DNA of 64,000 nucleotides, taken from the NCBI GenBank assembly GCA_030739585.1, contig JASLYX010000002.1, positions 1-64,000 of the forward strand, given 5' to 3'. Made by a program: the position numbers and the translations under genes. This document shows positions 1-64,000 of this stretch, piece by piece. The first letter of the stretch is position 1. Each line of letters starts with the position of its first letter. Below the pieces are notes generated by a model. The model did not search any database. It was given only the letters and a program-made list of their open reading frames with translations, and was not told the DNA's origin. Source of the DNA: Candidatus Bathyarchaeota archaeon (GTDB taxonomy: Archaea > Thermoproteota > Bathyarchaeia > TCS64).

Positions 1-8
1 CAACCCCC

Positions 9-740
9 CTAGGAGCGTGAAAAATCACTTGTACCATCAACTCGGCTTCCCTCCGCATCCCCTCTTCTATACCTATCGTAGATGTCGATGAAGGTTAAAT
101 TTAGTATTTGGCCGAAGGCAGCTGCTAGGATACCCCCCACAATGGGGACTCTTTCCAGTACCAAGTAGCCTATGATGGTCACGAGCAGTATTACAATGAT
201 GTCCCTCAAGTCCTTGCCGAGGACTCTGAAGGTTTGGTTAAGCGCGTCGCCGATACCCGTCTCGTCAACGACGATTATCACCATCAAGAGTATCGCGATG
301 GGTGTGAGGACTATGGTTAAATAGAATATTCCTGCGATAATAGATGCCACGAAGAATGTCCCAATTCTCCCCGTGGCGTAACTGAAACTGCTTCCCAGAT
401 CCAACGGCTCGTTCATATAAAGGTCGCGGGACATATCTATCGCCATAAAGTTTAATATTAAGAGCACGACAAGTCCGAAAATCGAGACTATTAACCCGCC
501 GCTCTCCCAGAACTGCATCGTGCTTGAGATGAGTCCCCCTATAATGACCGGGAGGAAGACCATAGGGTTAGCCATAGCCATATTGAAACTCCAAAATAGA
601 TGGTCGCTAGCCCTCGCATTTTTTCCTCCTCTGGCTGAACCTCCTCCGGGCTCCATTATACGTTCCCCACAACTAGGGCAGAAGGCGAGGCCTTCATCCA
701 TCTTAACTCCACATTTTTGACAGAAAGACCCGCTATTCAT
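9..740 (-). CDS. zinc-ribbon multi-pass membrane protein
   Basis: Function unknown. The first 30 residues hold two CxxC pairs (FCQKC, FCPSC), a classic zinc ribbon of the kind found at the N-terminus of many archaeal membrane proteins. A glycine-rich linker follows, then about four to five hydrophobic segments between residues 55 and 215 with G/I/V-rich helices. The C-terminal tail is hydrophilic and acidic. The body resembles proteins annotated as glycerophosphoryl-diester-phosphodiesterase-like membrane domains or DUF4013, but I do not claim a family. It is alone on its strand segment, 75 bp beyond the MFS gene end. Confidence 0.8.
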   Translation of the reverse strand: MNSGSFCQKCGVKMDEGLAFCPSCGERIMEPGGGSARGGKNARASDHLFWSFNMAMANPMVFLPVIIGGLISSTMQFWESGGLIVSIFGLVVLLILNFMAIDMSRDLYMNEPLDLGSSFSYATGRIGTFFVASIIAGIFYLTIVLTPIAILLMVIIVVDETGIGDALNQTFRVLGKDLRDIIVILLVTIIGYLVLERVPIVGGILAAAFGQILNLTFIDIYDRYRRGDAEGSRVDGTSDFSRS

Positions 741-815
741 CGCTAGATAAAGAAGAGGACACAGGGTTAAGCCTTCCTCCTCGGACCATGGTCTTGCACA
801 GAGGCGTAGAGTCTT

Positions 816-2051
816 TTATTCTACTTGTTGCAGTCTTACACCCGTCTCTGGGACTTTCCAACGAAGAAGGGGCATTCTCAGCATTAGATCTATGAGGAAT
901 GGGATGAGGAAGATCAGATAGGAGTAGCTCCCTCGGTAGAGGAACCCGCTAATGAGGGGTGCCGGTATCCTGATAATGCTGCTGAAGGTGTTCGTGATTC
1001 CAAGCCATCTCCCTCTCTGGTTGGGAGGCACGAGCTCCAATGCGATGGTGTCGTAGGCTGTTGAGCTGAGCCCGATCCCCCTGAAGAACCAGGCAAGGAC
1101 CAGCCATGAGGGGCTGGGAGCCAGGACCGTCATGATCATCCAGATGTACAGGGCGGGCCTGATGAGAAAAGTAGCGAACTTTCTCCCTCTTTTATCTGCA
1201 ATCTCATTAATCGGGAGTGAGAAGATGATTGTGGCTAGGATGGATACCGTTGTCATGATTCCCAGGGTGAGCGCGTTAGCCCCTTTTATCTTGGCTGCAT
1301 AGAGGAACGTGAATGGCTCCATCATCCCCCATACCATGGACCCAAGTCCACTCACAATCAGCCAGGTCTTAAGCCCTTTCCCCTCAGAAAGAATCTCTCT
1401 AAAGTCTTGGAAAACAGACCTTTTATCAGATCTAGGATGAGGAGGTACATCGTCAAGTCTCCTGTAGATATAGGCGTATAGAATCGCTAGTCCAACTGCC
1501 TTTAAGTAGAAGAGGGGGCGGATGCCCTCGACGTTTAGCCCACCGAAGTACCCCACGATGAGAGCGGCGGGGATGGGTGCGATGATCCCTACCGTTTGGC
1601 CAAAGATCTGCCTAAGTCCAAAGCCGGTGGCCCGGTCCCCGTCCTTAAGGGCGTTTGACATAATTATAGTTTGGCTGCGGAACATCAGAGCCATCGTGAA
1701 AGGATCTAAGGCCATGGAAATGAGGATCCATGTCCAGTCTCTAGCTGATGCCATGAGGGCACTCATGATGATCTGGATTAGCATCCCAACCCCCATCACC
1801 TTCTTCAGGTTGTAGTTATCGGAGAGCCAACCTGAGGGGAGAGAGATGATCATGTTCACCGTGGCGCTGATGCTTCGGATCCCGCCCAGAGTGATGGCAT
1901 TCGCGCCCAGACCAGTAGTGTAAATAGAGAAATAGTTCCTCGTGAGGTTCATTAGGAAGTTTGATCCTGCGCTTCTCACCAGGATCATCCGGTAGTTGTG
2001 GCTTTGCTTCTTGATGAAGCCTCGCACTTCATTTAATTTTACCAACCACAC
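816..2051 (-). CDS. major facilitator superfamily transporter
   Basis: A 411-residue membrane carrier of the normal MFS length with about 12 predicted transmembrane segments. The loop after helix 2 contains GWLSDNYNLKK, the MFS signature loop 2-3 motif (G-x3-D-x2-R/K-x-K/R), and a second copy-like loop IADKRGRKFA lies in the second half. It sits in the inner membrane and exchanges a small solute; the substrate cannot be read from sequence. The ORF begins MWLVKLNEVRGF; an inner Met later in the N-terminal region is possible because the first 20 residues are charged and cytoplasmic. Confidence 0.88.
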   Translation of the reverse strand: MWLVKLNEVRGFIKKQSHNYRMILVRSAGSNFLMNLTRNYFSIYTTGLGANAITLGGIRSISATVNMIISLPSGWLSDNYNLKKVMGVGMLIQIIMSALMASARDWTWILISMALDPFTMALMFRSQTIIMSNALKDGDRATGFGLRQIFGQTVGIIAPIPAALIVGYFGGLNVEGIRPLFYLKAVGLAILYAYIYRRLDDVPPHPRSDKRSVFQDFREILSEGKGLKTWLIVSGLGSMVWGMMEPFTFLYAAKIKGANALTLGIMTTVSILATIIFSLPINEIADKRGRKFATFLIRPALYIWMIMTVLAPSPSWLVLAWFFRGIGLSSTAYDTIALELVPPNQRGRWLGITNTFSSIIRIPAPLISGFLYRGSYSYLIFLIPFLIDLMLRMPLLRWKVPETGVRLQQVE

Positions 2052-2220
2052 TCACCTTAAGTTGAAGACTCCTCAGGGATTCCTTATTTAAGACTCTCTC
2101 GTTGATTAAGGTTCTTTTATCTGGGCAGGGGTTACCCTCTTTCTGTTTGAGAGCCAGTGGAACCTCGTGTTTTTTTTGATATAGCCTGATGGTATTCTGG
2201 ACAAACTAACTTTGTGTAAG

Positions 2221-2230
2221 GTCTTAATAG
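2221..2230 (+). promoter_or_regulatory. TATA-like promoter of the first M20 gene
   Basis: The A/T-rich element GTCTTAATAG lies 32 bases before the ATG at 2262, the spacing expected for an archaeal TATA box with a short leader. A GGGGTGA stretch at 2253-2258 may act as a weak ribosome-binding site. Confidence 0.4.
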
Positions 2231-2261
2231 CCTCTGAGATCGTGACCAAAAGGGGTGACAC

Positions 2262-3430
2262 ATGGATGAGTTCACGACCTAGTTGATGCCTATGAGACCA
2301 TAGATCTTCTAAAAGACCTCGTAAGGATCAACTCGGTCAACCCTAGTCTTGTTCCAGGTGCTCCTGGAGAAGCGGAGATAGCTGGATACATAGGGAAATA
2401 CCTGCAAGACCTCGGCATGGAGACACATATAACAGAGATAAAGCCGGGTAGAGTGAACGCCGTTGGCGTCCTCAAGGCTGAGGGCGAGGGCCCCGTTCTA
2501 ATGCTCAATGGACACACAGACACCGTGGGAATAGAGTACATGGAGATCGATCCTCTAGACCCTGTAATCAAGGAGGGGAGGCTTTACGGAAGGGGGACTA
2601 ACGACATGAAGGGAGGTCTCGCAGCGATTCTCACCGCTACAAAGGCTCTCGTGAATTCAGGTAAGGAGTTCCGAGGCGATCTGATCGTCGCGGCAGTCTG
2701 TGACGAAGAGTTCGCAAGCATCGGTACTGAGGCCCTCATGAAGGAAGTCGACATCGACGCTGTGATCGTCTGCGAGCCCACCGAGTTCCAGATCCTCGTT
2801 GCTCACAAGGGATTCGCGTGGATTGATATTGAGACTCGTGGGATCTCTGCCCACGGGAGCGCTTGGCAGATCGGTGTGGATGCCATTGCAAAGATGGGGA
2901 AGGTCCAAGTGGGCCTTGATAGCTTCCAAGAGGAATCGCTGATGAAACGCTCTCACAGACTGGTGGGGCCCCCCTCAGTCCACTCCTCTATCATCGTCGG
3001 GGGAAGAGAGTTAAGCACTTATCCCGATCGCTGCAATCTCAAAGTAGAGAGAAGACTCATCCCTGGGGAGACAAAGGAAGATGTCGAAACCGAGCTGGAA
3101 AGCCTTTTGACTTCTATCAGCGATATCGATCCAAAGTTTGACGGGAGTTATGAGATCACCTTTTTCAGGGGTCCCCTCGAGGTTTCCACTGACTCCGAGA
3201 TATGTAGGGTACTCATCGAGTGTTCCCAGGAGGTAAGAGGGGAGACCCCTCACTTCGTTGGAGGTTCAGGTTGGATGGACACCCAGATCATTGCAAAAAA
3301 AGGAGCCTTCGCTGTGGCCTTCGGTCCAGTAGGCTCAGGGTCCCACGCGGCGGTGGAATATGTTGATATTGACTCTGTTGTCAATACTGCTAGGGTTCTG
3401 GAGCGGGTGGTTCACAGGTTCTGCGGCTGA
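2262..3430 (+). CDS. M20 family amidohydrolase/deacylase, start region frameshifted
   Basis: Zinc-dependent ArgE/DapE/ACY1-type hydrolase that removes acyl or peptide groups. Family marks are visible: LNGHTDTV (first metal His and Asp), GRGTNDMKGG (bridging Asp), DEEF (catalytic and metal Glu), CEPTE and a late GSGSHAAVE. The reading frame is open from codon 2270 with no ATG, GTG or TTG before 2417, so the conserved N-terminal part has no start in its own frame. The ATG at 2262 reads MDEFTT and hits TAG at 2280; adding one base between 2262 and 2270 joins it to VHDLVDAYETIDLLKD, which is what the family should have. The simplest reading is a one-base deletion, either real or a consensus error. 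Which acylated substrate it uses is unknown. Confidence 0.8.
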
Positions 3431-3462
3431 AGCATTCTTTATAACCGGATTTTTTTCCTAGG

Positions 3463-5126
3463 GTGGGACTTAGCCTAGGGGGTATCCTTTTGAAAGCCGA
3501 AGCCGTAAACGGCCTGGTCAAGATACTTAAGGCGGAAGTATTAACGGAAGTATGCACTTTTCCTACCAACATTTTCACTAATGCATGCTGCGAGGAGGGG
3601 ATCCCCAACTTCATGGTCCGAGATGAGTGCTATGCCGTGGCGGATGCCGATGCCTTTTTCCATGTATCCAACGGGAAGCGTTTCGGTGTCTGCTCTGTGA
3701 TGGAAGGTCTCAACCTAGCTGGCACACAGATGGCGTACGGTGCCCTTGCCCAGGCGTACGAGGACTAGTCGGCCCTTCTCTGTCTCACCGATGGGGTACC
3801 CGACGATTCACTAGGGATGCCCAGATATAGTATTAATGACGCGTTCCAGAGCGTCACCAAATGGAGCGGATACATCAACGCAGCTAAAAGGGTCCCGGAG
3901 TTCATGAGACGAGCCTTTACAAGCCTCAAGAACTGGCTCCCCGGCCCAGTACTCCTTCAGCTTCCTCGGGCCTGGGGAAATATGACATAGAGGAATTCCC
4001 CTACTCCCGGTCAAGAGTTGGAAGACTATGACCCGATCCCAAAGACGTTGAATTTGCCATCAGGACATTTCACTCCTCAGAGAGACCCCTCATCATCGCA
4101 GGCCAGGGGACCTTCTACGCTGATGCATGTCAAGAACTCCTTAGCTTCGCAGAGCTGGCAAAAGCCCCTGTCCTCACTACCTTGAATGCAAAGAGCTGCT
4201 TCCCCGAGGACCATCCTCTATTCATTTGTGTCCGGGGGGATCCCGCCGAATATTTCATTAAAAGATCCAATCTTGTTCTCGCCATCGGTTGTGGTCTCTC
4301 GCCCTCGCTCTTCAGCCAGGGTATTTCAAGCGCGTCGGCGAAGAAGATCATCCATTACGTTGTTGAGGAGTCTAATATTAACCGAATATATCCAACAGAG
4401 CATGCCGTGGTTGGGGATACAAAGCTCGTACTTTGGCAGCTAATCGTGGAGCTTGATAGACGGGGGGCTCTCAAGAGGAAGGATATTACAAATGAGATCG
4501 AGGCAGTCAAGAGAACGAAGGCGGAGAAATATGACTCCTTAATGGAGTCTGGAGAGCCCCCCGTTAATCCTTACCGGGTTTATGCTGAGATCATGGCCTC
4601 TCTAGACCGGAAGAACCGCTTCGTTACACACGAGTCTGGAAATACCCGGGACCAACTCAGTACTGTCTATGAAGCCATTATCCCCTACGGATTCATGGGC
4701 TGGGGAAACGTTTCCACTCTTGGCTTTAGCCTTGGGGTCGCAATGGGGGCCAAGCTCGCGATGCCTGGACGCGAGATAGTTAGCGTAAATGGGGACGCCG
4801 GCTTTAGCTACCAGGTAGGCAACTATGAAGCGGTGGTCAGTAGCAGGTTGGGGATCACAACGGGTCATATTAACAACTCAGGATACAGCCCTGTCTTTTG
4901 GGGCAATGGTCACTCTCCCTACACCTCAGAGGTTACCCCTTTTGATATCGTTAACACCTCCAGAGTTGTAGAAGGTTTGGGGATCCACTCAGAGCGGATT
5001 GAAGACCCTGATGAGGTCGCCCCAGCGTTGGGGAGCGCTTTGAAGTAGAACGCTACAGGGAATCCGGCGTTTATTGAAGTTCTCTGTTCCATGTACCCGG
5101 TCTACGGTGGATGGTTAAGAGCGTGA
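3463..5126 (+). pseudogene. decayed thiamine-diphosphate enzyme (acetolactate synthase-like)
   Basis: Pieces of a ThDP-dependent decarboxylase/synthase follow one another in the right order: the N-terminal pyrimidine-binding part with the catalytic Glu (FMVRDECYAV, FGVCSVMEG), the middle domain (RPLIIAGQGTFYAD) and the C-terminal ThDP motif NGDAGFSYQ to INNSGYS. At least four lesions break it: TAG at 3766-3768, a one-base loss near 3967-3976 (PR.LGKYDIEEF only reads across two frames), TGA at 4029-4031 and TAG at 5046-5048. Homologous sequence continues after the last stop (NATGNPAFIEVLCSMYPVYGG) to TGA 5126. The ThDP motif has GDA where the family has GDG. This is real decay rather than a single error. 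Confidence 0.85.
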
Positions 5127-5203
5127 CTTTGTAGCCTCAGAAGCAAGTACCCCCCTTTTTCTCCTAGTCCCCCTTGAATGGGTATGTAAACCTAACGAGA
5201 AGC

Positions 5204-5213
5204 ATTAAATAAA
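5204..5213 (+). promoter_or_regulatory. TATA box of tyrA
   Basis: ATTAAATAAA lies about 40 bases before the ATG at 5253. The leader then carries AAGGGGGAT shortly before the start, a plausible ribosome-binding site. Confidence 0.5.
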
Positions 5214-5252
5214 CCCCGTTTCACTATTTGGTTCCATCTAAGGGGGATCGGG

Positions 5253-6111
5253 ATGATAACAACCATTCTTGGAGCCGGAAAAATGGGTGAGTGTTTTTAC
5301 CAGGCTCCTAACGGAACAGGGTCATACAATTAAACTGTACGATGTCAAACCGAGAAAAGCAAAAGCCTTGGCGGAGCGTTACCGCTTAGAGCATTCGACC
5401 TCACTTCCTGAGGCGGTATCCGGTGTGGACCTCGTTTTAATCTGTGCAACGACTGAAACAGTGCCCGGGCTTGTAACTGATGTAGAGCCCCCTAAAGGAT
5501 CTGATACTATCATCAGCGAGATAGCCTCGTTTAAGATGAAAACGATACCAGCTTTAAAAAAATCCGGGGGAATCCGACCTCTCTCAGTTCACCCCATGTT
5601 CGGACCTGATATAGACACATTCAAAGGGGAGACTTTCGCGGTCGTCAGCGTCAACGATTCCCTGAAGGAAATGGAGATGGCCAGAATGCTTTTTCCAGGG
5701 GCGAAACTTATCCCTTTGACCCCAAAGGTCCATGATCGATGCATGGCCTCCATTCTGTCCCTCCCTTATTTCATGAACCTCGCTTTCGCCTGCGCGTTAA
5801 CGGAAGGGGATCTCCAACTCATGAAGGAGCTAGCTGGCCCCACCTTCAAGATCCAGATGTCTGTAACCCAGTCCATCGTAGGGGAGTCGCCAGAACTCAT
5901 CCACTCCCTAGTTAATGATAACGTGTTCTCGTGGGCGTTATTCCAGAAATTCATTAAGGAGACCCAACATCTCGCCACGCTTTTCGAATCCGGGCCCAAA
6001 AGCGTAGCCCCTCTCGTCGGAGATCTAAGGGACTTCTTTGGGGGAGACGTCAAACTAAAATCTGCCAGGGCCTTAAGGAACCTGATGTTAGAATCATTGA
6101 AAAAAAATTAG
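5253..6111 (+). CDS. tyrA: prephenate dehydrogenase (TyrA), apparent +1 T frameshift
   Basis: NAD(P)-dependent enzyme converting prephenate to 4-hydroxyphenylpyruvate in tyrosine synthesis. The ATG at 5253 reads MITTILGAGKMGECF, the Rossmann GxGxxG motif. The rest (TRLLTEQGHTIKLYD, then SVHPMFGPD and a helical C-terminal dimerisation domain) is in the +1 frame. The switch happens in a run of five T at 5294-5298; four T would give one clean ORF of about 285 residues, the usual archaeal TyrA length. A consensus error in a homopolymer is the simplest cause, since the remaining 270 codons are undamaged. It is convergent with the trp gene block, consistent with aromatic amino acid synthesis. Confidence 0.85.
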
Positions 6112-6126
6112 CGGTGTAATTCATCG

Positions 6127-6139
6127 TTCCCGAAGGGAA
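6127..6139. terminator. small hairpin between convergent tyrA and the trp block
   Basis: TTCCC-GAA-GGGAA forms a perfect five-base-pair stem in the 39-base gap between the two convergent gene ends. It could help end transcription or protect 3' ends; archaeal termination mainly needs U-tracts, so the role is uncertain. Confidence 0.3.
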
Positions 6140-6150
6140 TGTAGCTCACC

Positions 6151-6426
6151 TTAGAGAGGTTCTATGGGAATTATTTCCATGATCACGTTTCCTTGGGGGT
6201 CCGGGCAGTGGACCTCCCAGGTCGTTGACATCCAGTCCCCGGGTTCATCGATCTTCCTCTGTTTGGCCGGCAGGAGGGGGAGGATGGCGTTAAGGGCCCA
6301 ATAGCAGAAGTGGCCATCTGGGATGCTTATCTGTCCTCCTCTGACGATGAAGTAGTCCCCCATCTCGATGGTGTCACAGTGTCCCTGGATATCCTTGACC
6401 ACTATCTTTAGATCCTGCATCAGCAC
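6151..6426 (-). CDS. TIGR04076 family small protein
   Basis: A 91-residue protein that resembles the TIGR04076 family of unknown function: a Cys-containing N-terminal strand (DIQGHCDTIEMGDYFIVRGG), a central PDGHFCYWALNAILPLLPA and a C-terminal VHCPDPQGNVIMEI. Members occur widely in anaerobic bacteria and archaea. It starts seven bases after the trpB2 stop, so it is probably co-transcribed with trpB2. No catalytic role can be deduced. Confidence 0.75.
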   Translation of the reverse strand: MLMQDLKIVVKDIQGHCDTIEMGDYFIVRGGQISIPDGHFCYWALNAILPLLPAKQRKIDEPGDWMSTTWEVHCPDPQGNVIMEIIPIEPL

Positions 6427-6433
6427 ATCTCCG

Positions 6434-7822
6434 TCATTTATTCAGGCCTGGGTACATCATCTTAACCCTATTAACGCTCTGATCGATCCGTTCCTGGGAC
6501 ATCGAGAAGGGCTTTAGATTCCCGGCAAGGTAATCATCGTAGGCCTTCATATCAAAGTAGCCGTGGCCGCAGAGCAGGAACAAGAGCGTCTTCTCCTCTC
6601 CGGTCTCCTTGCAGCGGAGAGCCTCGTCTATGGTGGCCTTAATGGCATGGGCGGGTTCTGGTGCAGGGATTATCCCCTCCGTCTGGGTGAACAACTTGGC
6701 GGCCTCGAAGGTCTCTATTTGATTATAGGCCTTGGCTTTGATAACTCCCTCATTTGCCATAAGGCTGAGGCTTGGGGCCATGCCGTGGTACCTAAGCCCC
6801 CCGGCGTGGATGGGATCCGGAACGAAGTCATGGCCAAGAGTATGCATCAGTACTAACGGGATCATCTGCCCCGTGTCGCCGTGGTCGTACATGTACTTCC
6901 CAGCTGTTATACTTGGGCAAGCTGTGGATTCTACAGCGGTAAACTTAACATCCTTAGGTGCAATCCCTTTAACCTTATCCAAGTAGAAGGGCTCCATGAT
7001 CCCAGCGAAGCTGCTTCCCCCCCCAACACAACCGATGATCTGATCTGGGTAGTCCTCAGCCATAGCCATTTGCTCCTGAGCCTCAAGGCCAATGACAGTC
7101 TGATGCATCAACACATGATTTAGTACACTGCCGAGGCTGTATTTTGCTCCCTCGTCTTTAACGCAGGCCTCAACGGCCTCGCTAATAGCCATTCCCAGGC
7201 TCCCTGTGCTATCTGGGTTCTCCGCCAGGAATTTCTTTCCAATATCTGTGCGATTGCTGGGACTAGGGTGAACGTTTGCTCCGAAAAGTTCCATCATGTT
7301 TCGTCTGTAAGGTTTTTGATCATAGCTGATACGGACCATATAGACCTCGACATCAATATTGAAGCATGATCCGGCAAAAGCAAGGGAGGACCCCCATTGA
7401 CCTGCTCCCGTCTCGGTGGTTAGCCTCTCGACTCCCTCTTTCATGTTGTAAAAGGCCTGGGCGATTGCCGTGTTGGGCTTATGGCTCCCTGTTGGGCTGA
7501 CCCCCTCGTATTTGTAGTAGATCTTGGCGGGGGTCTTTAGCGCTTTTTCGAGGCCCCTAGCCCTGTACATGGGCGTTGGCCTATAGAGACGATAGATATC
7601 CCGTACCTCTTCAGGTATCTGCACATATCTATCCTGGCTGACCTCTTGTCTGATTAGCTCATTCGGGAATAGCGCCTGTAGCATCTTTGGATCTACTGGC
7701 TCTTTGGTCGCTGGATTCAGAATGGGCTTCAACGGAGCAGGAAGATCAGGTAGAACACAGTACCATTTTTTTGGTATTCGATCCTCTGTCAGGAGGATCT
7801 TCTTACTAGATCCGATTGACAC
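6434..7822 (-). CDS. trpB2: TrpB2-type tryptophan synthase beta chain
   Basis: PLP enzyme condensing serine (or phosphoserine, in some TrpB2) with indole. The PLP-lysine motif [11 protein letters not shown] and the glycine loop [11 protein letters not shown] are visible. At 462 residues with the N-terminal extension ([15 protein letters not shown]) it belongs to the longer TrpB2 type rather than classic TrpB1, which is also present at 8719-9891. The start is GTG, preceded by AAAAAGGAG. It follows trpA by 85 bases and has its own A/T-rich element, so it can be made apart from the operon. A second partial copy of this gene start lies at 14464-14575. TrpB2 may recycle indole or work without TrpA. 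Confidence 0.93.
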
Positions 7823-7865
7823 ATCGCTTTCTCCTTTTTATTAAATATGGTTTTCTTCACGTTAT

Positions 7866-7882
7866 TACTTTAAATAATTACC
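7866..7882 (-). promoter_or_regulatory. putative TATA box of trpB2
   Basis: On the minus strand TAATTATTTAAAGTAAT lies about 45-60 bases before the trpB2 GTG and inside the 85-base gap after trpA. It is the only strongly A/T-rich element in this otherwise overlapping gene run, suggesting a separate trpB2 transcript. Confidence 0.4.
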
Positions 7883-7907
7883 GTCTTTGGGTTTGAAATC
7901 ATATACT

Positions 7908-8729
7908 CTATCCTTTTCTAGGGTAACCGTTAATGCATCCTTTCTTTATTCGTATGGAAAGCTCCGCCACTTCTTCGAGGGTAGCTTCAGGCATCCTGGT
8001 TCTTTTCTCGTATATCTTAGCGAAGACGCTTCCAGCGATGACACCGTCAGCACCCGCAGCCATGAGAGCCTTTGCTTGATCGCCCCTCGATATGCCAAAA
8101 CCGGCCATAAGCGGGATTTCAGTGTACCTTCGCACTCTCTTGATGAGCTTCAGGGTTGATCTGCTGACGGAATCCCTGGCTCCCGTGACCCCCTCGACGT
8201 TCATGACGTAGAGGAATCCGGAGGCTTTTTCCGAAATACGCCTAAGTCTGGACTCAGTCGTGGTAGGAGCTACTTGAAGAATCACATGTATCCCCTTCTT
8301 TCCTCCCTCTTCCAACATCTCCTCTGCTTCTTCAAAGGGGAGATTGGGGACGATGACTCCTTGGGCCCCTGCTGACCCTATTTCCTCCAAGAATTTACCG
8401 ACGCCCATATTGTAGGGAATGTTATAATAGGTCGTAACTATGATTGGTTGCTTTATTCCTGCTTCCCTCAGCTGTTGTATTCCCAGTATGCACTTTGAGG
8501 GAGTGGTTCCCATAGCAAGGGATCTCTCGCAAGCAGCTTGGAATGTAGGCCCATCGGCCGTGGGATCTGAAAAAGGTATACCCAACTCGATGAGGTCAGC
8601 TCCATTGTCAGCGAGAGTCTTTATCAACTGCTGAGAGAAAAGAGGAGTCGGGTCTCCATAATAGACGTGCGGCATGAACGCACCTTCGCTACGATCTCTG
8701 AGTCTTGACAGCGTTCCCTCAAGTTCCAT
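7908..8729 (-). CDS. trpA: tryptophan synthase alpha chain
   Basis: Cleaves indole-3-glycerol phosphate to indole and glyceraldehyde-3-phosphate as partner of TrpB. The TIM-barrel signature LIELGIPFSDPTADGP holds the catalytic Glu and Asp, and the phosphate-binding end GFGISRGDQAKAL...DGVIAGSVF is intact. Length 273 residues is normal. Its start overlaps the end of trpB by 11 bases, indicating translational coupling in the trpEGDCFBA operon. Confidence 0.95.
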   Translation of the reverse strand: MELEGTLSRLRDRSEGAFMPHVYYGDPTPLFSQQLIKTLADNGADLIELGIPFSDPTADGPTFQAACERSLAMGTTPSKCILGIQQLREAGIKQPIIVTTYYNIPYNMGVGKFLEEIGSAGAQGVIVPNLPFEEAEEMLEEGGKKGIHVILQVAPTTTESRLRRISEKASGFLYVMNVEGVTGARDSVSRSTLKLIKRVRRYTEIPLMAGFGISRGDQAKALMAAGADGVIAGSVFAKIYEKRTRMPEATLEEVAELSIRIKKGCINGYPRKG

Positions 8730-9891
8730 AAATATGCCTCATAATTGTGTCAATATCCTTGTCGCCCCGTCCCGAGTAATTCAAGATTATAGCAGCATCA
8801 TTCTCGAACTCCTCTTTATGCTTCATCATATAAGCCACGGCGTGGGCAGTCTCGAGGGCGGGGATCATCCCCTCCATCTTAGCCATCGTCACGACGGCAT
8901 CAAAAACGTCGACATCAAAGGAATAGCCTGCCTTAACCCGGCCTATCTCACAGAGATGGGATATTTCAGGGCCCCTAGCAGGATAGTTCAGACCGGCCGA
9001 TCTGGTCTTTGATGGCATCACCTGTCCCTGCTCGTCTTGGAGGACCTGCATAAGGGCGCCGTGGATGATTCCCGGCCTCCCTAACTGGAAGGCTGCTGCG
9101 CTGTTTTCCGCCCCAAGCCCTTCTCCGCCCCCTTCAATGAAGTAGAGTCTGACCCCCTTGTCCCCAGTGAAAGCCTTGAACATTCCCAAGGCGTTACTCC
9201 CTCCGCTCCCTGCTGCGATGACCGCATCGGGAAGCTCCTTTTCCTTTTCAAGAAACTGCTGCTTGGATTCCTTCCCGATGACGGATTGGAAATCCGCCAC
9301 AATCAAGGGAAAGGGGTGAGGCCCTACAGTGGACCCCATCAGGTAGAGGGTGTCCCCGGAACATGACGCCCACTCTCTCAAAGTATCCGAGACTGCGTCC
9401 TTCAATACACCGTTACCTATATCTACGGGGACAATCTCTGCCCCGAGGAGCTTCATTATCCTCACGTTACTGGCTTGTCGCCTGATGTCCTTCACACCCA
9501 TGAAGACCTGAACCTCCAAGCCACATACTTTCGCGGCCATAATGGTGGCGATCCCGTGTTGCCCTGCGGCTGTCTCGGTGATTACCCTTCTCTTCCCCAT
9601 CTTCTTGGCAAGCAGAGCTTGGCCAAGGGTATTGTTGAGTTTGTGGGAGCCGCCACTGACAAGATCTTCCCTCTTCAGGTAGACCCTGCAGCCGACTTCT
9701 TCGCTCAACCTCTCGGCGTGATAGAGGGGGGTCGGCCTCCCCCCGTAGTCTTTCAGGAGCTTTTGATACTCTTCTTGGAATTCGGTGTTCGGGATTATCC
9801 GTTCGTAAGCTTCCTCCAGCTCTATTAAGGCGGGCATAAGGATTTCGCTTACATATTGTCCCCCATATCTCCCGTATCTTCCCTTCCTCAT
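8719..9891 (-). CDS. trpB: tryptophan synthase beta chain (TrpB1)
   Basis: Classic TrpB partner of TrpA. The PLP lysine lies in SGGSHKLNNTLGQ, the catalytic Glu in ITETAAGQHG, and the PLP-phosphate loop in AGSGGSNALGMF. The protein starts MRKGRYGRYGGQYV, the typical TrpB1 opening, and is 390 residues long. It overlaps trpF by four bases (ATGA). Together with TrpB2 the organism has two beta chains in one locus. Confidence 0.96.
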   Translation of the reverse strand: MRKGRYGRYGGQYVSEILMPALIELEEAYERIIPNTEFQEEYQKLLKDYGGRPTPLYHAERLSEEVGCRVYLKREDLVSGGSHKLNNTLGQALLAKKMGKRRVITETAAGQHGIATIMAAKVCGLEVQVFMGVKDIRRQASNVRIMKLLGAEIVPVDIGNGVLKDAVSDTLREWASCSGDTLYLMGSTVGPHPFPLIVADFQSVIGKESKQQFLEKEKELPDAVIAAGSGGSNALGMFKAFTGDKGVRLYFIEGGGEGLGAENSAAAFQLGRPGIIHGALMQVLQDEQGQVMPSKTRSAGLNYPARGPEISHLCEIGRVKAGYSFDVDVFDAVVTMAKMEGMIPALETAHAVAYMMKHKEEFENDAAIILNYSGRGDKDIDTIMRHIYGT

Positions 9892-10535
9892 AGTTCGATC
9901 TCCTTTACTTTTCCAATAAACGACGCGATCTTTTCATGGTCTTTGATTCCGGGGCTCGATTCAACCCCTGTACTGACATCTACCGCATAGGGTCTTACTG
10001 TCTGGATAGCTTCCCAAATGTTTATTGGGGTTAGCCCTCCAGCCAGTATGAGCCTCTCTGGGCCTATGTTTTCTCTAATCTTTTTGCCAATCCACCAGTC
10101 ATTAGTGATTCCGGTTCCTCCGTGTTTTCCGGGGATGAATGTATCCAGCAGAACCGCATCAAATCCCCATGCTTCTTCCGCAGCTTTCAACACCCTTCCC
10201 GGCTCTGATCTAATACCTTTTATCAGAGTGGCTCCTGGGATCGCCTGCCTAATCTCCGCAACCTTAGGAACGCCTTTCCCGTGTATTTGGAGAATATCCG
10301 GCCTGACTCTATCATATGTCTCTGTGAGGTCGCTAAGAGTGTTAGGAACCATCACTAGGACGCTAGAGGTGAACACAGGGACCTGCCTTACGAGACTCGC
10401 CGCCTTTTCGGGAGAGAGATTTCGCTTGGACGTGGGGACACCAACGACGAATCCTATAGCGTCTGCTCCAGCACCTATAGCTGCAACTAGGTCCTCGTCC
10501 CGGGTGATTCCACAGATCTTAATTCTGATCTTCAA
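9888..10535 (-). CDS. trpF: phosphoribosylanthranilate isomerase
   Basis: Amadori isomerase of tryptophan synthesis, TIM barrel, 215 residues. The N-terminal KICGITRDED contains the catalytic Cys, and the late LAGGLTPINIWEAI and DVSTGVESSPGIKD are the phosphate-binding signatures. Overlaps trpC by four bases and trpB by four bases. Confidence 0.95.
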   Translation of the reverse strand: MKIRIKICGITRDEDLVAAIGAGADAIGFVVGVPTSKRNLSPEKAASLVRQVPVFTSSVLVMVPNTLSDLTETYDRVRPDILQIHGKGVPKVAEIRQAIPGATLIKGIRSEPGRVLKAAEEAWGFDAVLLDTFIPGKHGGTGITNDWWIGKKIRENIGPERLILAGGLTPINIWEAIQTVRPYAVDVSTGVESSPGIKDHEKIASFIGKVKEIEL

Positions 10536-11308
10536 GCTTTGACGAACCTCTTTACAGTTTCCCTTATATCCCTAGTCTGCATCAATGCCGAGCCAATGAG
10601 GAAAGCCCGGGCGCCGGTTTCCTTCAGGCGAAGAAGGTCTTGCGGAGTCTTGACGCCACTTTCGCTTACTATTATTTTATCTTCTGGATGGATGCTCTCA
10701 AGGATCCTCTCAGTCACTCCAAGGTCTACCTCTAGAGTCTTTAGGTTTCTATTGTTTATCCCGATCATATCCGCGTCGCTTTGCAGAGCTCTCCTAAACT
10801 CCTTTTCCGTGTGGGTTTCTAAGAGTACTTCTAGACCCTTTTCGTGGGCCAAGGAAATCATCTCATCGAGCCCATATGCGCTATGCCCTCTTTCGAAGAG
10901 GGCTTTTATGAGTAGAATCACATCTGCTTGTGTACTGGAAGCGGCCTCAATCTGCTCTGTATCAATGATAATGTCCTTCATCAGAATGGGTACCTGAACC
11001 GCCCCTCTGACTTTACGTATCGAATTTAATTCCCCATTAAAATGGATCGGCTCTGTGAGCACGGAGATCCCGGTAGCCCCTCCGTTAACCATCTCCAGCG
11101 CCATTTCTGCGGGATTGATATCGGTCCTTATTAAGCCTAGAGAGGGGGAGGTCTTTTTAATCTCTGAGATGACGGCATTCGTCTGGCATTTCTCAATGGT
11201 ATCCTTCAGGCTTAGTCCGGAGTGGCGAGTCTTGTGGTCAACCTGGTAGTAACCTTTTGATACCGTTTTTTTTGCATCAGCTGCAAGGATATCTAAAAAA
11301 TCACCCAT
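10532..11308 (-). CDS. trpC: indole-3-glycerol phosphate synthase
   Basis: Ring-closing decarboxylase producing indole-3-glycerol phosphate. Visible family motifs are EIKKTSPSLG (substrate-binding Lys), VPILMKDIIID, MIGINNRNLKTLEV (catalytic Asn/Arg) and SESGVKTPQD. I place the start at the ATG at 11308 (MGDFLDILA), which overlaps the trpD stop by eight bases; an in-frame TTG seven codons earlier at 11329 is the alternative. Normal length for a single-function TrpC. Confidence 0.94.
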   Translation of the reverse strand: MGDFLDILAADAKKTVSKGYYQVDHKTRHSGLSLKDTIEKCQTNAVISEIKKTSPSLGLIRTDINPAEMALEMVNGGATGISVLTEPIHFNGELNSIRKVRGAVQVPILMKDIIIDTEQIEAASSTQADVILLIKALFERGHSAYGLDEMISLAHEKGLEVLLETHTEKEFRRALQSDADMIGINNRNLKTLEVDLGVTERILESIHPEDKIIVSESGVKTPQDLLRLKETGARAFLIGSALMQTRDIRETVKRFVKA

Positions 11309-12362
11309 ACCTGTCCTCGAGCTCCTCAAGCCTAGATATATCTCCGCCAGATGTCTTCACAAGAGTCTTGAGCTTATTGTAAGCCCCTCCACTCCCGATC
11401 GCCTCCCGGGCCACTTCCATCCCGCTCATAAAGTCATCCGCCTTCCCGCCGATGACTATCCCCGCCGCGCCGTTCACCAATACGATCTCTGTCTTAGGAT
11501 CTTTAGACCCCTCGAGATCATTGAGTATCCTGTATGTGAGCTCGGCGTTCTCATCTGGACCTGCTCCCCTAATCTCTTCCGAACTAACCTGCTTCACTCC
11601 AAAGTCCCCGGGCATCGCCTCGAAGGTCCTAATCTCTTGGTCCCTCAGCCAGGAGATCTTTGTGGCTCCTACAGTTGAGATCTCGTCCAAGCTGTCGAGA
11701 CCGTGGACCACCATAGCTTCCTCACTCCCCAAGCGTTCTAGGACCTTTGCAAGGGGTTCAGTAAGAGCCGGGTCGTAGACGCCAATAAGCTGTGCTGATG
11801 CTCCAGCCGGGTTGGTGAGGGGGCCTAGGATGTTGAAGACAGTTCTGAGGCCTAGCTCCTTCCTAGGCCCAATTGCGTGTTTCATCGCAGGGTGAAAAGC
11901 TGGTGCAAACATGAAGCCTATACCCACCTCCTCTATTGACCTTTTAACCTCATCCGGGCCTAAGGCGAGGTTGAGCCCTAGCCTCTGGAGTACGTCCGCG
12001 CTACCACATAGGCTTGTGACCGAACGGTTTCCATGCTTCGCGATTTTCACACCAGCCCCTGAAGCGACAAATGCTGCGGTGGTGCTGATGTTGAACGTGT
12101 CCATCTTGTCCCCACCTGTGCCACAGGTATCTACCAAGCGTCCGTTAACTTTGGGGCTAATCTTATGACAATACTTCCTCATGGCTGAGGCGAAGGCGGA
12201 TATCTCCGCTATAGTCTCTTCCTTCATCCTAAGCGCTGTTAGGAATGATCCTATCTGGGAATCCGTTGCCTTCCCTGACATGATCTCTTCCATGGTTTCC
12301 TTAGCCTCCTCGAAGGAGAGACTTTGTTTCTCAACCAATTTTCCGATTGTTTTCCTGATCAC
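11301..12362 (-). CDS. trpD: anthranilate phosphoribosyltransferase
   Basis: Joins anthranilate to PRPP. The glycine loop VDTCGTGGDKMDTFNIS binds PRPP, KHGNRSVTS binds anthranilate/pyrophosphate and DEISTVGATKISWL lies near the metal site. 353 residues, normal size. Three bases separate it from trpG, and it overlaps trpC by eight bases. Confidence 0.96.
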   Translation of the reverse strand: MIRKTIGKLVEKQSLSFEEAKETMEEIMSGKATDSQIGSFLTALRMKEETIAEISAFASAMRKYCHKISPKVNGRLVDTCGTGGDKMDTFNISTTAAFVASGAGVKIAKHGNRSVTSLCGSADVLQRLGLNLALGPDEVKRSIEEVGIGFMFAPAFHPAMKHAIGPRKELGLRTVFNILGPLTNPAGASAQLIGVYDPALTEPLAKVLERLGSEEAMVVHGLDSLDEISTVGATKISWLRDQEIRTFEAMPGDFGVKQVSSEEIRGAGPDENAELTYRILNDLEGSKDPKTEIVLVNGAAGIVIGGKADDFMSGMEVAREAIGSGGAYNKLKTLVKTSGGDISRLEELEDRYG

Positions 12363-12365
12363 AGT

Positions 12366-12944
12366 TTACATCTCCAGGAAATTGGTAATTATCCTCTTCC
12401 CGCTAGTTGTAAGAATAGATTCAGGGTGGAACTGGACCCCCTCTATTGGGAACTCAACGTGCCTGACGCCCATGATTTCACTGTCATCAAGGGATACCGC
12501 GGTCACTTCAAGACAGTCTGGGATAGAACCTTTTTCCCCGACAAGGGAGTGATAGCGTGTTGCCTCCAGGGGATTCTCGATTCCCTTAAAAAGGCCCTTC
12601 CCGTCATGCGTGATGATACTGGGTTTGCCGTGTACCACCTTTCTGGCCCTAATCACCTTTCCACCATAAGTTGCAATGATTCCCTGGTGGCCCAGACAGA
12701 CGCCTAGGGTGGGGACCGTGGGGCTCATCCTCCTTAGGATCCCCGAGCAGACCCCGAAATACTTGGGGTCCTGAGGGTCACCAGGCCCTGGAGAGATGAC
12801 TATCTTGTCAGGGTTCATCTGTATCGCCTCCTCGAGGGTTATCTGATCGTTCCTGTAGACAACGGGGGCTCCTCCAAGCTCCCCTACGTACTGGACGAGG
12901 TTGTAGACGAAGGAGTCATAGTTATCGATTACGAGGACCTTCAG
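12366..12944 (-). CDS. trpG: anthranilate synthase glutamine amidotransferase, CTG start
   Basis: Supplies ammonia to TrpE. The class I amidotransferase triad is present: Cys in GVCLGHQG, and His and Glu in VQFHPES. The N-terminal strand KVLVIDNYDSFVYNL, typical of TrpG, is in frame but has no ATG, GTG or TTG before an upstream in-frame TGA. The only start that keeps it is CTG at 12944-12942, overlapping the trpE stop as CTGA and lying eight bases after a perfect GGAGGT (12953-12958). This gives 192 residues, the normal length. An internal ATG at 12818 would delete the first 42 conserved residues. CTG initiation is inference; a point change from ATGA to CTGA would explain it. Confidence 0.9.
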   Translation of the reverse strand: MKVLVIDNYDSFVYNLVQYVGELGGAPVVYRNDQITLEEAIQMNPDKIVISPGPGDPQDPKYFGVCSGILRRMSPTVPTLGVCLGHQGIIATYGGKVIRARKVVHGKPSIITHDGKGLFKGIENPLEATRYHSLVGEKGSIPDCLEVTAVSLDDSEIMGVRHVEFPIEGVQFHPESILTTSGKRIITNFLEM

Positions 12945-14335
12945 CTGTCATTACCTCCTGCAGCCTCGAGTGCCTTTAAAAGTGCTGCAGCTTTGTGTTC
13001 CGTCTCATACCATTCCTTCTCCGGGTCCGAGTCAGCCACGATGCCTCCGCCTGCCTGAATGGTAGCTCTATTCCCAATGGCGACTAGGGTTCTTATCGTG
13101 ATGGCGAAATCCGCATTTCCGTTATAGCTAAAGTAGCCCACGGCGCCGGCGTAGGGACCCCGTCTAGTTGGCTCTAATTCATCTATGATCTCCATGGCCC
13201 TTACTTTAGGGGCGCCAGAAACGGTGCCTGCGGGGAAAACGGCTCTCAAGGCGTCGTAGCTGTCCATCTCCTCTCGGAGGGTGCCCCTGACCTGGGTCAC
13301 GATGTGCTGGACGTGACTGTACTGGTGGACCTGCATGTACTCTGGTAGGTGAACGCTACCGTACTTGGCAACCTTGCCGATATCGTTCCTCCCGAGGTCT
13401 ACGAGCATCACATGCTCCGCCCGCTCCTTAGGGTCTGATATGAGCTCTTCTGCGAGACGCTTGTTCTCAACAGGGTCATCTACTCTAGGACAGGTCCCCG
13501 CTATGGGGAAGGTGTCAACGGTGTCCCCATCGACCCTTACCAGCATTTCGGGACTCGAACCTATGACCTGACGGTCCCCCATCTTCAAATAGTACATGTA
13601 AGGCGAGGGGTTGATCTCCCTGAGGCTCCGATAGAACGCAATCAGGTCGCCCTTAAACCCAAACTCGAAGCGCTTGGAGGGAACCACCTGAAATATGTCA
13701 CCCGCGGCGATGTGCTCTTTTGCCTTGGCCACGGCTGCCATGTAGTCTTCCATGGATATGTTCGTCATCGGCTTCTTGAACTTAATGGGAGCGAAGTCGT
13801 TGGGCTCCTTGAGGAGACTATTGATCTCTCCAAGGCGGTATTCATCAGTGTAGCAGTAGTATTCTTTCCCCTCCACATGGTCAAAGATGATCCCATCATC
13901 GTAGACCCCCATCTCCAAGTCAGGGAAACCCAAATCGTCTATAGCATTAGAGGGGAGTTTCTCCCAATGCCTTATTGCATCATATGTGATGAAGCCCACG
14001 GCTCCCCCCACGAGCCTGAACCTCTGGAATGTCGACGCCCTCCCCTCGAGGGTTTTTTTTACTATATCCAAGGGGTCGGAGGTATTCTCGACCCTTCTCT
14101 CCCCTGACCTCATATTCTTGATGACCGCTTTGCGCCCCTTAACAGTGATAATGAGACGCGGATTGAACCCGATGAATGAGTACTGCGCCAGCTTCTCAGG
14201 GCCCTCGATGGATTCTAACAGATAGGCATAGTGGCACCGCTTAGAGATCTTTGTGAAGATCTCAATGGGGGAGTTACTGAATGAAAGCTTGACTAGATTC
14301 ACCTTTAGTGGTTGCTTCAGATTCTGAACCTTCAC
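12941..14335 (-). CDS. trpE: anthranilate synthase component I
   Basis: Makes anthranilate from chorismate with TrpG. The N-terminal LLES (residues 39-42) is the known tryptophan-binding motif for feedback inhibition, so the enzyme is probably end-product controlled. The C-terminal chorismate-binding domain carries GDIFQVVPSKR, GSSPEMLVR, PIAGTCPR, LVDLGRNDIGKV and SGAPKVRAMEIIDE. 464 residues, GTG start preceded by GAGGGG. First gene of the trpEGDCFBA operon. Confidence 0.96.
   Translation of the reverse strand: MKVQNLKQPLKVNLVKLSFSNSPIEIFTKISKRCHYAYLLESIEGPEKLAQYSFIGFNPRLIITVKGRKAVIKNMRSGERRVENTSDPLDIVKKTLEGRASTFQRFRLVGGAVGFITYDAIRHWEKLPSNAIDDLGFPDLEMGVYDDGIIFDHVEGKEYYCYTDEYRLGEINSLLKEPNDFAPIKFKKPMTNISMEDYMAAVAKAKEHIAAGDIFQVVPSKRFEFGFKGDLIAFYRSLREINPSPYMYYLKMGDRQVIGSSPEMLVRVDGDTVDTFPIAGTCPRVDDPVENKRLAEELISDPKERAEHVMLVDLGRNDIGKVAKYGSVHLPEYMQVHQYSHVQHIVTQVRGTLREEMDSYDALRAVFPAGTVSGAPKVRAMEIIDELEPTRRGPYAGAVGYFSYNGNADFAITIRTLVAIGNRATIQAGGGIVADSDPEKEWYETEHKAAALLKALEAAGGNDS
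12953..12958 (-). promoter_or_regulatory. Shine-Dalgarno sequence of trpG
   Basis: Minus-strand GGAGGT inside the last trpE codons, eight bases before the CTG at 12944. It is the main sequence evidence for choosing that start. Confidence 0.7.
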
Positions 14336-14393
14336 CCTTTTTCCCCTCTCCCTCTTTTTTTAGGCGTATGAGTGGTCCGCTTTCCAGCTTTTT

Positions 14394-14405
14394 CTCTTCT
14401 AATTA
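14394..14405 (-). promoter_or_regulatory. putative TATA region of the trp operon
   Basis: Minus-strand AGTTTAATTAGA lies about 60-70 bases before the trpE GTG. The inverted repeat at 14429-14446 sits about 25 bases upstream of it, the place for an operator or activator site. Confidence 0.35.
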
Positions 14406-14428
14406 AACTGTTCGTTGAGAATGGTACA

Positions 14429-14446
14429 TGATGCATATCGGCATCA
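14429..14446. promoter_or_regulatory. inverted repeat upstream of trpE, possible operator
   Basis: TGATGC and GCATCA form perfect six-base arms around a six-base spacer. The flank contains GTACAT, reminiscent of the TGTACA TRP boxes bound by TrpY in Methanothermobacter, but no TrpY gene is in the window. Its position ahead of the trp promoter suggests a regulator site; this is inference. Confidence 0.35.
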
Positions 14447-14463
14447 ATGGGACCCTCTTGGAG

Positions 14464-14562
14464 TCATAAGCGTTTCTCTAGGTCGATTATTTTTAGAATT
14501 TCTTGGGGCATTCTGTCCTCCGTCAGGAGGATCTTCTTATCCAGTCCAAGTGATACACGCAC
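14464..14562 (-). pseudogene. duplicated 5' fragment of trpB2 (32-codon ORF)
   Basis: The minus strand reads GTG, then [18 protein letters not shown], nearly the N-terminus of TrpB2 ([16 protein letters not shown]), then diverges and ends at TGA. The similarity continues upstream through the ribosome-binding site (AAAGGAGAAA), and the DNA coding for KKILLTED is almost identical in the two copies. It is therefore a truncated copy of the trpB2 gene start. It has no Trp codon, so it is not an attenuator leader peptide. Because it keeps a start and a Shine-Dalgarno it might still be translated ahead of trpE. Confidence 0.7.
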
Positions 14563-14845
14563 ATTTCTCCTTTATGGATACTTTCAATTCCCCTACCTAG
14601 CCTTATAATCGTTTTGTTATCAGGCGCCCAATTCAGGCTAACCTATTGAGAGCAGGATATTGACAACAATCACCCCGTCGCGCGCTCCACTATCCTCTAT
14701 ATGACGAAAAGGCATAACGCCGATAATTAAAATGAATTCACATTATGGATGAACATAACCCATGAGACTTAACGGCGGAGTTCAAGCGGCTCATAAAGAC
14801 GCTGAAGCTCTCCCAAATAGTCCCCTTAAAACACTAAGAGCCGAC
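14563..14845. other. gene-free stretch
   Basis: About 280 bases without an ORF that I can support; A/T-rich patches near 14590-14620 and 14725-14745 may hold promoter-like sequence. Probably part of the same decayed interval as the remnants on both sides. Confidence 0.4.
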
Positions 14846-15196
14846 CCCTATGTTGTAGATGGAAAATCCATTGTTGCCCTTGTCCGGTCTGATGACCGGA
14901 AGAAGGGGATAAATCACGCACTGCCCCTCATTTGAGGCATAAGACCCCTAACGAAAGGGGTTAAAGGAGAGATCATAATCAAACCAAATGGCAATCACGA
15001 CATGCCCTTTCCCCGTAACTCCGACCCGGAGACGGTCAGCCTCATAGCTGAATCATTGATAGCTGACGGGTTTGACCCGGGGATGATTGTCATAGGTGAA
15101 ATGTCTGGAAAATACCGGGGTCTCCCAACCCGTGTGACGATGAAGAACTTGGGTCTTGAAATTTTTATCTATTCTTCTGTCATCAAACGCCTTTAG
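14846..15196 (+). pseudogene. DUF362 protein remnant
   Basis: The plus strand reads DGKSIVALVRSDDRKKG, IIIKPNGNHDMPFPRNSDPETV, AESLIADGFDPG and VIGEMSGKYRGLPTR, all typical of DUF362 (iron-sulfur-linked protein family of unknown role). An in-frame TGA at 14933-14935 interrupts it, the usual start is missing, and after GLE the sequence departs from the family and stops at 15196. Only about a third of a DUF362 protein remains, cut off by the end of the convergent gene at 15183. Confidence 0.7.
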
Positions 15197-15935
15197 ATGC
15201 CCTAGGAGGCAAATTACCTGCTCCGCTCTGGTTTCCCCCTCCTTTAAGATATAGGACTGTTGCGGCTGTGATGAGGAGGATAGAGACGACCCCGATAATT
15301 AGGTGGGGATATGGCAATACGGCGGCTTTCTCCGTCAGTAACTGGTTCACGTAAGGGAACCCGAAGTAGACCCCCGTAGATATCACCACCGTTCCAGCTA
15401 CAAGTTGACTCAGATAGACCATCTGTCCTCGGGAAATCTCTTCGATGTCGTCTTCTTCAGCGCCCCTCTCCTTAAGCTCCGACCGCATCTCCTTAAACCT
15501 CATAGTGTACCTGAGGGTGAGGTAGGTGGCTTGGAGGAGGAGGCCGACAACGAAGACCCAATGTACCGTCACGGCCGTTAGGGACTCATAGGGTAGGATG
15601 AGGTTGATCCAGTTGAATGTTGAGAAGTCGAGAACAGAGGGGAAGAACATAAGCATATTGAGGCTAAAGAGTCTCCCGAACCCAGTCTCGTCCCCTTTCC
15701 GCCAGAACGTAAACGAGAGGGCCAGAGCCAGACCGATCATAATGAGGTCTAGTGACGACCCGCTCTCACCAGTGGGAGAGCCTCCGAGAAAGGACGCTAT
15801 AGGCCCAAAAATGATAGCCATGTATGGCCTCGCCCGCCAGTAGAGGCTCGTCTGTACCATGGTTACAGCCGCCATGTACGTAGAGACTATCGCGAGCACA
15901 AACTCCGAGCCCCTGATGAATGTGGCTGTATTCAT
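15183..15935 (-). CDS. multi-pass membrane protein, end of the MoxR/DUF58 operon
   Basis: 250 residues with about six hydrophobic helices and a cytoplasmic charged loop (RFKEMRSELKERGAEEDDIEE). No family recognised. It starts one base after the DUF58 stop, so it is the last gene of the five-gene operon reading right to left from 21650. Its role is probably structural within the membrane complex implied by the operon, but that is inference. Confidence 0.8.
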   Translation of the reverse strand: MNTATFIRGSEFVLAIVSTYMAAVTMVQTSLYWRARPYMAIIFGPIASFLGGSPTGESGSSLDLIMIGLALALSFTFWRKGDETGFGRLFSLNMLMFFPSVLDFSTFNWINLILPYESLTAVTVHWVFVVGLLLQATYLTLRYTMRFKEMRSELKERGAEEDDIEEISRGQMVYLSQLVAGTVVISTGVYFGFPYVNQLLTEKAAVLPYPHLIIGVVSILLITAATVLYLKGGGNQSGAGNLPPRASKGV

Positions 15936-15936
15936 A

Positions 15937-17367
15937 TTATGCCCTCTGCTTGATTAGTGCCTGAGCAAAGCTCTGAGTATGGGGGTTCCAGTTCACCACA
16001 GTAGCCCCCATCTTTCTTAGGACCCCCGTAAGGGGCTTGTTCCGGAAGTCGAGGAGCTTTGCCGCGATTTCCTCTACCTCCCTCTGCGCAGCAATCTTAT
16101 AGCCCTGGATATTGAATACGATTATGGAGGGCTTCATCTTTAGCCTCCCTGAGTATTTGTAGAGTTCCTTTATCCCTGCGTAGAGTGCGTCCGTCTTGGA
16201 GGCGTCGAGCATCGTGATGATTATAAAGAGGGGGAGTGTGCCCACGATATGGCGGCGGCAACTATGGATCGCCTCCTTGAGACTCTCTCCACTGTATCGG
16301 ATGTCCACGTTAAGCATCTCCCGTAAGATCCTAAACTGCTGCTTCTTTCCCGTGTCGGGGAAGAGGTACCGGCTGAGGGAGGGTTCCCTTGTTCCTCTGG
16401 CCTCCTCTACCTTGACTTTAGTTTCCATTTGATCCATCCCGAAGAATGTGTTGTCGAGATCAGGGGTATCTTGGGTCCTTTGGTAACTCCCTTCCCACTC
16501 ATGGGCATCGTAGTCGTAGATGCAGAGCCCGACTTGGCACTCCCTGCTCAGATAAAAGTCGGCGAGCCCCAGGGTGGCTCTCACCGCATATTCCATGGTG
16601 TTCTGCACTGTGGTGCCCAGTGACATATGGGTAGCACTATCTAGGAAGATCCAGACCATCTTCTTCCCCTCCTTCTCGTACTCGTTAACCTGGAGGGCCG
16701 AGGGGGAGCTACTGAGTCGTCGGGCGGTGACCTTCCAATTGATGTTTCTGTAAAGATCGCCAGGCTGGTAGTCCCGGACCTCAAGGAAATCTGTGGTGGG
16801 AAATCCAAACGTGATCCGGGCCTCCATGGGCATCGGGATCCGTGTAATAGCCTTTTTTTCACGTATCCGGCGCACGAACATGGGTCTCGGCTGGACGATA
16901 TAGCTCCGGGGCGCCTGGGCTTTCCCTATTTGGTTATCTGTAATCTGGAGGGGGTGGCGGGTCTCGTACTTGACATCGTTGAGCTCGTACATGCCACGCT
17001 TGGCACAGGTGGCGCGGTAGCTAATAATCACCTGTTTGTCCTTGACCCCCTTCCAGAAGAATTTAACGTTGGTTCCCTCGTCAAGATTGAAGCTAGAAGG
17101 GATGCAGTCGTTGAAACTGACTAGACCAACGCCCCCTTTTACTGTGGCGGTTAGGGTGTCCGCTATTTGGTTGTCTACCCATATCTTAGCATCCTCCCCT
17201 TTTCGACTAACTGTGATGTCTTGAGGTTGCCTTATGAGGACTCCGATAGCAAGGAAGACGATGGGGAAGAGGCCCAGGACAACAAATATGAGGTTCCCCA
17301 GAAACATTCCCATCACCATGAAGGTAATGCCGCTTACAATGATTTCTTGGGTGCTTTGTGTGATCAC
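15937..17367 (-). CDS. DUF58 protein with vWA-like fold
   Basis: 476 residues. Two N-terminal transmembrane helices, a beta-rich middle, then the DUF58 signature FLEVRDYQPGDLYRNINWK followed by a von Willebrand A-like domain (VWIFLDSATHMS). DUF58 proteins are paired with MoxR AAA ATPases and are thought to be chaperoned or remodelled by them. The next gene upstream is that MoxR, nine bases away. Confidence 0.9.
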   Translation of the reverse strand: MITQSTQEIIVSGITFMVMGMFLGNLIFVVLGLFPIVFLAIGVLIRQPQDITVSRKGEDAKIWVDNQIADTLTATVKGGVGLVSFNDCIPSSFNLDEGTNVKFFWKGVKDKQVIISYRATCAKRGMYELNDVKYETRHPLQITDNQIGKAQAPRSYIVQPRPMFVRRIREKKAITRIPMPMEARITFGFPTTDFLEVRDYQPGDLYRNINWKVTARRLSSSPSALQVNEYEKEGKKMVWIFLDSATHMSLGTTVQNTMEYAVRATLGLADFYLSRECQVGLCIYDYDAHEWEGSYQRTQDTPDLDNTFFGMDQMETKVKVEEARGTREPSLSRYLFPDTGKKQQFRILREMLNVDIRYSGESLKEAIHSCRRHIVGTLPLFIIITMLDASKTDALYAGIKELYKYSGRLKMKPSIIVFNIQGYKIAAQREVEEIAAKLLDFRNKPLTGVLRKMGATVVNWNPHTQSFAQALIKQRA

Positions 17368-17376
17368 CTAATCCCC

Positions 17377-18354
17377 TCACGGATTGGAAGTGAACTCCTT
17401 GGGGACCTCGACCTGATCCACGATCTCCTTCAGGATCGCGGAGACGCTGAACGTCCCCTCGATGGCGTACTCCATCTTCATGATCATTCTGTGGCCTAAA
17501 GCATTGTTCACAAACATCTTGACGTCATCGGGGGTCACGAAACTCCGTCCCGCGATCGCAGCGTGGGCTCTCGACACTTTAAGGAGGCTGAGTCCCCCCC
17601 TCGGGCTGGCGCCTACTTCAATCATAGGGTGGCGCCGGGTGAGCCTGACAATATCGCTGATGTAGTCGATGATCTGGTCATCGACATATATCTCGGTCTC
17701 GATGAACTGCTGCATCGCAACAAAGAGGGCCTGATCTGTCACCGGCTTAATGAAGTTGGTGGGGTCATCCCTGCGCCAGCCGATGCGTCGCTTCAATATG
17801 AGGCTCTCTTCGGCCTTTGTGGGGACATATCCCATGCTGAGCTTTATGAGGAATCTATCCATCTGGGCTTCAGGGAGTGGATAGGTGCCCTCGAGTTCGA
17901 TGGGGTTCTGGGTCGCGATGACAAAAAAGGGAGCGCTGAGCTTGTGGGTCTCCCCCTCAATTGTGACTTGGCGCTCCTCCATCGCCTCTAGGAGGGCCGA
18001 CTGGGTCTTTGGTGGGCTCCTATTGATCTCATCAGCAAGAAGGATGTTTGTGAAAATAGGGCCCTTCTCCAATACGAACTTTGACTCCGCCATCCTCCAG
18101 ACCCTGGTTCCAAGGATATCAGCAGCCATAAGGTCCGGGGTAAACTGGACCCTTCCCCAGGTGCAGCCTGTAACCCTTGCGAAGACCTTTGCAAGGAGGG
18201 TCTTACCCAGGCCCGGGTAGTCTTCGAAGAGGATATGGCCGTTGGCCAGGCCTGATGCCAGAAGTTTCTTGAGCAATAGGTTGTTCCCTACGAAGTACAT
18301 ACCTATGCCGTCTAGGACCTTTGTACAGACATCTTTTACTTCCCATACGTTCAT
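17377..18354 (-). CDS. MoxR-type AAA+ ATPase
   Basis: 325 residues. Walker A PGLGKTLLAK (residues 47-56), Walker B LLADEINRSPPKTQSALLEAM, sensor ATQNPIELEGTYPLPEAQMDRF and the C-terminal ASPRGGLSLLK are all intact, so it should hydrolyse ATP. MoxR proteins act as chaperones that mature or activate vWA-domain partners; the DUF58 product next door is the obvious client. One base separates it from the preceding membrane gene. Confidence 0.95.
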   Translation of the reverse strand: MNVWEVKDVCTKVLDGIGMYFVGNNLLLKKLLASGLANGHILFEDYPGLGKTLLAKVFARVTGCTWGRVQFTPDLMAADILGTRVWRMAESKFVLEKGPIFTNILLADEINRSPPKTQSALLEAMEERQVTIEGETHKLSAPFFVIATQNPIELEGTYPLPEAQMDRFLIKLSMGYVPTKAEESLILKRRIGWRRDDPTNFIKPVTDQALFVAMQQFIETEIYVDDQIIDYISDIVRLTRRHPMIEVGASPRGGLSLLKVSRAHAAIAGRSFVTPDDVKMFVNNALGHRMIMKMEYAIEGTFSVSAILKEIVDQVEVPKEFTSNP

Positions 18355-18355
18355 C

Positions 18356-19594
18356 TTAGATTTCTTTCCTTAATTCCGTGACTTTACTCGATTCTTGCTG
18401 AAGGGATTCCCCGCCCTCCACAGGCCCCCTTGAACCGGGGGGAATTATTCTTCCTATCGTTTTCTGGAGAAGGCTGAGGCGCCTCAGCTTATTTTCTTCT
18501 TCCACCGCTTCAGCTCGTCCCGAACGGGCCATCTCTGGGGGATTCTCATCTCTATAGTTGATCAGGGGGGCTAAAAGCCCCGAGATCTCGTCGTGGTCTG
18601 CCTGGTTCTCGTAGAGGAATAGTGCAAGCCGTACTAGGAGCCTCTCCCTGTTTCCCCGATCCACGAAGTCGTCGATAACCTCAGTGAACCCAATGAACCT
18701 ATCCCCCTTGTATGTCCTGATCTCCTGTATGTGTTTTTTCCACTCCCCGCGGCGGTTCTTGATTATGATGGATCCCTGCATTCCCCGGCGCATCACGGTG
18801 AAGATGATCGCCGCGAAGACGCAGATGCCCGTCCATTCAATATATGGGCTTAGGTCCTCTATGCCCGGAGCGTATGATTTGAGACCTCCGAGGAAGAACC
18901 CGAAGTATAGGGCTCCTATGAGGCTTAGGGAGACCGAGAAAAGATAGTTCCCCGCGATATTACCCGTCGCAGCCAAGTAGGTGTTCTTCGAGGACTTAAA
19001 GATAGCAAATAGGGTGAATACCCCAGCGATGGTGATGCCGAGGCTCACGAAACCCGTGATCCCCTCCGCCATACCAGGGGGCATCGACGCTCCGCTGGTG
19101 CTTATGAAGAGTGAGATCAGTTTCAGGACGATCTGGCCTATCATGAAGATGGTGGCGCTAATCGACGCTGCTTTAAGGGCTAGGGATTTCCGTAACCGAG
19201 CAATAGTCGAAACAACATTGTAGACTAGGAGCACACCAAAGGCCCCCGAGATAAGTAGCCCCGCCTGAGAGAATGCTTGCCCTGGTTGAAGGACCAGAAA
19301 CAGGGCAAAGAACGAGGCGAATCCCGCGGCATAGAGAGTTCCTGTCAGGACCTCAGCGAGTATCCCCTCCAGTGTGATGGAGATAATGCTCGCGATGTAG
19401 AATATAGTGATTGATGTGAGAAGAGGAATCAGGATGATATCCATATTCGCCTTGGCCATCTGGTCAGACATGGGGAGGAAGTTTCCGAGGTCCCCGAGGC
19501 GAAGGTCGTTAAAATAGATTAACCAGCCTAGTAACCCAGCTAAGGCAGCCCAGATCACTGTTCGGCGGACGCCTTCTCTATTTTCCATATTCAA
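18356..19594 (-). CDS. large membrane protein of the MoxR operon
   Basis: 412 residues: about eight hydrophobic helices between residues 10 and 270, then a soluble helical C-terminal region with basic and acidic stretches (AVEEENKLRRLSLLQK). No family recognised. It overlaps the transglutaminase gene by 17 bases and abuts moxR, so the proteins are likely made in fixed proportion. Confidence 0.8.
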   Translation of the reverse strand: MNMENREGVRRTVIWAALAGLLGWLIYFNDLRLGDLGNFLPMSDQMAKANMDIILIPLLTSITIFYIASIISITLEGILAEVLTGTLYAAGFASFFALFLVLQPGQAFSQAGLLISGAFGVLLVYNVVSTIARLRKSLALKAASISATIFMIGQIVLKLISLFISTSGASMPPGMAEGITGFVSLGITIAGVFTLFAIFKSSKNTYLAATGNIAGNYLFSVSLSLIGALYFGFFLGGLKSYAPGIEDLSPYIEWTGICVFAAIIFTVMRRGMQGSIIIKNRRGEWKKHIQEIRTYKGDRFIGFTEVIDDFVDRGNRERLLVRLALFLYENQADHDEISGLLAPLINYRDENPPEMARSGRAEAVEEENKLRRLSLLQKTIGRIIPPGSRGPVEGGESLQQESSKVTELRKEI

Positions 19595-21650
19595 TCATCC
19601 CTCCAAGCAGCTCGACAGCAGCAAGGCTTTTCTCATACATCTCCTGGCTTGGGTTCGATGCGCTGTAGTCTGCAATCTCGAAAGCAGTTATGAGGTACTC
19701 GAGGGCAGGTCTCCCATTCTCTGGGATCCCAGGCAAGACAGCGTCCTGGAACTCTCTCGGTGTCAAGCTGTCATCGATCCCCACAAGCCTTCTCCTAGAT
19801 CTAGTGTAGAACCAGTTGAAGAGTTTCACTATCCCCTCCTTATAATCTCCGTATTCTCGGGGAATCTCTTCTTCGACCTCTTCGACAACGGCAGTTTGTG
19901 CAATGGCCTCCTTCTTGCGTGTAAGGGTCAAAACACTCCACATCACAACAGCGAATCCTATGAAGATAATCAGATTATAGGGAAAGGTCGTGATGAACAT
20001 GAACACGCTGGGCTTTAGCGAAGGGAGGATCCTAATAGCGACCCCGAAGCTGCTCTTGGAGCCTATATAATAGTCTGAGTCTTCCAGTACTAGCTCTACC
20101 GTTTCGTTCCCTATGTTATCGAAGGTGTGGCTGATGTGAATATTTCCGTTCTTATCTGTGCGGAGATTCCGGGTCTCGCTATCCACTGTGATCGCGAGGG
20201 TCGCGTTCGGGATGGGCTGCCCATTGGATTTATCCAACAAGATCCCGTAGATCAAAACCCGGTTGCCAACATAGGCCATTGGCGGGGCCTGAATAGTAAG
20301 GTTAGTATCCGCCATGATCCTGATGGGGGGGTCGCTCCACGACTCGCGATAGGCCCCTCCCGGTAGGGTATGGGCTATCAGGTTGTAGTCTCCCACTGCC
20401 AGCTCTGAAGCGGCACCGCTCGTGATGTTGAAGACCCCGTTCCGGACTATCCCTGAACCCGAGGATGCGTCAGTCTCATTCTTTTTAAGGGTGAGGAAGA
20501 CTTCCACAGTGAGACCATGAACCCCTGTCCCGTTTTTCAGGGTAACTGTTCCGTGGACCTGGAATGTCCCACCTTTGAGGGCGACAGGATCGTTGTATGT
20601 GATGTTGGTCACCGTCTCATAAGTTTTCACCTTGGGATCCCTCTCCTCCTCCCTCTGAGGGGTCGCATCAAAGGTGATCCAGCCCAGCTCCTCAAAGTGG
20701 ACCTCTGCCCAGAAGTGGGCATCTCTTTGGAGCACAAACTGGAAGTCTGCATCTGGTTTGATAAGGTATCCCGCGACAGGTCTCACAGCCATGCCTAGGC
20801 TCCGTGCTAGGAGGACGAAAGCAGAGTTAAACTGGGTGGAGAGCCCCTTCTTCTCCTCGAATAAGAACCACTCGACTGGATCGGTACCATTTGGGGCCCT
20901 CTTATAGGCTTGGCTGTACTCATATTTTGACTTGAGATAATCCTCGAGGGCCTTCAGCTTCTCGTAAGGCGAGGAGACACCTACAACAATGCCTTGTGCC
21001 AGTTCCCTGAGACTATCACTCTTCTCCTCTGGGATCTCGAGATAATCTGTGAACGGGGTATCCTTGGCAGATCTGAAGGTTCGCTCCGTGAACCGGTATA
21101 CCTCACGATCGATCCCATAGGTCCTGTTGAGAGCCTCAATGCTGTTGAAGAGCTCGAGGTGATGGTTGTACTCTATATCTTCAAGTCCCCCGATGCGGAT
21201 GGTGTACAGGGTCCCTGGGATGGTCCCAATTATCGCGGAGATTGGTCTAACCGTGAAGAAGAACCTCTGCGCGAACGCCGCTCCCCGGGGCTCGGGCTCC
21301 ATCTCCTCCCCACCATATGGTACCCATCCCCCTGCCTCTACAGGCTCCCATGTCCCATTCGCATATCCCGCCCCGACGGAGGTTCTCAGATAACGAGTCC
21401 CAGGTGAATAAACGATCTCGAAGAGTATCCTCTTCCCTCTACCATTACCCCCCTCAACCTGTAGTACCTTAGTTTGCCGCAGTTCCCCTTTTCCCCTCTG
21501 GGTGCCCACATCGGCCCCAGGTACGCGCTTGGTCCCGGTGTTGAACTCGATTTTTGTGATATCGCCCAGAATGTCTATGGCGACAGATATTAGCCCCACG
21601 GAAAAGAGGAGCACTGCTAGGAACACCGCGAGCTTTTGATAACCCTTCAT
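19578..21650 (-). CDS. transglutaminase-like membrane protein, catalytic Cys replaced
   Basis: 690 residues. An N-terminal membrane anchor, an extracytoplasmic beta-rich part, a transglutaminase-like core at about residues 230-345, Ig-like repeats (two, about 360-530), a second membrane helix near 545-565 and a cytoplasmic helical tail like DUF4129. In the core, His (AHFWAEVHF) and Asp (ITFDATPQ) of the papain-like triad are present, but the nucleophile position reads KGLSTQFNSAF, a Ser where active members have Cys (GxC). The codon is TCC, two changes away from TGC/TGT is not needed: one change suffices. It may be a non-catalytic binding protein or a Ser variant. First gene of the operon. 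Confidence 0.88.
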   Translation of the reverse strand: MKGYQKLAVFLAVLLFSVGLISVAIDILGDITKIEFNTGTKRVPGADVGTQRGKGELRQTKVLQVEGGNGRGKRILFEIVYSPGTRYLRTSVGAGYANGTWEPVEAGGWVPYGGEEMEPEPRGAAFAQRFFFTVRPISAIIGTIPGTLYTIRIGGLEDIEYNHHLELFNSIEALNRTYGIDREVYRFTERTFRSAKDTPFTDYLEIPEEKSDSLRELAQGIVVGVSSPYEKLKALEDYLKSKYEYSQAYKRAPNGTDPVEWFLFEEKKGLSTQFNSAFVLLARSLGMAVRPVAGYLIKPDADFQFVLQRDAHFWAEVHFEELGWITFDATPQREEERDPKVKTYETVTNITYNDPVALKGGTFQVHGTVTLKNGTGVHGLTVEVFLTLKKNETDASSGSGIVRNGVFNITSGAASELAVGDYNLIAHTLPGGAYRESWSDPPIRIMADTNLTIQAPPMAYVGNRVLIYGILLDKSNGQPIPNATLAITVDSETRNLRTDKNGNIHISHTFDNIGNETVELVLEDSDYYIGSKSSFGVAIRILPSLKPSVFMFITTFPYNLIIFIGFAVVMWSVLTLTRKKEAIAQTAVVEEVEEEIPREYGDYKEGIVKLFNWFYTRSRRRLVGIDDSLTPREFQDAVLPGIPENGRPALEYLITAFEIADYSASNPSQEMYEKSLAAVELLGGMIEYGK

Positions 21651-21847
21651 CCGTTCAGTTATTCCCTTCAGGTGTTTTATCTTTTATTGGATCAGCGGCT
21701 ATGTCTTTCTAACCTTTAAGCTTAAGGACACCCACTTGATTTTATTTTTCTATACATAAACGGACTAACAATATCCCATTGTTTCAAGCAAAAAAGTTAT
21801 AATTCAGGACCCTTCAAAAACTTTGCTTGTTTTCAATTGTCTCTTTT

Positions 21848-21857
21848 CTTATTAAAC
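21848..21857 (+). promoter_or_regulatory. TATA box of the deiminase-like gene
   Basis: CTTATTAAAC lies about 30 bases before the ATG at 21886, so the transcript would be leaderless or nearly so. Confidence 0.5.
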
Positions 21858-21885
21858 TACCAATTTTCATAAGGCCTTAGGGCCA

Positions 21886-23247
21886 ATGGATTCCTATATG
21901 TGGAGAGTCAGATCTGAGGCTGGCCCCCTCCGGGCCGTCTTGGTACAGGAGTCCTTAGAGCAGTTCTGGGAGGGGAAGCTCCCCTTTGTTGGAATCGAGT
22001 CAAACCCCAATTACTTGGTTCGGTGCCCCCATGCCGATATCGAAGGGGGCCGGGAGCAATGGTTGATGCTTCCCCGATTCCTTAAGGAGGAGGGGGTCCA
22101 GGTCTTTGAGGTAGCATCGATTCTGGAGAAAGCCGTTGATGGAGCCACAGAGGGGGAGAGACGGGAGATGGTGAAGGCAGTCTGGAAGGGGATGTCCATC
22201 GCCCCGGAGCCCGTGGACCTCACGGCCGAGCATCTCCTTTGGGGGTATCCCTCCAAGGCCTACTACGACGAGGAGGCCGATAGGGTTGTGCTCCCCGACT
22301 TCCAGAGGGTTGGCTGGCCCTATCCTCGGGATACCAGCTTTACCACTCCAGTGGGCACAGTAATTTGCAACATGAGGCGTTACAGCCGCCGCTTTGAGCC
22401 TAGGGTAGTAAAATTATGTTACGAGTATGACCCTGTGCTCAGGGACAAGATGAATGTGATCTGGGACGCCAACGAGGCGGATCCGGGATTCACTGAACCC
22501 CTTTGCATTGAGGGAGGTGATACACACATCATTGACGAGGAGACAATTGCGATAGGTCTAGGCCAAAGATCCACATTCACCGGTTTCACGATGACCGCGA
22601 GGAAACTCTTCGAGGCGGATTGCAATGGGGAGATCCGGAACATCTTGGCAGTGAAGATGCCCGACTATCCTGCCTCTAATTATATGCATCTCGATGTAGT
22701 CATCAACTATCTGGCAAGGGGAAGAGCACTGGTTATGCCATATTTCTTCGAGAGCGATCTCGTCCCGGATATGCCTCCAAGGGGGCTGTTCCTCAAGACC
22801 CTGGAGGCAGTAAGGATGGGGAGCGAGGCGGATGACAGATCCATGGAGCCCGTGGTCCATCCCCACGACTTCAAGGATGCTGGGAGCTGCGCAGTCTACA
22901 CCAAGGGGAAGAGTGGTCCTGAGCTGGTGAGACGAAAGGCTAGCTTGGTCGACTACCTTATCGAGGAGGAAAAGCTCGAGCCTGACGGCATAATCTATGT
23001 CGGGGGGGCTCCCTGAGCGTGAAAATGATGTTGAGCATCTGATGTTAGCCCTGATGGAGCAGGCGCGAGGAGCCTCTAACATTGTCACGATCAGGCCCGG
23101 TCTTGTCGTCGCATTCGAGAGGAACAACGCCACGAACAAGACCCTTAGGGATCAGGGGATAACCGTGAAGGAATGGCCGGATAGCTATCTCGACCTGCTG
23201 GGGGCCCCCATTGTTCCACCTCACCCCTATGGCGGGAGCTTGCTTGA
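21886..23247 (+). CDS. arginine deiminase-like amidinotransferase, two apparent frameshifts
   Basis: Guanidine-modifying enzyme of the arginine deiminase superfamily, which hydrolyses arginine to citrulline and ammonia. Family marks are CIEGGDTHII, HLDVVINYLARG (catalytic His-x-Asp) and, at the very end, GGPHCSTSPLWREL with the nucleophilic Cys. These marks lie in three frames. The first frame stops at TGA 23016 after a run of seven G (23002-23008) where six are needed; the next frame (LPERENDVEHL to SYLDLL) leaves the frame at five G (23200-23204) where six are needed. Correcting both gives one gene ending TGA 23247. Both lesions are homopolymer length differences, which suggests consensus error. 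Confidence 0.8.
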
Positions 23248-23290
23248 GACGCGCGCGTTAGCGACCCCATTTTTCCATAGGTTGTAGATC

Positions 23291-23464
23291 CTAGTGGGGC
23301 ACTCGAGTGAATTTTGCAATCCTCTTGGCGTGACAGCTGTCGCATATGATATCATCGAGAGTTAGAGGAAGCTCATTGCCTGACCAGCTCTTCACAACTA
23401 CACTGAACCAAAGCATGAGGCATAATTTGCCTGGGTGGCAGGATAGTCCTAACACGCGTTGCAT
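23291..23464 (-). CDS. small Cys-rich ORF, possibly damaged
   Basis: A 57-codon minus-strand ORF with paired cysteines: SCHPGKLC near the N-terminus and ICDSCHAKRIAKF near the C-terminus, a possible small zinc site. The N-terminal half also reads well in another frame (NIKCNAC, then TAG, then DYPATQANYASCFGS), so the true gene may start further upstream and be interrupted by a stop and a frameshift. No family recognised. Apart from this the 23248-23570 gap shows nothing. Confidence 0.35.
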   Translation of the reverse strand: MQRVLGLSCHPGKLCLMLWFSVVVKSWSGNELPLTLDDIICDSCHAKRIAKFTRVPH

Positions 23465-23570
23465 TTGATATTGCAGATCCCCCAGTTTGTTTCATCTATT
23501 ATATACGCTTGAAACGGGAAACTCTAGATTCAACGGTTCTGAACGATAAAACTTTTTTTAGGTATGGTAC

Positions 23571-24650
23571 CTAGAAATGCCTGAAGCAACGTTCATCGGT
23601 TAACACCATTGCGATTCCGTTCTCATCGCTGGCCTTCCTGACCGACCTGTCTCGTATCGATCCACCCGGCTGTACGCAGGCGGCCACACCATAATCCGCT
23701 AAGAGATCGATGCTATCCCTGAAGGGAAAGAAGCCGTCAGAGGCTAGCACCGAGCCGGGAAGCTCTTCACCATGCCCTCTTGCCATCACTTTCTCTAGGG
23801 CTAACCTCACCGCGGCGATCCTGTCCTGCTGGCCGGTGCTAACCCCGAGGGTCGCCCTGCCCTTTGAGATAACAACTCCATTGCTACGGACGTTCATGCA
23901 GACGTACCATGAGAAGATAAGGTCGGCGAATTGTTCGTCCGTAGGCCTTCTCTCAGTGACAACCCGGAGGTCCTTGGGACCCCTAATTTTTGTGAGCATA
24001 GGGGCGGAGAGGACGATGGAGCCGTCCATCTGCATTGAGACCATAACGGGTCTTAGGGGCTCCCCTGCAAACCTGCTCATCTCCCTAAGGTTATCGACCT
24101 GGATCACTCTGAGGTCTTTCTTCTCCCCAAACAGCTCGAGCGCTTTATTATCATATGCGGGAGCCACGACTCCCTCAACGTAGCTCGCTAGAATCTCCTC
24201 AGCTGTCCCCTTGTCGACGTTGGTGTTAAATCCTACGACACTCCCAAAAGCTGCTAGACTATCGCAGTCCCGTGCTCTAGCATAGACCTCCCTTAGGGTG
24301 TCCCCGGGTCCCCTTAAGGTAGCTACGCCTGAGGGATTAAGGTGTTTCATTACCGCGCAGGCAGGCTCGTCGAAGTAGCGAACGATGTTCATGCTGTTGT
24401 TGACGTCCTCAAGGTTGGTCTGGCTGAGCCCCCCCTTCCCCGTCTTTAGTACCTTCATGGCTCCCGTGGTGAGGGGGCCCCTACTGGGACTGTAGAAGGC
24501 GGCTGGCTGGTGGGGGTTCTCACCGTACCTGAGACTTTTGGACTTGGTATACTCGATCTCCTCATCACCTATCACAAGTTTCATGGTCTCGGGAAAGCCT
24601 TCCTCAATCCTCGTCCTGTAACTCTTCCTCAGCGATTTTGGCTTTGACAC
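23571..24650 (-). CDS. purH: AICAR formyltransferase (PurH formyltransferase half)
   Basis: Formylates AICAR to FAICAR in purine synthesis. Visible motifs: RYGENPHQPAAF, VMKHLNPSGVA (catalytic Lys-His), RDCDSLAAFGSVVGFN and SDGFFPFRDSIDL. 359 residues, without the cyclohydrolase domain, which is a separate gene immediately upstream with only one base between TAA and this GTG start. In bacteria the two are usually one bifunctional PurH. Each half is complete and ends cleanly, so this is a genuine two-gene arrangement rather than a frameshift. Confidence 0.92.
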   Translation of the reverse strand: MSKPKSLRKSYRTRIEEGFPETMKLVIGDEEIEYTKSKSLRYGENPHQPAAFYSPSRGPLTTGAMKVLKTGKGGLSQTNLEDVNNSMNIVRYFDEPACAVMKHLNPSGVATLRGPGDTLREVYARARDCDSLAAFGSVVGFNTNVDKGTAEEILASYVEGVVAPAYDNKALELFGEKKDLRVIQVDNLREMSRFAGEPLRPVMVSMQMDGSIVLSAPMLTKIRGPKDLRVVTERRPTDEQFADLIFSWYVCMNVRSNGVVISKGRATLGVSTGQQDRIAAVRLALEKVMARGHGEELPGSVLASDGFFPFRDSIDLLADYGVAACVQPGGSIRDRSVRKASDENGIAMVLTDERCFRHF

Positions 24651-24651
24651 C

Positions 24652-25254
24652 TTAGTTCTTCTCCAGGTAGTTTACGATAGCTAAGTCGTATTTCTTTGTC
24701 TGTTTAAATGCCTTGAGAGCATAATATTTCCGCATATCGGTTGTGAATTCCCCCTCGTTTTTTTCGAGAGCCTTTATGGTCTCAGGGTACTGGGCAGGCT
24801 CGGTAACCACAATAACGGAGTCATAAAGCAAGGCCGCCTTTGCAGCGGAGCGGACCAAAGTGGGTCCTCCGATGTCGATGTTCTCAACAGCCGAAACCAG
24901 GTCGGCGCCTCTTGCCGCGGCCTCCTTGAAGGGGTAGAAGTTACTCACCACTAGGTCGATGGGCTTCACCCCGTTCTCATTCATCCATACAATGTGGGTC
25001 TCATCATCCTTGTCGAGGAGGAGACCCCCGTGGACCTTGGGGTGCAGTGTCTTCACGAGCCCCCCGGGACTTTCAGGGTGGCCTGTGTAGACGGAGACCT
25101 CTACGAGCTCCTCATATCCAATATTCCTTATCCTTCGCGCTGTGCCCCCGGAGCTCACAATCTCGACCCCGAAGCCTCTTAGGGCCGTTACTAGCTCCTT
25201 TAGGCCGCTCTTGTCATAAACACTGATAAACGCTCTTTGTATCACACAATCCAA
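24652..25254 (-). CDS. purH: IMP cyclohydrolase (MGS-like half of PurH)
   Basis: Closes FAICAR to IMP. The MGS-like fold is recognisable from AFISVYDKSGLKELV, IVSSGGTARRIRNIG, GGLVKTLHPKVHGGLL, VVSNFYPF and IDIGGPTLVRSAAK, typical cyclohydrolase signatures. 200 residues. Co-transcribed with the formyltransferase that follows. With guaB downstream on the same strand direction the area serves IMP and GMP supply. Confidence 0.93.
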   Translation of the reverse strand: MDCVIQRAFISVYDKSGLKELVTALRGFGVEIVSSGGTARRIRNIGYEELVEVSVYTGHPESPGGLVKTLHPKVHGGLLLDKDDETHIVWMNENGVKPIDLVVSNFYPFKEAAARGADLVSAVENIDIGGPTLVRSAAKAALLYDSVIVVTEPAQYPETIKALEKNEGEFTTDMRKYYALKAFKQTKKYDLAIVNYLEKN

Positions 25255-25318
25255 CTCCTGGACAGTTCCTCAGCCTGCGCATCCCCTAAATGAGCCTTTC
25301 CATAACTGTCATTCTAAG

Positions 25319-25576
25319 TTAAGCTTGAAACCTACTGAAGGATGGAAGCCATGCAGGTGCATAATGGTAAATAAGGTGAGTAGGGATCCGCTCTGGTGGT
25401 TTGATGCCTGTACCCCGGAAAAGAGTCTTTCGCGATCGTTGCGCATTAACGTCCTTGATGGTACGTTCCACCTCCCTAAATATCTGGAACCTAAACCCAA
25501 GATCGCTTCCGCTTCTGTCTTCCCTCATCATGGTAACAGTATTCTCTGGATATAGAGCGTCCCAGATTTTGTTCAC
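25319..25576 (-). CDS. hypothetical 85-residue ORF
   Basis: Unrecognised, hydrophilic N-terminus (REDRSGSDLGFRFQIFREVERTIKD). It has a GTG start with AGAGGAG (25585-25591) eight bases upstream, and follows another ORF remnant that ends at 25619, so the pair looks like a small operon. The C-terminal third is Pro/aromatic-rich and less convincing. Low confidence. Confidence 0.35.
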   Translation of the reverse strand: MNKIWDALYPENTVTMMREDRSGSDLGFRFQIFREVERTIKDVNAQRSRKTLFRGTGIKPPERIPTHLIYHYAPAWLPSFSRFQA

Positions 25577-25618
25577 CTATTAAGCTCCTCTCTAGGGGCA
25601 GATGTGACCCCTGTGGTT

Positions 25619-25875
25619 TCAGTTATAACTAAGACGCATGTTCGTGTTGATAGAGACCATGGTGTAACCTGAATCTGGTGGGTTGTCGAAATGGTAATCC
25701 TCTGAATAGTCGACGCTCCTTTTCACTATGCGGACCAAACCCCCGTTATCAACTCTGAATCCTCTAAGATGATAAGTCAGGGTTAACGTGACATAGGAGC
25801 CTTGTGATGGTCTTGCCAGCGGGCTTGTTTTCGGCTTTTCTCAGCCAAGATCTATTCCTTAAATCTCAGGGACAT
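25619..25875 (-). pseudogene. broken small gene with beta-strand-rich C-terminus
   Basis: ATG at 25875 follows a strong GGAGGG (25881-25886) but meets TAG after seven codons (25852-25854); the same frame continues ILAEKSRKQARWQD. A second frame then gives GSYVTLTLTYHLRGF, VDYSEDYHFDNPPDSG and ends TGA 25619. Alternating polar/hydrophobic residues look like real beta strands. One stop and one frameshift separate the parts. No family recognised. Confidence 0.4.
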
Positions 25876-25939
25876 TTTTTCCCTCCTTTTTGTGAAACCT
25901 TCCATGTATCGGAATATGGTTGGATGTTGAAAATGTGAG

Positions 25940-27391
25940 TCAGAGTTCCCTATTGGGGCCTGGTCTCATGACATCATGGGGCGCTATCTCCTTAGCCCCC
26001 CGTGATGTGATCCGTGCGAGCTTCGCCTTGTCCCAGATCTCGGGAACAGTCCTCGCCCCGATGTATCCCATCGCGGCTTTAAGGCCACCCACGAATTCGC
26101 TGAGAATATCGGTGACCGGCCCCCGGTAAGGAACCCAGCCCTCCACGCCCTCGGAAATGGCCTTACTCGGTTGGGAGTATCTGTCCTGGACGAAACGTTT
26201 CCTCCTGGCTCTGGGGCTCCCCATACCATAATACTCTTTGTAATATCTGCCCTCCAGTGCCACGAGCCTCCCCGGGCTTTCGCTGCAGCCCGCAAAGACG
26301 TTCCCCATCATGGCACATGAGGCCCCCACTGCGAGGGCAACTGCTATATCTCCCGGGTTCCTGAGGCCCCCGTCTGCGATGATCGGGACATCAGAGCCAT
26401 AGTCCTTCACTGCGTCCGCTGCTTGGGAAACCGCATACAGGGTGGGCGCCCCGGCCCGGGTCACGACGCTAGTGCTACATATGCTACCGCTCCCAATTCC
26501 GACCCGGAGCCCAGCAACTCCGTCTAGCTTGGTCAGGCAGTCCTCCGCGGCCTCGTAGGTGCCGATGTTTCCGACAATAACCTCCGCTTTGGTCTCCTTG
26601 AGGATTTTTTTTGTTGCCTCGAAACAGTTCTTATTGTGGAAGTGGGCGACGTCCATAATGATGATATCCACATACGCGTCGAGGGCCTTAGCCCTATCCA
26701 GGTCGAAGGGTGAAGTCGCAGCGGCACAGATCAGGCGTCCCTCTTCATCTCTGAGTGCTTCAGGGTAGGTTCCTTTGAGTGTGATATCCTTCATCGTCAT
26801 GAGACCACTGACCCTTCCCTTTTCATCTACAATAGGGAGCTTCTCGATCTTGTGCTCGTGGAGAATTCTCATCGCCTCTTCGAGGCTCGTCTCCTCGGTG
26901 CCCGTAATCACGTTTTCGGTCATAACCTCGCTAACCTTGAGCACCTTGTTTGCGAGGCGGACGTCTCGCAAAGTGACGATACCCGTAAGGTTATCCCCGT
27001 TCCCCACGACAGGGAATCCGCTGATATTGTGCTCATTCATCAGTCCTAGGATCTCTTCAACGGTGTCCTCAGAGTTCACCGTGACGACATCTCTTATAAT
27101 GAGGGCCTCGGCACGCTTCACCGCCCTGGCCATGTCTACCTCCTCCTCCGCGGTACAGTTCCTGTGGAGGGCCCCCAGACAGCCGTTCCTAGCAAGAGCG
27201 ATGGCCATTTCGCTCTCGGTAACGGTGTCCATAGGGCTAGCAATAAAGGGGGCATTAAGGGGGATGTTGGGCGTTACATGGGTCTTCACTAACGCCTCTT
27301 CAGGCTCTACGTTCGTCCATCCAGGGAGAAGAATCACGTCGTTGAAAGTAAGAGCGTTATCCGCATTTTTGAACTTGTCACGGAAACCCAT
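25940..27391 (-). CDS. guaB: IMP dehydrogenase
   Basis: Oxidises IMP to XMP with NAD, first step to GMP. TIM barrel with two CBS domains inserted at about residues 95-215, active-site loop GIGSGSICSTSVV with the catalytic Cys, phosphate-binding IIADGGLRNPGDIAVAL and MMGNVFAG, and the flap YYGMGS. 483 residues, normal. The CBS pair suggests nucleotide regulation. It is divergent from the serA-like gene with two palindromes between them. Confidence 0.96.
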   Translation of the reverse strand: MGFRDKFKNADNALTFNDVILLPGWTNVEPEEALVKTHVTPNIPLNAPFIASPMDTVTESEMAIALARNGCLGALHRNCTAEEEVDMARAVKRAEALIIRDVVTVNSEDTVEEILGLMNEHNISGFPVVGNGDNLTGIVTLRDVRLANKVLKVSEVMTENVITGTEETSLEEAMRILHEHKIEKLPIVDEKGRVSGLMTMKDITLKGTYPEALRDEEGRLICAAATSPFDLDRAKALDAYVDIIIMDVAHFHNKNCFEATKKILKETKAEVIVGNIGTYEAAEDCLTKLDGVAGLRVGIGSGSICSTSVVTRAGAPTLYAVSQAADAVKDYGSDVPIIADGGLRNPGDIAVALAVGASCAMMGNVFAGCSESPGRLVALEGRYYKEYYGMGSPRARRKRFVQDRYSQPSKAISEGVEGWVPYRGPVTDILSEFVGGLKAAMGYIGARTVPEIWDKAKLARITSRGAKEIAPHDVMRPGPNREL

Positions 27392-27430
27392 TTTCTCTCA
27401 CTCGATTTTAAAATCTCAGCAGGATCAAGA

Positions 27431-27440
27431 CTTTTAACAC
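27431..27440 (-). promoter_or_regulatory. TATA box of guaB
   Basis: Minus-strand GTGTTAAAAG about 40 bases before the guaB ATG, preceded by an A-rich AAAACGAAA element like a BRE. Short leader expected. Confidence 0.5.
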
Positions 27441-27476
27441 TTTCGTTTTAAACAAAGGGGGCAATACCAATGCTCT

Positions 27477-27490
27477 CTATACCCGTATAG
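27477..27490. promoter_or_regulatory. palindrome between guaB and serA-like gene
   Basis: CTATAC-CC-GTATAG, perfect six-base arms with a two-base spacer, about 40 bases upstream of the guaB TATA element. Candidate operator. Confidence 0.4.
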
Positions 27491-27501
27491 TGGGCTTGAG
27501 T

Positions 27502-27519
27502 ATTTCAGATCACTGAAAT
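27502..27519. promoter_or_regulatory. second palindrome between guaB and serA-like gene
   Basis: ATTTCAG-ATCA-CTGAAAT, perfect seven-base arms with a four-base spacer, lying between the divergent promoters. Candidate regulator site shared by the two genes. Confidence 0.45.
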
Positions 27520-27592
27520 CTATCCTGCCGAGACCCTTTGATGGACGCTAAGGTTTTATTCTTTTGGCGTCTAAACCGACCGTGAACCGGAT

Positions 27593-28552
27593 TTGAGTAA
27601 AGTGCTGGTGGGAACCGGGAAGATCAACTTCCCTAAAGACCTCGCTGAAGGGCTTATGGACCTTGCTGAAGTGACCTATGAATCCCCGATGGATGAGTCA
27701 TATTTCAAGGAGCTGAAGGAAGCTGATGCATTGATTGCAGGTATGGAGACTGTCGATGACGACTTCCTAGACAAGGCCCCCAAGCTTGGGATCGTGGCGA
27801 GGTTCGGGGTCGGCTATGATAGTGTTGACGTCAAGGCCTGCACCAAGCGAGGTATCTATGTCACCCACACTCCAGGGATTTTATCTGGGGCCGTGGCTGA
27901 CCTCACGTGGGGGCTTATTCTCTCCCAGATGCGTGGCATCATCGAGTCCGATAGATACGTGAGGGAGGGCTGGGCTGGAAGGACTCGGAGCCTCCCCCTA
28001 GGTAGAGACCTCAAAGGGAAGATTCTAGGCATCATCGGACTCGGGAGGATCGGCATTGAGGTCGCGAAGAGAGCCCAAGGCTTCGACGTTGTCATCGTAT
28101 ACTCTGACATCTACAGGCGGAAGGACCTTGAGGAGTCTTTGGGGATGAGATACGTGAAGCTCGATGAGCTGCTTACAGGCTCTGATATCGTCACAATCCA
28201 CGTCCCGCTGATTCCGTCGACGAGGCATCTCATCAGCAGCAGGGAGCTCAAACTGATGAAGGAGAATGCGATCATCATCAACACCTCCCGGGGGCCTGTA
28301 ATTGACCAGGCAGCACTTGTCGAGGCCCTGAAGAAAGGACAGATCGGTGGCGCCGCTTTAGACGTGTTCGAAGAGGAGCCTTTGCCCGCCGGAGACGAGT
28401 TAGCTGGGTTGGGGTATACAGTACTCACGTCCCACATCGGCTCAGCTACAGTGGAGACCCGTAGGAAGATGGCGGAGGTTGACGCCATGAATGTGAGGGC
28501 ATTTCTGGAGGGGAGGACTCCTCCGAACCTGGTCCCCGAGCAGAGGAAATAG
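27593..28552 (+). CDS. serA: D-2-hydroxyacid dehydrogenase, phosphoglycerate dehydrogenase-like
   Basis: NAD-linked dehydrogenase of the SerA family, without the C-terminal ACT domain. The Rossmann motif GIIGLGRIGIEVAKRA, the signature HVPLIPSTRHLIS, catalytic Arg in NTSRGPVIDQ, Glu in EEEPLP and His in TSHIGSAT are all present. 319 residues. Start is TTG at 27593; a TATA-like GGTTTTATTC ends about 30 bases before it, so a leaderless start is plausible. It may make 3-phosphohydroxypyruvate for serine, but glyoxylate/hydroxypyruvate reductase activity cannot be excluded. Confidence 0.85.
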   Translation: MSKVLVGTGKINFPKDLAEGLMDLAEVTYESPMDESYFKELKEADALIAGMETVDDDFLDKAPKLGIVARFGVGYDSVDVKACTKRGIYVTHTPGILSGAVADLTWGLILSQMRGIIESDRYVREGWAGRTRSLPLGRDLKGKILGIIGLGRIGIEVAKRAQGFDVVIVYSDIYRRKDLEESLGMRYVKLDELLTGSDIVTIHVPLIPSTRHLISSRELKLMKENAIIINTSRGPVIDQAALVEALKKGQIGGAALDVFEEEPLPAGDELAGLGYTVLTSHIGSATVETRRKMAEVDAMNVRAFLEGRTPPNLVPEQRK

Positions 28553-28663
28553 CTTCCTCCGATCACTCCACTTATCCCCCTCTTTTTCGACCGAGTCTTT
28601 TTCTCATCCAAAGGATAATATTATTAGCCGGTTTCCATACGAAACGATTTACCAAGGGGTGGC

Positions 28664-28912
28664 GATGATTTCATTCACCCTTATATTCCCAACCCAGTCC
28701 TTGATGTGAAACAAGAGATGCTCCGGGAGATCGGGCTTAAGATTCCGTGGAGGCAACAGTGGACTCCGGAGGAGGTGGGAGAGCTGGTGCTCTTCTTCAC
28801 CTTGTATGAGTCCCCGTACATCACGGGGGTCATCATGGTCGTTGAGGGTGATAACGCTCTCCAGGAGGAGTTCCTTAGTCCTACCCCCGAAATAGGGATT
28901 ATTGTGCCCTGA
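28664..28912 (+). pseudogene. chimeric remnant: GcvPA-like start joined to SDR-like end
   Basis: One open frame without a start codon. Its beginning DDFIHPYIPNPVLDVKQEML resembles the N-terminus of glycine dehydrogenase subunit 1 (GcvPA). After about 30 residues it changes to WTPEEVGELVLFFTLYESPYITGV, which resembles the C-terminal end of a short-chain dehydrogenase (PEEVA.LV.FL.S..A.YITG). Two unrelated gene ends have apparently been fused by deletion. It ends inside the 3' end of the convergent gene. Similarities are from motif memory only. Confidence 0.45.
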
Positions 28913-30017
28913 CCTTGTAGACAGATCTCCTGGCGTACCCAATGATAACCTTGCGGTAGCCAGTAAGCATCTTATCCACTTCAGGGTCCCCAGTGTCCAC
29001 CAAAAGAGTTCTACCTTTGAGGTTAGCTAGCTTCCCGGGGGACGCGACGATAATCAGATTCTTCTCCCCCACGCTCCTGATCACCTCTGGGCTAATCTGC
29101 TGGTTTCCCCTACCTAGGATAAATCCCTGCCCTCCGATGATTGTGACAATGATCTTTGCCCGTTTTCCCTCGATGAGCGTGAGGAGCATCTTTTCGTTCA
29201 CATCAGAGGCCACAAGGCTCCCGTTCTCAATAACATCCACCCCGAGCAGGGTTTTTTCAAGCCCCAGCTCTTTGGCGATGGGCCTCGTAGTGGTGCCGGG
29301 GCCAATAATATAGAGGGTGTCCACCTCCATCCCCTCCACCACCTCGCTTGCAATGGCCTCTAGCCTGATCTCCTCGGAACCCCTGGTGGCCTCTTTGGAG
29401 CCCTGGACCAGCGCCTCCTCGTAAACGACCCTAAGGTAACCATAGAGCCGAGCGGAGAGCCTATTATTCCTGTAGGCCTCCTCGTCAATATCCATCACCT
29501 CGAGCTCTTGGACGGTTGTCAGATCCCCCTTCATATATTTCACTGCGATGTCTCCGGCCCGGGTGGGGTTGATGGCAAACACTCCTGACTGGATCTTGAC
29601 GCCAGCAGGGATGCCGAGGACAGGGACCTTTCCATTCACCGCTGCATGAATGTCTCGAGCGGTGCCATCCCCCCCGGCAAACAGAATAAGATCGACGCCC
29701 AGCATCATGATCTCCTTGGCGGCTGCCCTGGTGTCATTAGAGGTTGTGTTCCCTTTGGTGATCTCGCCGATAACAGTGGGATCGAAGCCCGCCCCTCTTG
29801 CTTCTTCTTCTCCCATCTCGTGAGGGTATGTGATGATCTCTATCGAGTCCTTGAGGGATACGAGCCTCATCAACGCTTCGACTGCGCGGCTCGGAGCAAT
29901 GGAGACTGCACCGAGTTCCCTCGCCTTATCCAATGTCTCCTGCCCGTCGGTGCCCTTAAGCCCGACCCGGCCCCCCATCCCAGCCACGGGGTTTACGATA
30001 AGTCCAAGCTTCTTCAA
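28899..30017 (-). CDS. ATP-NAD kinase family protein (COG3199 type)
   Basis: 372 residues. The kinase glycine/aspartate motif FAGGDGTARDIHAAV is clear, with GLIVNPVAGMGGRVGLKGTDG at the N-terminus, IPAGVKIQSGVFAINP in the middle and an IIGGQGFILGRGNQQISP C-terminal segment typical of the NAD kinase/AcoX-like group. Likely phosphorylates NAD or a related small molecule; true activity in this subgroup is not settled. Confidence 0.88.
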   Translation of the reverse strand: MKKLGLIVNPVAGMGGRVGLKGTDGQETLDKARELGAVSIAPSRAVEALMRLVSLKDSIEIITYPHEMGEEEARGAGFDPTVIGEITKGNTTSNDTRAAAKEIMMLGVDLILFAGGDGTARDIHAAVNGKVPVLGIPAGVKIQSGVFAINPTRAGDIAVKYMKGDLTTVQELEVMDIDEEAYRNNRLSARLYGYLRVVYEEALVQGSKEATRGSEEIRLEAIASEVVEGMEVDTLYIIGPGTTTRPIAKELGLEKTLLGVDVIENGSLVASDVNEKMLLTLIEGKRAKIIVTIIGGQGFILGRGNQQISPEVIRSVGEKNLIIVASPGKLANLKGRTLLVDTGDPEVDKMLTGYRKVIIGYARRSVYKVRAQ

Positions 30018-30078
30018 GTCCTCTCCCCGGAATTCTATTTACTTCCCTTTTCCTCACTAAAAAATAGGTTGTGGGGCC

Positions 30079-31341
30079 TCAGGGCTCCTCGTATCCACAG
30101 AACCTGAGGGCGGTGAGGGCAAGGACCCTTGCGGCGGTCACCAGCCCCTCAATTTCGACGTACTCATCAGACGTATGGGCCTGCCTCACGTCCCCGGGGC
30201 CGAACAGGACCGTGGGGACACCCCCCGTGTTCACAAGGTGGCGCATGTCGGAGGCGTAAGTCATCCCCTCTAGCTGCGCCTGTTTCCCTGTAGCATCAGA
30301 GTATGCTCTCTGCACCTTCTCTACGATGGGGTGGTTAGTCTCGATGTTAGCTGAGTCGAACTGATATCCGTTCCAGTCCAGCCTCGGAGGGTTCTCTTTT
30401 AACCATGGGTCCGTCTCGGCGGCTATGGCCTCCTCAACGCTCCTTCTGGCGTCCTTGACTCTTTCCCCCACGATGACACCAACTCTCCCCTGGAAGACAA
30501 GACTCTCGGGGACGGATCCGGGCCAGTTGCCTCCTTGGATAGTTCCAACGTTTATTGGGTAAGGGATTCCGTAGCGGGTATAAAGGGGGTCATCGATCCC
30601 TTTATTCCTCCTAGTCTCAAGATCTCTAAGGACCTTGAAGAGGATTATGAACTTTTCAATAGCACTCACCCCCTCCTCCCTGATGCAGGCGTGGGCAGAG
30701 CGCCCCGACACCTCAACGGTGAACGCGAGAGCGCCCGAGTGGGCGGGGGCCACCTTCCCCTCGGTTGGCTCCATGACTATGGCGGCGTCGGCGATGTGTC
30801 CCCTGAGGACGGTTGAGAGGGCCCCGACTCCGCCGTCCTCCTCCCCGATGACGCTCTGGATAGAGAGATCCCCCTTCAACTTGACACCGACGTCGATAAT
30901 TGCCTTTGCGGCGTAGATGGCGCAACAGAGACCCCCCTTCATATCGGCGACCCCCCTGCCATAAATCCTATCGCGTACCACGATACCCTCCAGCGGGGGA
31001 TGCCTCCAGTTCTCCTCTTTCCCTAGGGCTACGGTGTCAATGTGACCGTTGAAGATGAGACTACGGTCCTTTTCCGTGCCTTTTAGGGTGCCTACGACTC
31101 CGAGTCCCTCCTCCCGTTGGATGGACATACTGAAGCCAGGATGGCTTCGAAGGGTGTCGAAGTCTAGATCCCAGATATCGACGTTTAGACCCAACTCTCT
31201 TAGCTTCGCGGCGACATTCCTCTGGGCTGAGGACTCTCTGCCTCCATAGCTGGGGATTGAGACTATCTCCTGCAGGTACTCCAACATGGAATCGGTGTTT
31301 ATACTCTTCAGCACCCTTCGCTCCATGTCATTCATGTGCAT
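30079..31341 (-). CDS. M20 family metallopeptidase/deacylase
   Basis: 420-residue ArgE/DapE-type zinc hydrolase with intact metal sites: FNGHIDTVALG, RGVADMKGGL, VIGEEDGGVG, IVMEPTEGK and a late FGPGDVRQAHTSDE. The lid domain SGRSAHACIREEG is present. Second M20 enzyme in the window; it is complete, unlike the one at 2262. Function likely acyl-amino acid or dipeptide hydrolysis. Confidence 0.92.
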   Translation of the reverse strand: MHMNDMERRVLKSINTDSMLEYLQEIVSIPSYGGRESSAQRNVAAKLRELGLNVDIWDLDFDTLRSHPGFSMSIQREEGLGVVGTLKGTEKDRSLIFNGHIDTVALGKEENWRHPPLEGIVVRDRIYGRGVADMKGGLCCAIYAAKAIIDVGVKLKGDLSIQSVIGEEDGGVGALSTVLRGHIADAAIVMEPTEGKVAPAHSGALAFTVEVSGRSAHACIREEGVSAIEKFIILFKVLRDLETRRNKGIDDPLYTRYGIPYPINVGTIQGGNWPGSVPESLVFQGRVGVIVGERVKDARRSVEEAIAAETDPWLKENPPRLDWNGYQFDSANIETNHPIVEKVQRAYSDATGKQAQLEGMTYASDMRHLVNTGGVPTVLFGPGDVRQAHTSDEYVEIEGLVTAARVLALTALRFCGYEEP

Positions 31342-31413
31342 CCATCTCCAGTGTCAACACTTAGTCTTCCCTTGGGAAACCGTTAAGAGATTTTAGGTCA
31401 AGTTGTCATCGAC

Positions 31414-32439
31414 TTGAAGGCTGTCGTGAAGGCAAGGCCGGAGCCAGGTGTCGAGGTCAGGGAGATGGACATCCCCGTGGCAGGGCCTGGAGAAGTTCTT
31501 GTCCGTGTGAGGGCAGCATCCATCTGCGGGAGCGACTTGGGGATATATGATTTCACCTCTGCATACTCAGGCATGGAGCTACCGGTGGTGATGGGTCACG
31601 AGTTCTCCGGGGTGGTTGAGGCCATTGGTGAGGGAGTCGATGCATACTCAGTCGGGAACAGGGTGCTGAGCCGGTCCATAGTCTCATGTAGGAAGTGCCG
31701 GTTCTGCGTCGCTGGTATGGACAATCTTTGCGAGTTCTCTAGTCTCTTCGGAATACATCAAGACGGGGGATTCTCGGAGTACATCTCGGTGCCCCAAGGG
31801 GGCCTATACCAGATCCCCGAGGGGCTATCATTCGAGGAGGCCGCCCTGGTGGAGCCTCTGAGCAACGCGGCTCACTTCGTCAACGACGTGACCCCGGTTA
31901 ACCTCGGAGACCTTGCCGTAGTCCTAGGTATAGGCCCCATAGGACTATTCTCTGCCCAACTCCTGCGACTCGCGGGGGCTAATGTGCTTATGACTGGGAT
32001 AAGTGTGGACACCGAACGATTCAAGATCGCGAAGAAGCTGGGTCTCGAGGCTGTGAACATCGACGAGGGGGATCCAGTTGCCCTTGTATTGGGGCGCACC
32101 TCGAAGAGGGGCGCTGACATAGCATTGGTAGCGGTTGGGGCCTCATCAGCGGTGCACCAGGCTATCAGGTTAGTGAGGAAGAGGGGACACATCACCATCG
32201 TGGGTATATTCCCAGGAGAGATACCTATCCCTATGACCGAAATAGTTCGTAGGGAGATAACCCTAGCTGGGGCCTATGACGCGAGGGCAGAGAACTTTGA
32301 GGAGTCCATTGACCTCCTCCGGTCGGGGCGAATCAAAGCCACTGACCTCGTGACGCACAGGTTCTCCTTGGATGAGGCGGATCAGGCCTTCGGAATAGCC
32401 AAGTCAAAGGCGGGATGCAAAGTCCTTTTCACGCCTTGA
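31414..32439 (+). CDS. zinc-dependent medium-chain alcohol dehydrogenase
   Basis: 341 residues of the sorbitol/threonine dehydrogenase type. Catalytic zinc ligands in ICGSD and GHEFSGVVEAIG, structural zinc Cys cluster SCRKCRFCVAGMDNLC, and the Rossmann motif VVLGIGPIGLFSAQL. TTG start. Reduces or oxidises a polyol, threonine or related alcohol; substrate not deducible. Confidence 0.9.
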   Translation: MKAVVKARPEPGVEVREMDIPVAGPGEVLVRVRAASICGSDLGIYDFTSAYSGMELPVVMGHEFSGVVEAIGEGVDAYSVGNRVLSRSIVSCRKCRFCVAGMDNLCEFSSLFGIHQDGGFSEYISVPQGGLYQIPEGLSFEEAALVEPLSNAAHFVNDVTPVNLGDLAVVLGIGPIGLFSAQLLRLAGANVLMTGISVDTERFKIAKKLGLEAVNIDEGDPVALVLGRTSKRGADIALVAVGASSAVHQAIRLVRKRGHITIVGIFPGEIPIPMTEIVRREITLAGAYDARAENFEESIDLLRSGRIKATDLVTHRFSLDEADQAFGIAKSKAGCKVLFTP

Positions 32440-32448
32440 GAGGGGTTC

Positions 32449-32952
32449 TTAGAACTTTTCAGCGAGGTTTTTTATCTCCGGGGCAAGCATCCGGAAGACT
32501 GTCCACTCGTCAAGGGGGAAAGCTCCGAGTTTATTGTAGAACTCCCAGCTGAGTTTGTTCCAGTCTAGGACGATCCAGTCCATCCTGGCGCAGTCCCTCT
32601 TCACCGCAATCTTCGCGAGCTCAACAAGGAGGCTAGTACCTATCCCCTGGCCCCGATACTCCTCAGGAACGAAGATGTCCTCCAGGTAGAGGGTAGGTTT
32701 ACCGGTGAACGTTGAGAAGGTAAAGTAGTAAAGTGCGATGCCGAGGTAGTCGGGGCCCTCTCCCCTGGTCCTCTCCACAAGGAGGGCGCTGAAGATAGCG
32801 TCCTCACTGAAGCCGTACTTGCAGTAGAGTTCCTCTGTGGCGGAGAAACTGTCGATGAGCTTCTCGTAGACGGCGAGCTGCTTGATGAGGGTCATCAGGA
32901 CAGGGAGGTCCTCCTCTACAGCGGGCCGGATCTTATATGATACTTCATCCAT
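32449..32952 (-). CDS. GNAT N-acetyltransferase, diamine acetyltransferase-like
   Basis: 167 residues. The acetyl-CoA pyrophosphate loop EEYRGQGIGTSLL, the preceding strand LYLEDIFV and the end DWNKLSWEFYNKLGAFPLDEW match the spermidine/spermine N1-acetyltransferase-like branch. Convergent with the dehydrogenase, nine bases apart. Target amine unknown. Confidence 0.9.
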   Translation of the reverse strand: MDEVSYKIRPAVEEDLPVLMTLIKQLAVYEKLIDSFSATEELYCKYGFSEDAIFSALLVERTRGEGPDYLGIALYYFTFSTFTGKPTLYLEDIFVPEEYRGQGIGTSLLVELAKIAVKRDCARMDWIVLDWNKLSWEFYNKLGAFPLDEWTVFRMLAPEIKNLAEKF

Positions 32953-33142
32953 AATGGGATTTACCTCTTTGCGTTTATTGTTCTTTCGAGACCCAGCGCG
33001 TCCCTAACTCCATAGGGTAGAACGTGAATCCGTACAACGCGCGCGAGTGACTCAGGCTTCTAGACGATAATCCTTTTGTGAATTTTTGCCTTATAGCTAA
33101 TCATATATTGAACCAACTGCGTATCCCTCTCCTCTAATAGGA

Positions 33143-34339
33143 TTGATCGTTGTGGATATCCCCGAGGAGAATAAGGATCAACAGACACCGTTTATGGTCT
33201 ATATCGCGATAGTGCTGCACATGTTGAACCACATGATTAGCGGGGCCCTGCCTATGCTCTATCCAGATATTATAGCCGAGTTCTCGCTTTCCTACTCCCA
33301 GTTAGGCCTCCTCCGGTCAGCCAACACCTTCGCGACCGGATTCCCCCAGATGTTCGTAGGATACCTTCGCCGCTGGACCGGCGGTAGGGTCCTTCTCGGG
33401 GTTGGGAACATGATCAACGCTATAATGAACGTTTTCGCCGCGATGAGCCGAGGGTTCTTCCAGTTCTTCAGTTTCAGGATCCTCGGGGGTATCGCGAGTA
33501 GCCCCCAGCACCCCATAGGCACCTCTCTGGTCACCTCTGCAACTGATCCATCAAAGCGAGGGCGGATACTTGGGCTTAACCAGTCGATCCCCTCTCTGGC
33601 GTTCACCTTTACCCCTCTCGTAACGGCATATCTGCTAACTAGGATGGCTTGGAGACCTGTCCTCGCTCTGCTTTCCATGCCCGCCCTCGTAGCATCGCTG
33701 GTCCTCCTCTTGTTCGTGAAGGGGACGCGCTCCTCGGAGGCAAAGTCAAGGAATGCTCTCTCCTGGACGAGGCTCCAGGAGGCGTTGAGGAACAGAAATG
33801 TGCTCTCTATCAGCGTCCTTCGGAGCGTAATGGCCTTTAGGATGGGGGTCCGGGCCTTCCTCCCCCTATATTTCATTGATATACTTGGCTTCACCTCTGG
33901 AAAGAGCGGCCTCTTATATAGCGTGTTGCTCAGCGGCGGTGTCCTCGGCCCCTTCTTCTGGGGGAATATCTCGGATAGGATGAACCGGAAGCCCCTCATC
34001 ATTTGGATAACCATAGCTAGCGGTCTGGGCTACTTCCTCCTCAACTACGTTACAGGGTTCTGGGCCCTCGCGATGCTCCTCTTCTCTATTGGATTTATGG
34101 TACAGACCGTAGTGGTTCAGAGCGTTCTAAGTGAGAGCGTCGAAAAGTCCCAACTGGACCAGATTTTCGGGCTCTATTTCACTATAGGGTTTACAATCGC
34201 CTCCTTCTCTAGTGCGATATTTGGGTATATCGTAGAGTTCTACAGCTTTAACTGGGGATTCATGTATATCACAGTGATGACTCTTATCTCGCTTCTCCCG
34301 GCCTTATTTATTCAGGAGCCTCGGAACATTTCCTCCTAG
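33143..34339 (+). CDS. major facilitator superfamily transporter
   Basis: 398 residues with 12 hydrophobic segments. Conserved MFS loops are RRWTGGRVLLG and WGNISDRMNRKPLII. The TTG start at 33143 gives MIVVDIPEENKDQQTP; a GTG at 33152 is possible. Substrate unknown. Preceded by a 190-base intergenic region with TATA-like TTATAGCTAAT. Confidence 0.88.
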   Translation: MIVVDIPEENKDQQTPFMVYIAIVLHMLNHMISGALPMLYPDIIAEFSLSYSQLGLLRSANTFATGFPQMFVGYLRRWTGGRVLLGVGNMINAIMNVFAAMSRGFFQFFSFRILGGIASSPQHPIGTSLVTSATDPSKRGRILGLNQSIPSLAFTFTPLVTAYLLTRMAWRPVLALLSMPALVASLVLLLFVKGTRSSEAKSRNALSWTRLQEALRNRNVLSISVLRSVMAFRMGVRAFLPLYFIDILGFTSGKSGLLYSVLLSGGVLGPFFWGNISDRMNRKPLIIWITIASGLGYFLLNYVTGFWALAMLLFSIGFMVQTVVVQSVLSESVEKSQLDQIFGLYFTIGFTIASFSSAIFGYIVEFYSFNWGFMYITVMTLISLLPALFIQEPRNISS

Positions 34340-34376
34340 AACAGAGGGGTATTAACCTCAGGACGTCGGATTCAGT

Positions 34377-34496
34377 TTAATCATAGTCGCGTCTGAAAAT
34401 CTCCCAGGCTATAACACTCAAGATAAACAGCAGCAAGAGGATAACGAAAGCTGTGACGAGCCCTACGATAATTCCAGAGTTTATTCCATCACCCCC
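34377..34496 (-). CDS. short single-helix membrane ORF, start unclear
   Basis: The minus strand codes for INSGIIVGLVTAFVIL, LLLFILSVIAWEIF and RRDYD before TAA, an ideal single transmembrane helix with a positive cytoplasmic tail. No start codon exists in its frame; ATG and GTG a few bases upstream are one base out of frame next to GGGGG and GGAA, so an indel is suspected. Small membrane proteins like this are often missed. Confidence 0.35.
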   Translation of the reverse strand, partial: GGDGINSGIIVGLVTAFVILLLLFILSVIAWEIFRRDYD

Positions 34497-34649
34497 AATG
34501 GATCGACAATAACGATACTGTAAGGTGTTCTTTTATTTTTGGGAATATGACTCTAAATAGACTTGCGTAAATCTCAATAGTAAGCTTATCCAATCTGCGT
34601 CTCAATTAATATCTTCTCCATTAAATTTTACCGTCTTCATTTTAACTTA

Positions 34650-34778
34650 ATGAAGCTGCTGTGTCCTTACTGTAACCTTGAAACAAACAGGCTGTCTCCT
34701 TGTCCACACTGTTATCGGCAATTCTGTCCTAGGTGCACCCCGTCTACAATCCACGAATGTCCGTTTAAAAGTGACTGA
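34650..34778 (+). CDS. 42-residue cysteine-rich mini-protein
   Basis: Starts MKLLCPYCNLETNR and contains CPYC, CPHC and CPRC pairs plus a later Cys, enough for one or two zinc sites, then ends TGA 34778. An archaeal TATA element ATTAAATTTTA (34619-34629) lies about 20-30 bases before the ATG, implying a leaderless mRNA. No family recognised; likely a zinc mini-protein. The rest of 34340-34926 holds only the membrane ORF at 34377. Confidence 0.6.
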   Translation: MKLLCPYCNLETNRLSPCPHCYRQFCPRCTPSTIHECPFKSD

Positions 34779-34926
34779 TCCATTATCCGTTTGGGATTGT
34801 CTAGAAAATTTTCCGATCAGTGATATCCGCTATGCTGTTGATGATGACTAGCCTCCCGTTAAACGCGCGCTTCCCCAGGAGTAACGAAGTATATATCAAG
34901 CGGCTGGGATATTCCCATAAATCGCC

Positions 34927-35949
34927 TTGGTGATGCGGATGATCCCTGAGAAGGTGAAGGTGAGCACCGGTACTGCGGGGCTGCTTGGGCTGGATAAAAT
35001 CAAGCTCAAGGTCAAACCAACCACTGCATATCTTATGACTCACACCGAGGAAGGATGCGTGGGCAACTGTAAATTCTGTCCACAGGCTAGAGAGAGCCCC
35101 TCCGACAACTCCCGGCTATCCCGTGTTCTCTGGCCCACATACTCCGGCAAGGCTGTTCTTGAGGCTCTAGGCCGAGCATCGGAACGGGAGCTGATGCGCA
35201 TCTGTATCCAGGCCATAAACTACCCCGGATATTTTGATGACGTCCACGGTCTCCTCCAGGGAATCGCGGCTGTCACGGATATCCCTGTCTCCTTGGACAC
35301 GTGTCCCCTCACCGGGGACCAGTTGCGGAAGTTGAAGAAGGCGGGCCTGAATAGGATAGGCATTCCCTTGGACGGGGCGACCCCTGGGATCTTCAACAAG
35401 GTAAAGGGGTCGGAGGTTAAGGGACCTTTCAGCTGGGGTGAACACATGAAAGCCTTGTCAGAGGCGGTGGAGATCTTCGGGCGGGACCGGGTGATGTCTA
35501 ATCTGATCATCGGCCTTGGGGAGACTGAGGAGGAGGCGGCGAAATCCATACAGGATCTGATGAATAGAGGTGTCCAAACTAGCCTCTTTGCATTCACACC
35601 AATCCGTGGTACCCTACTCCATAAGCATCCCCAACCTGCCTTGGACATGTACAGGCGGGTCCAGATCGCCCGGTATCTGATTACCCTCAGGCACGTCCGA
35701 TTCGATGACATGAAGTTCGACGCCAGGGGGACCATCATTGGCTTCGGGGCCGATCCAAGCGTATTCTCCGGGGTCCTCGAGAAGGGGGATGCTTTCTGTA
35801 CCAGCGGCTGCCCCGGATGCAACAGGCCCTTCTACAACGAGAGACCCTCGGCCCCATTGTTCAATTATCCCCGAGACCTCACCCCCGAGGAGGCGGTAAC
35901 GGAGGCCGAGCGGCTAGGCCTGAGGAATTGGATACCCCCAAGAAACTAG
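34927..35949 (+). CDS. radical SAM protein, archaeal lipoyl synthase-like (LipS type)
   Basis: 340 residues. The radical SAM cluster motif is EEGCVGNCKFCPQA (CxxxCxxC), and a second cysteine group FCTSGCPGCNRPFYN near the C-terminus suggests an auxiliary iron-sulfur cluster, as needed for sulfur insertion. Its overall shape resembles biotin-synthase-like proteins shown in Thermococcus to form a two-protein lipoyl synthase (LipS1/LipS2). It lies 13 bases before a LipM-like octanoyltransferase, and a second radical SAM gene is convergent beyond that. Role as lipoyl synthase subunit is inference from motifs plus context; which of the two subunits is not certain. Confidence 0.8.
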   Translation: MVMRMIPEKVKVSTGTAGLLGLDKIKLKVKPTTAYLMTHTEEGCVGNCKFCPQARESPSDNSRLSRVLWPTYSGKAVLEALGRASERELMRICIQAINYPGYFDDVHGLLQGIAAVTDIPVSLDTCPLTGDQLRKLKKAGLNRIGIPLDGATPGIFNKVKGSEVKGPFSWGEHMKALSEAVEIFGRDRVMSNLIIGLGETEEEAAKSIQDLMNRGVQTSLFAFTPIRGTLLHKHPQPALDMYRRVQIARYLITLRHVRFDDMKFDARGTIIGFGADPSVFSGVLEKGDAFCTSGCPGCNRPFYNERPSAPLFNYPRDLTPEEAVTEAERLGLRNWIPPRN

Positions 35950-35962
35950 GAGGTATAAAATC

Positions 35963-36799
35963 ATGGAAAGCCTCACCGATCCACCACCTGCGACTTGGAG
36001 GCTGATCAACACTAAGTGGTCTGACGGCGCTATGAACATGGCCATTGACGAGGCCATTATGCTTTCGGTGGCTAAGAATCAGTCCCCGCCCACGCTGAGG
36101 TTCTACAGATGGGAGCCTCCCTGTGTCTCGGTGGGGTACTCTCAATCGATCCGTCATGAGATTGACCTGGAACGGTGCCGGGAACGGGGGTACACCTGGG
36201 TGCGACGTCCCACCGGGGGCCGGGCGTTACTCCACATTGACGAGTTGACCTACAGCGTTGTAGCCCCCCAAGAGGAGCCCCGGGTAGCGGGGGACATTAT
36301 AACTTCTTATCGCGGACTGAGCCTGGGGCTGGTGGAGGGTCTCAGGACCCTCCACGGTGGAGTCGTCCAGGCGGACCGTATAGAGACCGGGAAGGAGGCC
36401 GAGAAATCTGCTGCATGTTTTGACCTGCCTTCCCATTACGAGGTGACGGCGTACGGGAAAAAGCTCATCGGTAGCGCCCAAGTCCGCAAGAATGGGGTAG
36501 TACTACAGCATGGCGCATTGCCATTGGAAGGGGACGTGTCGCGCCTTGTCGACGTCTTGGCCTTGCAAGAGCCAGACAGAGTTACACTTCGAGGTAAACT
36601 CTTAGAGAGGGCAATAGCTTTGGATGAGGTGGTAGGTCGAGTGGTGCCCTTTAATAAAGTGGCAAAGGCTCTAACTGTTGGCTTTAGTAGGGCTTTAAAT
36701 ATAAACTTCACTACAGGGAAGCTGATCCCCTTTGAACGAGAGATGGCTAAGCGTCTCATCATACGATACACTGGGGACGAGTGGACGTTCGTCAGATAG
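35963..36799 (+). CDS. lipM: LipM/LplA-like octanoyl or lipoyl transferase
   Basis: 278 residues of the biotin/lipoyl ligase fold. RRPTGGRALLH is the lipoate-ligase signature, and SAACFDLPSHYEV, GKKLIGSAQVR and VLQHGALPL match the LipM type, whose Cys in ACF carries the acyl group. It would transfer octanoate (from ACP or another donor) to lipoyl domains such as GcvH or E2 proteins, for the LipS proteins to thiolate. An LplA role on free lipoate is the alternative. Confidence 0.85.
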   Translation: MESLTDPPPATWRLINTKWSDGAMNMAIDEAIMLSVAKNQSPPTLRFYRWEPPCVSVGYSQSIRHEIDLERCRERGYTWVRRPTGGRALLHIDELTYSVVAPQEEPRVAGDIITSYRGLSLGLVEGLRTLHGGVVQADRIETGKEAEKSAACFDLPSHYEVTAYGKKLIGSAQVRKNGVVLQHGALPLEGDVSRLVDVLALQEPDRVTLRGKLLERAIALDEVVGRVVPFNKVAKALTVGFSRALNINFTTGKLIPFEREMAKRLIIRYTGDEWTFVR

Positions 36800-36823
36800 A
36801 AAGAGTCGTTCTTTCCTAAATAT

Positions 36824-37831
36824 TTAGGATACCTTTCTTATGGTCAGGTATTCGAGTTGCTTAGGTATAGCGCAGCAGCCGTCTAGATGCTTCACAATGA
36901 ATCCTTCGTTGTGAGCGTACTTAACCGTGGATCTGGAGGGGAGGACGACCCTGTCGGCACCTGCCTGAATCGCGAGGCGCTCTTCCAGAGTTTTCTCAGC
37001 TTTTGGGCGCATACATCCGATGGCGATGCTTGTGTCGCTGTGCATCAACCTCGCCGCGGCCACTGTCTTGGCTATGACCTCGACAGAGGGAGGTGTCACG
37101 TTCTCCATGCCTGTCCCCCTAGTTGGGACGAGTGCAATGATGACAATAATGTCTGGGTTGATGTTTCCGATGATCTCTAGCGCCCTAGCTTCTCCCCTGA
37201 TCTCCCCAAAGTGGAGGCCAGCGCATACGTGAGGGATAAGGTAAGAGACTTGGGCGTCCCTTAAATTGATGAGAGTTTCGGCGTAGTCCTGGACTGTTGC
37301 GTCCAGCCCATAGACCTTTTTGATGGTATCGTTGCTCCCGACGACATCCATAGAGACAACGTCAGCTCCTGTGGAGGCTATTTCCTCAGCCTGTCGGGGG
37401 TTCAGAAGTCCTGTGTGGAGGTTTACTATGAGAGATGTATTTTCCTTCACCCACGTGATCGCGCTGAGGAACTCTTCGAGGGGAACATGCCCTCTTGGAT
37501 CCGAGCCGCCGCTCACAAGGACCCCTACCCCGCCCTCCGCATCAAGTCTGGAGCAGTAGTCCTTGAGCTTCTTTGGGGTATCTGTGTTATCCATCCCTGA
37601 GAGGAAGTGGCCATTGCAGTGCTCACATTTCAGCGCGCACTTGGCGCCTGTAATCGAGACACTGGGGAACCGGGGCTGGGGGATAAGGAATCGGAGCTCC
37701 CGCCCAAGCCGTTCATCCCTCAGGGCTCCAGCGATCTCCAGCATGCTCCCGGGGAGACACTCTAAGGATAGTATGCTCTCCGCCTCATCGACAGAGATAT
37801 TTCCCTTCTTCAACACGTTCAGATTCAGCAA
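36824..37831 (-). CDS. radical SAM protein, second lipoyl synthase-like subunit
   Basis: 335 residues. Cluster motif KCALKCEHCNGHF, VSGGSDPRG near the SAM site, HVCAGLHFGEI in the barrel and a CC pair near the C-terminus (DGCCAIP). Resembles the other half of the archaeal LipS1/LipS2 pair. It is convergent with lipM with a 24-base gap. The trio radical SAM, LipM and radical SAM is a compact lipoate-assembly locus. Confidence 0.78.
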   Translation of the reverse strand: MLNLNVLKKGNISVDEAESILSLECLPGSMLEIAGALRDERLGRELRFLIPQPRFPSVSITGAKCALKCEHCNGHFLSGMDNTDTPKKLKDYCSRLDAEGGVGVLVSGGSDPRGHVPLEEFLSAITWVKENTSLIVNLHTGLLNPRQAEEIASTGADVVSMDVVGSNDTIKKVYGLDATVQDYAETLINLRDAQVSYLIPHVCAGLHFGEIRGEARALEIIGNINPDIIVIIALVPTRGTGMENVTPPSVEVIAKTVAAARLMHSDTSIAIGCMRPKAEKTLEERLAIQAGADRVVLPSRSTVKYAHNEGFIVKHLDGCCAIPKQLEYLTIRKVS

Positions 37832-38394
37832 GCAATCTCCCTCGGGCTCATCACGTGGCGTTATCCTCTACCCCCATTTTAAAACCTTTTTCAACGTGGG
37901 ATATTCAGGACGTGGGAGTTTAGCTTCTCTAAATAAAAGCGATGTTGTCTGGGAAAGCCGCGGTAGGGTGTTTTGTGTTGCTTCGTTTGAAATAGAACCT
38001 TCCATTCATCCTCACAAGTGTGGCAAATTCCAGGAGAACGAAGACCCCCGTATCGGTTGTTACCTTAAAGATTTCTCGCTTTGATAGCTGACCACCAACC
38101 TAAATATTTCCCTGAACCTCTCTTTCGCGCGATGCTGTCCCGCGTCATGGTCCATTTTGGGGAGTCGGATAAATGTGGGCTATGCTAGTTGATGATGAAC
38201 ACGCGCGCCACTTTTTGGGGGTCGAGAGGAGTTAAGAAGGAAGAGAAGGCTCCTCCCTTTTCCTATCCTGCTAATGATCAGCATAAGGATGAGAACGAAG
38301 TCTACGCGCCTGATCGCGAGAAAGGGGGGCCTCAGGAAATAATTAGCCTCCCAACAACGATGATATTAACCCTCACTAAGATAGTTTTTCTGAA
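37832..38394. other. intergenic stretch without a convincing gene
   Basis: 560 bases between divergent genes. Short ORFs on both strands overlap each other near 37900-38080 (plus: VVWESRGRVFCVASFEIEPS; minus: KREIFKVTTDTGVFVLLEF) but neither has a start with a ribosome-binding site or a known relative. Possible TATA-like element TAAATATTT near 38100. May hold another remnant. Confidence 0.4.
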
Positions 38395-39378
38395 ATGGTT
38401 TCCGTGCGCGCTGAAAGATTGCTCGATGAACCGATCATCACTAAGGCCACGCATCCGAGCATCGGTGCGAACATTCAAGGGCCCTCACTCATTCGAGTGC
38501 CGGACTGGCTGGAAGAGCGGTTAGGTCACTACTACCTTTATTTCGCAGACCACAAAGGTAGCTATATCCGGCTGGCTTTCGCTGATGACCTTCTGGGCCC
38601 GTGGACTGTGTATCCCCCGGGGAGTCTAAAGCTGGAGCAGTCAAAGTTTCCCACTACTCCCCTAAAATCCACCCCGGCAAAGGTTGAGGACGCTAGGACA
38701 CGTGTCAGATCGACGGGCTTAAACTTAGAGGGGTTGGGGCATCACCTCATCAAGGAGTGGACGTGGCCCCACATCGCATCCCCTGATGTCCACGTGGACC
38801 ACGGAAATGAGCGCATTGTTATGTACTTTCACGGCCTAGAATCCTTTGGCGAGCAGTTGACCCGGGTTGCCACCTCCCTGGATGGAATCAACTTCAATGT
38901 TAGACCCGAGATACTTGGTGGAAACTACTGGCGTGCCTTTACCCGAAACCGCTACACATACGCCTTAGCAATGCCGGGGCAGTTCTACCGTTCGAGAGAC
39001 CCTCTATCCGGATTCGAGGAAGGACCGTTGCTTTTCAACCCGGACATGCGACACGCGGCGCTCCTGAAAGACAACGACACACTGAATGTATTTTGGACAC
39101 AGGTAGGACACACACCAGAAAGGATCCTGCTGAGCACCATCGACATTTCGGGCGACTGGAAAAGCTGGAAGGAGAAGGATGCAACAGAGATACTTCGACC
39201 CGAAACCGACTGGGAGGGAGCAAACGAACCCCTAGAGCCTTCAGTGCGAAGCGTTGCATATGGGCACGCCAATCAACTGAGGGACCCCGCAGTCTACGTT
39301 CAAGACGACGATATATATCTACTCTATGCGGTCGCCGGCGAAAGTGGCATCGCGATTGCTAAACTGCACTTCGATTAA
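38395..39378 (+). CDS. beta-propeller glycosidase-like protein
   Basis: 327 residues of repeated four-stranded blades typical of the five-bladed glycosyl hydrolase 43/130-like fold: GPSLIRVPDWLEER, YYLYFADHKGSYIRLAF, IASPDVHVDHGNERIVMYFHG and LRDPAVYVQDDDIYLLYAV. The D-P-A-V and D-V-H sites correspond to substrate-contact acidic residues of such propellers, but the catalytic pair cannot be assigned. No signal peptide seen. Could act on a cytoplasmic or imported oligosaccharide, or be non-enzymatic. Confidence 0.75.
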   Translation: MVSVRAERLLDEPIITKATHPSIGANIQGPSLIRVPDWLEERLGHYYLYFADHKGSYIRLAFADDLLGPWTVYPPGSLKLEQSKFPTTPLKSTPAKVEDARTRVRSTGLNLEGLGHHLIKEWTWPHIASPDVHVDHGNERIVMYFHGLESFGEQLTRVATSLDGINFNVRPEILGGNYWRAFTRNRYTYALAMPGQFYRSRDPLSGFEEGPLLFNPDMRHAALLKDNDTLNVFWTQVGHTPERILLSTIDISGDWKSWKEKDATEILRPETDWEGANEPLEPSVRSVAYGHANQLRDPAVYVQDDDIYLLYAVAGESGIAIAKLHFD

Positions 39379-39631
39379 GAACGGGGATAAACTCCCCTGA
39401 AACTCAAAGAGTGTGCAGAAAAATCCAAGTGGGATGAACGGCAGGACCCTTGAGCTTTTTTCGACCGTCCTCTTCTCGTCACTTTGTTTCTCCGTGAAAT
39501 GTCTTGCAAAATCCTGAACTCTCGACAACCCCCTGTCAGAACCAAACTTTAGAAACATGTAGTCCTAGCCTTAATCAAGAAAAAGACCTATCCGCACGCG
39601 TAGTTCTCCCAAACCATCCGCATTAAATAAG

Positions 39632-39704
39632 AGCCTCGGGCGGGAGTCGAACCCGCGGCCAACAACTTACGAGGCTGCCGCTCTGGCCACTGAGCTACCG
39701 AGGC
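39632..39704 (-). tRNA. tRNA-Thr (CGT)
   Basis: The minus strand folds as a full cloverleaf: acceptor GCCTCGG/CCGAGGC, D stem GCTC/GAGC, anticodon loop CTCGTAA with anticodon CGT, T arm GCGGG-TTCGACT-CCCGC and discriminator T, as in archaeal threonine tRNAs. CCA is not encoded. No intron. Confidence 0.92.
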
Positions 39705-39834
39705 ATACTCACAAAACCCTAGACAATCCCTGATTAAAAATAGCTACGGTTCAATCCCTTGCCCTAGGGTCGCGATCCTCAAGGCACTCTCAAACGTTTT
39801 ATCTGCATCCTTCCCAACACACACCCGATCACAT

Positions 39835-40827
39835 ATGGCAACGGCAGGGGAGATCGGCGAACGGGCTCTTATAGAGCGCATGCATCGATGGATCACCCCC
39901 ATGCCCGGAACGCCTCTCCCCTTATGGGAGGACGCTTCTGCCATAGACCTCAGGGATGGCAGAGTCGCCGTCCTGAATACCGATATGCTGGTTTGGGAGA
40001 CCGATGTCCCTCCTGGGATGACCCCCTACCAGGCGGCGAGGAAGGCCGTTGTCATGAACTTTAGCGATCTTGGGGCAAAAGGAGTCCCACCCCTAAGCTT
40101 CATGGCATCCATCGGGATACCCCGAGACCTCGAGGTGGAGATAGTCGAGGAGATGGCCAAAGGATTTGAGGCCGGCACTCGGGAGTACGGGGGATACGTT
40201 ATCGGAGGAGATACAAATGAAGCCTCGGACATCGTTATTAGCGGAGTCGCCTTTGGTGTTTCATCGAAGGAGAGGATCATGACCCGAAAGGGGGCCAAGC
40301 CCGGTGAAATCCTTGCCACCACGGGGCCCTTCGGTCTTACTGCCGCCGCCCTCAAGACCCTCCTCACGGGACTGGAGGCTCCCGAGGGCCTAAAGGAGGC
40401 TCTGGTCCAATCAATTTATAATCCGAAGGCCCGGATTCGGGAGGGAATCGCCCTCGCCGAGTCTGGCGCAGTAACTTCCGCCATCGACTCCAGCGATGGA
40501 CTCTCCGCGAGCCTCCACGACCTCTCCCGGAGCAGCAAAGTCGGCTTCAGGGTTGAGGCCCTTCCGATCCCCCCCGAAGTGGTCGCGTATGCTGATCATC
40601 ATGAACTAAACCCGGACGATCTTGCCCTTTATGGTGGGGAGGAATACGAGCTGGTCTTCACCGTAGAGGAGGGACGTCTCGAAGAAGCCCGGGAAGCCTT
40701 AGCCCTTGTAGGATGCAGACTCCTAGAACTCGGCGTAGCTACCTCTGAAACAGACATCAGAACCGCCAAAAACGGAGTGGAGACCTCTATTGAAAAACGG
40801 GGCTGGGAGCACTTTATGGGGGCCTAA
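39835..40827 (+). CDS. thiL: thiamine-monophosphate kinase
   Basis: 330 residues. Phosphorylates TMP to the active cofactor TPP. PurM/ThiL fold with EDASAID, LNTDMLVWETDVP (Mg/ATP site), AVVMNFSDLGAKGVPP, YVIGGDTNEAS, AIDSSDGLSASLHDL and GGEEYELVFTV all conserved. Start ATG at 39835 after an A/T-rich region downstream of tRNA-Thr. Confidence 0.92.
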   Translation: MATAGEIGERALIERMHRWITPMPGTPLPLWEDASAIDLRDGRVAVLNTDMLVWETDVPPGMTPYQAARKAVVMNFSDLGAKGVPPLSFMASIGIPRDLEVEIVEEMAKGFEAGTREYGGYVIGGDTNEASDIVISGVAFGVSSKERIMTRKGAKPGEILATTGPFGLTAAALKTLLTGLEAPEGLKEALVQSIYNPKARIREGIALAESGAVTSAIDSSDGLSASLHDLSRSSKVGFRVEALPIPPEVVAYADHHELNPDDLALYGGEEYELVFTVEEGRLEEAREALALVGCRLLELGVATSETDIRTAKNGVETSIEKRGWEHFMGA

Positions 40828-40962
40828 ATTGGGGCTAGAAACCCCCTTAGAATTATTTTTAGTTAATGAAACATGTTTATACCCTCTCAATATAGGCTTT
40901 TTCCATGCTTTCCTGCGTGATTTTTCCTGCTCCATCTTGGGAGGCTGGAAATACCTTTATTC

Positions 40963-43900
40963 ATGAGAAACGCCATGTTTATCACAGGAGGGTTAAAACA
41001 GCCTATGAATTCGGCTTCCCTATCCAAAGTTCTAAGCAGAGTCGACGATTGGAGGCTCAAACTCATTGATCTGAGCAGGAGGAATCGCTTAGTCAACTTC
41101 AGGCCCACCCGCAGCTCTAATCTTGAGTTTTGTAGACCTAGTATCAACCCTTTCTTCGAGAGACTCGTTGTAAAGGATAAATCTTGGTCGATCTGGGAGC
41201 CCCCTGAGGACTCTGGGGAACCCCCACGCAGGATCCGCCCCCGGAAAACCCAGATTGTTCCCAAAGAGATCAAAGCCGCCCGAGTACGTCGGGTCCTTAG
41301 GAACCTCTCGAGGCGCTCCGCCTCTGAGTACCGAGAGAGAGGGGTCCGGATCCTCTACGTCGCCTTCGGGACGCTCAGCTGGCGCGAGGTAGGGTCTAAC
41401 CAGCCCCTTGTCTCCCCCATAGTCCTTACCCCCGTGGAGCTCACCCGGAAGACCAGCAGGGATCCTTACACGGTCCAGATTCCCGCCGTTGAGGACGAGG
41501 CTATTCTCAACCCTGCTCTCAGGCTCAAGCTTCACTTAGAGCACAAGATCGAGCTCCCCCCGCTCTTCGACTGGGACGAAAACTCCCTTACAACCTACCT
41601 CGCTGAGGTCCAAGAGACTATCCGAGAGACCGGCTGGGAGGTAGAGGACCGGGTTCATATGGGCCTATTTTCGTTCCACAAGCTGGTAATGTACCAGGAC
41701 CTTATGGATAATGTGGATACCATCATAGAGCACCCCTTAATCCAAGCCCTCGCCGGAGTGAATCCCCCCCCTGTAGCGAGGGGGCCTCTGCCCAAAGCCG
41801 GGGAGCTGGACAACCTCGACCCCAAGGAGGTCTTTCAGGTTCTGGACGCTGACAGCAGCCAGCAGCTCTGCATCCAGTATGCTCTTGCAAGGCAGAGCTT
41901 TGTGATGCACGGCCCCCCAGGCACCGGAAAGAGCCAGACCATCGCGAACATGATCGGCGAGTTTATCGCCCGGGGAAAGACTGTCCTTTTCGTCAGTGAG
42001 AAGATGGCTGCTCTTGAGGTTGTTTACAACCGTCTCCGAGCTCGGAACCTGGAGGATTACTGCCTTGAGTTACACAGCCACAAGGCCAACAAACGGGACG
42101 TGGTGGCCGAGCTCAACAGGGCCCTCAACGAACACCTCAAAACTCAGGGCGCGATGAACGAAGAAGACCTAGAGCGCCTTATCGCTAGGCGGAATCAACT
42201 CAACGATTATGTGAGTGCACTTCACAACCGCAGAGAGCCCATCGGGTATAACCCCTACCAGATCTTTGAGGCTTTAGTAAGCCTTGAAGAGATCCCTCTT
42301 TTTCCAACAGGATTCAGGGCCTTCGACTCCTTGGACCAGAGGAAGCTCCTTGAACTCGAGGACAAGGTCAGGAGGCTCTCCAATGCTTGGAGGGTTGTCG
42401 AAGAAGGAGATATCTTTCCATGGAATGGGTGCATCGAGGAAAATTACACCCTAGAGACACGGTCTCAATGGATTCACCTCTTAGAGAACACTATAGCGAC
42501 GGCAAACGATATGGAAATAGCCTCCGAAGAATACGCTCAGATCCTGGGACTAGAAATCCCAGGCACGATAGAGGAGTACGAGCGTCTCCAGAAGATTACT
42601 GAGCTCATTAGCGCGACACCAAGGCCCCTCCGGAAATGGCTTGTAGACGCAGACCTTCGGACTATACAGTCTCTCGTTGAGAAGAGCCGGAAGCAGTGGG
42701 GCGAGTACTGGGCCTGGGTGGGGGCCCTCGAAAAGGATTACGATACTAGACTGATCCTCATACCCCCAGGAACTGCGGGCAGGATCGAGGAAGCTTGGGA
42801 GGGCCTCGCAGAGCTCCTCGCCCCGATATCGGAGGGTGACGGGGGTCTTCTCAAACACTTGCTGGGTCTGGAAGCCTTCCTGAGGAAGGTCTCGAAGAGG
42901 CTCAAGGAGCTGAAGGGGAGCGCCGAACAGATCTCCTCATTCCTTGGGTTGAAGGGAGAAGTTGAAACCCTAGAGAAGGTCACTTTTATTTCCAAGCTCG
43001 CCCGAATGTGCAAGACTGAGTTCAGGCCCATGAGGTCATGGCTCGACCGGAGTGGCCTAAATGAGGCCACACAGCTTTTGGAGACACTAAAGAACGATCA
43101 CTCTCATAGGGAAAAGCTTAGGGAGAGGCTTAAAACCTATGATGACGCTGTCTTAACCCTGGAACTCGACGAGATAATCGAGTACTTGGAGGGCCCCGGT
43201 AGCTCTTTCTTCAGGGTATTGATGCCCAGCTACTACAGGGCCAAGGGAGCCATCTCCAAGGTGACACAGGACGGGGGGTTCCCAGCGACGGCCGTCGAGG
43301 ATCTCAAGGCTGCGCGAGAACTCCGCGGAATTCTAGAGAAGCTGGACGCAAACCTCGAGAAGGCTAGGAAGACTTTGGGCATCTACTACAAGGGTAAGGA
43401 CCCCGACTTTGATGGAGCAGAGGTAGCCCTCAAGAACGCCTCCAATACCCTCCGATTAGCCGGGACCTCTAGAGCCCCAAAGACCCTTAGGGACAATCTA
43501 TCCGTATACTCGGAACCGAACGAGACCCTCCTCCGGTACAGTGAAGCGCTGTCTGGATCCCTTACCGAATGGAGAGCTGACGAAAGGAAGCTACGAGGGG
43601 TGCTTCCCTCGAAATTAATGACGAATTCTGGGGTCTCTATGCGGAAAAGTGGCTTCCGGGAGGTGGAATCTTGGGCGATGGACTCGTTGGAAAAGCTTGT
43701 AAACCTTTCTAGGTTATCATCGGGAGCGTTGGCAACACGTCTCCACAAGCACCCGGCGACCTTTGTGGGTCTAGTGAAAGACCTGAGGACCGTAGAGGAA
43801 ATCCAGAGATTCGAGGATGAGGTGGACAGCCGCTCTGAGGAGATGAGGGACATTTTTGGCCTACTCTATAGTGGCCTCAGGACGGACTGGAACGGGGTCC

Positions 43901-46548
43901 TCGAGGCACTGGGGTGGACTCGGACGCTAATCAGAGCCCTCCCCCGAGGGGTCTCTGAGAGGTTAGCTCAGGGCATCTCTCAGGATGGACCCCCTCTTCC
44001 CCCTGATCCCCTTATCGGGGAGAGGTGGAGCAATATTTCTCTATCCTTGGACTCCATCGATGACCGTTTCGAGAGAGAGCTTTGGCCTGAGCCAAGGGGA
44101 CGTTTGACTCTTGAAAAGGTGAGAACAAGTCTAGGTGTCCTTCGATCCAGGATTGATGACCTCCAGACCTGGGTGGACTTTAACACCCAGGAGACCGAGA
44201 TCAGGAATGCAGGGCTCGGGCAATTCCTTGAGATCCTCATAGCCGAGAGGGTCGAGAGGGATCGTCTTGTAGACGTCTTCAGGAAGGCCATGTACCAGGG
44301 GCTCTTGGATGCCGTATTTAAGGAGGATGCAGTCCTCAAGAATTTTAGGGGACAGGACCATGAGCAGCTCATCAAGGATTTCCAGGATCTGGATCTCCGT
44401 TTCATTCAATTGACCTCCCAAAGGGTGATCGAGATCGCCAACGAGCAAAAGCCCCAGGGGGTCTTCGTTCAAGCCCCAGACTCGGAGATCACTGTGTTGA
44501 TGCGGGAGGCTGCGAAGAAGCGTCGCCATATGCCCTTGAGGTACTTATTCGAGCGTATCCCGAATCTTGTTAGGAGGTTGAAACCCTGCCTTATGATGAG
44601 CCCTATCAGCGTGAGCCAGTTTCTGATCCCCACGGGGGCCCAATTCGATCTCGTGGTCTTCGATGAGGCCTCTCAGATCTACACCGAGGATGCTGTGGGC
44701 TCCATCTACCGGGGGGATACCCTAGTGATCACCGGGGATCCGAAGCAGCTTCCGCCCACCCCCTTTTTTCAACATACTATAGATGATGACTTTGACTGGG
44801 ACGAGGAGGGCTACGAGTTTGACGTCTTCGACAGCGTCCTCGATGAGTGCATGAGTATCGGCCTCCCTGTCAGGATGCTAAAATGGCATTATCGTAGCAA
44901 ACATGATTCCTTGATCAGCTTCAGCAACGACAGATTTTACAACGGCAATCTCGTGCTTTTCCCCTCCTCAAGGATGGACTCAGACCTAGGTCTCGAGCTA
45001 ATCCACGTTAAAGACGGCCTTTACGACAGAGGGGGCAGGAGAAATAACGTGAGGGAGGCCGAAGTAGTGGCTGATCTCGTCTTCGAGCACTTCGAGAGGC
45101 ACCCTGAGAAGACACTTGGCGTGGTCACTTTCAGTTTGAGCCAGATGAATACCGTGCAGGACGCCGTGGAAGTCCGGCTCCAGGAGCATCCCACGTTCGA
45201 GAAGTTCTTCGTAGAGGATAGGCTCGACGGATTCTTCGTAAAGAATCTAGAGAACGTTCAGGGTGACGAAAGGGACGTCATGATCTTTAGCGTTGGATAT
45301 GGCTACGACACAAATGGCAAGATAACGATGAACTTCGGTCCTCTCAACAAACAGGGGGGAGAGCGTCGCCTTAATGTAGCTGTAACCCGTGCCCGGGAGA
45401 AGGTGGTTCTTGTGAGTAGCATCAAATATGATGACATCAACCTCCAGGCAACACAGGCCGAGGGGGTTCACAGTCTTCATCATTATATGAGGTTTGCTGA
45501 GAGGCGCCCCCGGAACCTTAAGGACGTTGAGGCCCAAGAACATATCCTCATCTCCCAGTTGGACGAAAAGGTTGCCGAGGAGGTGAATCGCCTAGGTTAC
45601 AAGACGGTGCCCTTGGTGGGCTCCGGGGCGTTCAGGGTGGACCTAGGGGTTTTAGACCCGGCTGATCCGAGTAGGTTTATCCTGGGCATCATGTGCGACG
45701 GGGAGAACTATGTGACCGCTGACACAGCCCGGGACAGGGATCGCCTTAGAATCCAGGTCCTGGAGAACCTTGGGTGGAGGATCCACCGTATCTGGGCTCC
45801 TGACTGGGTGCAAAGGCAGGATACCGAGGCGCAGAGGCTAGCGAAGGCTCTCAAAGATGCCAACGAGGAACCCAGACAGGAAGCGACGAAAAAGGCCTTG
45901 AAACCTCCCACCACGCAAAGGAACATCCTTAATCAGGTGAAGGTAGTGGACACCCCCCCAGGGGAGCTTCCTGGTGTGGAGCCCTATAGGTTTGTGAAGC
46001 TGAAACCCGATTACCTTTTCACTAGATACTCTCCGGATCACAGGGAGCGATATTTGAGGGAGTACCACTCCGAAGTGAGGCGGCTCCTACCCCAGCTGGT
46101 TAAAGGGGAGGGGCCCATCCACGTGGAGCTCGCGTTTAAGAGGATGAACAACGCCTTTAGGCTGAGCCGGGCAACGAACGCATTTAGAGTGGCCTTCCAG
46201 GAGGAGGTAGAGGTACTCGAGAAAGATCAAATTGAAATGAAGGGCGATTTCCTCTGGCCAAAGGGAATTGATTCAGTCCGGGTGAGAGCCCCGGTAGATG
46301 GCGTTACCGAGAGCTTCAGGCCCATAGAGTACATCTCCCCTGAGGAGATACTAAAGGCGTTGACTATGGTCACCGGGTACTCCTTTGGGATAAGGAAGGA
46401 GACTCTACTCAATGAGACAGCACGCCTCCTCGGATTCAAGCGGATGGGACCTAAAATTCTGGAAGCCTTGCAGCTAATCTATCATAGGGCTCTTAACTCC
46501 GGAAAGATAGGTCTAGAGGACAAACTCGTGGTCCTCAAGAAGCGTTAA
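40963..46548 (+). CDS. giant DUF4011-type SF1 helicase with C-terminal nuclease
   Basis: 1861 residues, single gene. Domains in order: DUF4011-like N-terminus (about 20-270; WRLKLIDLSRRNRLVNF), helicase core half 1 with Walker A HGPPGTGKSQTIAN near residue 316, a long helical insert of about 800 residues, half 2 with DEASQIY (about 1233), GDPKQLPPT and VTRAREKVVLVSS (about 1473), a PD-(D/E)xK-like MTES_1575-type nuclease (about 1545-1625; FRVDLGVLD, CDGENY, ARDRDRLRIQVLENLGW), then a DUF3320-like end. Such proteins recur in bacterial defence islands and act alone in some reports; a DNA-repair role is equally possible. No defence neighbours here. An inner ATG at codon 15 (MNSASLSK) is an alternative start. 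Confidence 0.9.
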   Translation: MRNAMFITGGLKQPMNSASLSKVLSRVDDWRLKLIDLSRRNRLVNFRPTRSSNLEFCRPSINPFFERLVVKDKSWSIWEPPEDSGEPPRRIRPRKTQIVPKEIKAARVRRVLRNLSRRSASEYRERGVRILYVAFGTLSWREVGSNQPLVSPIVLTPVELTRKTSRDPYTVQIPAVEDEAILNPALRLKLHLEHKIELPPLFDWDENSLTTYLAEVQETIRETGWEVEDRVHMGLFSFHKLVMYQDLMDNVDTIIEHPLIQALAGVNPPPVARGPLPKAGELDNLDPKEVFQVLDADSSQQLCIQYALARQSFVMHGPPGTGKSQTIANMIGEFIARGKTVLFVSEKMAALEVVYNRLRARNLEDYCLELHSHKANKRDVVAELNRALNEHLKTQGAMNEEDLERLIARRNQLNDYVSALHNRREPIGYNPYQIFEALVSLEEIPLFPTGFRAFDSLDQRKLLELEDKVRRLSNAWRVVEEGDIFPWNGCIEENYTLETRSQWIHLLENTIATANDMEIASEEYAQILGLEIPGTIEEYERLQKITELISATPRPLRKWLVDADLRTIQSLVEKSRKQWGEYWAWVGALEKDYDTRLILIPPGTAGRIEEAWEGLAELLAPISEGDGGLLKHLLGLEAFLRKVSKRLKELKGSAEQISSFLGLKGEVETLEKVTFISKLARMCKTEFRPMRSWLDRSGLNEATQLLETLKNDHSHREKLRERLKTYDDAVLTLELDEIIEYLEGPGSSFFRVLMPSYYRAKGAISKVTQDGGFPATAVEDLKAARELRGILEKLDANLEKARKTLGIYYKGKDPDFDGAEVALKNASNTLRLAGTSRAPKTLRDNLSVYSEPNETLLRYSEALSGSLTEWRADERKLRGVLPSKLMTNSGVSMRKSGFREVESWAMDSLEKLVNLSRLSSGALATRLHKHPATFVGLVKDLRTVEEIQRFEDEVDSRSEEMRDIFGLLYSGLRTDWNGVLEALGWTRTLIRALPRGVSERLAQGISQDGPPLPPDPLIGERWSNISLSLDSIDDRFERELWPEPRGRLTLEKVRTSLGVLRSRIDDLQTWVDFNTQETEIRNAGLGQFLEILIAERVERDRLVDVFRKAMYQGLLDAVFKEDAVLKNFRGQDHEQLIKDFQDLDLRFIQLTSQRVIEIANEQKPQGVFVQAPDSEITVLMREAAKKRRHMPLRYLFERIPNLVRRLKPCLMMSPISVSQFLIPTGAQFDLVVFDEASQIYTEDAVGSIYRGDTLVITGDPKQLPPTPFFQHTIDDDFDWDEEGYEFDVFDSVLDECMSIGLPVRMLKWHYRSKHDSLISFSNDRFYNGNLVLFPSSRMDSDLGLELIHVKDGLYDRGGRRNNVREAEVVADLVFEHFERHPEKTLGVVTFSLSQMNTVQDAVEVRLQEHPTFEKFFVEDRLDGFFVKNLENVQGDERDVMIFSVGYGYDTNGKITMNFGPLNKQGGERRLNVAVTRAREKVVLVSSIKYDDINLQATQAEGVHSLHHYMRFAERRPRNLKDVEAQEHILISQLDEKVAEEVNRLGYKTVPLVGSGAFRVDLGVLDPADPSRFILGIMCDGENYVTADTARDRDRLRIQVLENLGWRIHRIWAPDWVQRQDTEAQRLAKALKDANEEPRQEATKKALKPPTTQRNILNQVKVVDTPPGELPGVEPYRFVKLKPDYLFTRYSPDHRERYLREYHSEVRRLLPQLVKGEGPIHVELAFKRMNNAFRLSRATNAFRVAFQEEVEVLEKDQIEMKGDFLWPKGIDSVRVRAPVDGVTESFRPIEYISPEEILKALTMVTGYSFGIRKETLLNETARLLGFKRMGPKILEALQLIYHRALNSGKIGLEDKLVVLKKR

Positions 46549-46561
46549 TTGAAGAATCTGG

Positions 46562-46635
46562 CGCCGCCGATCGGATTCGAACCGATGACCAACTGGTTAA
46601 CAGCCAGACGCTCTACCGAGCTGAGCCACGGCGGC
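46562..46635 (-). tRNA. tRNA-Asn (GTT)
   Basis: Minus-strand cloverleaf: acceptor GCCGCCG/CGGCGGC, D arm GCTC-AGCTCGGTA-GAGC, anticodon stem CTGGC with loop carrying GTT, T arm ATCGG-TTCGAAT-CCGAT, discriminator G. CCA not encoded. Only 14 bases past the helicase stop, on the opposite strand. Confidence 0.95.
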
Positions 46636-46784
46636 AAAGTCTACAAGCATATGGTAATACCCATATTAATCTTTGACTAGTATCGGTCGGCTACAATTCT
46701 AGACACTAAATCCCATATTTATCCTATTTTTATTGGATGCAAACAGTTTTTCACCGTTTTCCAAATTATTGAGAACGCGACAAA

Positions 46785-46793
46785 CTTTTAATA
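46785..46793 (+). promoter_or_regulatory. TATA box of alba
   Basis: CTTTTAATA lies about 55 bases before the ATG, and a strong TTGGAGGAG ribosome-binding site precedes the start, so this is a leadered, well translated gene. Confidence 0.5.
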
Positions 46794-46845
46794 GGTACGT
46801 TCAACAAGTAGCACACCTAAATCTAAGATATTTGGAGGAGTCAAA

Positions 46846-47121
46846 ATGTCGAGATCGAACACCGTTTTCATTGGTAGAAAACCGGTCCTAAACTATGTGC
46901 TAGCTTGCTTGATCTTGCTCAAGAGCGCTGAGAAGGAAGTCTTCATTAAGGCGAGGGGAAGATCGATCAGCACAGCGGTTGGCGTGGTAGAAGTGATCAA
47001 GAATAGGTTCGTAAACGACTTGAAGGTCTTGGACATCAGCATTGGAACCGAGAGGCTTACATCTCCTGACCGAGATCAACCAACTAATGTGAGCAGTATC
47101 GAGATAAAGGTCATGAAATGA
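46846..47121 (+). CDS. albA: Alba chromatin protein
   Basis: 91 residues, the standard Alba size. Binds DNA and RNA as a dimer. Family marks are VFIGRKPVLNYVLA, the basic KARGRSISTAVGVVEVIKNR loop and the beta hairpin DISIGTERLTSPDRDQ. The usual Lys acetylation site region lies in the FIGRKP segment (conserved R-K). First gene of a small plus-strand run with the KH protein and aspS. Confidence 0.95.
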   Translation: MSRSNTVFIGRKPVLNYVLACLILLKSAEKEVFIKARGRSISTAVGVVEVIKNRFVNDLKVLDISIGTERLTSPDRDQPTNVSSIEIKVMK

Positions 47122-47181
47122 GAATAGCCAACTTGGTGTCTGACATCTGGCTTCTCTGGGAATCGCCGGAGGAACGGCCAA

Positions 47182-47694
47182 GTGCAAACACAACTATGTG
47201 AGTTCTGCTTGAAGAGTGGGATGCTCTGCAACATGTGTCAGGAAAAGGTCAATACAGGTGTAGTTAGCGATCTTTATCTGAAGGTGGCCCAGTATCTGCT
47301 AAAAGTCGAGAGAAAGAATCCCCAGCTCCAGAAGGGGAGGCTGGAGAAGGTGATCGATGTGGGGGGCTTCCTCGTCCTCGTGGTTGGACGGGGGGACCGT
47401 AACAAATTCATGGGGGATACCGGGAGGCTCCCCAGGGACGTGGGCGATGAGTTCAATCGAAGGGGCTTAGTCATAGAGGATGGTCTCAACGACCGGGGGT
47501 TCCTCGAGGACCTGTTCACGGGGCAGCACATTATTACCATAAACATTATCTGGCTCCCAGATGGCACCACGGAGACTCGAGTCGTACTTCAGGGACGCGG
47601 GGCTCGGCGCCTGAGCCTAAAGAGGCTTAACGCTTTGACGAGGATCGCGAAGGGGGTCCGGAACATGGACCTCAGGGTAGAGTACGTCTTCTGA
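47182..47694 (+). CDS. NusA-like protein with N-terminal zinc site and KH domain
   Basis: 170 residues. Two cysteine pairs (CEFCLKSGMLCNMCQ) form a probable zinc knuckle. The remainder has a KH-like region with GRGDRNKFMGDTG in place of the usual GxxG loop and VQGRGARRLSLKRLN at the end. It resembles archaeal NusA-like transcription or RNA-binding proteins that sit beside translation genes. Follows alba by 60 bases and precedes aspS. Confidence 0.75.
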   Translation: MQTQLCEFCLKSGMLCNMCQEKVNTGVVSDLYLKVAQYLLKVERKNPQLQKGRLEKVIDVGGFLVLVVGRGDRNKFMGDTGRLPRDVGDEFNRRGLVIEDGLNDRGFLEDLFTGQHIITINIIWLPDGTTETRVVLQGRGARRLSLKRLNALTRIAKGVRNMDLRVEYVF

Positions 47695-47753
47695 TCCACC
47701 AAAGTTCTTATTACTCAAGAGATTGTTAGCCCATAGGCTCTACAAGGATAGGT

Positions 47754-49052
47754 GTGTTACCTAGATTGTTTGAACGAGTTTACATTGAGGACTCCAAGGG
47801 GATGTTGGGGGAAACGGTCACCATCGCCGGATGGGTCACCCGGTCCCGAGATCTCAGGAAGATCATATTCATTGTGCTCCGGGACAAGACTGGAGACATC
47901 CAGATCACGGTGAAGAAAAATGGTTCCAATGATTTCGGTGATCTCGTCTTGGGCCGGGAGGATGTCCTCAAGGTCACTGGGAGGGTGGTGGAGACCCAGG
48001 TCGCCCAGGCAGGGATCGAGTTCATCCCGGACAGTATCGAGGTCCTGAATAAGGCACAGCAGCCTCTCCCTTTTGACCTGTTCGGCCCGGTGAAGGCAGA
48101 GATTGATACGAGACTCAACTATCGTTTCATGGATTTCAGGAGGCCAAGAAGCAACGCAATCTTTAGGGTACAGGACACTCTTCTGACGTCTTTCAGGAGG
48201 TTTCTCACGGACCAGAATTACCTTGAGTTTCAGCCCCCCTGTGTTATAGCTTCTGCGTCTGAAGGGGGAGCCGACCTGTTCAGACTCCCCTACTTCGAGA
48301 AGGAGGCGTTCCTCGCACAGAGTCCCCAGCTCTACAAGCAGATGTGTGCTATCAGTTTCGAGAAGGTATACACCATCACACCGATCTGGAGAGCGGAAAA
48401 GTTCAACACCCCTACCCATCTCAACGAGGTACGTCAGATGGATATTGAACAGGCCTTCGCCGACGACGAGACGGTGATGAAAGTACTGGAGGAGATCTTT
48501 GTCCATATGCTCACAGATGTTAATGAAAAGTGCCCCAAGGAAATGGAGCTCCTGGAACGGGAGATCATCATTCCCGAGTTACCCTTGAAGAGGATCACAT
48601 ACACCGAGGCTGTGGAGATGCTACAAGCCTCCGGAGAGGAGATAGCATGGGGTGACGACTTCTCGAAGCCCCAGGAGAGGAAACTCACAGAGCTGGTGGG
48701 GGATGAGGCGTTCTTCATGAAGGATTGGCCCAGTGTCCAGAAGGCCTTCTATGCTATGCCTTATGAAGATAACCCCGAGGTAGTCCACGCCTTCGACCTA
48801 TTATACAGCGGAGTTGAGATTAGCAGTGGCACCATGAGGATTCACATCCCTGATCTTCTGAGGGAGCAGCTCCGGAAGAAGGGGCTCAATCCAGACAACT
48901 TTTTCCACTACATCGAGAGCTTCAGTTACGGGGCGCCCCCCCACGCAGGGTGGAGCATCGGGTTAGAGAGGCTCACCATGACTGTAACGGGGATGAAAAA
49001 CATCCGGGAATGCTGCATGTTTCCTAGGGACAGAGACCGGTTGGTGCCCTAG
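47754..49052 (+). CDS. aspS: aspartyl-tRNA synthetase (archaeal/AsxRS type)
   Basis: 432 residues. N-terminal OB-fold (VTIAGWVTRSRDLRKIIFIVLRD) reading the anticodon, then the class II core: motif 1 RSNAIFRVQDTLLTSFRRFL, motif 2 FEKVYTITPIWRAEKFNTPTHLNE, and motif 3 GWSIGLERLTMTVTG. Archaeal length without the bacterial insertion. Whether it is discriminating is not clear: tRNA-Asn is encoded nearby, but the asparagine enzyme is not in the window. Confidence 0.94.
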   Translation: MLPRLFERVYIEDSKGMLGETVTIAGWVTRSRDLRKIIFIVLRDKTGDIQITVKKNGSNDFGDLVLGREDVLKVTGRVVETQVAQAGIEFIPDSIEVLNKAQQPLPFDLFGPVKAEIDTRLNYRFMDFRRPRSNAIFRVQDTLLTSFRRFLTDQNYLEFQPPCVIASASEGGADLFRLPYFEKEAFLAQSPQLYKQMCAISFEKVYTITPIWRAEKFNTPTHLNEVRQMDIEQAFADDETVMKVLEEIFVHMLTDVNEKCPKEMELLEREIIIPELPLKRITYTEAVEMLQASGEEIAWGDDFSKPQERKLTELVGDEAFFMKDWPSVQKAFYAMPYEDNPEVVHAFDLLYSGVEISSGTMRIHIPDLLREQLRKKGLNPDNFFHYIESFSYGAPPHAGWSIGLERLTMTVTGMKNIRECCMFPRDRDRLVP

Positions 49053-49421
49053 GTGGGCAAAAACTCCTTCGGGTACAAGATGTGCATCGTTCTCCGAATG
49101 GACCTCGGGATGAGCACCGGGAAGCTTATCGCCCAGGCAGCACATGCCGCCGTCGGGGCATCGGATCTCGGTAAGAAAGAGAACCATAAGGCTTGGCGCA
49201 ACTGGAGGGATAAAGGGGCCAAGAAGGTGTCATTAGAGGCCGAGTCCCTCAAGGAGCTCAAAGAACTCCAGAGTAAGGCAGTTGATCTCGATATCGTTAA
49301 CATCATCATCCAGGACGCTGGCCACACCGAGGTGCCAACAGGTACCATCACCGCCCTGGGGTTGGGCCCGGATAAGTCTGATCTGCTAGACAAGGTTACG
49401 GGCTCGCTGCCGCTCATCTAG
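49053..49421 (+). CDS. pth2: peptidyl-tRNA hydrolase, Pth2 type
   Basis: 122 residues of the archaeal/eukaryotic Pth2 family, which frees tRNA from stalled peptides. Signature: MCIVLRMDLGMSTGKLIAQAAHAAVGA and, at the end, DAGHTEVPTGTITALGLGP. The GTG start immediately follows the aspS TAG (CCCTAGGTG), indicating coupling. Confidence 0.95.
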   Translation: MGKNSFGYKMCIVLRMDLGMSTGKLIAQAAHAAVGASDLGKKENHKAWRNWRDKGAKKVSLEAESLKELKELQSKAVDLDIVNIIIQDAGHTEVPTGTITALGLGPDKSDLLDKVTGSLPLI

Positions 49422-49429
49422 TAGGACGC

Positions 49430-50101
49430 CTAGTCTTTTCCCTTGACGAACATGGGCTTGAATCCGTCGAGTAGGGTGATTAGTGTGTCAGCGAACCCAG
49501 GAAGAAACCACTTGCTAATAGTAATAATAAGGATCGCAATGCCAATGACTCCATAGATGAAGCTTATCGGATAGTGGTAGGTATCTACCGTGGGATTCGT
49601 GAAGAACCATGTGAACGGAGGCAGATTGAAAGCCGTTAGGTAGACTATGATGAAGATTCGGGACAAATTCATGAGAAAGACAAGGACCCACCCGAATGCG
49701 AGGCTAATGGCCTTCCTTTGCCAGCTCCCTCTGTTAAGGGGTAGGATCAGGGCGACTAGGACACCCCAAACATGAATCGCTGTGCACTCCCGTATGATGA
49801 TGACGTAGACGTCCCGGGCGCCCCCCATAAGGCTCAAATATGCGAGTCCATTGTCGACCCCGTTGCTTGAGGAGAGTTTCAGTAAGGTAAAAATTCCCGT
49901 CATGATCTCGGCTGTGAGCCTTTCGAGCCATGCGCTTGGGACGAGCTCGAACCCCCATGCAATAGTAAGGAATAATAGGATATAGAACAGAGTAGCCCGC
50001 ATAGGCTCTGGGAGGCCTCTGACCGTCATTTTCTGTAATAGTTGTCCGACAATGAAATATATTTTTTTTGGCAATTCTGAAGTATCCCCAACAGAGCTCA
50101 A
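49430..50101 (-). CDS. archaeosortase/exosortase family protein
   Basis: 223 residues with about eight membrane helices. The family's catalytic triad is visible: Cys in IIRECTAIH, Arg in NLSRIFIIVYL and His in DTYHYPISFIYGV. These enzymes cut a C-terminal PxxxTM-like signal from surface proteins and attach a lipid or other anchor. No substrate carrying such a tail is evident in the window. Convergent with pth2, eight bases apart. Confidence 0.85.
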   Translation of the reverse strand: MSSVGDTSELPKKIYFIVGQLLQKMTVRGLPEPMRATLFYILLFLTIAWGFELVPSAWLERLTAEIMTGIFTLLKLSSSNGVDNGLAYLSLMGGARDVYVIIIRECTAIHVWGVLVALILPLNRGSWQRKAISLAFGWVLVFLMNLSRIFIIVYLTAFNLPPFTWFFTNPTVDTYHYPISFIYGVIGIAILIITISKWFLPGFADTLITLLDGFKPMFVKGKD

Positions 50102-50222
50102 GGAAACGTTTCTCGCGGGAGTTTTCTGTAATGCTTAACAATCTACATTATATCAACCAAAACCCAGTATCACCAAATGGTGATCTGTGTAAATGTGCTG
50201 TTTGCGACGAAAAAACTCAAGC

Positions 50223-50384
50223 CTAGGGACCTTTAAACCCACATCCAGGACAGGTGTATGCCCTCCCAAAGAGTCTACACCTTTCACATCGTAAGATGGA
50301 GACGTTACCGCAGCTGGGGCACTGAAACTTTACGGTCTTCTCGCCGGGGGCTGTCCTCTTACTGCAGGAGATACAGGATGGCAT
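50223..50384 (-). CDS. HVO_2753-type double zinc ribbon mini-protein
   Basis: 53 residues with four CxxC units: CISC, CPSCG, CERC and CPGCG, around RTAPGEKTVKF. This is the small archaeal zinc finger protein of COG2888/HVO_2753 type, linked to RNA binding, motility and surface adhesion in Haloferax. Too short for usual gene callers. Lies alone between the archaeosortase-like gene and the geranylgeranyl reductase. Confidence 0.8.
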   Translation of the reverse strand: MPSCISCSKRTAPGEKTVKFQCPSCGNVSILRCERCRLFGRAYTCPGCGFKGP

Positions 50385-50420
50385 TTTGCTCAGCTTACTA
50401 TCAAGCCCACAGCCGATTAT

Positions 50421-51623
50421 TTAAAGGTTAAATCGGCTCTTGAACTCCTCCAAGGCGAGGTGGCCAACAGTGCCCGTTAGGACCCGAAGCATCCCAGGGT
50501 GGGTGAGAGCCTTCCTGAGAAACTCGCTTTGAAGGTCCATATCGCCTTCTGCAATGAACTTCTCCAGGATCGGCTCAAGGCCAGCTGACTTGACTGATGC
50601 GAAAATCTTATTCATCCGGGGATCAGGAATGGAGTTTAGGAACCTCCGCATCCTGAGCATTGAGGAGAACTCCCCTCCAAGAGCCTCCCGCCACCTTTTA
50701 TCGTATCGTCTGAGGAAACTCGCAGAGTAGTCTCCCTCTTCGAGGGCCTGAATCGCCGTCTCAGCAGCTATTATCGCGCACATACCCCCTAAGATGACTC
50801 CTCCCCCCGTGGTAGGTTTCGTGTGACCAGCAACATCCCCAACCAGGAGTATTCCTTCCCCGTGTGTCTTGTCAATAGGTCCCCCGGTTAGCACGGGCCA
50901 TCTCGTGGGCTCTTCGCACTTCGAGAGCCCAAATCGGGCCTTGATGAAGCTCCTGAGGAGTTCCAAGGCGTCCCCCTTACTAGTAGCAAGGCCGCAGCGT
51001 ATCTCGTCCTCTCCGTTTGGCACCGCCCAGGCGAACATTCCCTCTGCTAGTTTCTTCCCCAACCAGACTTCTACCATGTCAGATTCCAGTTGGGCGCCGG
51101 GGACGTTGGCGTTGATGCCCGCCAAGATACCGCTTTCCGGTTTATGGAGCCTCACTTTTTTAGCTAGAGCGCCAGAAACGCCCTCTGCATCGATCACTAT
51201 ACTTGCTTCGATTTCTAGGTCTCCCCTGACCCCGACAACCTTGCCGTTCGTAATGATAAAATCTCGGATACGGTGTTTTGTCTCGATCTCAGCCCCTGCG
51301 TCCCTCGCGGCATCAGCAAGATGTTTGTCAAAGACGGTTCTGTCCACGATGTAAGCCCGGGTCTTCCTGCCCATTATCCTGATCCCAGTGCCGTTCGGGG
51401 CGAAGGCTGTGCCTCCCTTGATCTCATGCCTGAGAAAATCGATGTTTGGTTCCACCCCGATGCGATTGAGTCCCTCGATGCTCAGGACCCCTGCACAGTG
51501 GTTAGGGGTACCTATCTTCGGATGCTCCTCGAAGACCTTGACTCGAATGCCTTGAGCAGCAAGCTCCCGGGCAGTGATGAGTCCCGCGGGCCCACCGCCG
51601 ACGACGGCTACCTCCGTCCTCAA
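50421..51623 (-). CDS. geranylgeranyl reductase family flavoprotein
   Basis: 400 residues. FAD-binding GGGPAGLITARELA at the N-terminus, CAGVLS, GEGILLVGDVAGHTKPTTGGGV and a C-terminal cap fit the digeranylgeranyl-glycerophospholipid reductase group that saturates archaeal lipid chains. The membrane-lipid use is inferred; related proteins reduce geranylgeranyl in other pathways. It starts ten bases after the FKBP stop. Confidence 0.9.
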   Translation of the reverse strand: MRTEVAVVGGGPAGLITARELAAQGIRVKVFEEHPKIGTPNHCAGVLSIEGLNRIGVEPNIDFLRHEIKGGTAFAPNGTGIRIMGRKTRAYIVDRTVFDKHLADAARDAGAEIETKHRIRDFIITNGKVVGVRGDLEIEASIVIDAEGVSGALAKKVRLHKPESGILAGINANVPGAQLESDMVEVWLGKKLAEGMFAWAVPNGEDEIRCGLATSKGDALELLRSFIKARFGLSKCEEPTRWPVLTGGPIDKTHGEGILLVGDVAGHTKPTTGGGVILGGMCAIIAAETAIQALEEGDYSASFLRRYDKRWREALGGEFSSMLRMRRFLNSIPDPRMNKIFASVKSAGLEPILEKFIAEGDMDLQSEFLRKALTHPGMLRVLTGTVGHLALEEFKSRFNL

Positions 51624-51633
51624 GGGGACTTCC

Positions 51634-52467
51634 CTAGCCGGCCCGCTTTATGACCTCGGTGTATTCGACCATGGCGATATCATCATAGTAGCGTTGGATA
51701 TCGAGGGCAACGCCACTCTTCGCGATCTGGATGTTATCCCCAAAGAAGATCTCGTAGGGAATCTCGATTTTGACCTTTGTCTTCATTATCTTGATCTTGA
51801 AGAGGCTTAGATCAATTCCCATGAACCGACGCCCTAGGAGAGCCCTAATCTTATCCTCGTCGTTATCATGTTTGACACTAGGCTTGACATGGTAGACGAT
51901 TCTTCTGCCTGCAAGAGGATGGTTGTAATCAAGCTGGATTCTACCCCCACCCATACTCCGAACAACTGCGGTTCTACCGTCTAGCGTCAATTGCTGCCCT
52001 ACGACAGGGTTGATCCCTTTTGATCTGAGGACCCTGAAGGGGACCATCCTCACATTCTCCGGGTTCCTCTCTCCGAAGGCCTCCTCGGGGGGAATTTCTA
52101 CCTCGGCTGTCTCCTGGAGCTTGAGGCCGACGAGGCGATCATCTAAGCCCTTGAGGACCCAGCCTTCTCCTATGACAACTAGCTTTGAGCCGTAGGTTTT
52201 CTCTTCTTCATGTATGTTCTCTCTCTTAGCGAGCTCCTCGTCTGTGGTGTCAAAAATCTCGTCAGTTTCCAGTGTCCTCCCGGTCATCTCCACTAGGATA
52301 AAGTCACCCTTCTCGATGACGGGCTCCTTTTTCTTGAGTTTCTCTTCTTTCACTGGCTGCTCTTCGGGAGCCGCCACAGGACCCTCTACGGGGTTTTCTT
52401 CCTGTTCCTCTTTGAACTTATCCTCTTCACTCATCGTGATTCCTTCAATGTTAACGTCTGATGACAT
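51634..52467 (-). CDS. FKBP-type peptidyl-prolyl isomerase (SlyD-like)
   Basis: 277 residues. An acidic, Pro/Glu-rich N-terminal tail of about 50 residues, then the FKBP core with the flap insertion typical of SlyD-type archaeal enzymes: GDFILVEMTGRTLETDEIFDTT, VVIGEGWVLKGLDDRLVGLK, IPPEEAFGERNPENVRMVP and DYNHPLAGRRIVYHV. The C-terminal 90 residues form an extra domain found in long archaeal FKBPs. Acts as a folding helper in the cytoplasm. Confidence 0.92.
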   Translation of the reverse strand: MSSDVNIEGITMSEEDKFKEEQEENPVEGPVAAPEEQPVKEEKLKKKEPVIEKGDFILVEMTGRTLETDEIFDTTDEELAKRENIHEEEKTYGSKLVVIGEGWVLKGLDDRLVGLKLQETAEVEIPPEEAFGERNPENVRMVPFRVLRSKGINPVVGQQLTLDGRTAVVRSMGGGRIQLDYNHPLAGRRIVYHVKPSVKHDNDEDKIRALLGRRFMGIDLSLFKIKIMKTKVKIEIPYEIFFGDNIQIAKSGVALDIQRYYDDIAMVEYTEVIKRAG

Positions 52468-52639
52468 CTGCCACTAAATGCTTGGACCCACCTCAGAAAA
52501 ACATATTGAGGTTTAAAGTCTTTCTGTAAGGAGGAGGCATTACCGTTTAGGCTGTGCATCTTAGCTTGGATAACCGTTTAAAAAACTACGATTCAGATCC
52601 TTCTTTGTAAAATTTTCTGACAAGGACTCACCATCTGGA

Positions 52640-53345
52640 ATACTATGAAAGAGTAACACATCAGATACCTCTGTGCGATAAGCCGTTCGGTGAGGAGGGA
52701 GATTCTCTGGGCCTCAAAAGAGGAGAGGTTAACCCCGAGGTGCTCAGTGAACCGACAAGGATTGATGAAAAATCACTCGCATAGCATCTGAGCATACTAG
52801 AATACGATTTCTTTATCCAAAAGCTAGAGATGGACGTCGTGGTCATCTATGGTCTAACCCAAGAGGGAGGCCATGGACTACGTGGACAAGTGAACAATAG
52901 CCGAAATGACGGAGACCCTAAATAGACCCGATCCGAAGAAACCTCTTCCCATTTCGTTCTAATCAAGGGAACCTGGGGTAGTTGCGCAGAGGATTTTGGG
53001 GAAGCGCCTCGTTCGTGTGCTTTACCGCGAGGTCCTGGAGGAGGATACCCTGGAGACCGGAGCATACTTTGGGGCCGGGGATATCGAATTGAGGGTCTTC
53101 CACGGGAGGAAGAAATACAATACCCTCATATGATGAGAACCTAGGCAGATCTTCATCTACACCATGCACTGGGTGTTCAATGTCGTTGTCCTTAAAGTCA
53201 ATAAGATCGGTGCGGTGCTCATCAGGGCGATTGAGCCCACCCTGAGGATGGAGTCCATGCCAAACTATAGGCCCATAGACTCCTCGAGAGCTCTCACGAG
53301 CGACCCTCGGGAGCTGGTCCTCGCCTAGAGATCCATCTGGGCACT
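52640..53345 (+). pseudogene. degenerate coding remnants, unrecognised
   Basis: Two patches look coding but are interrupted. First, 52640-52912 reads CDKPFGEEGDSLGLKRGE, a TAG, then LEYDFFIQKLEMDVVVIYG in one frame to another stop. Second, 52980-53330 reads KRLVRVLYREVLEEDTLETG, IELRVFHGRKKYNTLI, two stops, then FIYTMHWVFNVVVLKVNKIG and AVLIRAIEPTLRMES. Amino acid pattern is protein-like, but I recognise no family. The 52468-53506 gap is otherwise empty. Confidence 0.5.
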
Positions 53346-53506
53346 CGTGGTTCCTCTGTTCTAGGAACTAGAAGCGAGATCCGAATACTGAACTTAGGCT
53401 CAGATCCCGTAATCAGAACTTTGTAGGATCGGTATCACGAAAGACTAGACTTGGATCTCAGGTTCTACGTCAAAGAGAACCTGTAAGTGTCCCGGTGAGG
53501 GCGCCA

Positions 53507-54208
53507 TCAATCTATGAGGGAGAAAAAGTCATCAGTAAGATAGCGGATGAATTCGTCGAGGCTGCTCTTACTGAACAGGGTGACAACGCAGTTCCGTGAC
53601 ACACCAACGGTGATTCCCCGCTTTTGTATCCCGAACACTACATACCAGATTTTCCCGTGCTCCTTGTAATCCTTGTAGAGTCCGGTGTCAGCTAGGCTTT
53701 CCCCGGCGAGGCAGAGCTTGTTGACCCCTGGGATGTCGACGTTGTCAAACCAGATAAGCCGAGTGGCCTGTGGGTTCGACTCGTGAAGGTTCATCAGGAT
53801 TTCGTCAGGGATTCTGACCTCGACGATAGCTCCAGTGACCCCGAAGAGGATCTCGCTGACCTTGTTGGCAACATGGTTGGTGAGGAGCTTTTTGACCCCT
53901 CTGGCAACGCTGGGGGCCACTACAATTAGGAAGGTTCGCTTTTCATAGGGCTTTACCCAGAATGGGGCTTCCTCGGTAACGGGGGTCTCCACCATCTTCC
54001 TCTTGTAGTGCCGGGGCTTCACATAATCCCTCGCGAAGACCCCCTTAATGGAGTCCTCCGCCAGCTCTAGGTCGAGGACCTCCGTGAGGAGGGATATGAC
54101 CTCCTCCCCTTCCCAGTCCTCCTCTTCCCTGAATGCCTGTAACTTTTCATAGACCTTAGCGAGGGATATCTTCTCTCTGATCTCGAACGTCTTGGCGGGC
54201 AGGACCAT
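53507..54208 (-). CDS. conserved hypothetical protein
   Basis: 233 residues, soluble, intact between two decayed stretches. The first 70 residues are acidic and helical (EEEDWEGEEVISLLTEVLDL), then an alpha/beta part (TFLIVVAPSVARGVKKLLTN, IVEVRIPDEIL, LIWFDNVDIPGV, KIWYVVFGIQKRGITVGVS). No motif recognised. Its survival among remnants implies selection. Confidence 0.75.
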   Translation of the reverse strand: MVLPAKTFEIREKISLAKVYEKLQAFREEEDWEGEEVISLLTEVLDLELAEDSIKGVFARDYVKPRHYKRKMVETPVTEEAPFWVKPYEKRTFLIVVAPSVARGVKKLLTNHVANKVSEILFGVTGAIVEVRIPDEILMNLHESNPQATRLIWFDNVDIPGVNKLCLAGESLADTGLYKDYKEHGKIWYVVFGIQKRGITVGVSRNCVVTLFSKSSLDEFIRYLTDDFFSLID

Positions 54209-54304
54209 TTAAAAGAGTTATGAGGATCCTCAGTTTTAAGGTGAACGGACCTAGGATATTTTTTACGTTAAAAAATAAGAGATACAATCAGTGATTCAAA
54301 GTCT

Positions 54305-54977
54305 TATATCGCGGCGGACTTGGGTCTTCTCAACTGTAGATTCGTAACTATGGATGAGGATGATTCCATCGCGGAAGCAGTGGCCGTGAAGTTCAGGAGG
54401 ATAACTTAAGTGGGAATAAGCAAGGGGGTAGAGGTCCTCATCGGAGAGAGGACTGTCTTGTGGATCTCTGGGGAATGACCGTGATCCCGAGGCGTATAAA
54501 CTCTCCCTGCCACATCTTTTAGGAGTGGTGGTGAGAGAAATTCTGATGGATTCAGCAAGGAGGCGGGCTATTCCATTGCGGATCTCCAGACCCGTCTCGC
54601 AGAGAAGACTGCGGAGACTCCTAAAGGTGAGGGGGTCATGGGCTATAGGGAGGACAACTCCAAGCTGACTGAAAAGCGGTATCCCCCCCGGGGGGGGATC
54701 TTGATAGGACTATCAAGGATAATCCAGTACTCCTCTCCACGGTAGGAGGGCATTTTTCCATCTCTAACAGACTCGCGTTTGAGCTAGTAAAAGTGAGCAA
54801 GGACTCCCTTAATCCAGTTAGTGGGAGGTTTGACTGGAACCTCGAGACAGAGGATGTGACCGGAAATGGTGGTCTTAGAGGGACATCCTAACTGTGCCAA
54901 AAATGGAGAACGTCGACATCCCGGTAGACATGGCTATCCTCGACAGGAGGGTGATCTACCGACGGATGACCGCCTGA
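54305..54977 (+). pseudogene. YtcJ-type amidohydrolase, decayed with internal deletion
   Basis: The start ADLGLLNCRFVTMDEDDSI matches the N-terminus of the YtcJ/Amidohydrolase_3 family (ADLVLLNGRVVTMD). It stops at TAA and TGA, and the reading frame jumps. The middle EDNSKLTEKRYPPRG, NPVLLSTVGGHFSISNRLAF, VKVSKDSLNPVSGRF and the very end ILTVPKMENVDIPVDMAILD then VIYRR also match, but the central 300 or so residues of the barrel are missing. A run of seven C and eight G at 54683-54697 sits in the PPRGG part. Convincing pseudogene. Confidence 0.75.
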
Positions 54978-55042
54978 GCCTCGTGGGTTTCTCCTGAAAA
55001 GCATTTATCAGCGGAGTGTCAACCCTACATGGGAGATTCTAA

Positions 55043-55870
55043 ATGAAAGTTTTCATCTCAGTGGATATGGAAGGGATATCCGGCGTCGTAGACGGGAGCC
55101 AAACGGGCCGTGATAAGGCTGAGTACAGGACGGGGAGGGCCCTTATGGTGGCCGACGTGAACGCTGCCATTGACGGTATCTTGGAGGTAGTCCCAGAGGC
55201 CGAGATCGTGGTGAGCGACGCCCATGGAGGTATGAGGAACATCGAGCCCGAAGTTCTCAATAAGGCGGCGGTGCTGGTCCGGGGGACCCCCAAGCCCCTC
55301 ACCCAGATGGCAGGGATCGACAGCAGCTTCGATGCCGTTTTCTTTGTGGGATACCATGCTAAGAAGGGGACTAAGCATGGGGTGCTAAGCCACACGATCT
55401 CAGGGCGCACCATTGAGAGCGTCACCATCAACGGGATGGAGGTGGGTGAGACCGCTATCAATGCGGGGATCGCAGGCCACTTTGGAGTCCCATTGGTTTT
55501 CCTAGCGGGGGATCAGTCGACAGCTCAGGAAGCGAAGGAGCTGGATCCCGGCATTGAGGTAGCGGTGGTGAAAGAAGCCATTGGGCGAACCTCAGCTAGG
55601 TGCCTCCACCCCGATATCGCGAGGGCCCTTATCCGGGAGAATGCCACAAAGGCCTTGAAAGGGGGAGTGACCGTGAAGCCATTCGTGTTTAAGACTCCAG
55701 TGGAGATAGTCGTCAGGTTTACCAACTCAAGATTAGGGGATGCTGTTGAGTTTATGCCCTCCGCTGAGAGGCTCGACGGAAAAGGGTTCAGGTTTATTCA
55801 AAATGACTTCCTCGGGGCCTTTAACGCACTGAGAGCCTCAATCTTCATTGCCAGTGCCGTCTCCACTTAA
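55043..55870 (+). CDS. M55 D-aminopeptidase (DppA-like)
   Basis: 275 residues. Zinc aminopeptidase of family M55, which releases D-amino acids such as D-Ala from peptides. Family sites are MKVFISVDMEGISGV (metal Asp/Glu), EIVVSDAHGGMRN (His), FFVGYHAKKGT and the Glu in GEVGETAIN-like segment EVGETAINAGIAG. Start is close to an A/T-rich element and the ATG is preceded by GGGAGA. Nothing else nearby of the dipeptide permease type. Confidence 0.9.
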   Translation: MKVFISVDMEGISGVVDGSQTGRDKAEYRTGRALMVADVNAAIDGILEVVPEAEIVVSDAHGGMRNIEPEVLNKAAVLVRGTPKPLTQMAGIDSSFDAVFFVGYHAKKGTKHGVLSHTISGRTIESVTINGMEVGETAINAGIAGHFGVPLVFLAGDQSTAQEAKELDPGIEVAVVKEAIGRTSARCLHPDIARALIRENATKALKGGVTVKPFVFKTPVEIVVRFTNSRLGDAVEFMPSAERLDGKGFRFIQNDFLGAFNALRASIFIASAVST

Positions 55871-55940
55871 TCTCATCTTTTCGCGGGCGTGAGAAAAAAG
55901 ACGGCTTTAGACTCGTGCATGAATCAATGATTTTAAATGG

Positions 55941-56015
55941 TGGGCCCGGAGGGATTTGAACCCACCACCACCTGGTTATGAGCCAGGTGCTCTAACCAAA
56001 CTGAGCTACGGGCCC
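55941..56015 (-). tRNA. tRNA-Met elongator (CAT)
   Basis: Minus-strand cloverleaf: acceptor GGGCCCG/CGGGCCC, D arm GCTC-AGTTTGGTTA-GAGC, anticodon loop CTCATAA with CAT, T arm GTGGG-TTCAAAT-CCCTC-like, discriminator A. Not the initiator form, which begins AGCGG in archaea. An isoleucine tRNA with modified CAT is possible and cannot be excluded by sequence alone. Confidence 0.9.
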
Positions 56016-56066
56016 CCAACAAGATACCTGGCCAACCCAGATAAAAACACCACCCCAACCCGGGAA

Positions 56067-56076
56067 AACATATAAA
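56067..56076 (+). promoter_or_regulatory. TATA box of tRNA-Glu
   Basis: ACATATAAAC about 30 bases before the tRNA-Glu start. The tRNA-Met gene runs the other way from the same 87-base gap. Confidence 0.5.
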
Positions 56077-56102
56077 CGCCCCAATACCAATAACCCCCCC
56101 TG

Positions 56103-56178
56103 GCTCCGGTGGTGTAGTCCGGTCAAGCATTCCAGCCTTTCGAGTTGGAGATCCCGGGTTCGAATCCCGGCCGGAGCA
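56103..56178 (+). tRNA. tRNA-Glu (TTC)
   Basis: Acceptor GCTCCGG/CCGGAGC, D arm with GTGTAGTCCGGTCAAGC, anticodon loop CTTTCGA with TTC, T arm CCGGG-TTCGAAT-CCCGG, discriminator A. CC follows the discriminator but not the final A, so CCA is not encoded. Confidence 0.93.
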
Positions 56179-56219
56179 CCTATCCAGGGATGAAAGCTTC
56201 TATTTCCCATGTCCTCGGG

Positions 56220-56894
56220 CTAAATCCTTAGAATAACTTCATCTACGTAGCTTTCCATAAGCTCCCCGAACCCTTTAATCACTCCCCTTCCGAAAGGCTT
56301 TACCTCTCGAAATTCCGGGTCCAATGTGTCACCAGAGACAAACTGCTGGAACGCGAACCGTCTAGCTCCTGATACAGCCCTTCCCATCTCTAAAACTGCT
56401 CCTTCATCCACTAAGCCTGGAACCACGGTGCACCTGAACTCATAATCCTCTCCCTTCGCAAGCAGCAGCCCCACGCTCTCTATTAACGCCTCAGAGGAAC
56501 CACCTATCTCACCGTAACGCCCGGGCGCAGTCTTAATATCCATGGCAACATAGTCAACGAGCGCCAGACACTCCCCCAGCACGTCTGGCCTCATTCCATT
56601 AGTGTCTAGTTTTACCGAGAAGCACTTTTCCTTCAGCCTCTTGAGAAACTTCGGGAGCCCTTCTTGATAGGTGGGTTCTCCCCCTGTTATCACCACAGAG
56701 TCGATGAACCTTCGTCTCTTTCCTAATATGTCTAATGCCTCATCCTCTGATAGGAAAGGCCCCTCAGGCTCAATTACGATTCTCCAATTTTGACAAAAAG
56801 GGCACCGGAGATTACATTCCGGCACAAAAAGAATAGAGGACACCCGATCAGGGTAGTCCACGAGAGTAGATTTCTTGAACCCGCAGAACCTCAC
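56220..56894 (-). CDS. nrdG: anaerobic ribonucleotide reductase activase
   Basis: 224 residues, radical SAM enzyme that makes the glycyl radical on NrdD. Cluster motif VPECNLRCPFCQNW (CxxxCxxC), then VITGGEPTYQEG and VDYVAMDIKTAPGRY. It overlaps nrdD by four bases, ensuring stoichiometric coupling. Confidence 0.93.
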   Translation of the reverse strand: MRFCGFKKSTLVDYPDRVSSILFVPECNLRCPFCQNWRIVIEPEGPFLSEDEALDILGKRRRFIDSVVITGGEPTYQEGLPKFLKRLKEKCFSVKLDTNGMRPDVLGECLALVDYVAMDIKTAPGRYGEIGGSSEALIESVGLLLAKGEDYEFRCTVVPGLVDEGAVLEMGRAVSGARRFAFQQFVSGDTLDPEFREVKPFGRGVIKGFGELMESYVDEVILRI

Positions 56895-59011
56895 TCTTGA
56901 TTAGCCTCAACCAGGCTCACGCCCCTATCATAGGTCTCACGCATTCGCCACTCCGATCGCTTCCCGTCGTTCCATTGATCAACAGGCCTGAGATATCCCA
57001 CGACCCTTGAGTAGACTTCCGCAGGGGAGTTACACTCGGGACATTTTGGATGATTCCCGCGGAGATATCCGTGGCTCTGACAGACGCTGAAAGTCGGGGT
57101 CAAAGTAAAGTAGGGAACAGAAGAGTTTTCTGCAATCTTCCGCACCAGATCAGATGCAGCCTTCCAACTAGGAGCTTGCTCCCCTAAGAAGGTGTGAAGA
57201 ACAGTCCCGCCCGTATAGAGAGGTTGAAGCTTGTTCTGATGCACCAATGCCTCAAAGACATCATCGGTGTAATCCACTGGGAGATGCGTCGAGTTAGTGT
57301 AGAATGGCTCTGCACCTCCCGACATATAACTCTCGTTTGCCACTGTGATGTTCGGGTACTTCAACTTATCAATCTGTGCTAGACGATATGATGTGCCCTC
57401 AGCAGGACTTGCTTCGAGGTTGAAGATGTGTCCCGTCTCTTCCTGGTAGTCGGAGAGTCTTTCTCTCATGAAGTTCATTACCCTCTCAGCGAAACTGAGC
57501 CCCTCGGGGGAGGCAATACTTGTGTCCATCAGATTCAGGCACGCCTCGTTCATCCCAACGAGGCCTATCGTTGAGAAGTGGTTCGCCCAGTATGAGTCAA
57601 AGGCTTCCTTAACTCTGCGCAGGTAGTATCTTGAATACGGGTATAGCATTTTCTCTGTGAACCTCTCTACCACTTTGCGCTTGATGACGAGGCTATCCTT
57701 CGCCATATCCATGAGCTCCCCCAGTCTCTCCATGAATTTATCCTCTGATGGTTGTTCGTAGCCAATCTGAGGCATATTCATTGTTACAACACCAATGGAT
57801 CCCGTCAGCGGGTTCGACCCAAAGAATCCCCCGCCCCGCTTCCGCAGCTCTCGATTATCGATCCTGAGGCGACAGCACATGCTTCTCACATCCTCTGGGT
57901 TCATATCGGTGTTGATGAAATTCGAAAAGTATGGGATACCATACTTTGCCGTCATCTTAAAGATCTGTTCTGCGACAGGGGACTCCCATTCGAAATCTTC
58001 TGTGACGTTATACGTAGGGATGGGGAATGTGAAAACTCGACCTGAGGCGTCTCCTTCGCTGAGTACATTAGCAAATGAACTGTTGAAAAGGGCCATTTCC
58101 TTTTCAAAGTCCCCGTAAGCCGCGTCCTGAATTTTACCCCCGATTATGACTGGTTCATCTTTGAGGAATTTTGGAACGTTAATGTCTAGGGTGATATTTG
58201 TGAAGGGTGTCTGGAACCCGACTCTGGTTGGAACATTTATGTTGAAAAGGAACTCTTGCATAATCTGTTTTAATTCCTGTTCTTCTATTCCATCGTATCT
58301 TATGAATGGGGCTAGGTATGTGTCAAAGTTGCTGAAGGCCTGGGCCCCGGCAGCCTCTCCCTGAAGCGTATAGAAGAAGTTTACCACCTGACCTAAAGCG
58401 GTCCTGAGATGCTTCGCCGGTTTACTCTCCACCTTCCCCGGTACTCCCTTAAATCCAGATAACAGCAGATCCGGTAGATCCCAGCCCACACAATACGGTC
58501 CCAGAACCGCGAGATCATGAATATGGAAGGCCCCTGACCTGTGCGCTTTCCCTATATTCGGTGGATAGATCCGGTTTAACCAATAATTCGAGATTACGGA
58601 TGATGAGAGATAGTTATTTAGGCCTTGGAGGCTGTAACTCATGTTCGAGTTCTCTTTCACCCTCCAATCTGCGCGGTCCAAATACTGTTCTACCAGATCA
58701 TCAGAACTCAGCAGTGCCGCCATCTCCCGCATTTCTTTATGCTGCTGCCGATACAGGATGTAAGCCTTAGACATTTTGGCATGCCCATTCTGAATCAGGG
58801 TATTCTCCACAATGTCCTGAACTTCCTCTACTGTGGGAACCCCATCTAAACCAACCCTTTCATGGATTTTTTCTACTGTTTGATCGCTCAACCCTTGAGC
58901 AATATATCGTTCCTTTCCGCCAACCGCCTTAAACGCTTTCCAGATCGCCTCAGTGATCCTTTCTTGGTCGAATTTAGCGAGTTGTCCGTTTCTCTTTCTG
59001 ACATAAGCCAT
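56891..59011 (-). CDS. nrdD: class III anaerobic ribonucleoside-triphosphate reductase
   Basis: 706 residues. ATP-cone regulatory domain at the N-terminus (VRKRNGQLAKFDQERITEAI), a 10-stranded barrel with AFSNFDTYLAPFIRYDG, and the C-terminal zinc site CQSHGYLRGNHPKCPEC followed by the glycyl-radical loop YSRVVGYLRPVDQWNDGK. Complete and normal length; anaerobic dNTP synthesis. Upstream lie three direct repeats and an ArsR gene. Confidence 0.95.
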   Translation of the reverse strand: MAYVRKRNGQLAKFDQERITEAIWKAFKAVGGKERYIAQGLSDQTVEKIHERVGLDGVPTVEEVQDIVENTLIQNGHAKMSKAYILYRQQHKEMREMAALLSSDDLVEQYLDRADWRVKENSNMSYSLQGLNNYLSSSVISNYWLNRIYPPNIGKAHRSGAFHIHDLAVLGPYCVGWDLPDLLLSGFKGVPGKVESKPAKHLRTALGQVVNFFYTLQGEAAGAQAFSNFDTYLAPFIRYDGIEEQELKQIMQEFLFNINVPTRVGFQTPFTNITLDINVPKFLKDEPVIIGGKIQDAAYGDFEKEMALFNSSFANVLSEGDASGRVFTFPIPTYNVTEDFEWESPVAEQIFKMTAKYGIPYFSNFINTDMNPEDVRSMCCRLRIDNRELRKRGGGFFGSNPLTGSIGVVTMNMPQIGYEQPSEDKFMERLGELMDMAKDSLVIKRKVVERFTEKMLYPYSRYYLRRVKEAFDSYWANHFSTIGLVGMNEACLNLMDTSIASPEGLSFAERVMNFMRERLSDYQEETGHIFNLEASPAEGTSYRLAQIDKLKYPNITVANESYMSGGAEPFYTNSTHLPVDYTDDVFEALVHQNKLQPLYTGGTVLHTFLGEQAPSWKAASDLVRKIAENSSVPYFTLTPTFSVCQSHGYLRGNHPKCPECNSPAEVYSRVVGYLRPVDQWNDGKRSEWRMRETYDRGVSLVEANQE

Positions 59012-59394
59012 CTTTTCTACCTCAACTCTTTCTATACACGCACTTCTTCCATCTGGGCCGCGAGGAACTCATGTTCCATCATCCAATTAAGTTATTCCGC
59101 CTTTCTTTTGAGAACTTCCACGACGCTATTGGATCGACATTCAATGTATACTTTTTTAAGACTGCGGTTATCTAAGTTGAATTTATCTTTTTTTAAAGAG
59201 ATTCTAACGTTACTCTTGAAAAATCGACTTTACTCAACTTATGTCTGTTTCCTTAATGCATTTTTGACTTTCTATCCAGCTTTATACTACTAAATCCGCA
59301 CGCCGTTACCTACTAGTTGGCCAGCTCCTGAAGTTGTTTGTTAGTTTGCCCAGTGGATTGCGTGTTTCACGTTCATTCCAATGAAGCCGTGGCA
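59012..59394. other. AT-rich region upstream of nrdD
   Basis: About 380 bases with AT-rich patches and no supportable gene. It should contain the nrdDG promoter; no single element stands out. The repeats follow at 59401. Confidence 0.4.
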
Positions 59395-59400
59395 TATAAA

Positions 59401-59520
59401 GTAGAACAATTCATGTACTCTCATGTTTGTTGGGGTTATACCCTTTATAGAAAACAATTCGCTTATTCGCGTTTTTGTTGGATTTATATCATTTGTAGAG
59501 AACAATTTACGGAGTCTTTT
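59401..59520. repeat. imperfect 46-48 bp direct repeats upstream of nrdD
   Basis: Two and a half copies of a unit: GTAGAACAATTC...(59401-59446), ATAGAAAACAATTC...(59447-59494) and GTAGAGAACAATTT (from 59495). Shared core is (G/A)TAGA(G/A)AACAATT followed in the first two by TTTGTTGG and TTATA-like sequence. They lie directly after arsR on the minus strand and upstream of nrdDG; possible regulatory array or a duplicated promoter. Confidence 0.6.
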
Positions 59521-59561
59521 AGGGCGAGCCCAAGATAGGATCAGCCTGCCATGGATAGCTT

Positions 59562-59894
59562 TCATTTCTCATTTTCTTGGCATTTCAAGTTTGATAAGCA
59601 GCATTTGACGAAATGCTTCTTTATCACTTTAAAGAGGGGATCAAGCGTCTCGCGGTTTACTGAGTAGAGTCGCTCTCTGCCTTTCTTCTCAACGTTAACA
59701 AACTGACACCGAACCAGGGGGCGGAGATTATGAGAAATCATGCTCTGCTCTTTGCCCAATGTTTCAGCAAGTTGAGTCACGTTCATCGGGTTCTCCATTA
59801 AGCTCTCTAATACCGCTAATCTCGTTGGATTTGCCAGAGTTGAGAAGAAACGGTAGCAAGTCTCACTTATGCCTTTTTTCACCTTGTTAATCAC
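59562..59894 (-). CDS. ArsR-family winged-helix regulator
   Basis: 110 residues. Winged-helix fold with FFSTLANPTRLAVLESLME and the recognition helix NVTQLAETLGKEQSMISHNL, wing KGRERLYSV. The C-terminus has extra cysteines (KCCLSNLKC) that could bind a metal or sense redox state. GTG start. Stands just upstream of the nrdDG transcription unit in the same direction, so it may regulate it and itself through the palindromes at 59906-59934. Confidence 0.87.
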   Translation of the reverse strand: MINKVKKGISETCYRFFSTLANPTRLAVLESLMENPMNVTQLAETLGKEQSMISHNLRPLVRCQFVNVEKKGRERLYSVNRETLDPLFKVIKKHFVKCCLSNLKCQENEK

Positions 59895-59905
59895 ATGATA
59901 CTTTC

Positions 59906-59915
59906 TTCATATGAA
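59906..59915. promoter_or_regulatory. perfect palindrome near the arsR start
   Basis: TTCATATGAA, ten-base perfect palindrome, 12 bases before the arsR GTG. Candidate self-regulation site. Confidence 0.45.
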
Positions 59916-59917
59916 AA

Positions 59918-59934
59918 ATATATCATTAATATAT
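59918..59934. promoter_or_regulatory. inverted repeat over the arsR promoter
   Basis: ATATAT-CATTA-ATATAT, six-base arms and five-base spacer, overlapping the A/T-rich core promoter. ArsR-type repressors typically bind such imperfect palindromes. Confidence 0.4.
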
Positions 59935-60223
59935 AACATTTATCGGGTAAGCTAGCTTTCTTTGACGCCTTTGTTAAAAAGTCATATGCGTGACGTCAAG
60001 ATCTGTCAGGTCCTAAAGGACATTAGTATAGTCGTGGCTATCATCAGGTATCTGAGATACTCCGGGGGATAAGAGGCTCTCTACACCTTTCATCAACACA
60101 TATGAGAGTATTGACTATCTTATCGAGGTACACAAGTGAGTGCTATCCTAGTTTTTGTTTTCATACCCTTTATTTTATTAATCTGGAAGCAACTGTTCTA
60201 GTTGCCGGTCGGGTGACTGCCGA
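59935..60223. other. intergenic stretch, possible short remnant
   Basis: The plus strand reads MRDVKICQVLKDISIVVAII from ATG at 59985, stopping after 28 codons; a neighbouring frame ends PFINTYESIDYLIEVHK. These might be remnants of one short gene. Otherwise only the sucC promoter (TTATTTTATTA, 60170-60180). Confidence 0.35.
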
Positions 60224-61363
60224 GTGAAGCTCCTCGAGTATCAGGCGAAAAAGATCTTTCTGGATTATGGCATTCGAACCCCGAGAGGAAACCTTGTGGA
60301 TTCCGTGAGAAAGGCAAGGGAGGCCGTAACTAGGCTAGGGACCGTGGCAATAAAGGCTCAGGTACCTGTGGGGGGGAGAGGAAAAGCGGGGGGCATACAA
60401 TTTGCGGACTCCCCGGATTATGCTGAACTTGTCGCCATGGATCTTTTGGGTTCAGAGGTTAGAGGTGCTAAGGTCGGACGACTTCTTATAGAGGAGAAAA
60501 TTGATTTTACCGATGAGCTCTATCTAGGCGTTACAGTTGATCGGAGGACCAGGTCCTACGTGGTGCTGGCCTCCAGAGAGGGGGGCGTTGATATTGAGGA
60601 GGTCTCATCTATGACCCCTGAAAGTATCGTGAGGCACTCTGTGGACCCCGTGATCGGTCTGAGGGATCACCATAGCAGGAGGATCGCCGATCTTCTAGGC
60701 TATTCCGGAGATGAGATGTTCTCCCTCGCCTCGATTATTGGGAGATTGTATCGTGTCGCTTGGGAGAAGGATGTCGAGCTCACTGAGATTAATCCCTTGG
60801 TTTTAACACCCGATGGATTCGTAGCCCTGGATGCCCGTCTGAACATAGATACTAATGCTCTTTTTAGGCATCCGGATCTCGTGGAGGTCTCCAGATCTGG
60901 GGGCTTTAGCGATCTATCAACGAGGGAGATAAAGGCACAAGACCTTGGTCTCACCTATGTGGAGCTGGATGGCAACATTGGGATCGTGGGAAATGGAGCG
61001 GGGCTCACAATGGCCACCCTCGATACTGTGACCCTCTACGGAGGACGACCTGCTAACTTCTTGGATCTCGGTGGAGGGGCCTCCGCGGAGAGGATCGAGG
61101 CCGGGGTCTCCTTTGTAATGGAGGACTCTCGTGTGAAGGCGGTCTTCGTAAATATTCTAGGGGGCATCACTCGCTGCGATGATATAGCAAAGGGATTAGT
61201 GATGGCAAGAAGTCGGATGGGTGCTGATATACCTCTTGTCGTCAGGCTTGTCGGCACAAACGAGGAGAAAGGTAGGAGGTTTCTCAGAGCCCAGGGGATA
61301 TCCACTTTGGAGACAATGGAGGAGGCAGCAGAGAGGGCAGTCTCCTTGGTCGGGGGGAGCTGA
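60224..61363 (+). CDS. sucC: succinyl-CoA synthetase beta subunit
   Basis: 379 residues, ATP-grasp half. MKLLEYQAKKIFLDYGI, KAQVPVGGRGKAGGI (ATP site), EINPLVLTPDG and NFLDLGGGA near the subunit interface. The C-terminal domain GIVGNGAGLTMATLD is conserved. Makes ATP (or GTP) from succinyl-CoA, or from other acyl-CoAs in peptide-fermenting archaea. GTG start at 60224. Confidence 0.94.
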   Translation: MKLLEYQAKKIFLDYGIRTPRGNLVDSVRKAREAVTRLGTVAIKAQVPVGGRGKAGGIQFADSPDYAELVAMDLLGSEVRGAKVGRLLIEEKIDFTDELYLGVTVDRRTRSYVVLASREGGVDIEEVSSMTPESIVRHSVDPVIGLRDHHSRRIADLLGYSGDEMFSLASIIGRLYRVAWEKDVELTEINPLVLTPDGFVALDARLNIDTNALFRHPDLVEVSRSGGFSDLSTREIKAQDLGLTYVELDGNIGIVGNGAGLTMATLDTVTLYGGRPANFLDLGGGASAERIEAGVSFVMEDSRVKAVFVNILGGITRCDDIAKGLVMARSRMGADIPLVVRLVGTNEEKGRRFLRAQGISTLETMEEAAERAVSLVGGS

Positions 61364-61364
61364 A

Positions 61365-62240
61365 CTGGTCAGGTTCATAAACGCCGATACCCGGGTCCTC
61401 GTCCAGGGGATAACTGGTACCCAAGGCAGCTTCCACACGAGGCTCATGCTGGATTACGGGTCTAGGATCGTAGCGGGAGTTACTCCAGGAAGAGGAGGAA
61501 TTGAGGTTGAGGGTGTGCCTGTCTTTGACTCAATAGCCGAGGCGCAGCTTCATGTAGAAGTTGATGCATCGATTCTTTTTGTCCCGGCTCGATTCGTTCT
61601 CGATCCCGCCTTAGAGGCTGTTGAGGCAGGGATTGACCCGGTGATAGTAATTACTGAGGGTGTGCCCGTTAGAGATACCATGGAGCTTGTGGCCCACGCT
61701 CGGCTGAGGGGCACGACAATCATCGGGCCGAACTGTCCCGGGATAATAAAGCCGGGTGAGATAAAGATGGGGATAATGCCCGAGCAGGTTTTCCAGAGGG
61801 GAAACATCGGAATCGTGTCACGTAGCGGGACCTTGTTCTACGAGATTGCATCCCATATTTCCAGACGTGGGCTAGGGCAGTCCACCTGCGTAGGCATAGG
61901 GGGTGATCCCGTAGTGGGCCTTGATTTCATTGATGTTTTGCGGTGGTTTGAGGAAGACGATGATACGGAGGCCGTCGCCCTGATCGGGGAGATCGGCGGG
62001 GATGCTGAGGAGAGGGCTGCGAAATTCATCTTAAATGGTGGGTTCACAAAGCCTATTGCCGCTTACATTGCGGGTAGGGCAGCAATTCCAGGTAAGAGTA
62101 TGGGCCACGCAGGAGCCATAGTGTTAGGCAATTTTGGGACTGCCATCGGAAAAATTGAGGCGCTTAGGAACGCAGGAGTAACTGTGGGTGATCTGCCTGG
62201 GGATGTAGCTGACGCGCTTGCTAGGTTCCTGAAGGACTGA
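61365..62240 (+). CDS. sucD: succinyl-CoA synthetase alpha subunit, CTG start
   Basis: 291 residues if started at CTG 61365. The family N-terminus [19 protein letters not shown] is in frame, and the phosphohistidine is in SMGHAGAIV. No ATG, GTG or TTG occurs in this frame between a distant start far inside sucC (61221) and the Met after the conserved GITGTQG loop. CTG 61365 lies two bases after the sucC TGA and five bases after GGAG in the run GGGGGGAG, giving normal family length. Non-canonical start is inference. CoA-binding Rossmann domain first, then ligase domain [15 protein letters not shown]. Confidence 0.9.
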
Positions 62241-62243
62241 AGA

Positions 62244-62798
62244 CTATGTCTCGCCATTGAGAATGTCAAAAACTTTCTCTAGCATCCTGTAAGTGAGACC
62301 CCATATTACTTTTCCTTTGAGGAGGTATGCGGGAACTTCTCGAGGACCTACCCTGGTTTTGCCCCGGGACACATCCAACTCCTCAAGGGGTATCCAATAG
62401 TGCGCTATGAGCTCCTCGTTCAGGACCATCTCTGGGGGATCCTTACAGAAGAACATGAAAGGTTGTATGCATAGATCGGGAATCACCGTCGAGTGGAGGC
62501 CGTCAAGAGGTCCAATGGTCTTGCAATGTGTCAGGTCTATCCCTGTTTCCTCCTGTGTTTCCCTGTATGCTGTTGCCATGAGGTCTGGATCTCCGTGGTC
62601 TCGCCTTCCTCCGGGGAACGCCATATTTCCAGACCAGGGATATCCCGTGCGTATTGCTCTCATAACAAGAAGGACTTTGAGTGTTCCCCCAGTCTCAATA
62701 AATAGCATGGTTACAGCTGCGTGGGCAGAGTCATCTTGTTTTGTGTGCCTATTCCGGATAATCATAGTAATGTGGTTGAGCATGGGGGTTACCGCCAT
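62244..62798 (-). CDS. NUDIX hydrolase, CoA-pyrophosphatase-like
   Basis: 184 residues. The Nudix box reads FPGGRRDHGDPDLMATAYRE then TQEETGI, with the extra WSGNMAFPGGRR before it that is typical of the CoA pyrophosphatase group. Cleaves CoA or other nucleoside diphosphate derivatives. Convergent with sucD, three bases apart. Confidence 0.9.
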   Translation of the reverse strand: MAVTPMLNHITMIIRNRHTKQDDSAHAAVTMLFIETGGTLKVLLVMRAIRTGYPWSGNMAFPGGRRDHGDPDLMATAYRETQEETGIDLTHCKTIGPLDGLHSTVIPDLCIQPFMFFCKDPPEMVLNEELIAHYWIPLEELDVSRGKTRVGPREVPAYLLKGKVIWGLTYRMLEKVFDILNGET

Positions 62799-62853
62799 TT
62801 GAGATGTGGACCTGAGCTTAATTTGTGTTTAATGGTGGAAGGAGTGCCTTTCC

Positions 62854-63648
62854 TTAGAGCTCTATCTCTTCTCTCTCTGAGGCTTTCCAGCCCTTGACTT
62901 CGTTGATGGCATCAGCAGCGGCTGCCCGGAGGAATCCCACGTCGCTGCTGACAGCGCAGAACTTGAATCCTTGTTCTATAGCGTTACTGATGTTGGTGGG
63001 GCCGCTGGATGTCTGGCAGTGCATCCCAGGGGCGACTCCGTACTCCTCCCCAGCTCTGATTATCATGTCCAGGGCGTCTGTGAATCTAGGGTGGGTGTAC
63101 TGGCGGTGGATCCCCATATCTAATGTGAAGTCTGATGGACCAACGAAGCATGCATCGACTCCTTCTACAGCAAATATCTCGTCGATGTTATTTAGTCCTC
63201 TCTGGGTTTCGATCATGACAACCACGAGGGACTCCTCATTGACTGTGGTAAAGTAGTCCGGGTCCTGGAATGCGGCGAGTCTAGGGCCCGCGCCTCTCTC
63301 TCCTTTGGGAGGGTACTTCATAATCCTGACCGTCTCCTGGGCCATCTCCGCAGTCTCAACTCGGGGGATAACGAGACCCGTAGCACCGGCGTCCATAGCC
63401 TTCTTAGCCCAAATAAGGTCGTTCCATGGTATACGGGCCATAGGCAGGCAGTTTTCCCGGTTGTAGAGCATCGTTTGGACCATGAAATGATACGTCTCGG
63501 GGCCGAAAGGGCCGTGCTCCATATCACAGACGAGCCAGTCGAATCCTAGGTCGGCGAGGTACATCGAGACGTCGGGATGGCCTACTGTGATCCATGTGCC
63601 GATGCTGGGTTTACCTGCCTTGAGCTTTCTTTTAACCAGGTTCTTCAT
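62854..63648 (-). CDS. HpcH/HpaI family class II aldolase
   Basis: 264 residues. Motifs GTWITVGHPDVSMYLADLGF, WLVCDMEHGP (catalytic His and metal Glu), VIPRVETAEM, VMIETQRGLNNIDEI and CFVGPSDFTLDMG. Metal-dependent pyruvate or keto-acid aldolase; substrate may be a 2,4-dihydroxy acid or related compound, but not assignable. Separate from the NUDIX gene by about 55 bases. Confidence 0.9.
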   Translation of the reverse strand: MKNLVKRKLKAGKPSIGTWITVGHPDVSMYLADLGFDWLVCDMEHGPFGPETYHFMVQTMLYNRENCLPMARIPWNDLIWAKKAMDAGATGLVIPRVETAEMAQETVRIMKYPPKGERGAGPRLAAFQDPDYFTTVNEESLVVVMIETQRGLNNIDEIFAVEGVDACFVGPSDFTLDMGIHRQYTHPRFTDALDMIIRAGEEYGVAPGMHCQTSSGPTNISNAIEQGFKFCAVSSDVGFLRAAAADAINEVKGWKASEREEIEL

Positions 63649-63682
63649 TGTGGAATCTTGTTATGTCTGGGTTTATTATGAT

Positions 63683-64000
63683 TTAAGACTGAGGTGGTAA
63701 CTGACCTGTTAGTCCTTCAGGGTCTATCCAGCTGAATTTACTCTGGAGGGTCTTAGAATAGACGTTCCTCCAGTTGTAATCAACTTTCTGGCTCCAGTTG
63801 TAATAGATTCGTGGGTCAATGTAGCTTTTCATGGATGTGCCAAGGTTGTAGTCCCGTGTCTCCGCCTGGGCCGTAATCTGAAGTTTGAGTTTTTGGATGG
63901 CCTCCCTATCCCGTTTTTTTATCTGTAAGATCCTCATCTTCAATTTCTCTAGGCGCTCCCTTTGCTTGATCTTGAGGTTCTTATTGCGTTCCCGCTGAGT
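63683..64000 (-). CDS. eukaryote-like DNA topoisomerase IB, C-terminal end (partial)
   Basis: Runs off the window; only the C-terminal part is seen. The linker is a basic coiled coil (ERLEKLKMRILQIKKRDREA) and the end carries GTSMKSYIDPRIYYNW, the active-site Tyr region of topoisomerase IB (human LGTSKLNYLDPRI), then YSKTLQSKFSW, matching NKTQREKFAWA. Tyr codon at 63821-63823. This type is known mainly from Thaumarchaeota and relatives and from eukaryotes. It relaxes supercoils through a 3' phosphotyrosine. Confidence 0.85.
   Translation of the reverse strand, partial: TQRERNKNLKIKQRERLEKLKMRILQIKKRDREAIQKLKLQITAQAETRDYNLGTSMKSYIDPRIYYNWSQKVDYNWRNVYSKTLQSKFSWIDPEGLTGQLPPQS

What the first reader, a model, noticed from the sequence alone, without database searches (positions are those of the whole stretch)
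34927..37831. Compact archaeal lipoate-assembly locus
Two radical SAM proteins resembling LipS1/LipS2 flank a LipM-type octanoyltransferase with its catalytic Cys. This would be a complete non-canonical de novo lipoate pathway; no LipA or LipB is present. A second cysteine cluster in the first protein fits sulfur insertion.
Basis: partly seen in the sequence, partly recalled or inferred. Interest (0 to 1): 0.6.

Follow-up and report, generated by a model that had tools for sequence, protein, structure and literature searches.

The report
Archaeal lipoate-making locus with LipM
These three genes of an uncultured archaeon (Bathyarchaeota) very probably make lipoate, a sulfur cofactor, directly on its carrier protein by a recently discovered route; the locus is ordinary in kind, but close relatives carry a different enzyme (a ligase) at the same spot, so this genus seems to have changed how the fatty chain is attached.

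Summary
Window 34927-35949(+) encodes LipS2, 35963-36799(+) a LipM-type octanoyltransferase with Cys152, and 36824-37831(-) LipS1. Both radical SAM proteins pass the curated NCBIfam equivalog cut-offs, and their cluster-ligand cysteines are conserved. The genome is a 95%-complete Ca. Bathyarchaeota assembly. It has GcvH, GcvT and GcvP, and by search no LipA, no LipB-type protein and no acyl carrier protein.

The kind of system is already known: LipS1/S2 plus LipM in archaea was reported in 2023, with LipM's acyl donor left unresolved. What I add:
(1) In other genera of the same family this locus reads lipS2-lplA-lplB-lipS1. In all three genomes of this genus where the gene was found, a Cys-bearing LipM replaces lplA-lplB. 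Replacement by an outside LipM fits best, but in-place conversion of LplA is not firmly excluded.
(2) LipS2 has Asn where the proposed fourth auxiliary-cluster ligand (His) normally sits, across this family.
(3) The genome carries a second, divergent LipS1/S2 cassette with an Lpl(AB)-DUF116 fusion. In relatives it lies beside a GcvH paralog and Hdr-type or other redox genes. The window locus is therefore not the organism's only lipoylation route.

The parts
34927..35949 (+). lipS2: radical SAM protein expected to insert the first sulfur (C8 of octanoyl). CX3CX2C at C44/C48/C51; auxiliary-cluster ligands C93, C295, C298; Asn192 at the column that is His in most relatives. Real start probably ATG 34939 (GGTGAT at 34929-34934 upstream).
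   Evidence: NF053743 LipS2 327.9 bits > cut-off 270; invariant Cys columns in 131 LipS2 homologues; coordinates and start region read directly
35963..36799 (+). lipM-type octanoyltransferase: PF21948 fold, RRPTGGRALLH...ELTYS motif, Cys152 in a loop insertion (EKSAACFDLPSHYEV, about residues 134-159) absent from the LplA ligases, Lys167. GGAGGT at 35949-35954 upstream of ATG 35963.
   Evidence: PF21948 120 bits; alignment with bacterial LipM and neighbouring LplA; tree
36824..37831 (-). lipS1: radical SAM protein expected to insert the second sulfur (C6). CX3CX2C at C65/C69/C72; auxiliary-cluster ligands C273, C319, C320; conserved His201.
   Evidence: NF053742 LipS1 259.8 bits > cut-off 230; C273 and His201 in 66 of 66 homologues, C319 and C320 in 62

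Best explanation
The locus builds lipoate on the glycine-cleavage H protein. LipM takes an octanoyl group from a thioester donor onto its Cys152 (donor not ACP; perhaps octanoyl-CoA, inferred) and passes it to the lipoyl lysine of GcvH. LipS2 then puts sulfur on C8 and LipS1 on C6, each sacrificing an auxiliary [4Fe-4S] cluster and using SAM radical chemistry. In this genus LipM occupies the place that the two-subunit ligase LplA-LplB holds at the same locus in sister genera, so the attachment step has switched from an ATP-dependent ligase to a covalent acyl transferase while the sulfur-insertion pair was inherited vertically. Shown here: gene identities, ligand residues, the Cys-bearing insertion, absence of LplB, LipA and ACP by search, presence of GcvH/T/P, and gene order in relatives. 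Taken from the literature on relatives: reaction order and cluster sacrifice. Inferred: the donor, GcvH as the substrate, and the direction of the gene switch.
For: Curated family scores. Ligand residues match those mapped by mutagenesis in T. kodakarensis LipS1/LipS2 (PMC9585515). LipM carries an insertion with SAACFD shared with LipM proteins encoded next to lipS1-lipS2 in Synergistota genomes, and groups with them at 99/98 support in a tree built without the insertion columns. lplB lies directly downstream of lplA in five same-family loci (L042-L046) and is absent from the three loci of this genus. LipS2 and LipS1 group with the same family and order. GcvH with ESVK lysine motif next to GcvT; GcvP. 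No LipA, no ACP. In G024 a canonical GcvH lies next to the equivalent lipS2-lplA-lplB-lipS1 locus.
Against: No characterised LipM sequence (e.g. B. subtilis) could be fetched for direct comparison, and NCBIfam gave no LipM model hit. No acyl donor was identified. LipS2 has Asn192 at the column inferred to be T. kodakarensis His178, whose replacement by Ala strongly lowers activity. The genome's second Lpl(AB)/LipS1/S2 cassette could also modify GcvH. No clear dihydrolipoyl dehydrogenase reached its cut-off.
Confidence: 0.85

Rival explanations
1. The middle protein is an LplA-type lipoate/octanoate ligase that has lost LplB or borrows it, so the locus still works as the usual archaeal LplAB-LipS1/S2 system, salvaging free octanoate or lipoate with ATP.
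For: Same position as lplA in sister genera; 37-40% identity to those LplA proteins; best NCBIfam score is to LplA large subunit, but 110 bits against a 480-bit cut-off; an LplB domain exists in the genome inside the Lpl(AB)-DUF116 fusion.
Against: No free-standing lplB in the genome or at the locus; Cys-bearing insertion and RRxTGGRAxLH...ELTYS motif shared with LipM proteins and absent from the neighbouring LplA proteins.
Confidence: 0.12
2. LipM arose in place: the resident lplA lost its lplB and gained the Cys loop, instead of being replaced by a LipM from elsewhere.
For: Literature proposes that LplA-to-LipM conversion happened several times (PMC10332631). In a reduced tree the clade LipM + family LplA is not rejected (p-AU 0.07; with order-level LplA 0.18; 0.40 without Synergistota LipM).
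Against: Full tree: LipM groups with Synergistota LipM (99/98) and the in-place clade is rejected (p-AU 0.014). The roughly 19-residue Cys-bearing insertion is shared with bacterial LipM, and those columns were not used in the tree.
Confidence: 0.3
3. The radical SAM pair does something other than lipoyl synthesis (a biotin synthase-like or PylB/HmdB-like reaction).
For: Distant similarity to BioB, PylB and HmdB, as expected for the superfamily; Asn192 instead of His in LipS2.
Against: Scores exceed the LipS1 and LipS2 equivalog cut-offs, while BioB scores 45-47 bits against a cut-off of 225; auxiliary-cluster cysteines of both proteins are conserved; linked to an octanoyl/lipoyl transferase.
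Confidence: 0.03

Closest known systems
LipS1/LipS2 lipoyl synthase of Thermococcus kodakarensis (TK2109/TK2248; PMC9585515)
   Same: Both radical SAM proteins with CX3CX2C and three auxiliary-cluster cysteines each; LipS1 also keeps the conserved His (H201 here, inferred equivalent of H159).
   Different: LipS2 has Asn at the column inferred to be His178. Here the genes are clustered with lipM; in T. kodakarensis the relevant genes do not form a cluster and a two-part LplAB ligase is used (PMC10332631).
Archaeal lipS2-lplA-lplB-lipS1 gene clusters (Tanabe et al. 2023, PMC10332631)
   Same: Same gene order and orientation, found in the sister genera of this organism (L042, L043, L046, L180, L184).
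   Different: lplA-lplB replaced by a single Cys-bearing lipM.
lipS1-lipS2-lipM clusters of Synergistota genomes (G343, G319, G327, G291, G335)
   Same: LipM next to LipS1/S2; shared SAACFD insertion; LipM 37-41% identical.
   Different: Gene order lipS1-lipS2-lipM on one strand; the LipS1/S2 proteins belong to another branch; bacterial hosts, which are expected to have acyl carrier protein (not searched).
Bacillus subtilis LipM-LipA pathway (Cronan, PMC7253636)
   Same: Cys-dependent octanoyl transfer to GcvH is the inferred first step.
   Different: Sulfur insertion by LipS1/S2 instead of LipA; no ACP found; sequence not compared directly.

Membership tests
LipS2 family lipoyl synthase | Score above the curated NF053743 equivalog cut-off | tested here: met
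   327.9 bits against 270
LipS2 family lipoyl synthase | Radical SAM CX3CX2C motif and three auxiliary-cluster cysteines (T. kodakarensis C85, C276, C279) | tested here: met
   C44/48/51, C93, C295, C298; all invariant in 131 homologues (PMC9585515)
LipS2 family lipoyl synthase | Residue-level trait, not family-defining: His178 as proposed fourth auxiliary ligand | tested here: not met
   Asn192 at this column; His in 122 of 131 homologues, Asn in 8 (including the window and QDN_3), which are the family members plus one further named bathyarchaeal contig, L063; G270 has Asn too.
LipS1 family lipoyl synthase | Score above the curated NF053742 cut-off | tested here: met
   259.8 bits against 230
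LipS1 family lipoyl synthase | CX3CX2C, auxiliary cysteines (C230, C276, C277 in T. kodakarensis) and conserved H159 | tested here: met
   C65/69/72, C273, C319, C320, H201
LipS1/LipS2 lipoyl synthase | Catalyses sulfur insertion into octanoyllysine | not testable with these tools
   needs assay
LipM octanoyltransferase | Cofactor-transferase fold (PF21948/PF03099) | tested here: met
   120 and 51 bits, both over cut-off
LipM octanoyltransferase | Active-site Cys loop distinct from LplA | tested here: met
   C152 in a loop insertion shared with Synergistota LipM and absent from neighbouring LplA
LipM octanoyltransferase | No LplB domain or partner | tested here: met
   none at the locus; only LplB in the genome is inside the separate Lpl(AB)-DUF116 protein
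LipM octanoyltransferase | Phylogenetic grouping with LipM rather than LplA | tested here: inconclusive
   99/98 with Synergistota LipM in the full tree, p-AU 0.014 against in-place origin; weaker in a reduced set (p-AU 0.07-0.40)
LipM octanoyltransferase | ATP-independent transfer from a thioester donor to GcvH | not testable with these tools
   needs assay
LplA-LplB lipoate ligase | LplB accessory subunit encoded with LplA | tested here: not met
   absent
LipA lipoyl synthase | Score above TIGR00510 cut-off | tested here: not met
   LipS2 19.8 bits against 310; no LipA in the genome
Biotin synthase BioB | Score above TIGR00433 cut-off | tested here: not met
   47 and 46 bits against 225

The most novel reading that the evidence does not exclude
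Within a single bathyarchaeal genus the ATP-dependent ligase LplA-LplB of an inherited lipS2-lplA-lplB-lipS1 locus was exchanged for (or converted into) a Cys-dependent LipM in a genome without detectable acyl carrier protein. Archaeal lipoyl assembly would then start from a non-ACP octanoyl thioester such as octanoyl-CoA.
Probability: 0.45. Interest if true: 0.55.

Novelty: new member of a known kind. Interest (0 to 1): 0.4.

Why it matters
The pathway itself is published. What this locus offers is a clean natural comparison: sister genera with the same LipS1/S2 pair and the same gene order but a ligase (LplAB) in one and a transferase (LipM) in the other. That makes two open questions directly testable: which acyl donor archaeal LipM uses without ACP (called unresolved in PMC10332631), and whether LipM arises from LplA by losing LplB or moves in from outside. 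The Asn in place of the proposed His ligand in LipS2 is also a natural test of the auxiliary-cluster model.

Tried and rejected
Biotin synthase or other radical SAM families: rejected on scores. Solved-structure sequence search gave only distant BioB/RlmN/PylB-type hits for the radical SAM proteins and LplA hits for LipM. Plasmid tblastn for bacterial LipM gave LplA-type ligases rather than LipM (L193, L196 and L197 grouped together on a long branch away from LipM in the tree; small ligase-like genes just upstream), so it was no use as a LipM reference. A file of the whole genome was not available. 'Foreign replacement is proven' was rejected as a claim after the reduced-set tests. No structure prediction was run: the folds of these families are known, and the tools give no coordinates for checking cluster geometry.

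Full report
What is there. The window lies on contig C2 of a 1.69 Mb, 28-contig genome (95% complete, 2.7% contaminated). Its nearest named relative is Ca. Bathyarchaeota isolate QDN_3 (LipS2 78% identical). The first two are 13 bp apart with a strong GGAGGT ahead of the second; the third converges on them with a 24 bp gap.

Identity. The first protein is LipS2 (NF053743, 327.9 bits, cut-off 270) and the third is LipS1 (NF053742, 259.8 bits, cut-off 230); BioB and LipA models score far below their cut-offs. The middle protein has the LplA/LipB catalytic fold (PF21948, 120 bits).

Active-site residues. In T. kodakarensis, mutagenesis assigned the auxiliary-cluster cysteines as C85/C276/C279 (LipS2) and C230/C276/C277 (LipS1), with H178 a likely fourth ligand in LipS2 and H159 essential in LipS1 (PMC9585515). 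Aligned against 131 LipS2 and 66 LipS1 homologues, the window proteins keep all the cysteines (LipS2 C44/48/51, C93, C295, C298; LipS1 C65/69/72, C273, C319, C320) and LipS1 H201. LipS2 has Asn192 where 122 of 131 homologues have His. Eight sequences have Asn: the window, QDN_3, five sister-genus loci and one further bathyarchaeal contig; a third genome of this genus has Asn too. The match of this column to H178 rests on spacing and on its being the one strongly conserved His column, because the T. kodakarensis sequence could not be fetched.

The middle gene is LipM-like. Aligned with LplA proteins from sister genera and LipM proteins encoded beside lipS1-lipS2 in Synergistota, it shares with the latter an insertion of about 19 residues holding SAACFD (Cys152) and the RRxTGGRAxLH...ELTYS motif, and lacks the LplA form. 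No LplB is found at the locus. The only LplB-like domain in the genome is inside a different, fused protein.

Pathway context. The genome has GcvH next to GcvT (C3), GcvP (C8) and a second GcvH-like protein (C14). By search it has no LipA, no acyl carrier protein and no 2-oxoacid dehydrogenase E2 lipoyl domain. No dihydrolipoyl dehydrogenase reached its cut-off. Absences are for a 95%-complete assembly. The likely target is therefore GcvH of the glycine cleavage system. The octanoyl donor remains unknown; octanoyl-CoA is a guess.

Comparison with relatives. LipS2 is common in the class: 108 of 151 sampled genomes exceed the cut-off. In other genera of the same family the locus reads lipS2-lplA-lplB-lipS1 with the same strands, and lplB directly follows lplA in L042-L046. 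A search of 257 class genomes with the window LipM found close matches (65-80%) only in two other genomes of the same genus; all further matches were 54% or less, those over the full length at most 45%, and those inspected were LplA- or other Lpl-type proteins. A fourth genome of the genus, 70% complete, had only a weak match.

How the switch happened. Window LipS2 and LipS1 group with their own family and order, whereas LipM groups with Synergistota LipM (99/98) in a tree that left the insertion columns out; holding it with family LplA is rejected at p-AU 0.014. In a reduced data set the rejection fades (0.07, 0.18, and 0.40 without Synergistota). I favour replacement by a LipM from outside over in-place conversion, roughly 70:30. 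Bacterial LipM was sampled only from Synergistota, so no donor can be named.

Second cassette. At C2:205.7-210.5 kb (locus L008:7709-12509) the genome carries lipS2b-lipS1b-Lpl(AB)-DUF116 fusion-flavoprotein (geranylgeranyl-reductase family). LipS2b and LipS1b are 32% and 38% identical to the window pair and fall below, though LipS1b only just below, the curated cut-offs. In relatives this cassette lies near a GcvH paralog and Hdr/hydrogenase-type genes (L047, L051, L059) or other redox genes (L053). In this genome the paralog lies by itself next to GlcD- and HdrD-like genes. A plausible reading is two lipoylation routes with different clients, akin to the published sHdr-LbpA systems; that is inference.

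Known versus new. LipS1/S2 with LipM in archaea, including Thermoproteota, was reported by Tanabe et al. 2023, which calls the archaeal LipM substrate unresolved and the lipS2-lplA-lplB-lipS1 order typical (PMC10332631). The finding is a correct new member of that kind. The same-locus ligase/transferase contrast and the His-to-Asn change are the parts I did not find described in the papers I read.

Noticed in passing
own genome C2:205.7-210.5 kb (L008:7709-12509): Second, divergent lipoyl-assembly cassette: lipS2b (CX8C instead of CX2C at the C-terminus), lipS1b, an Lpl(A+B) ligase fused to DUF116, and a geranylgeranyl-reductase-family flavoprotein. The fusion forms one clade in Bathyarchaeia and Asgard archaea; no paper in the searched library holds both 'DUF116' and 'lipoate'.
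   Followed up: partly
L047, L051, L053, L059: In relatives the DUF116-ligase cassette lies beside or within a few kb of a GcvH paralog; L047, L051 and L059 also carry HdrA/HdrBC-, MvhD- or hydrogenase-type genes, and L053 GlcD/HdrD-like genes. This suggests a dedicated lipoylated carrier for an Hdr-type system.
   Followed up: partly
L009:2821-6107 (own genome C14): The GcvH paralog with ESGKWVGP lysine motif sits next to a GlcD-like FAD oxidase and an HdrD/GlpC-like iron-sulfur protein.
   Followed up: partly
L064:5032-5844, L067:10529-11341, L074, L094, L100, L155: Many Bathyarchaeia have an Lpl-like protein with an invariant Cys (NCPNL) in the same loop region as the LipM Cys but at another position, with no LplB found in the fetched stretches; possibly another type of Cys-dependent acyltransferase.
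   Followed up: partly
window 35500-35502 (LipS2 codon 192): Asn replaces the nearly universal His at the proposed fourth auxiliary-cluster ligand, in the LplAB-type as well as the LipM-type loci of the family.
   Followed up: partly
window 40963-46548: 1861-aa protein, by eye a large SF1-type helicase/nuclease with Walker-like GPPGTGKS motif; not examined.
   Followed up: no
L061/L041 genome (G151: C13:132344-132949): QDN_3 has an additional LplA-like protein of about 363 aa outside the lip locus.
   Followed up: no
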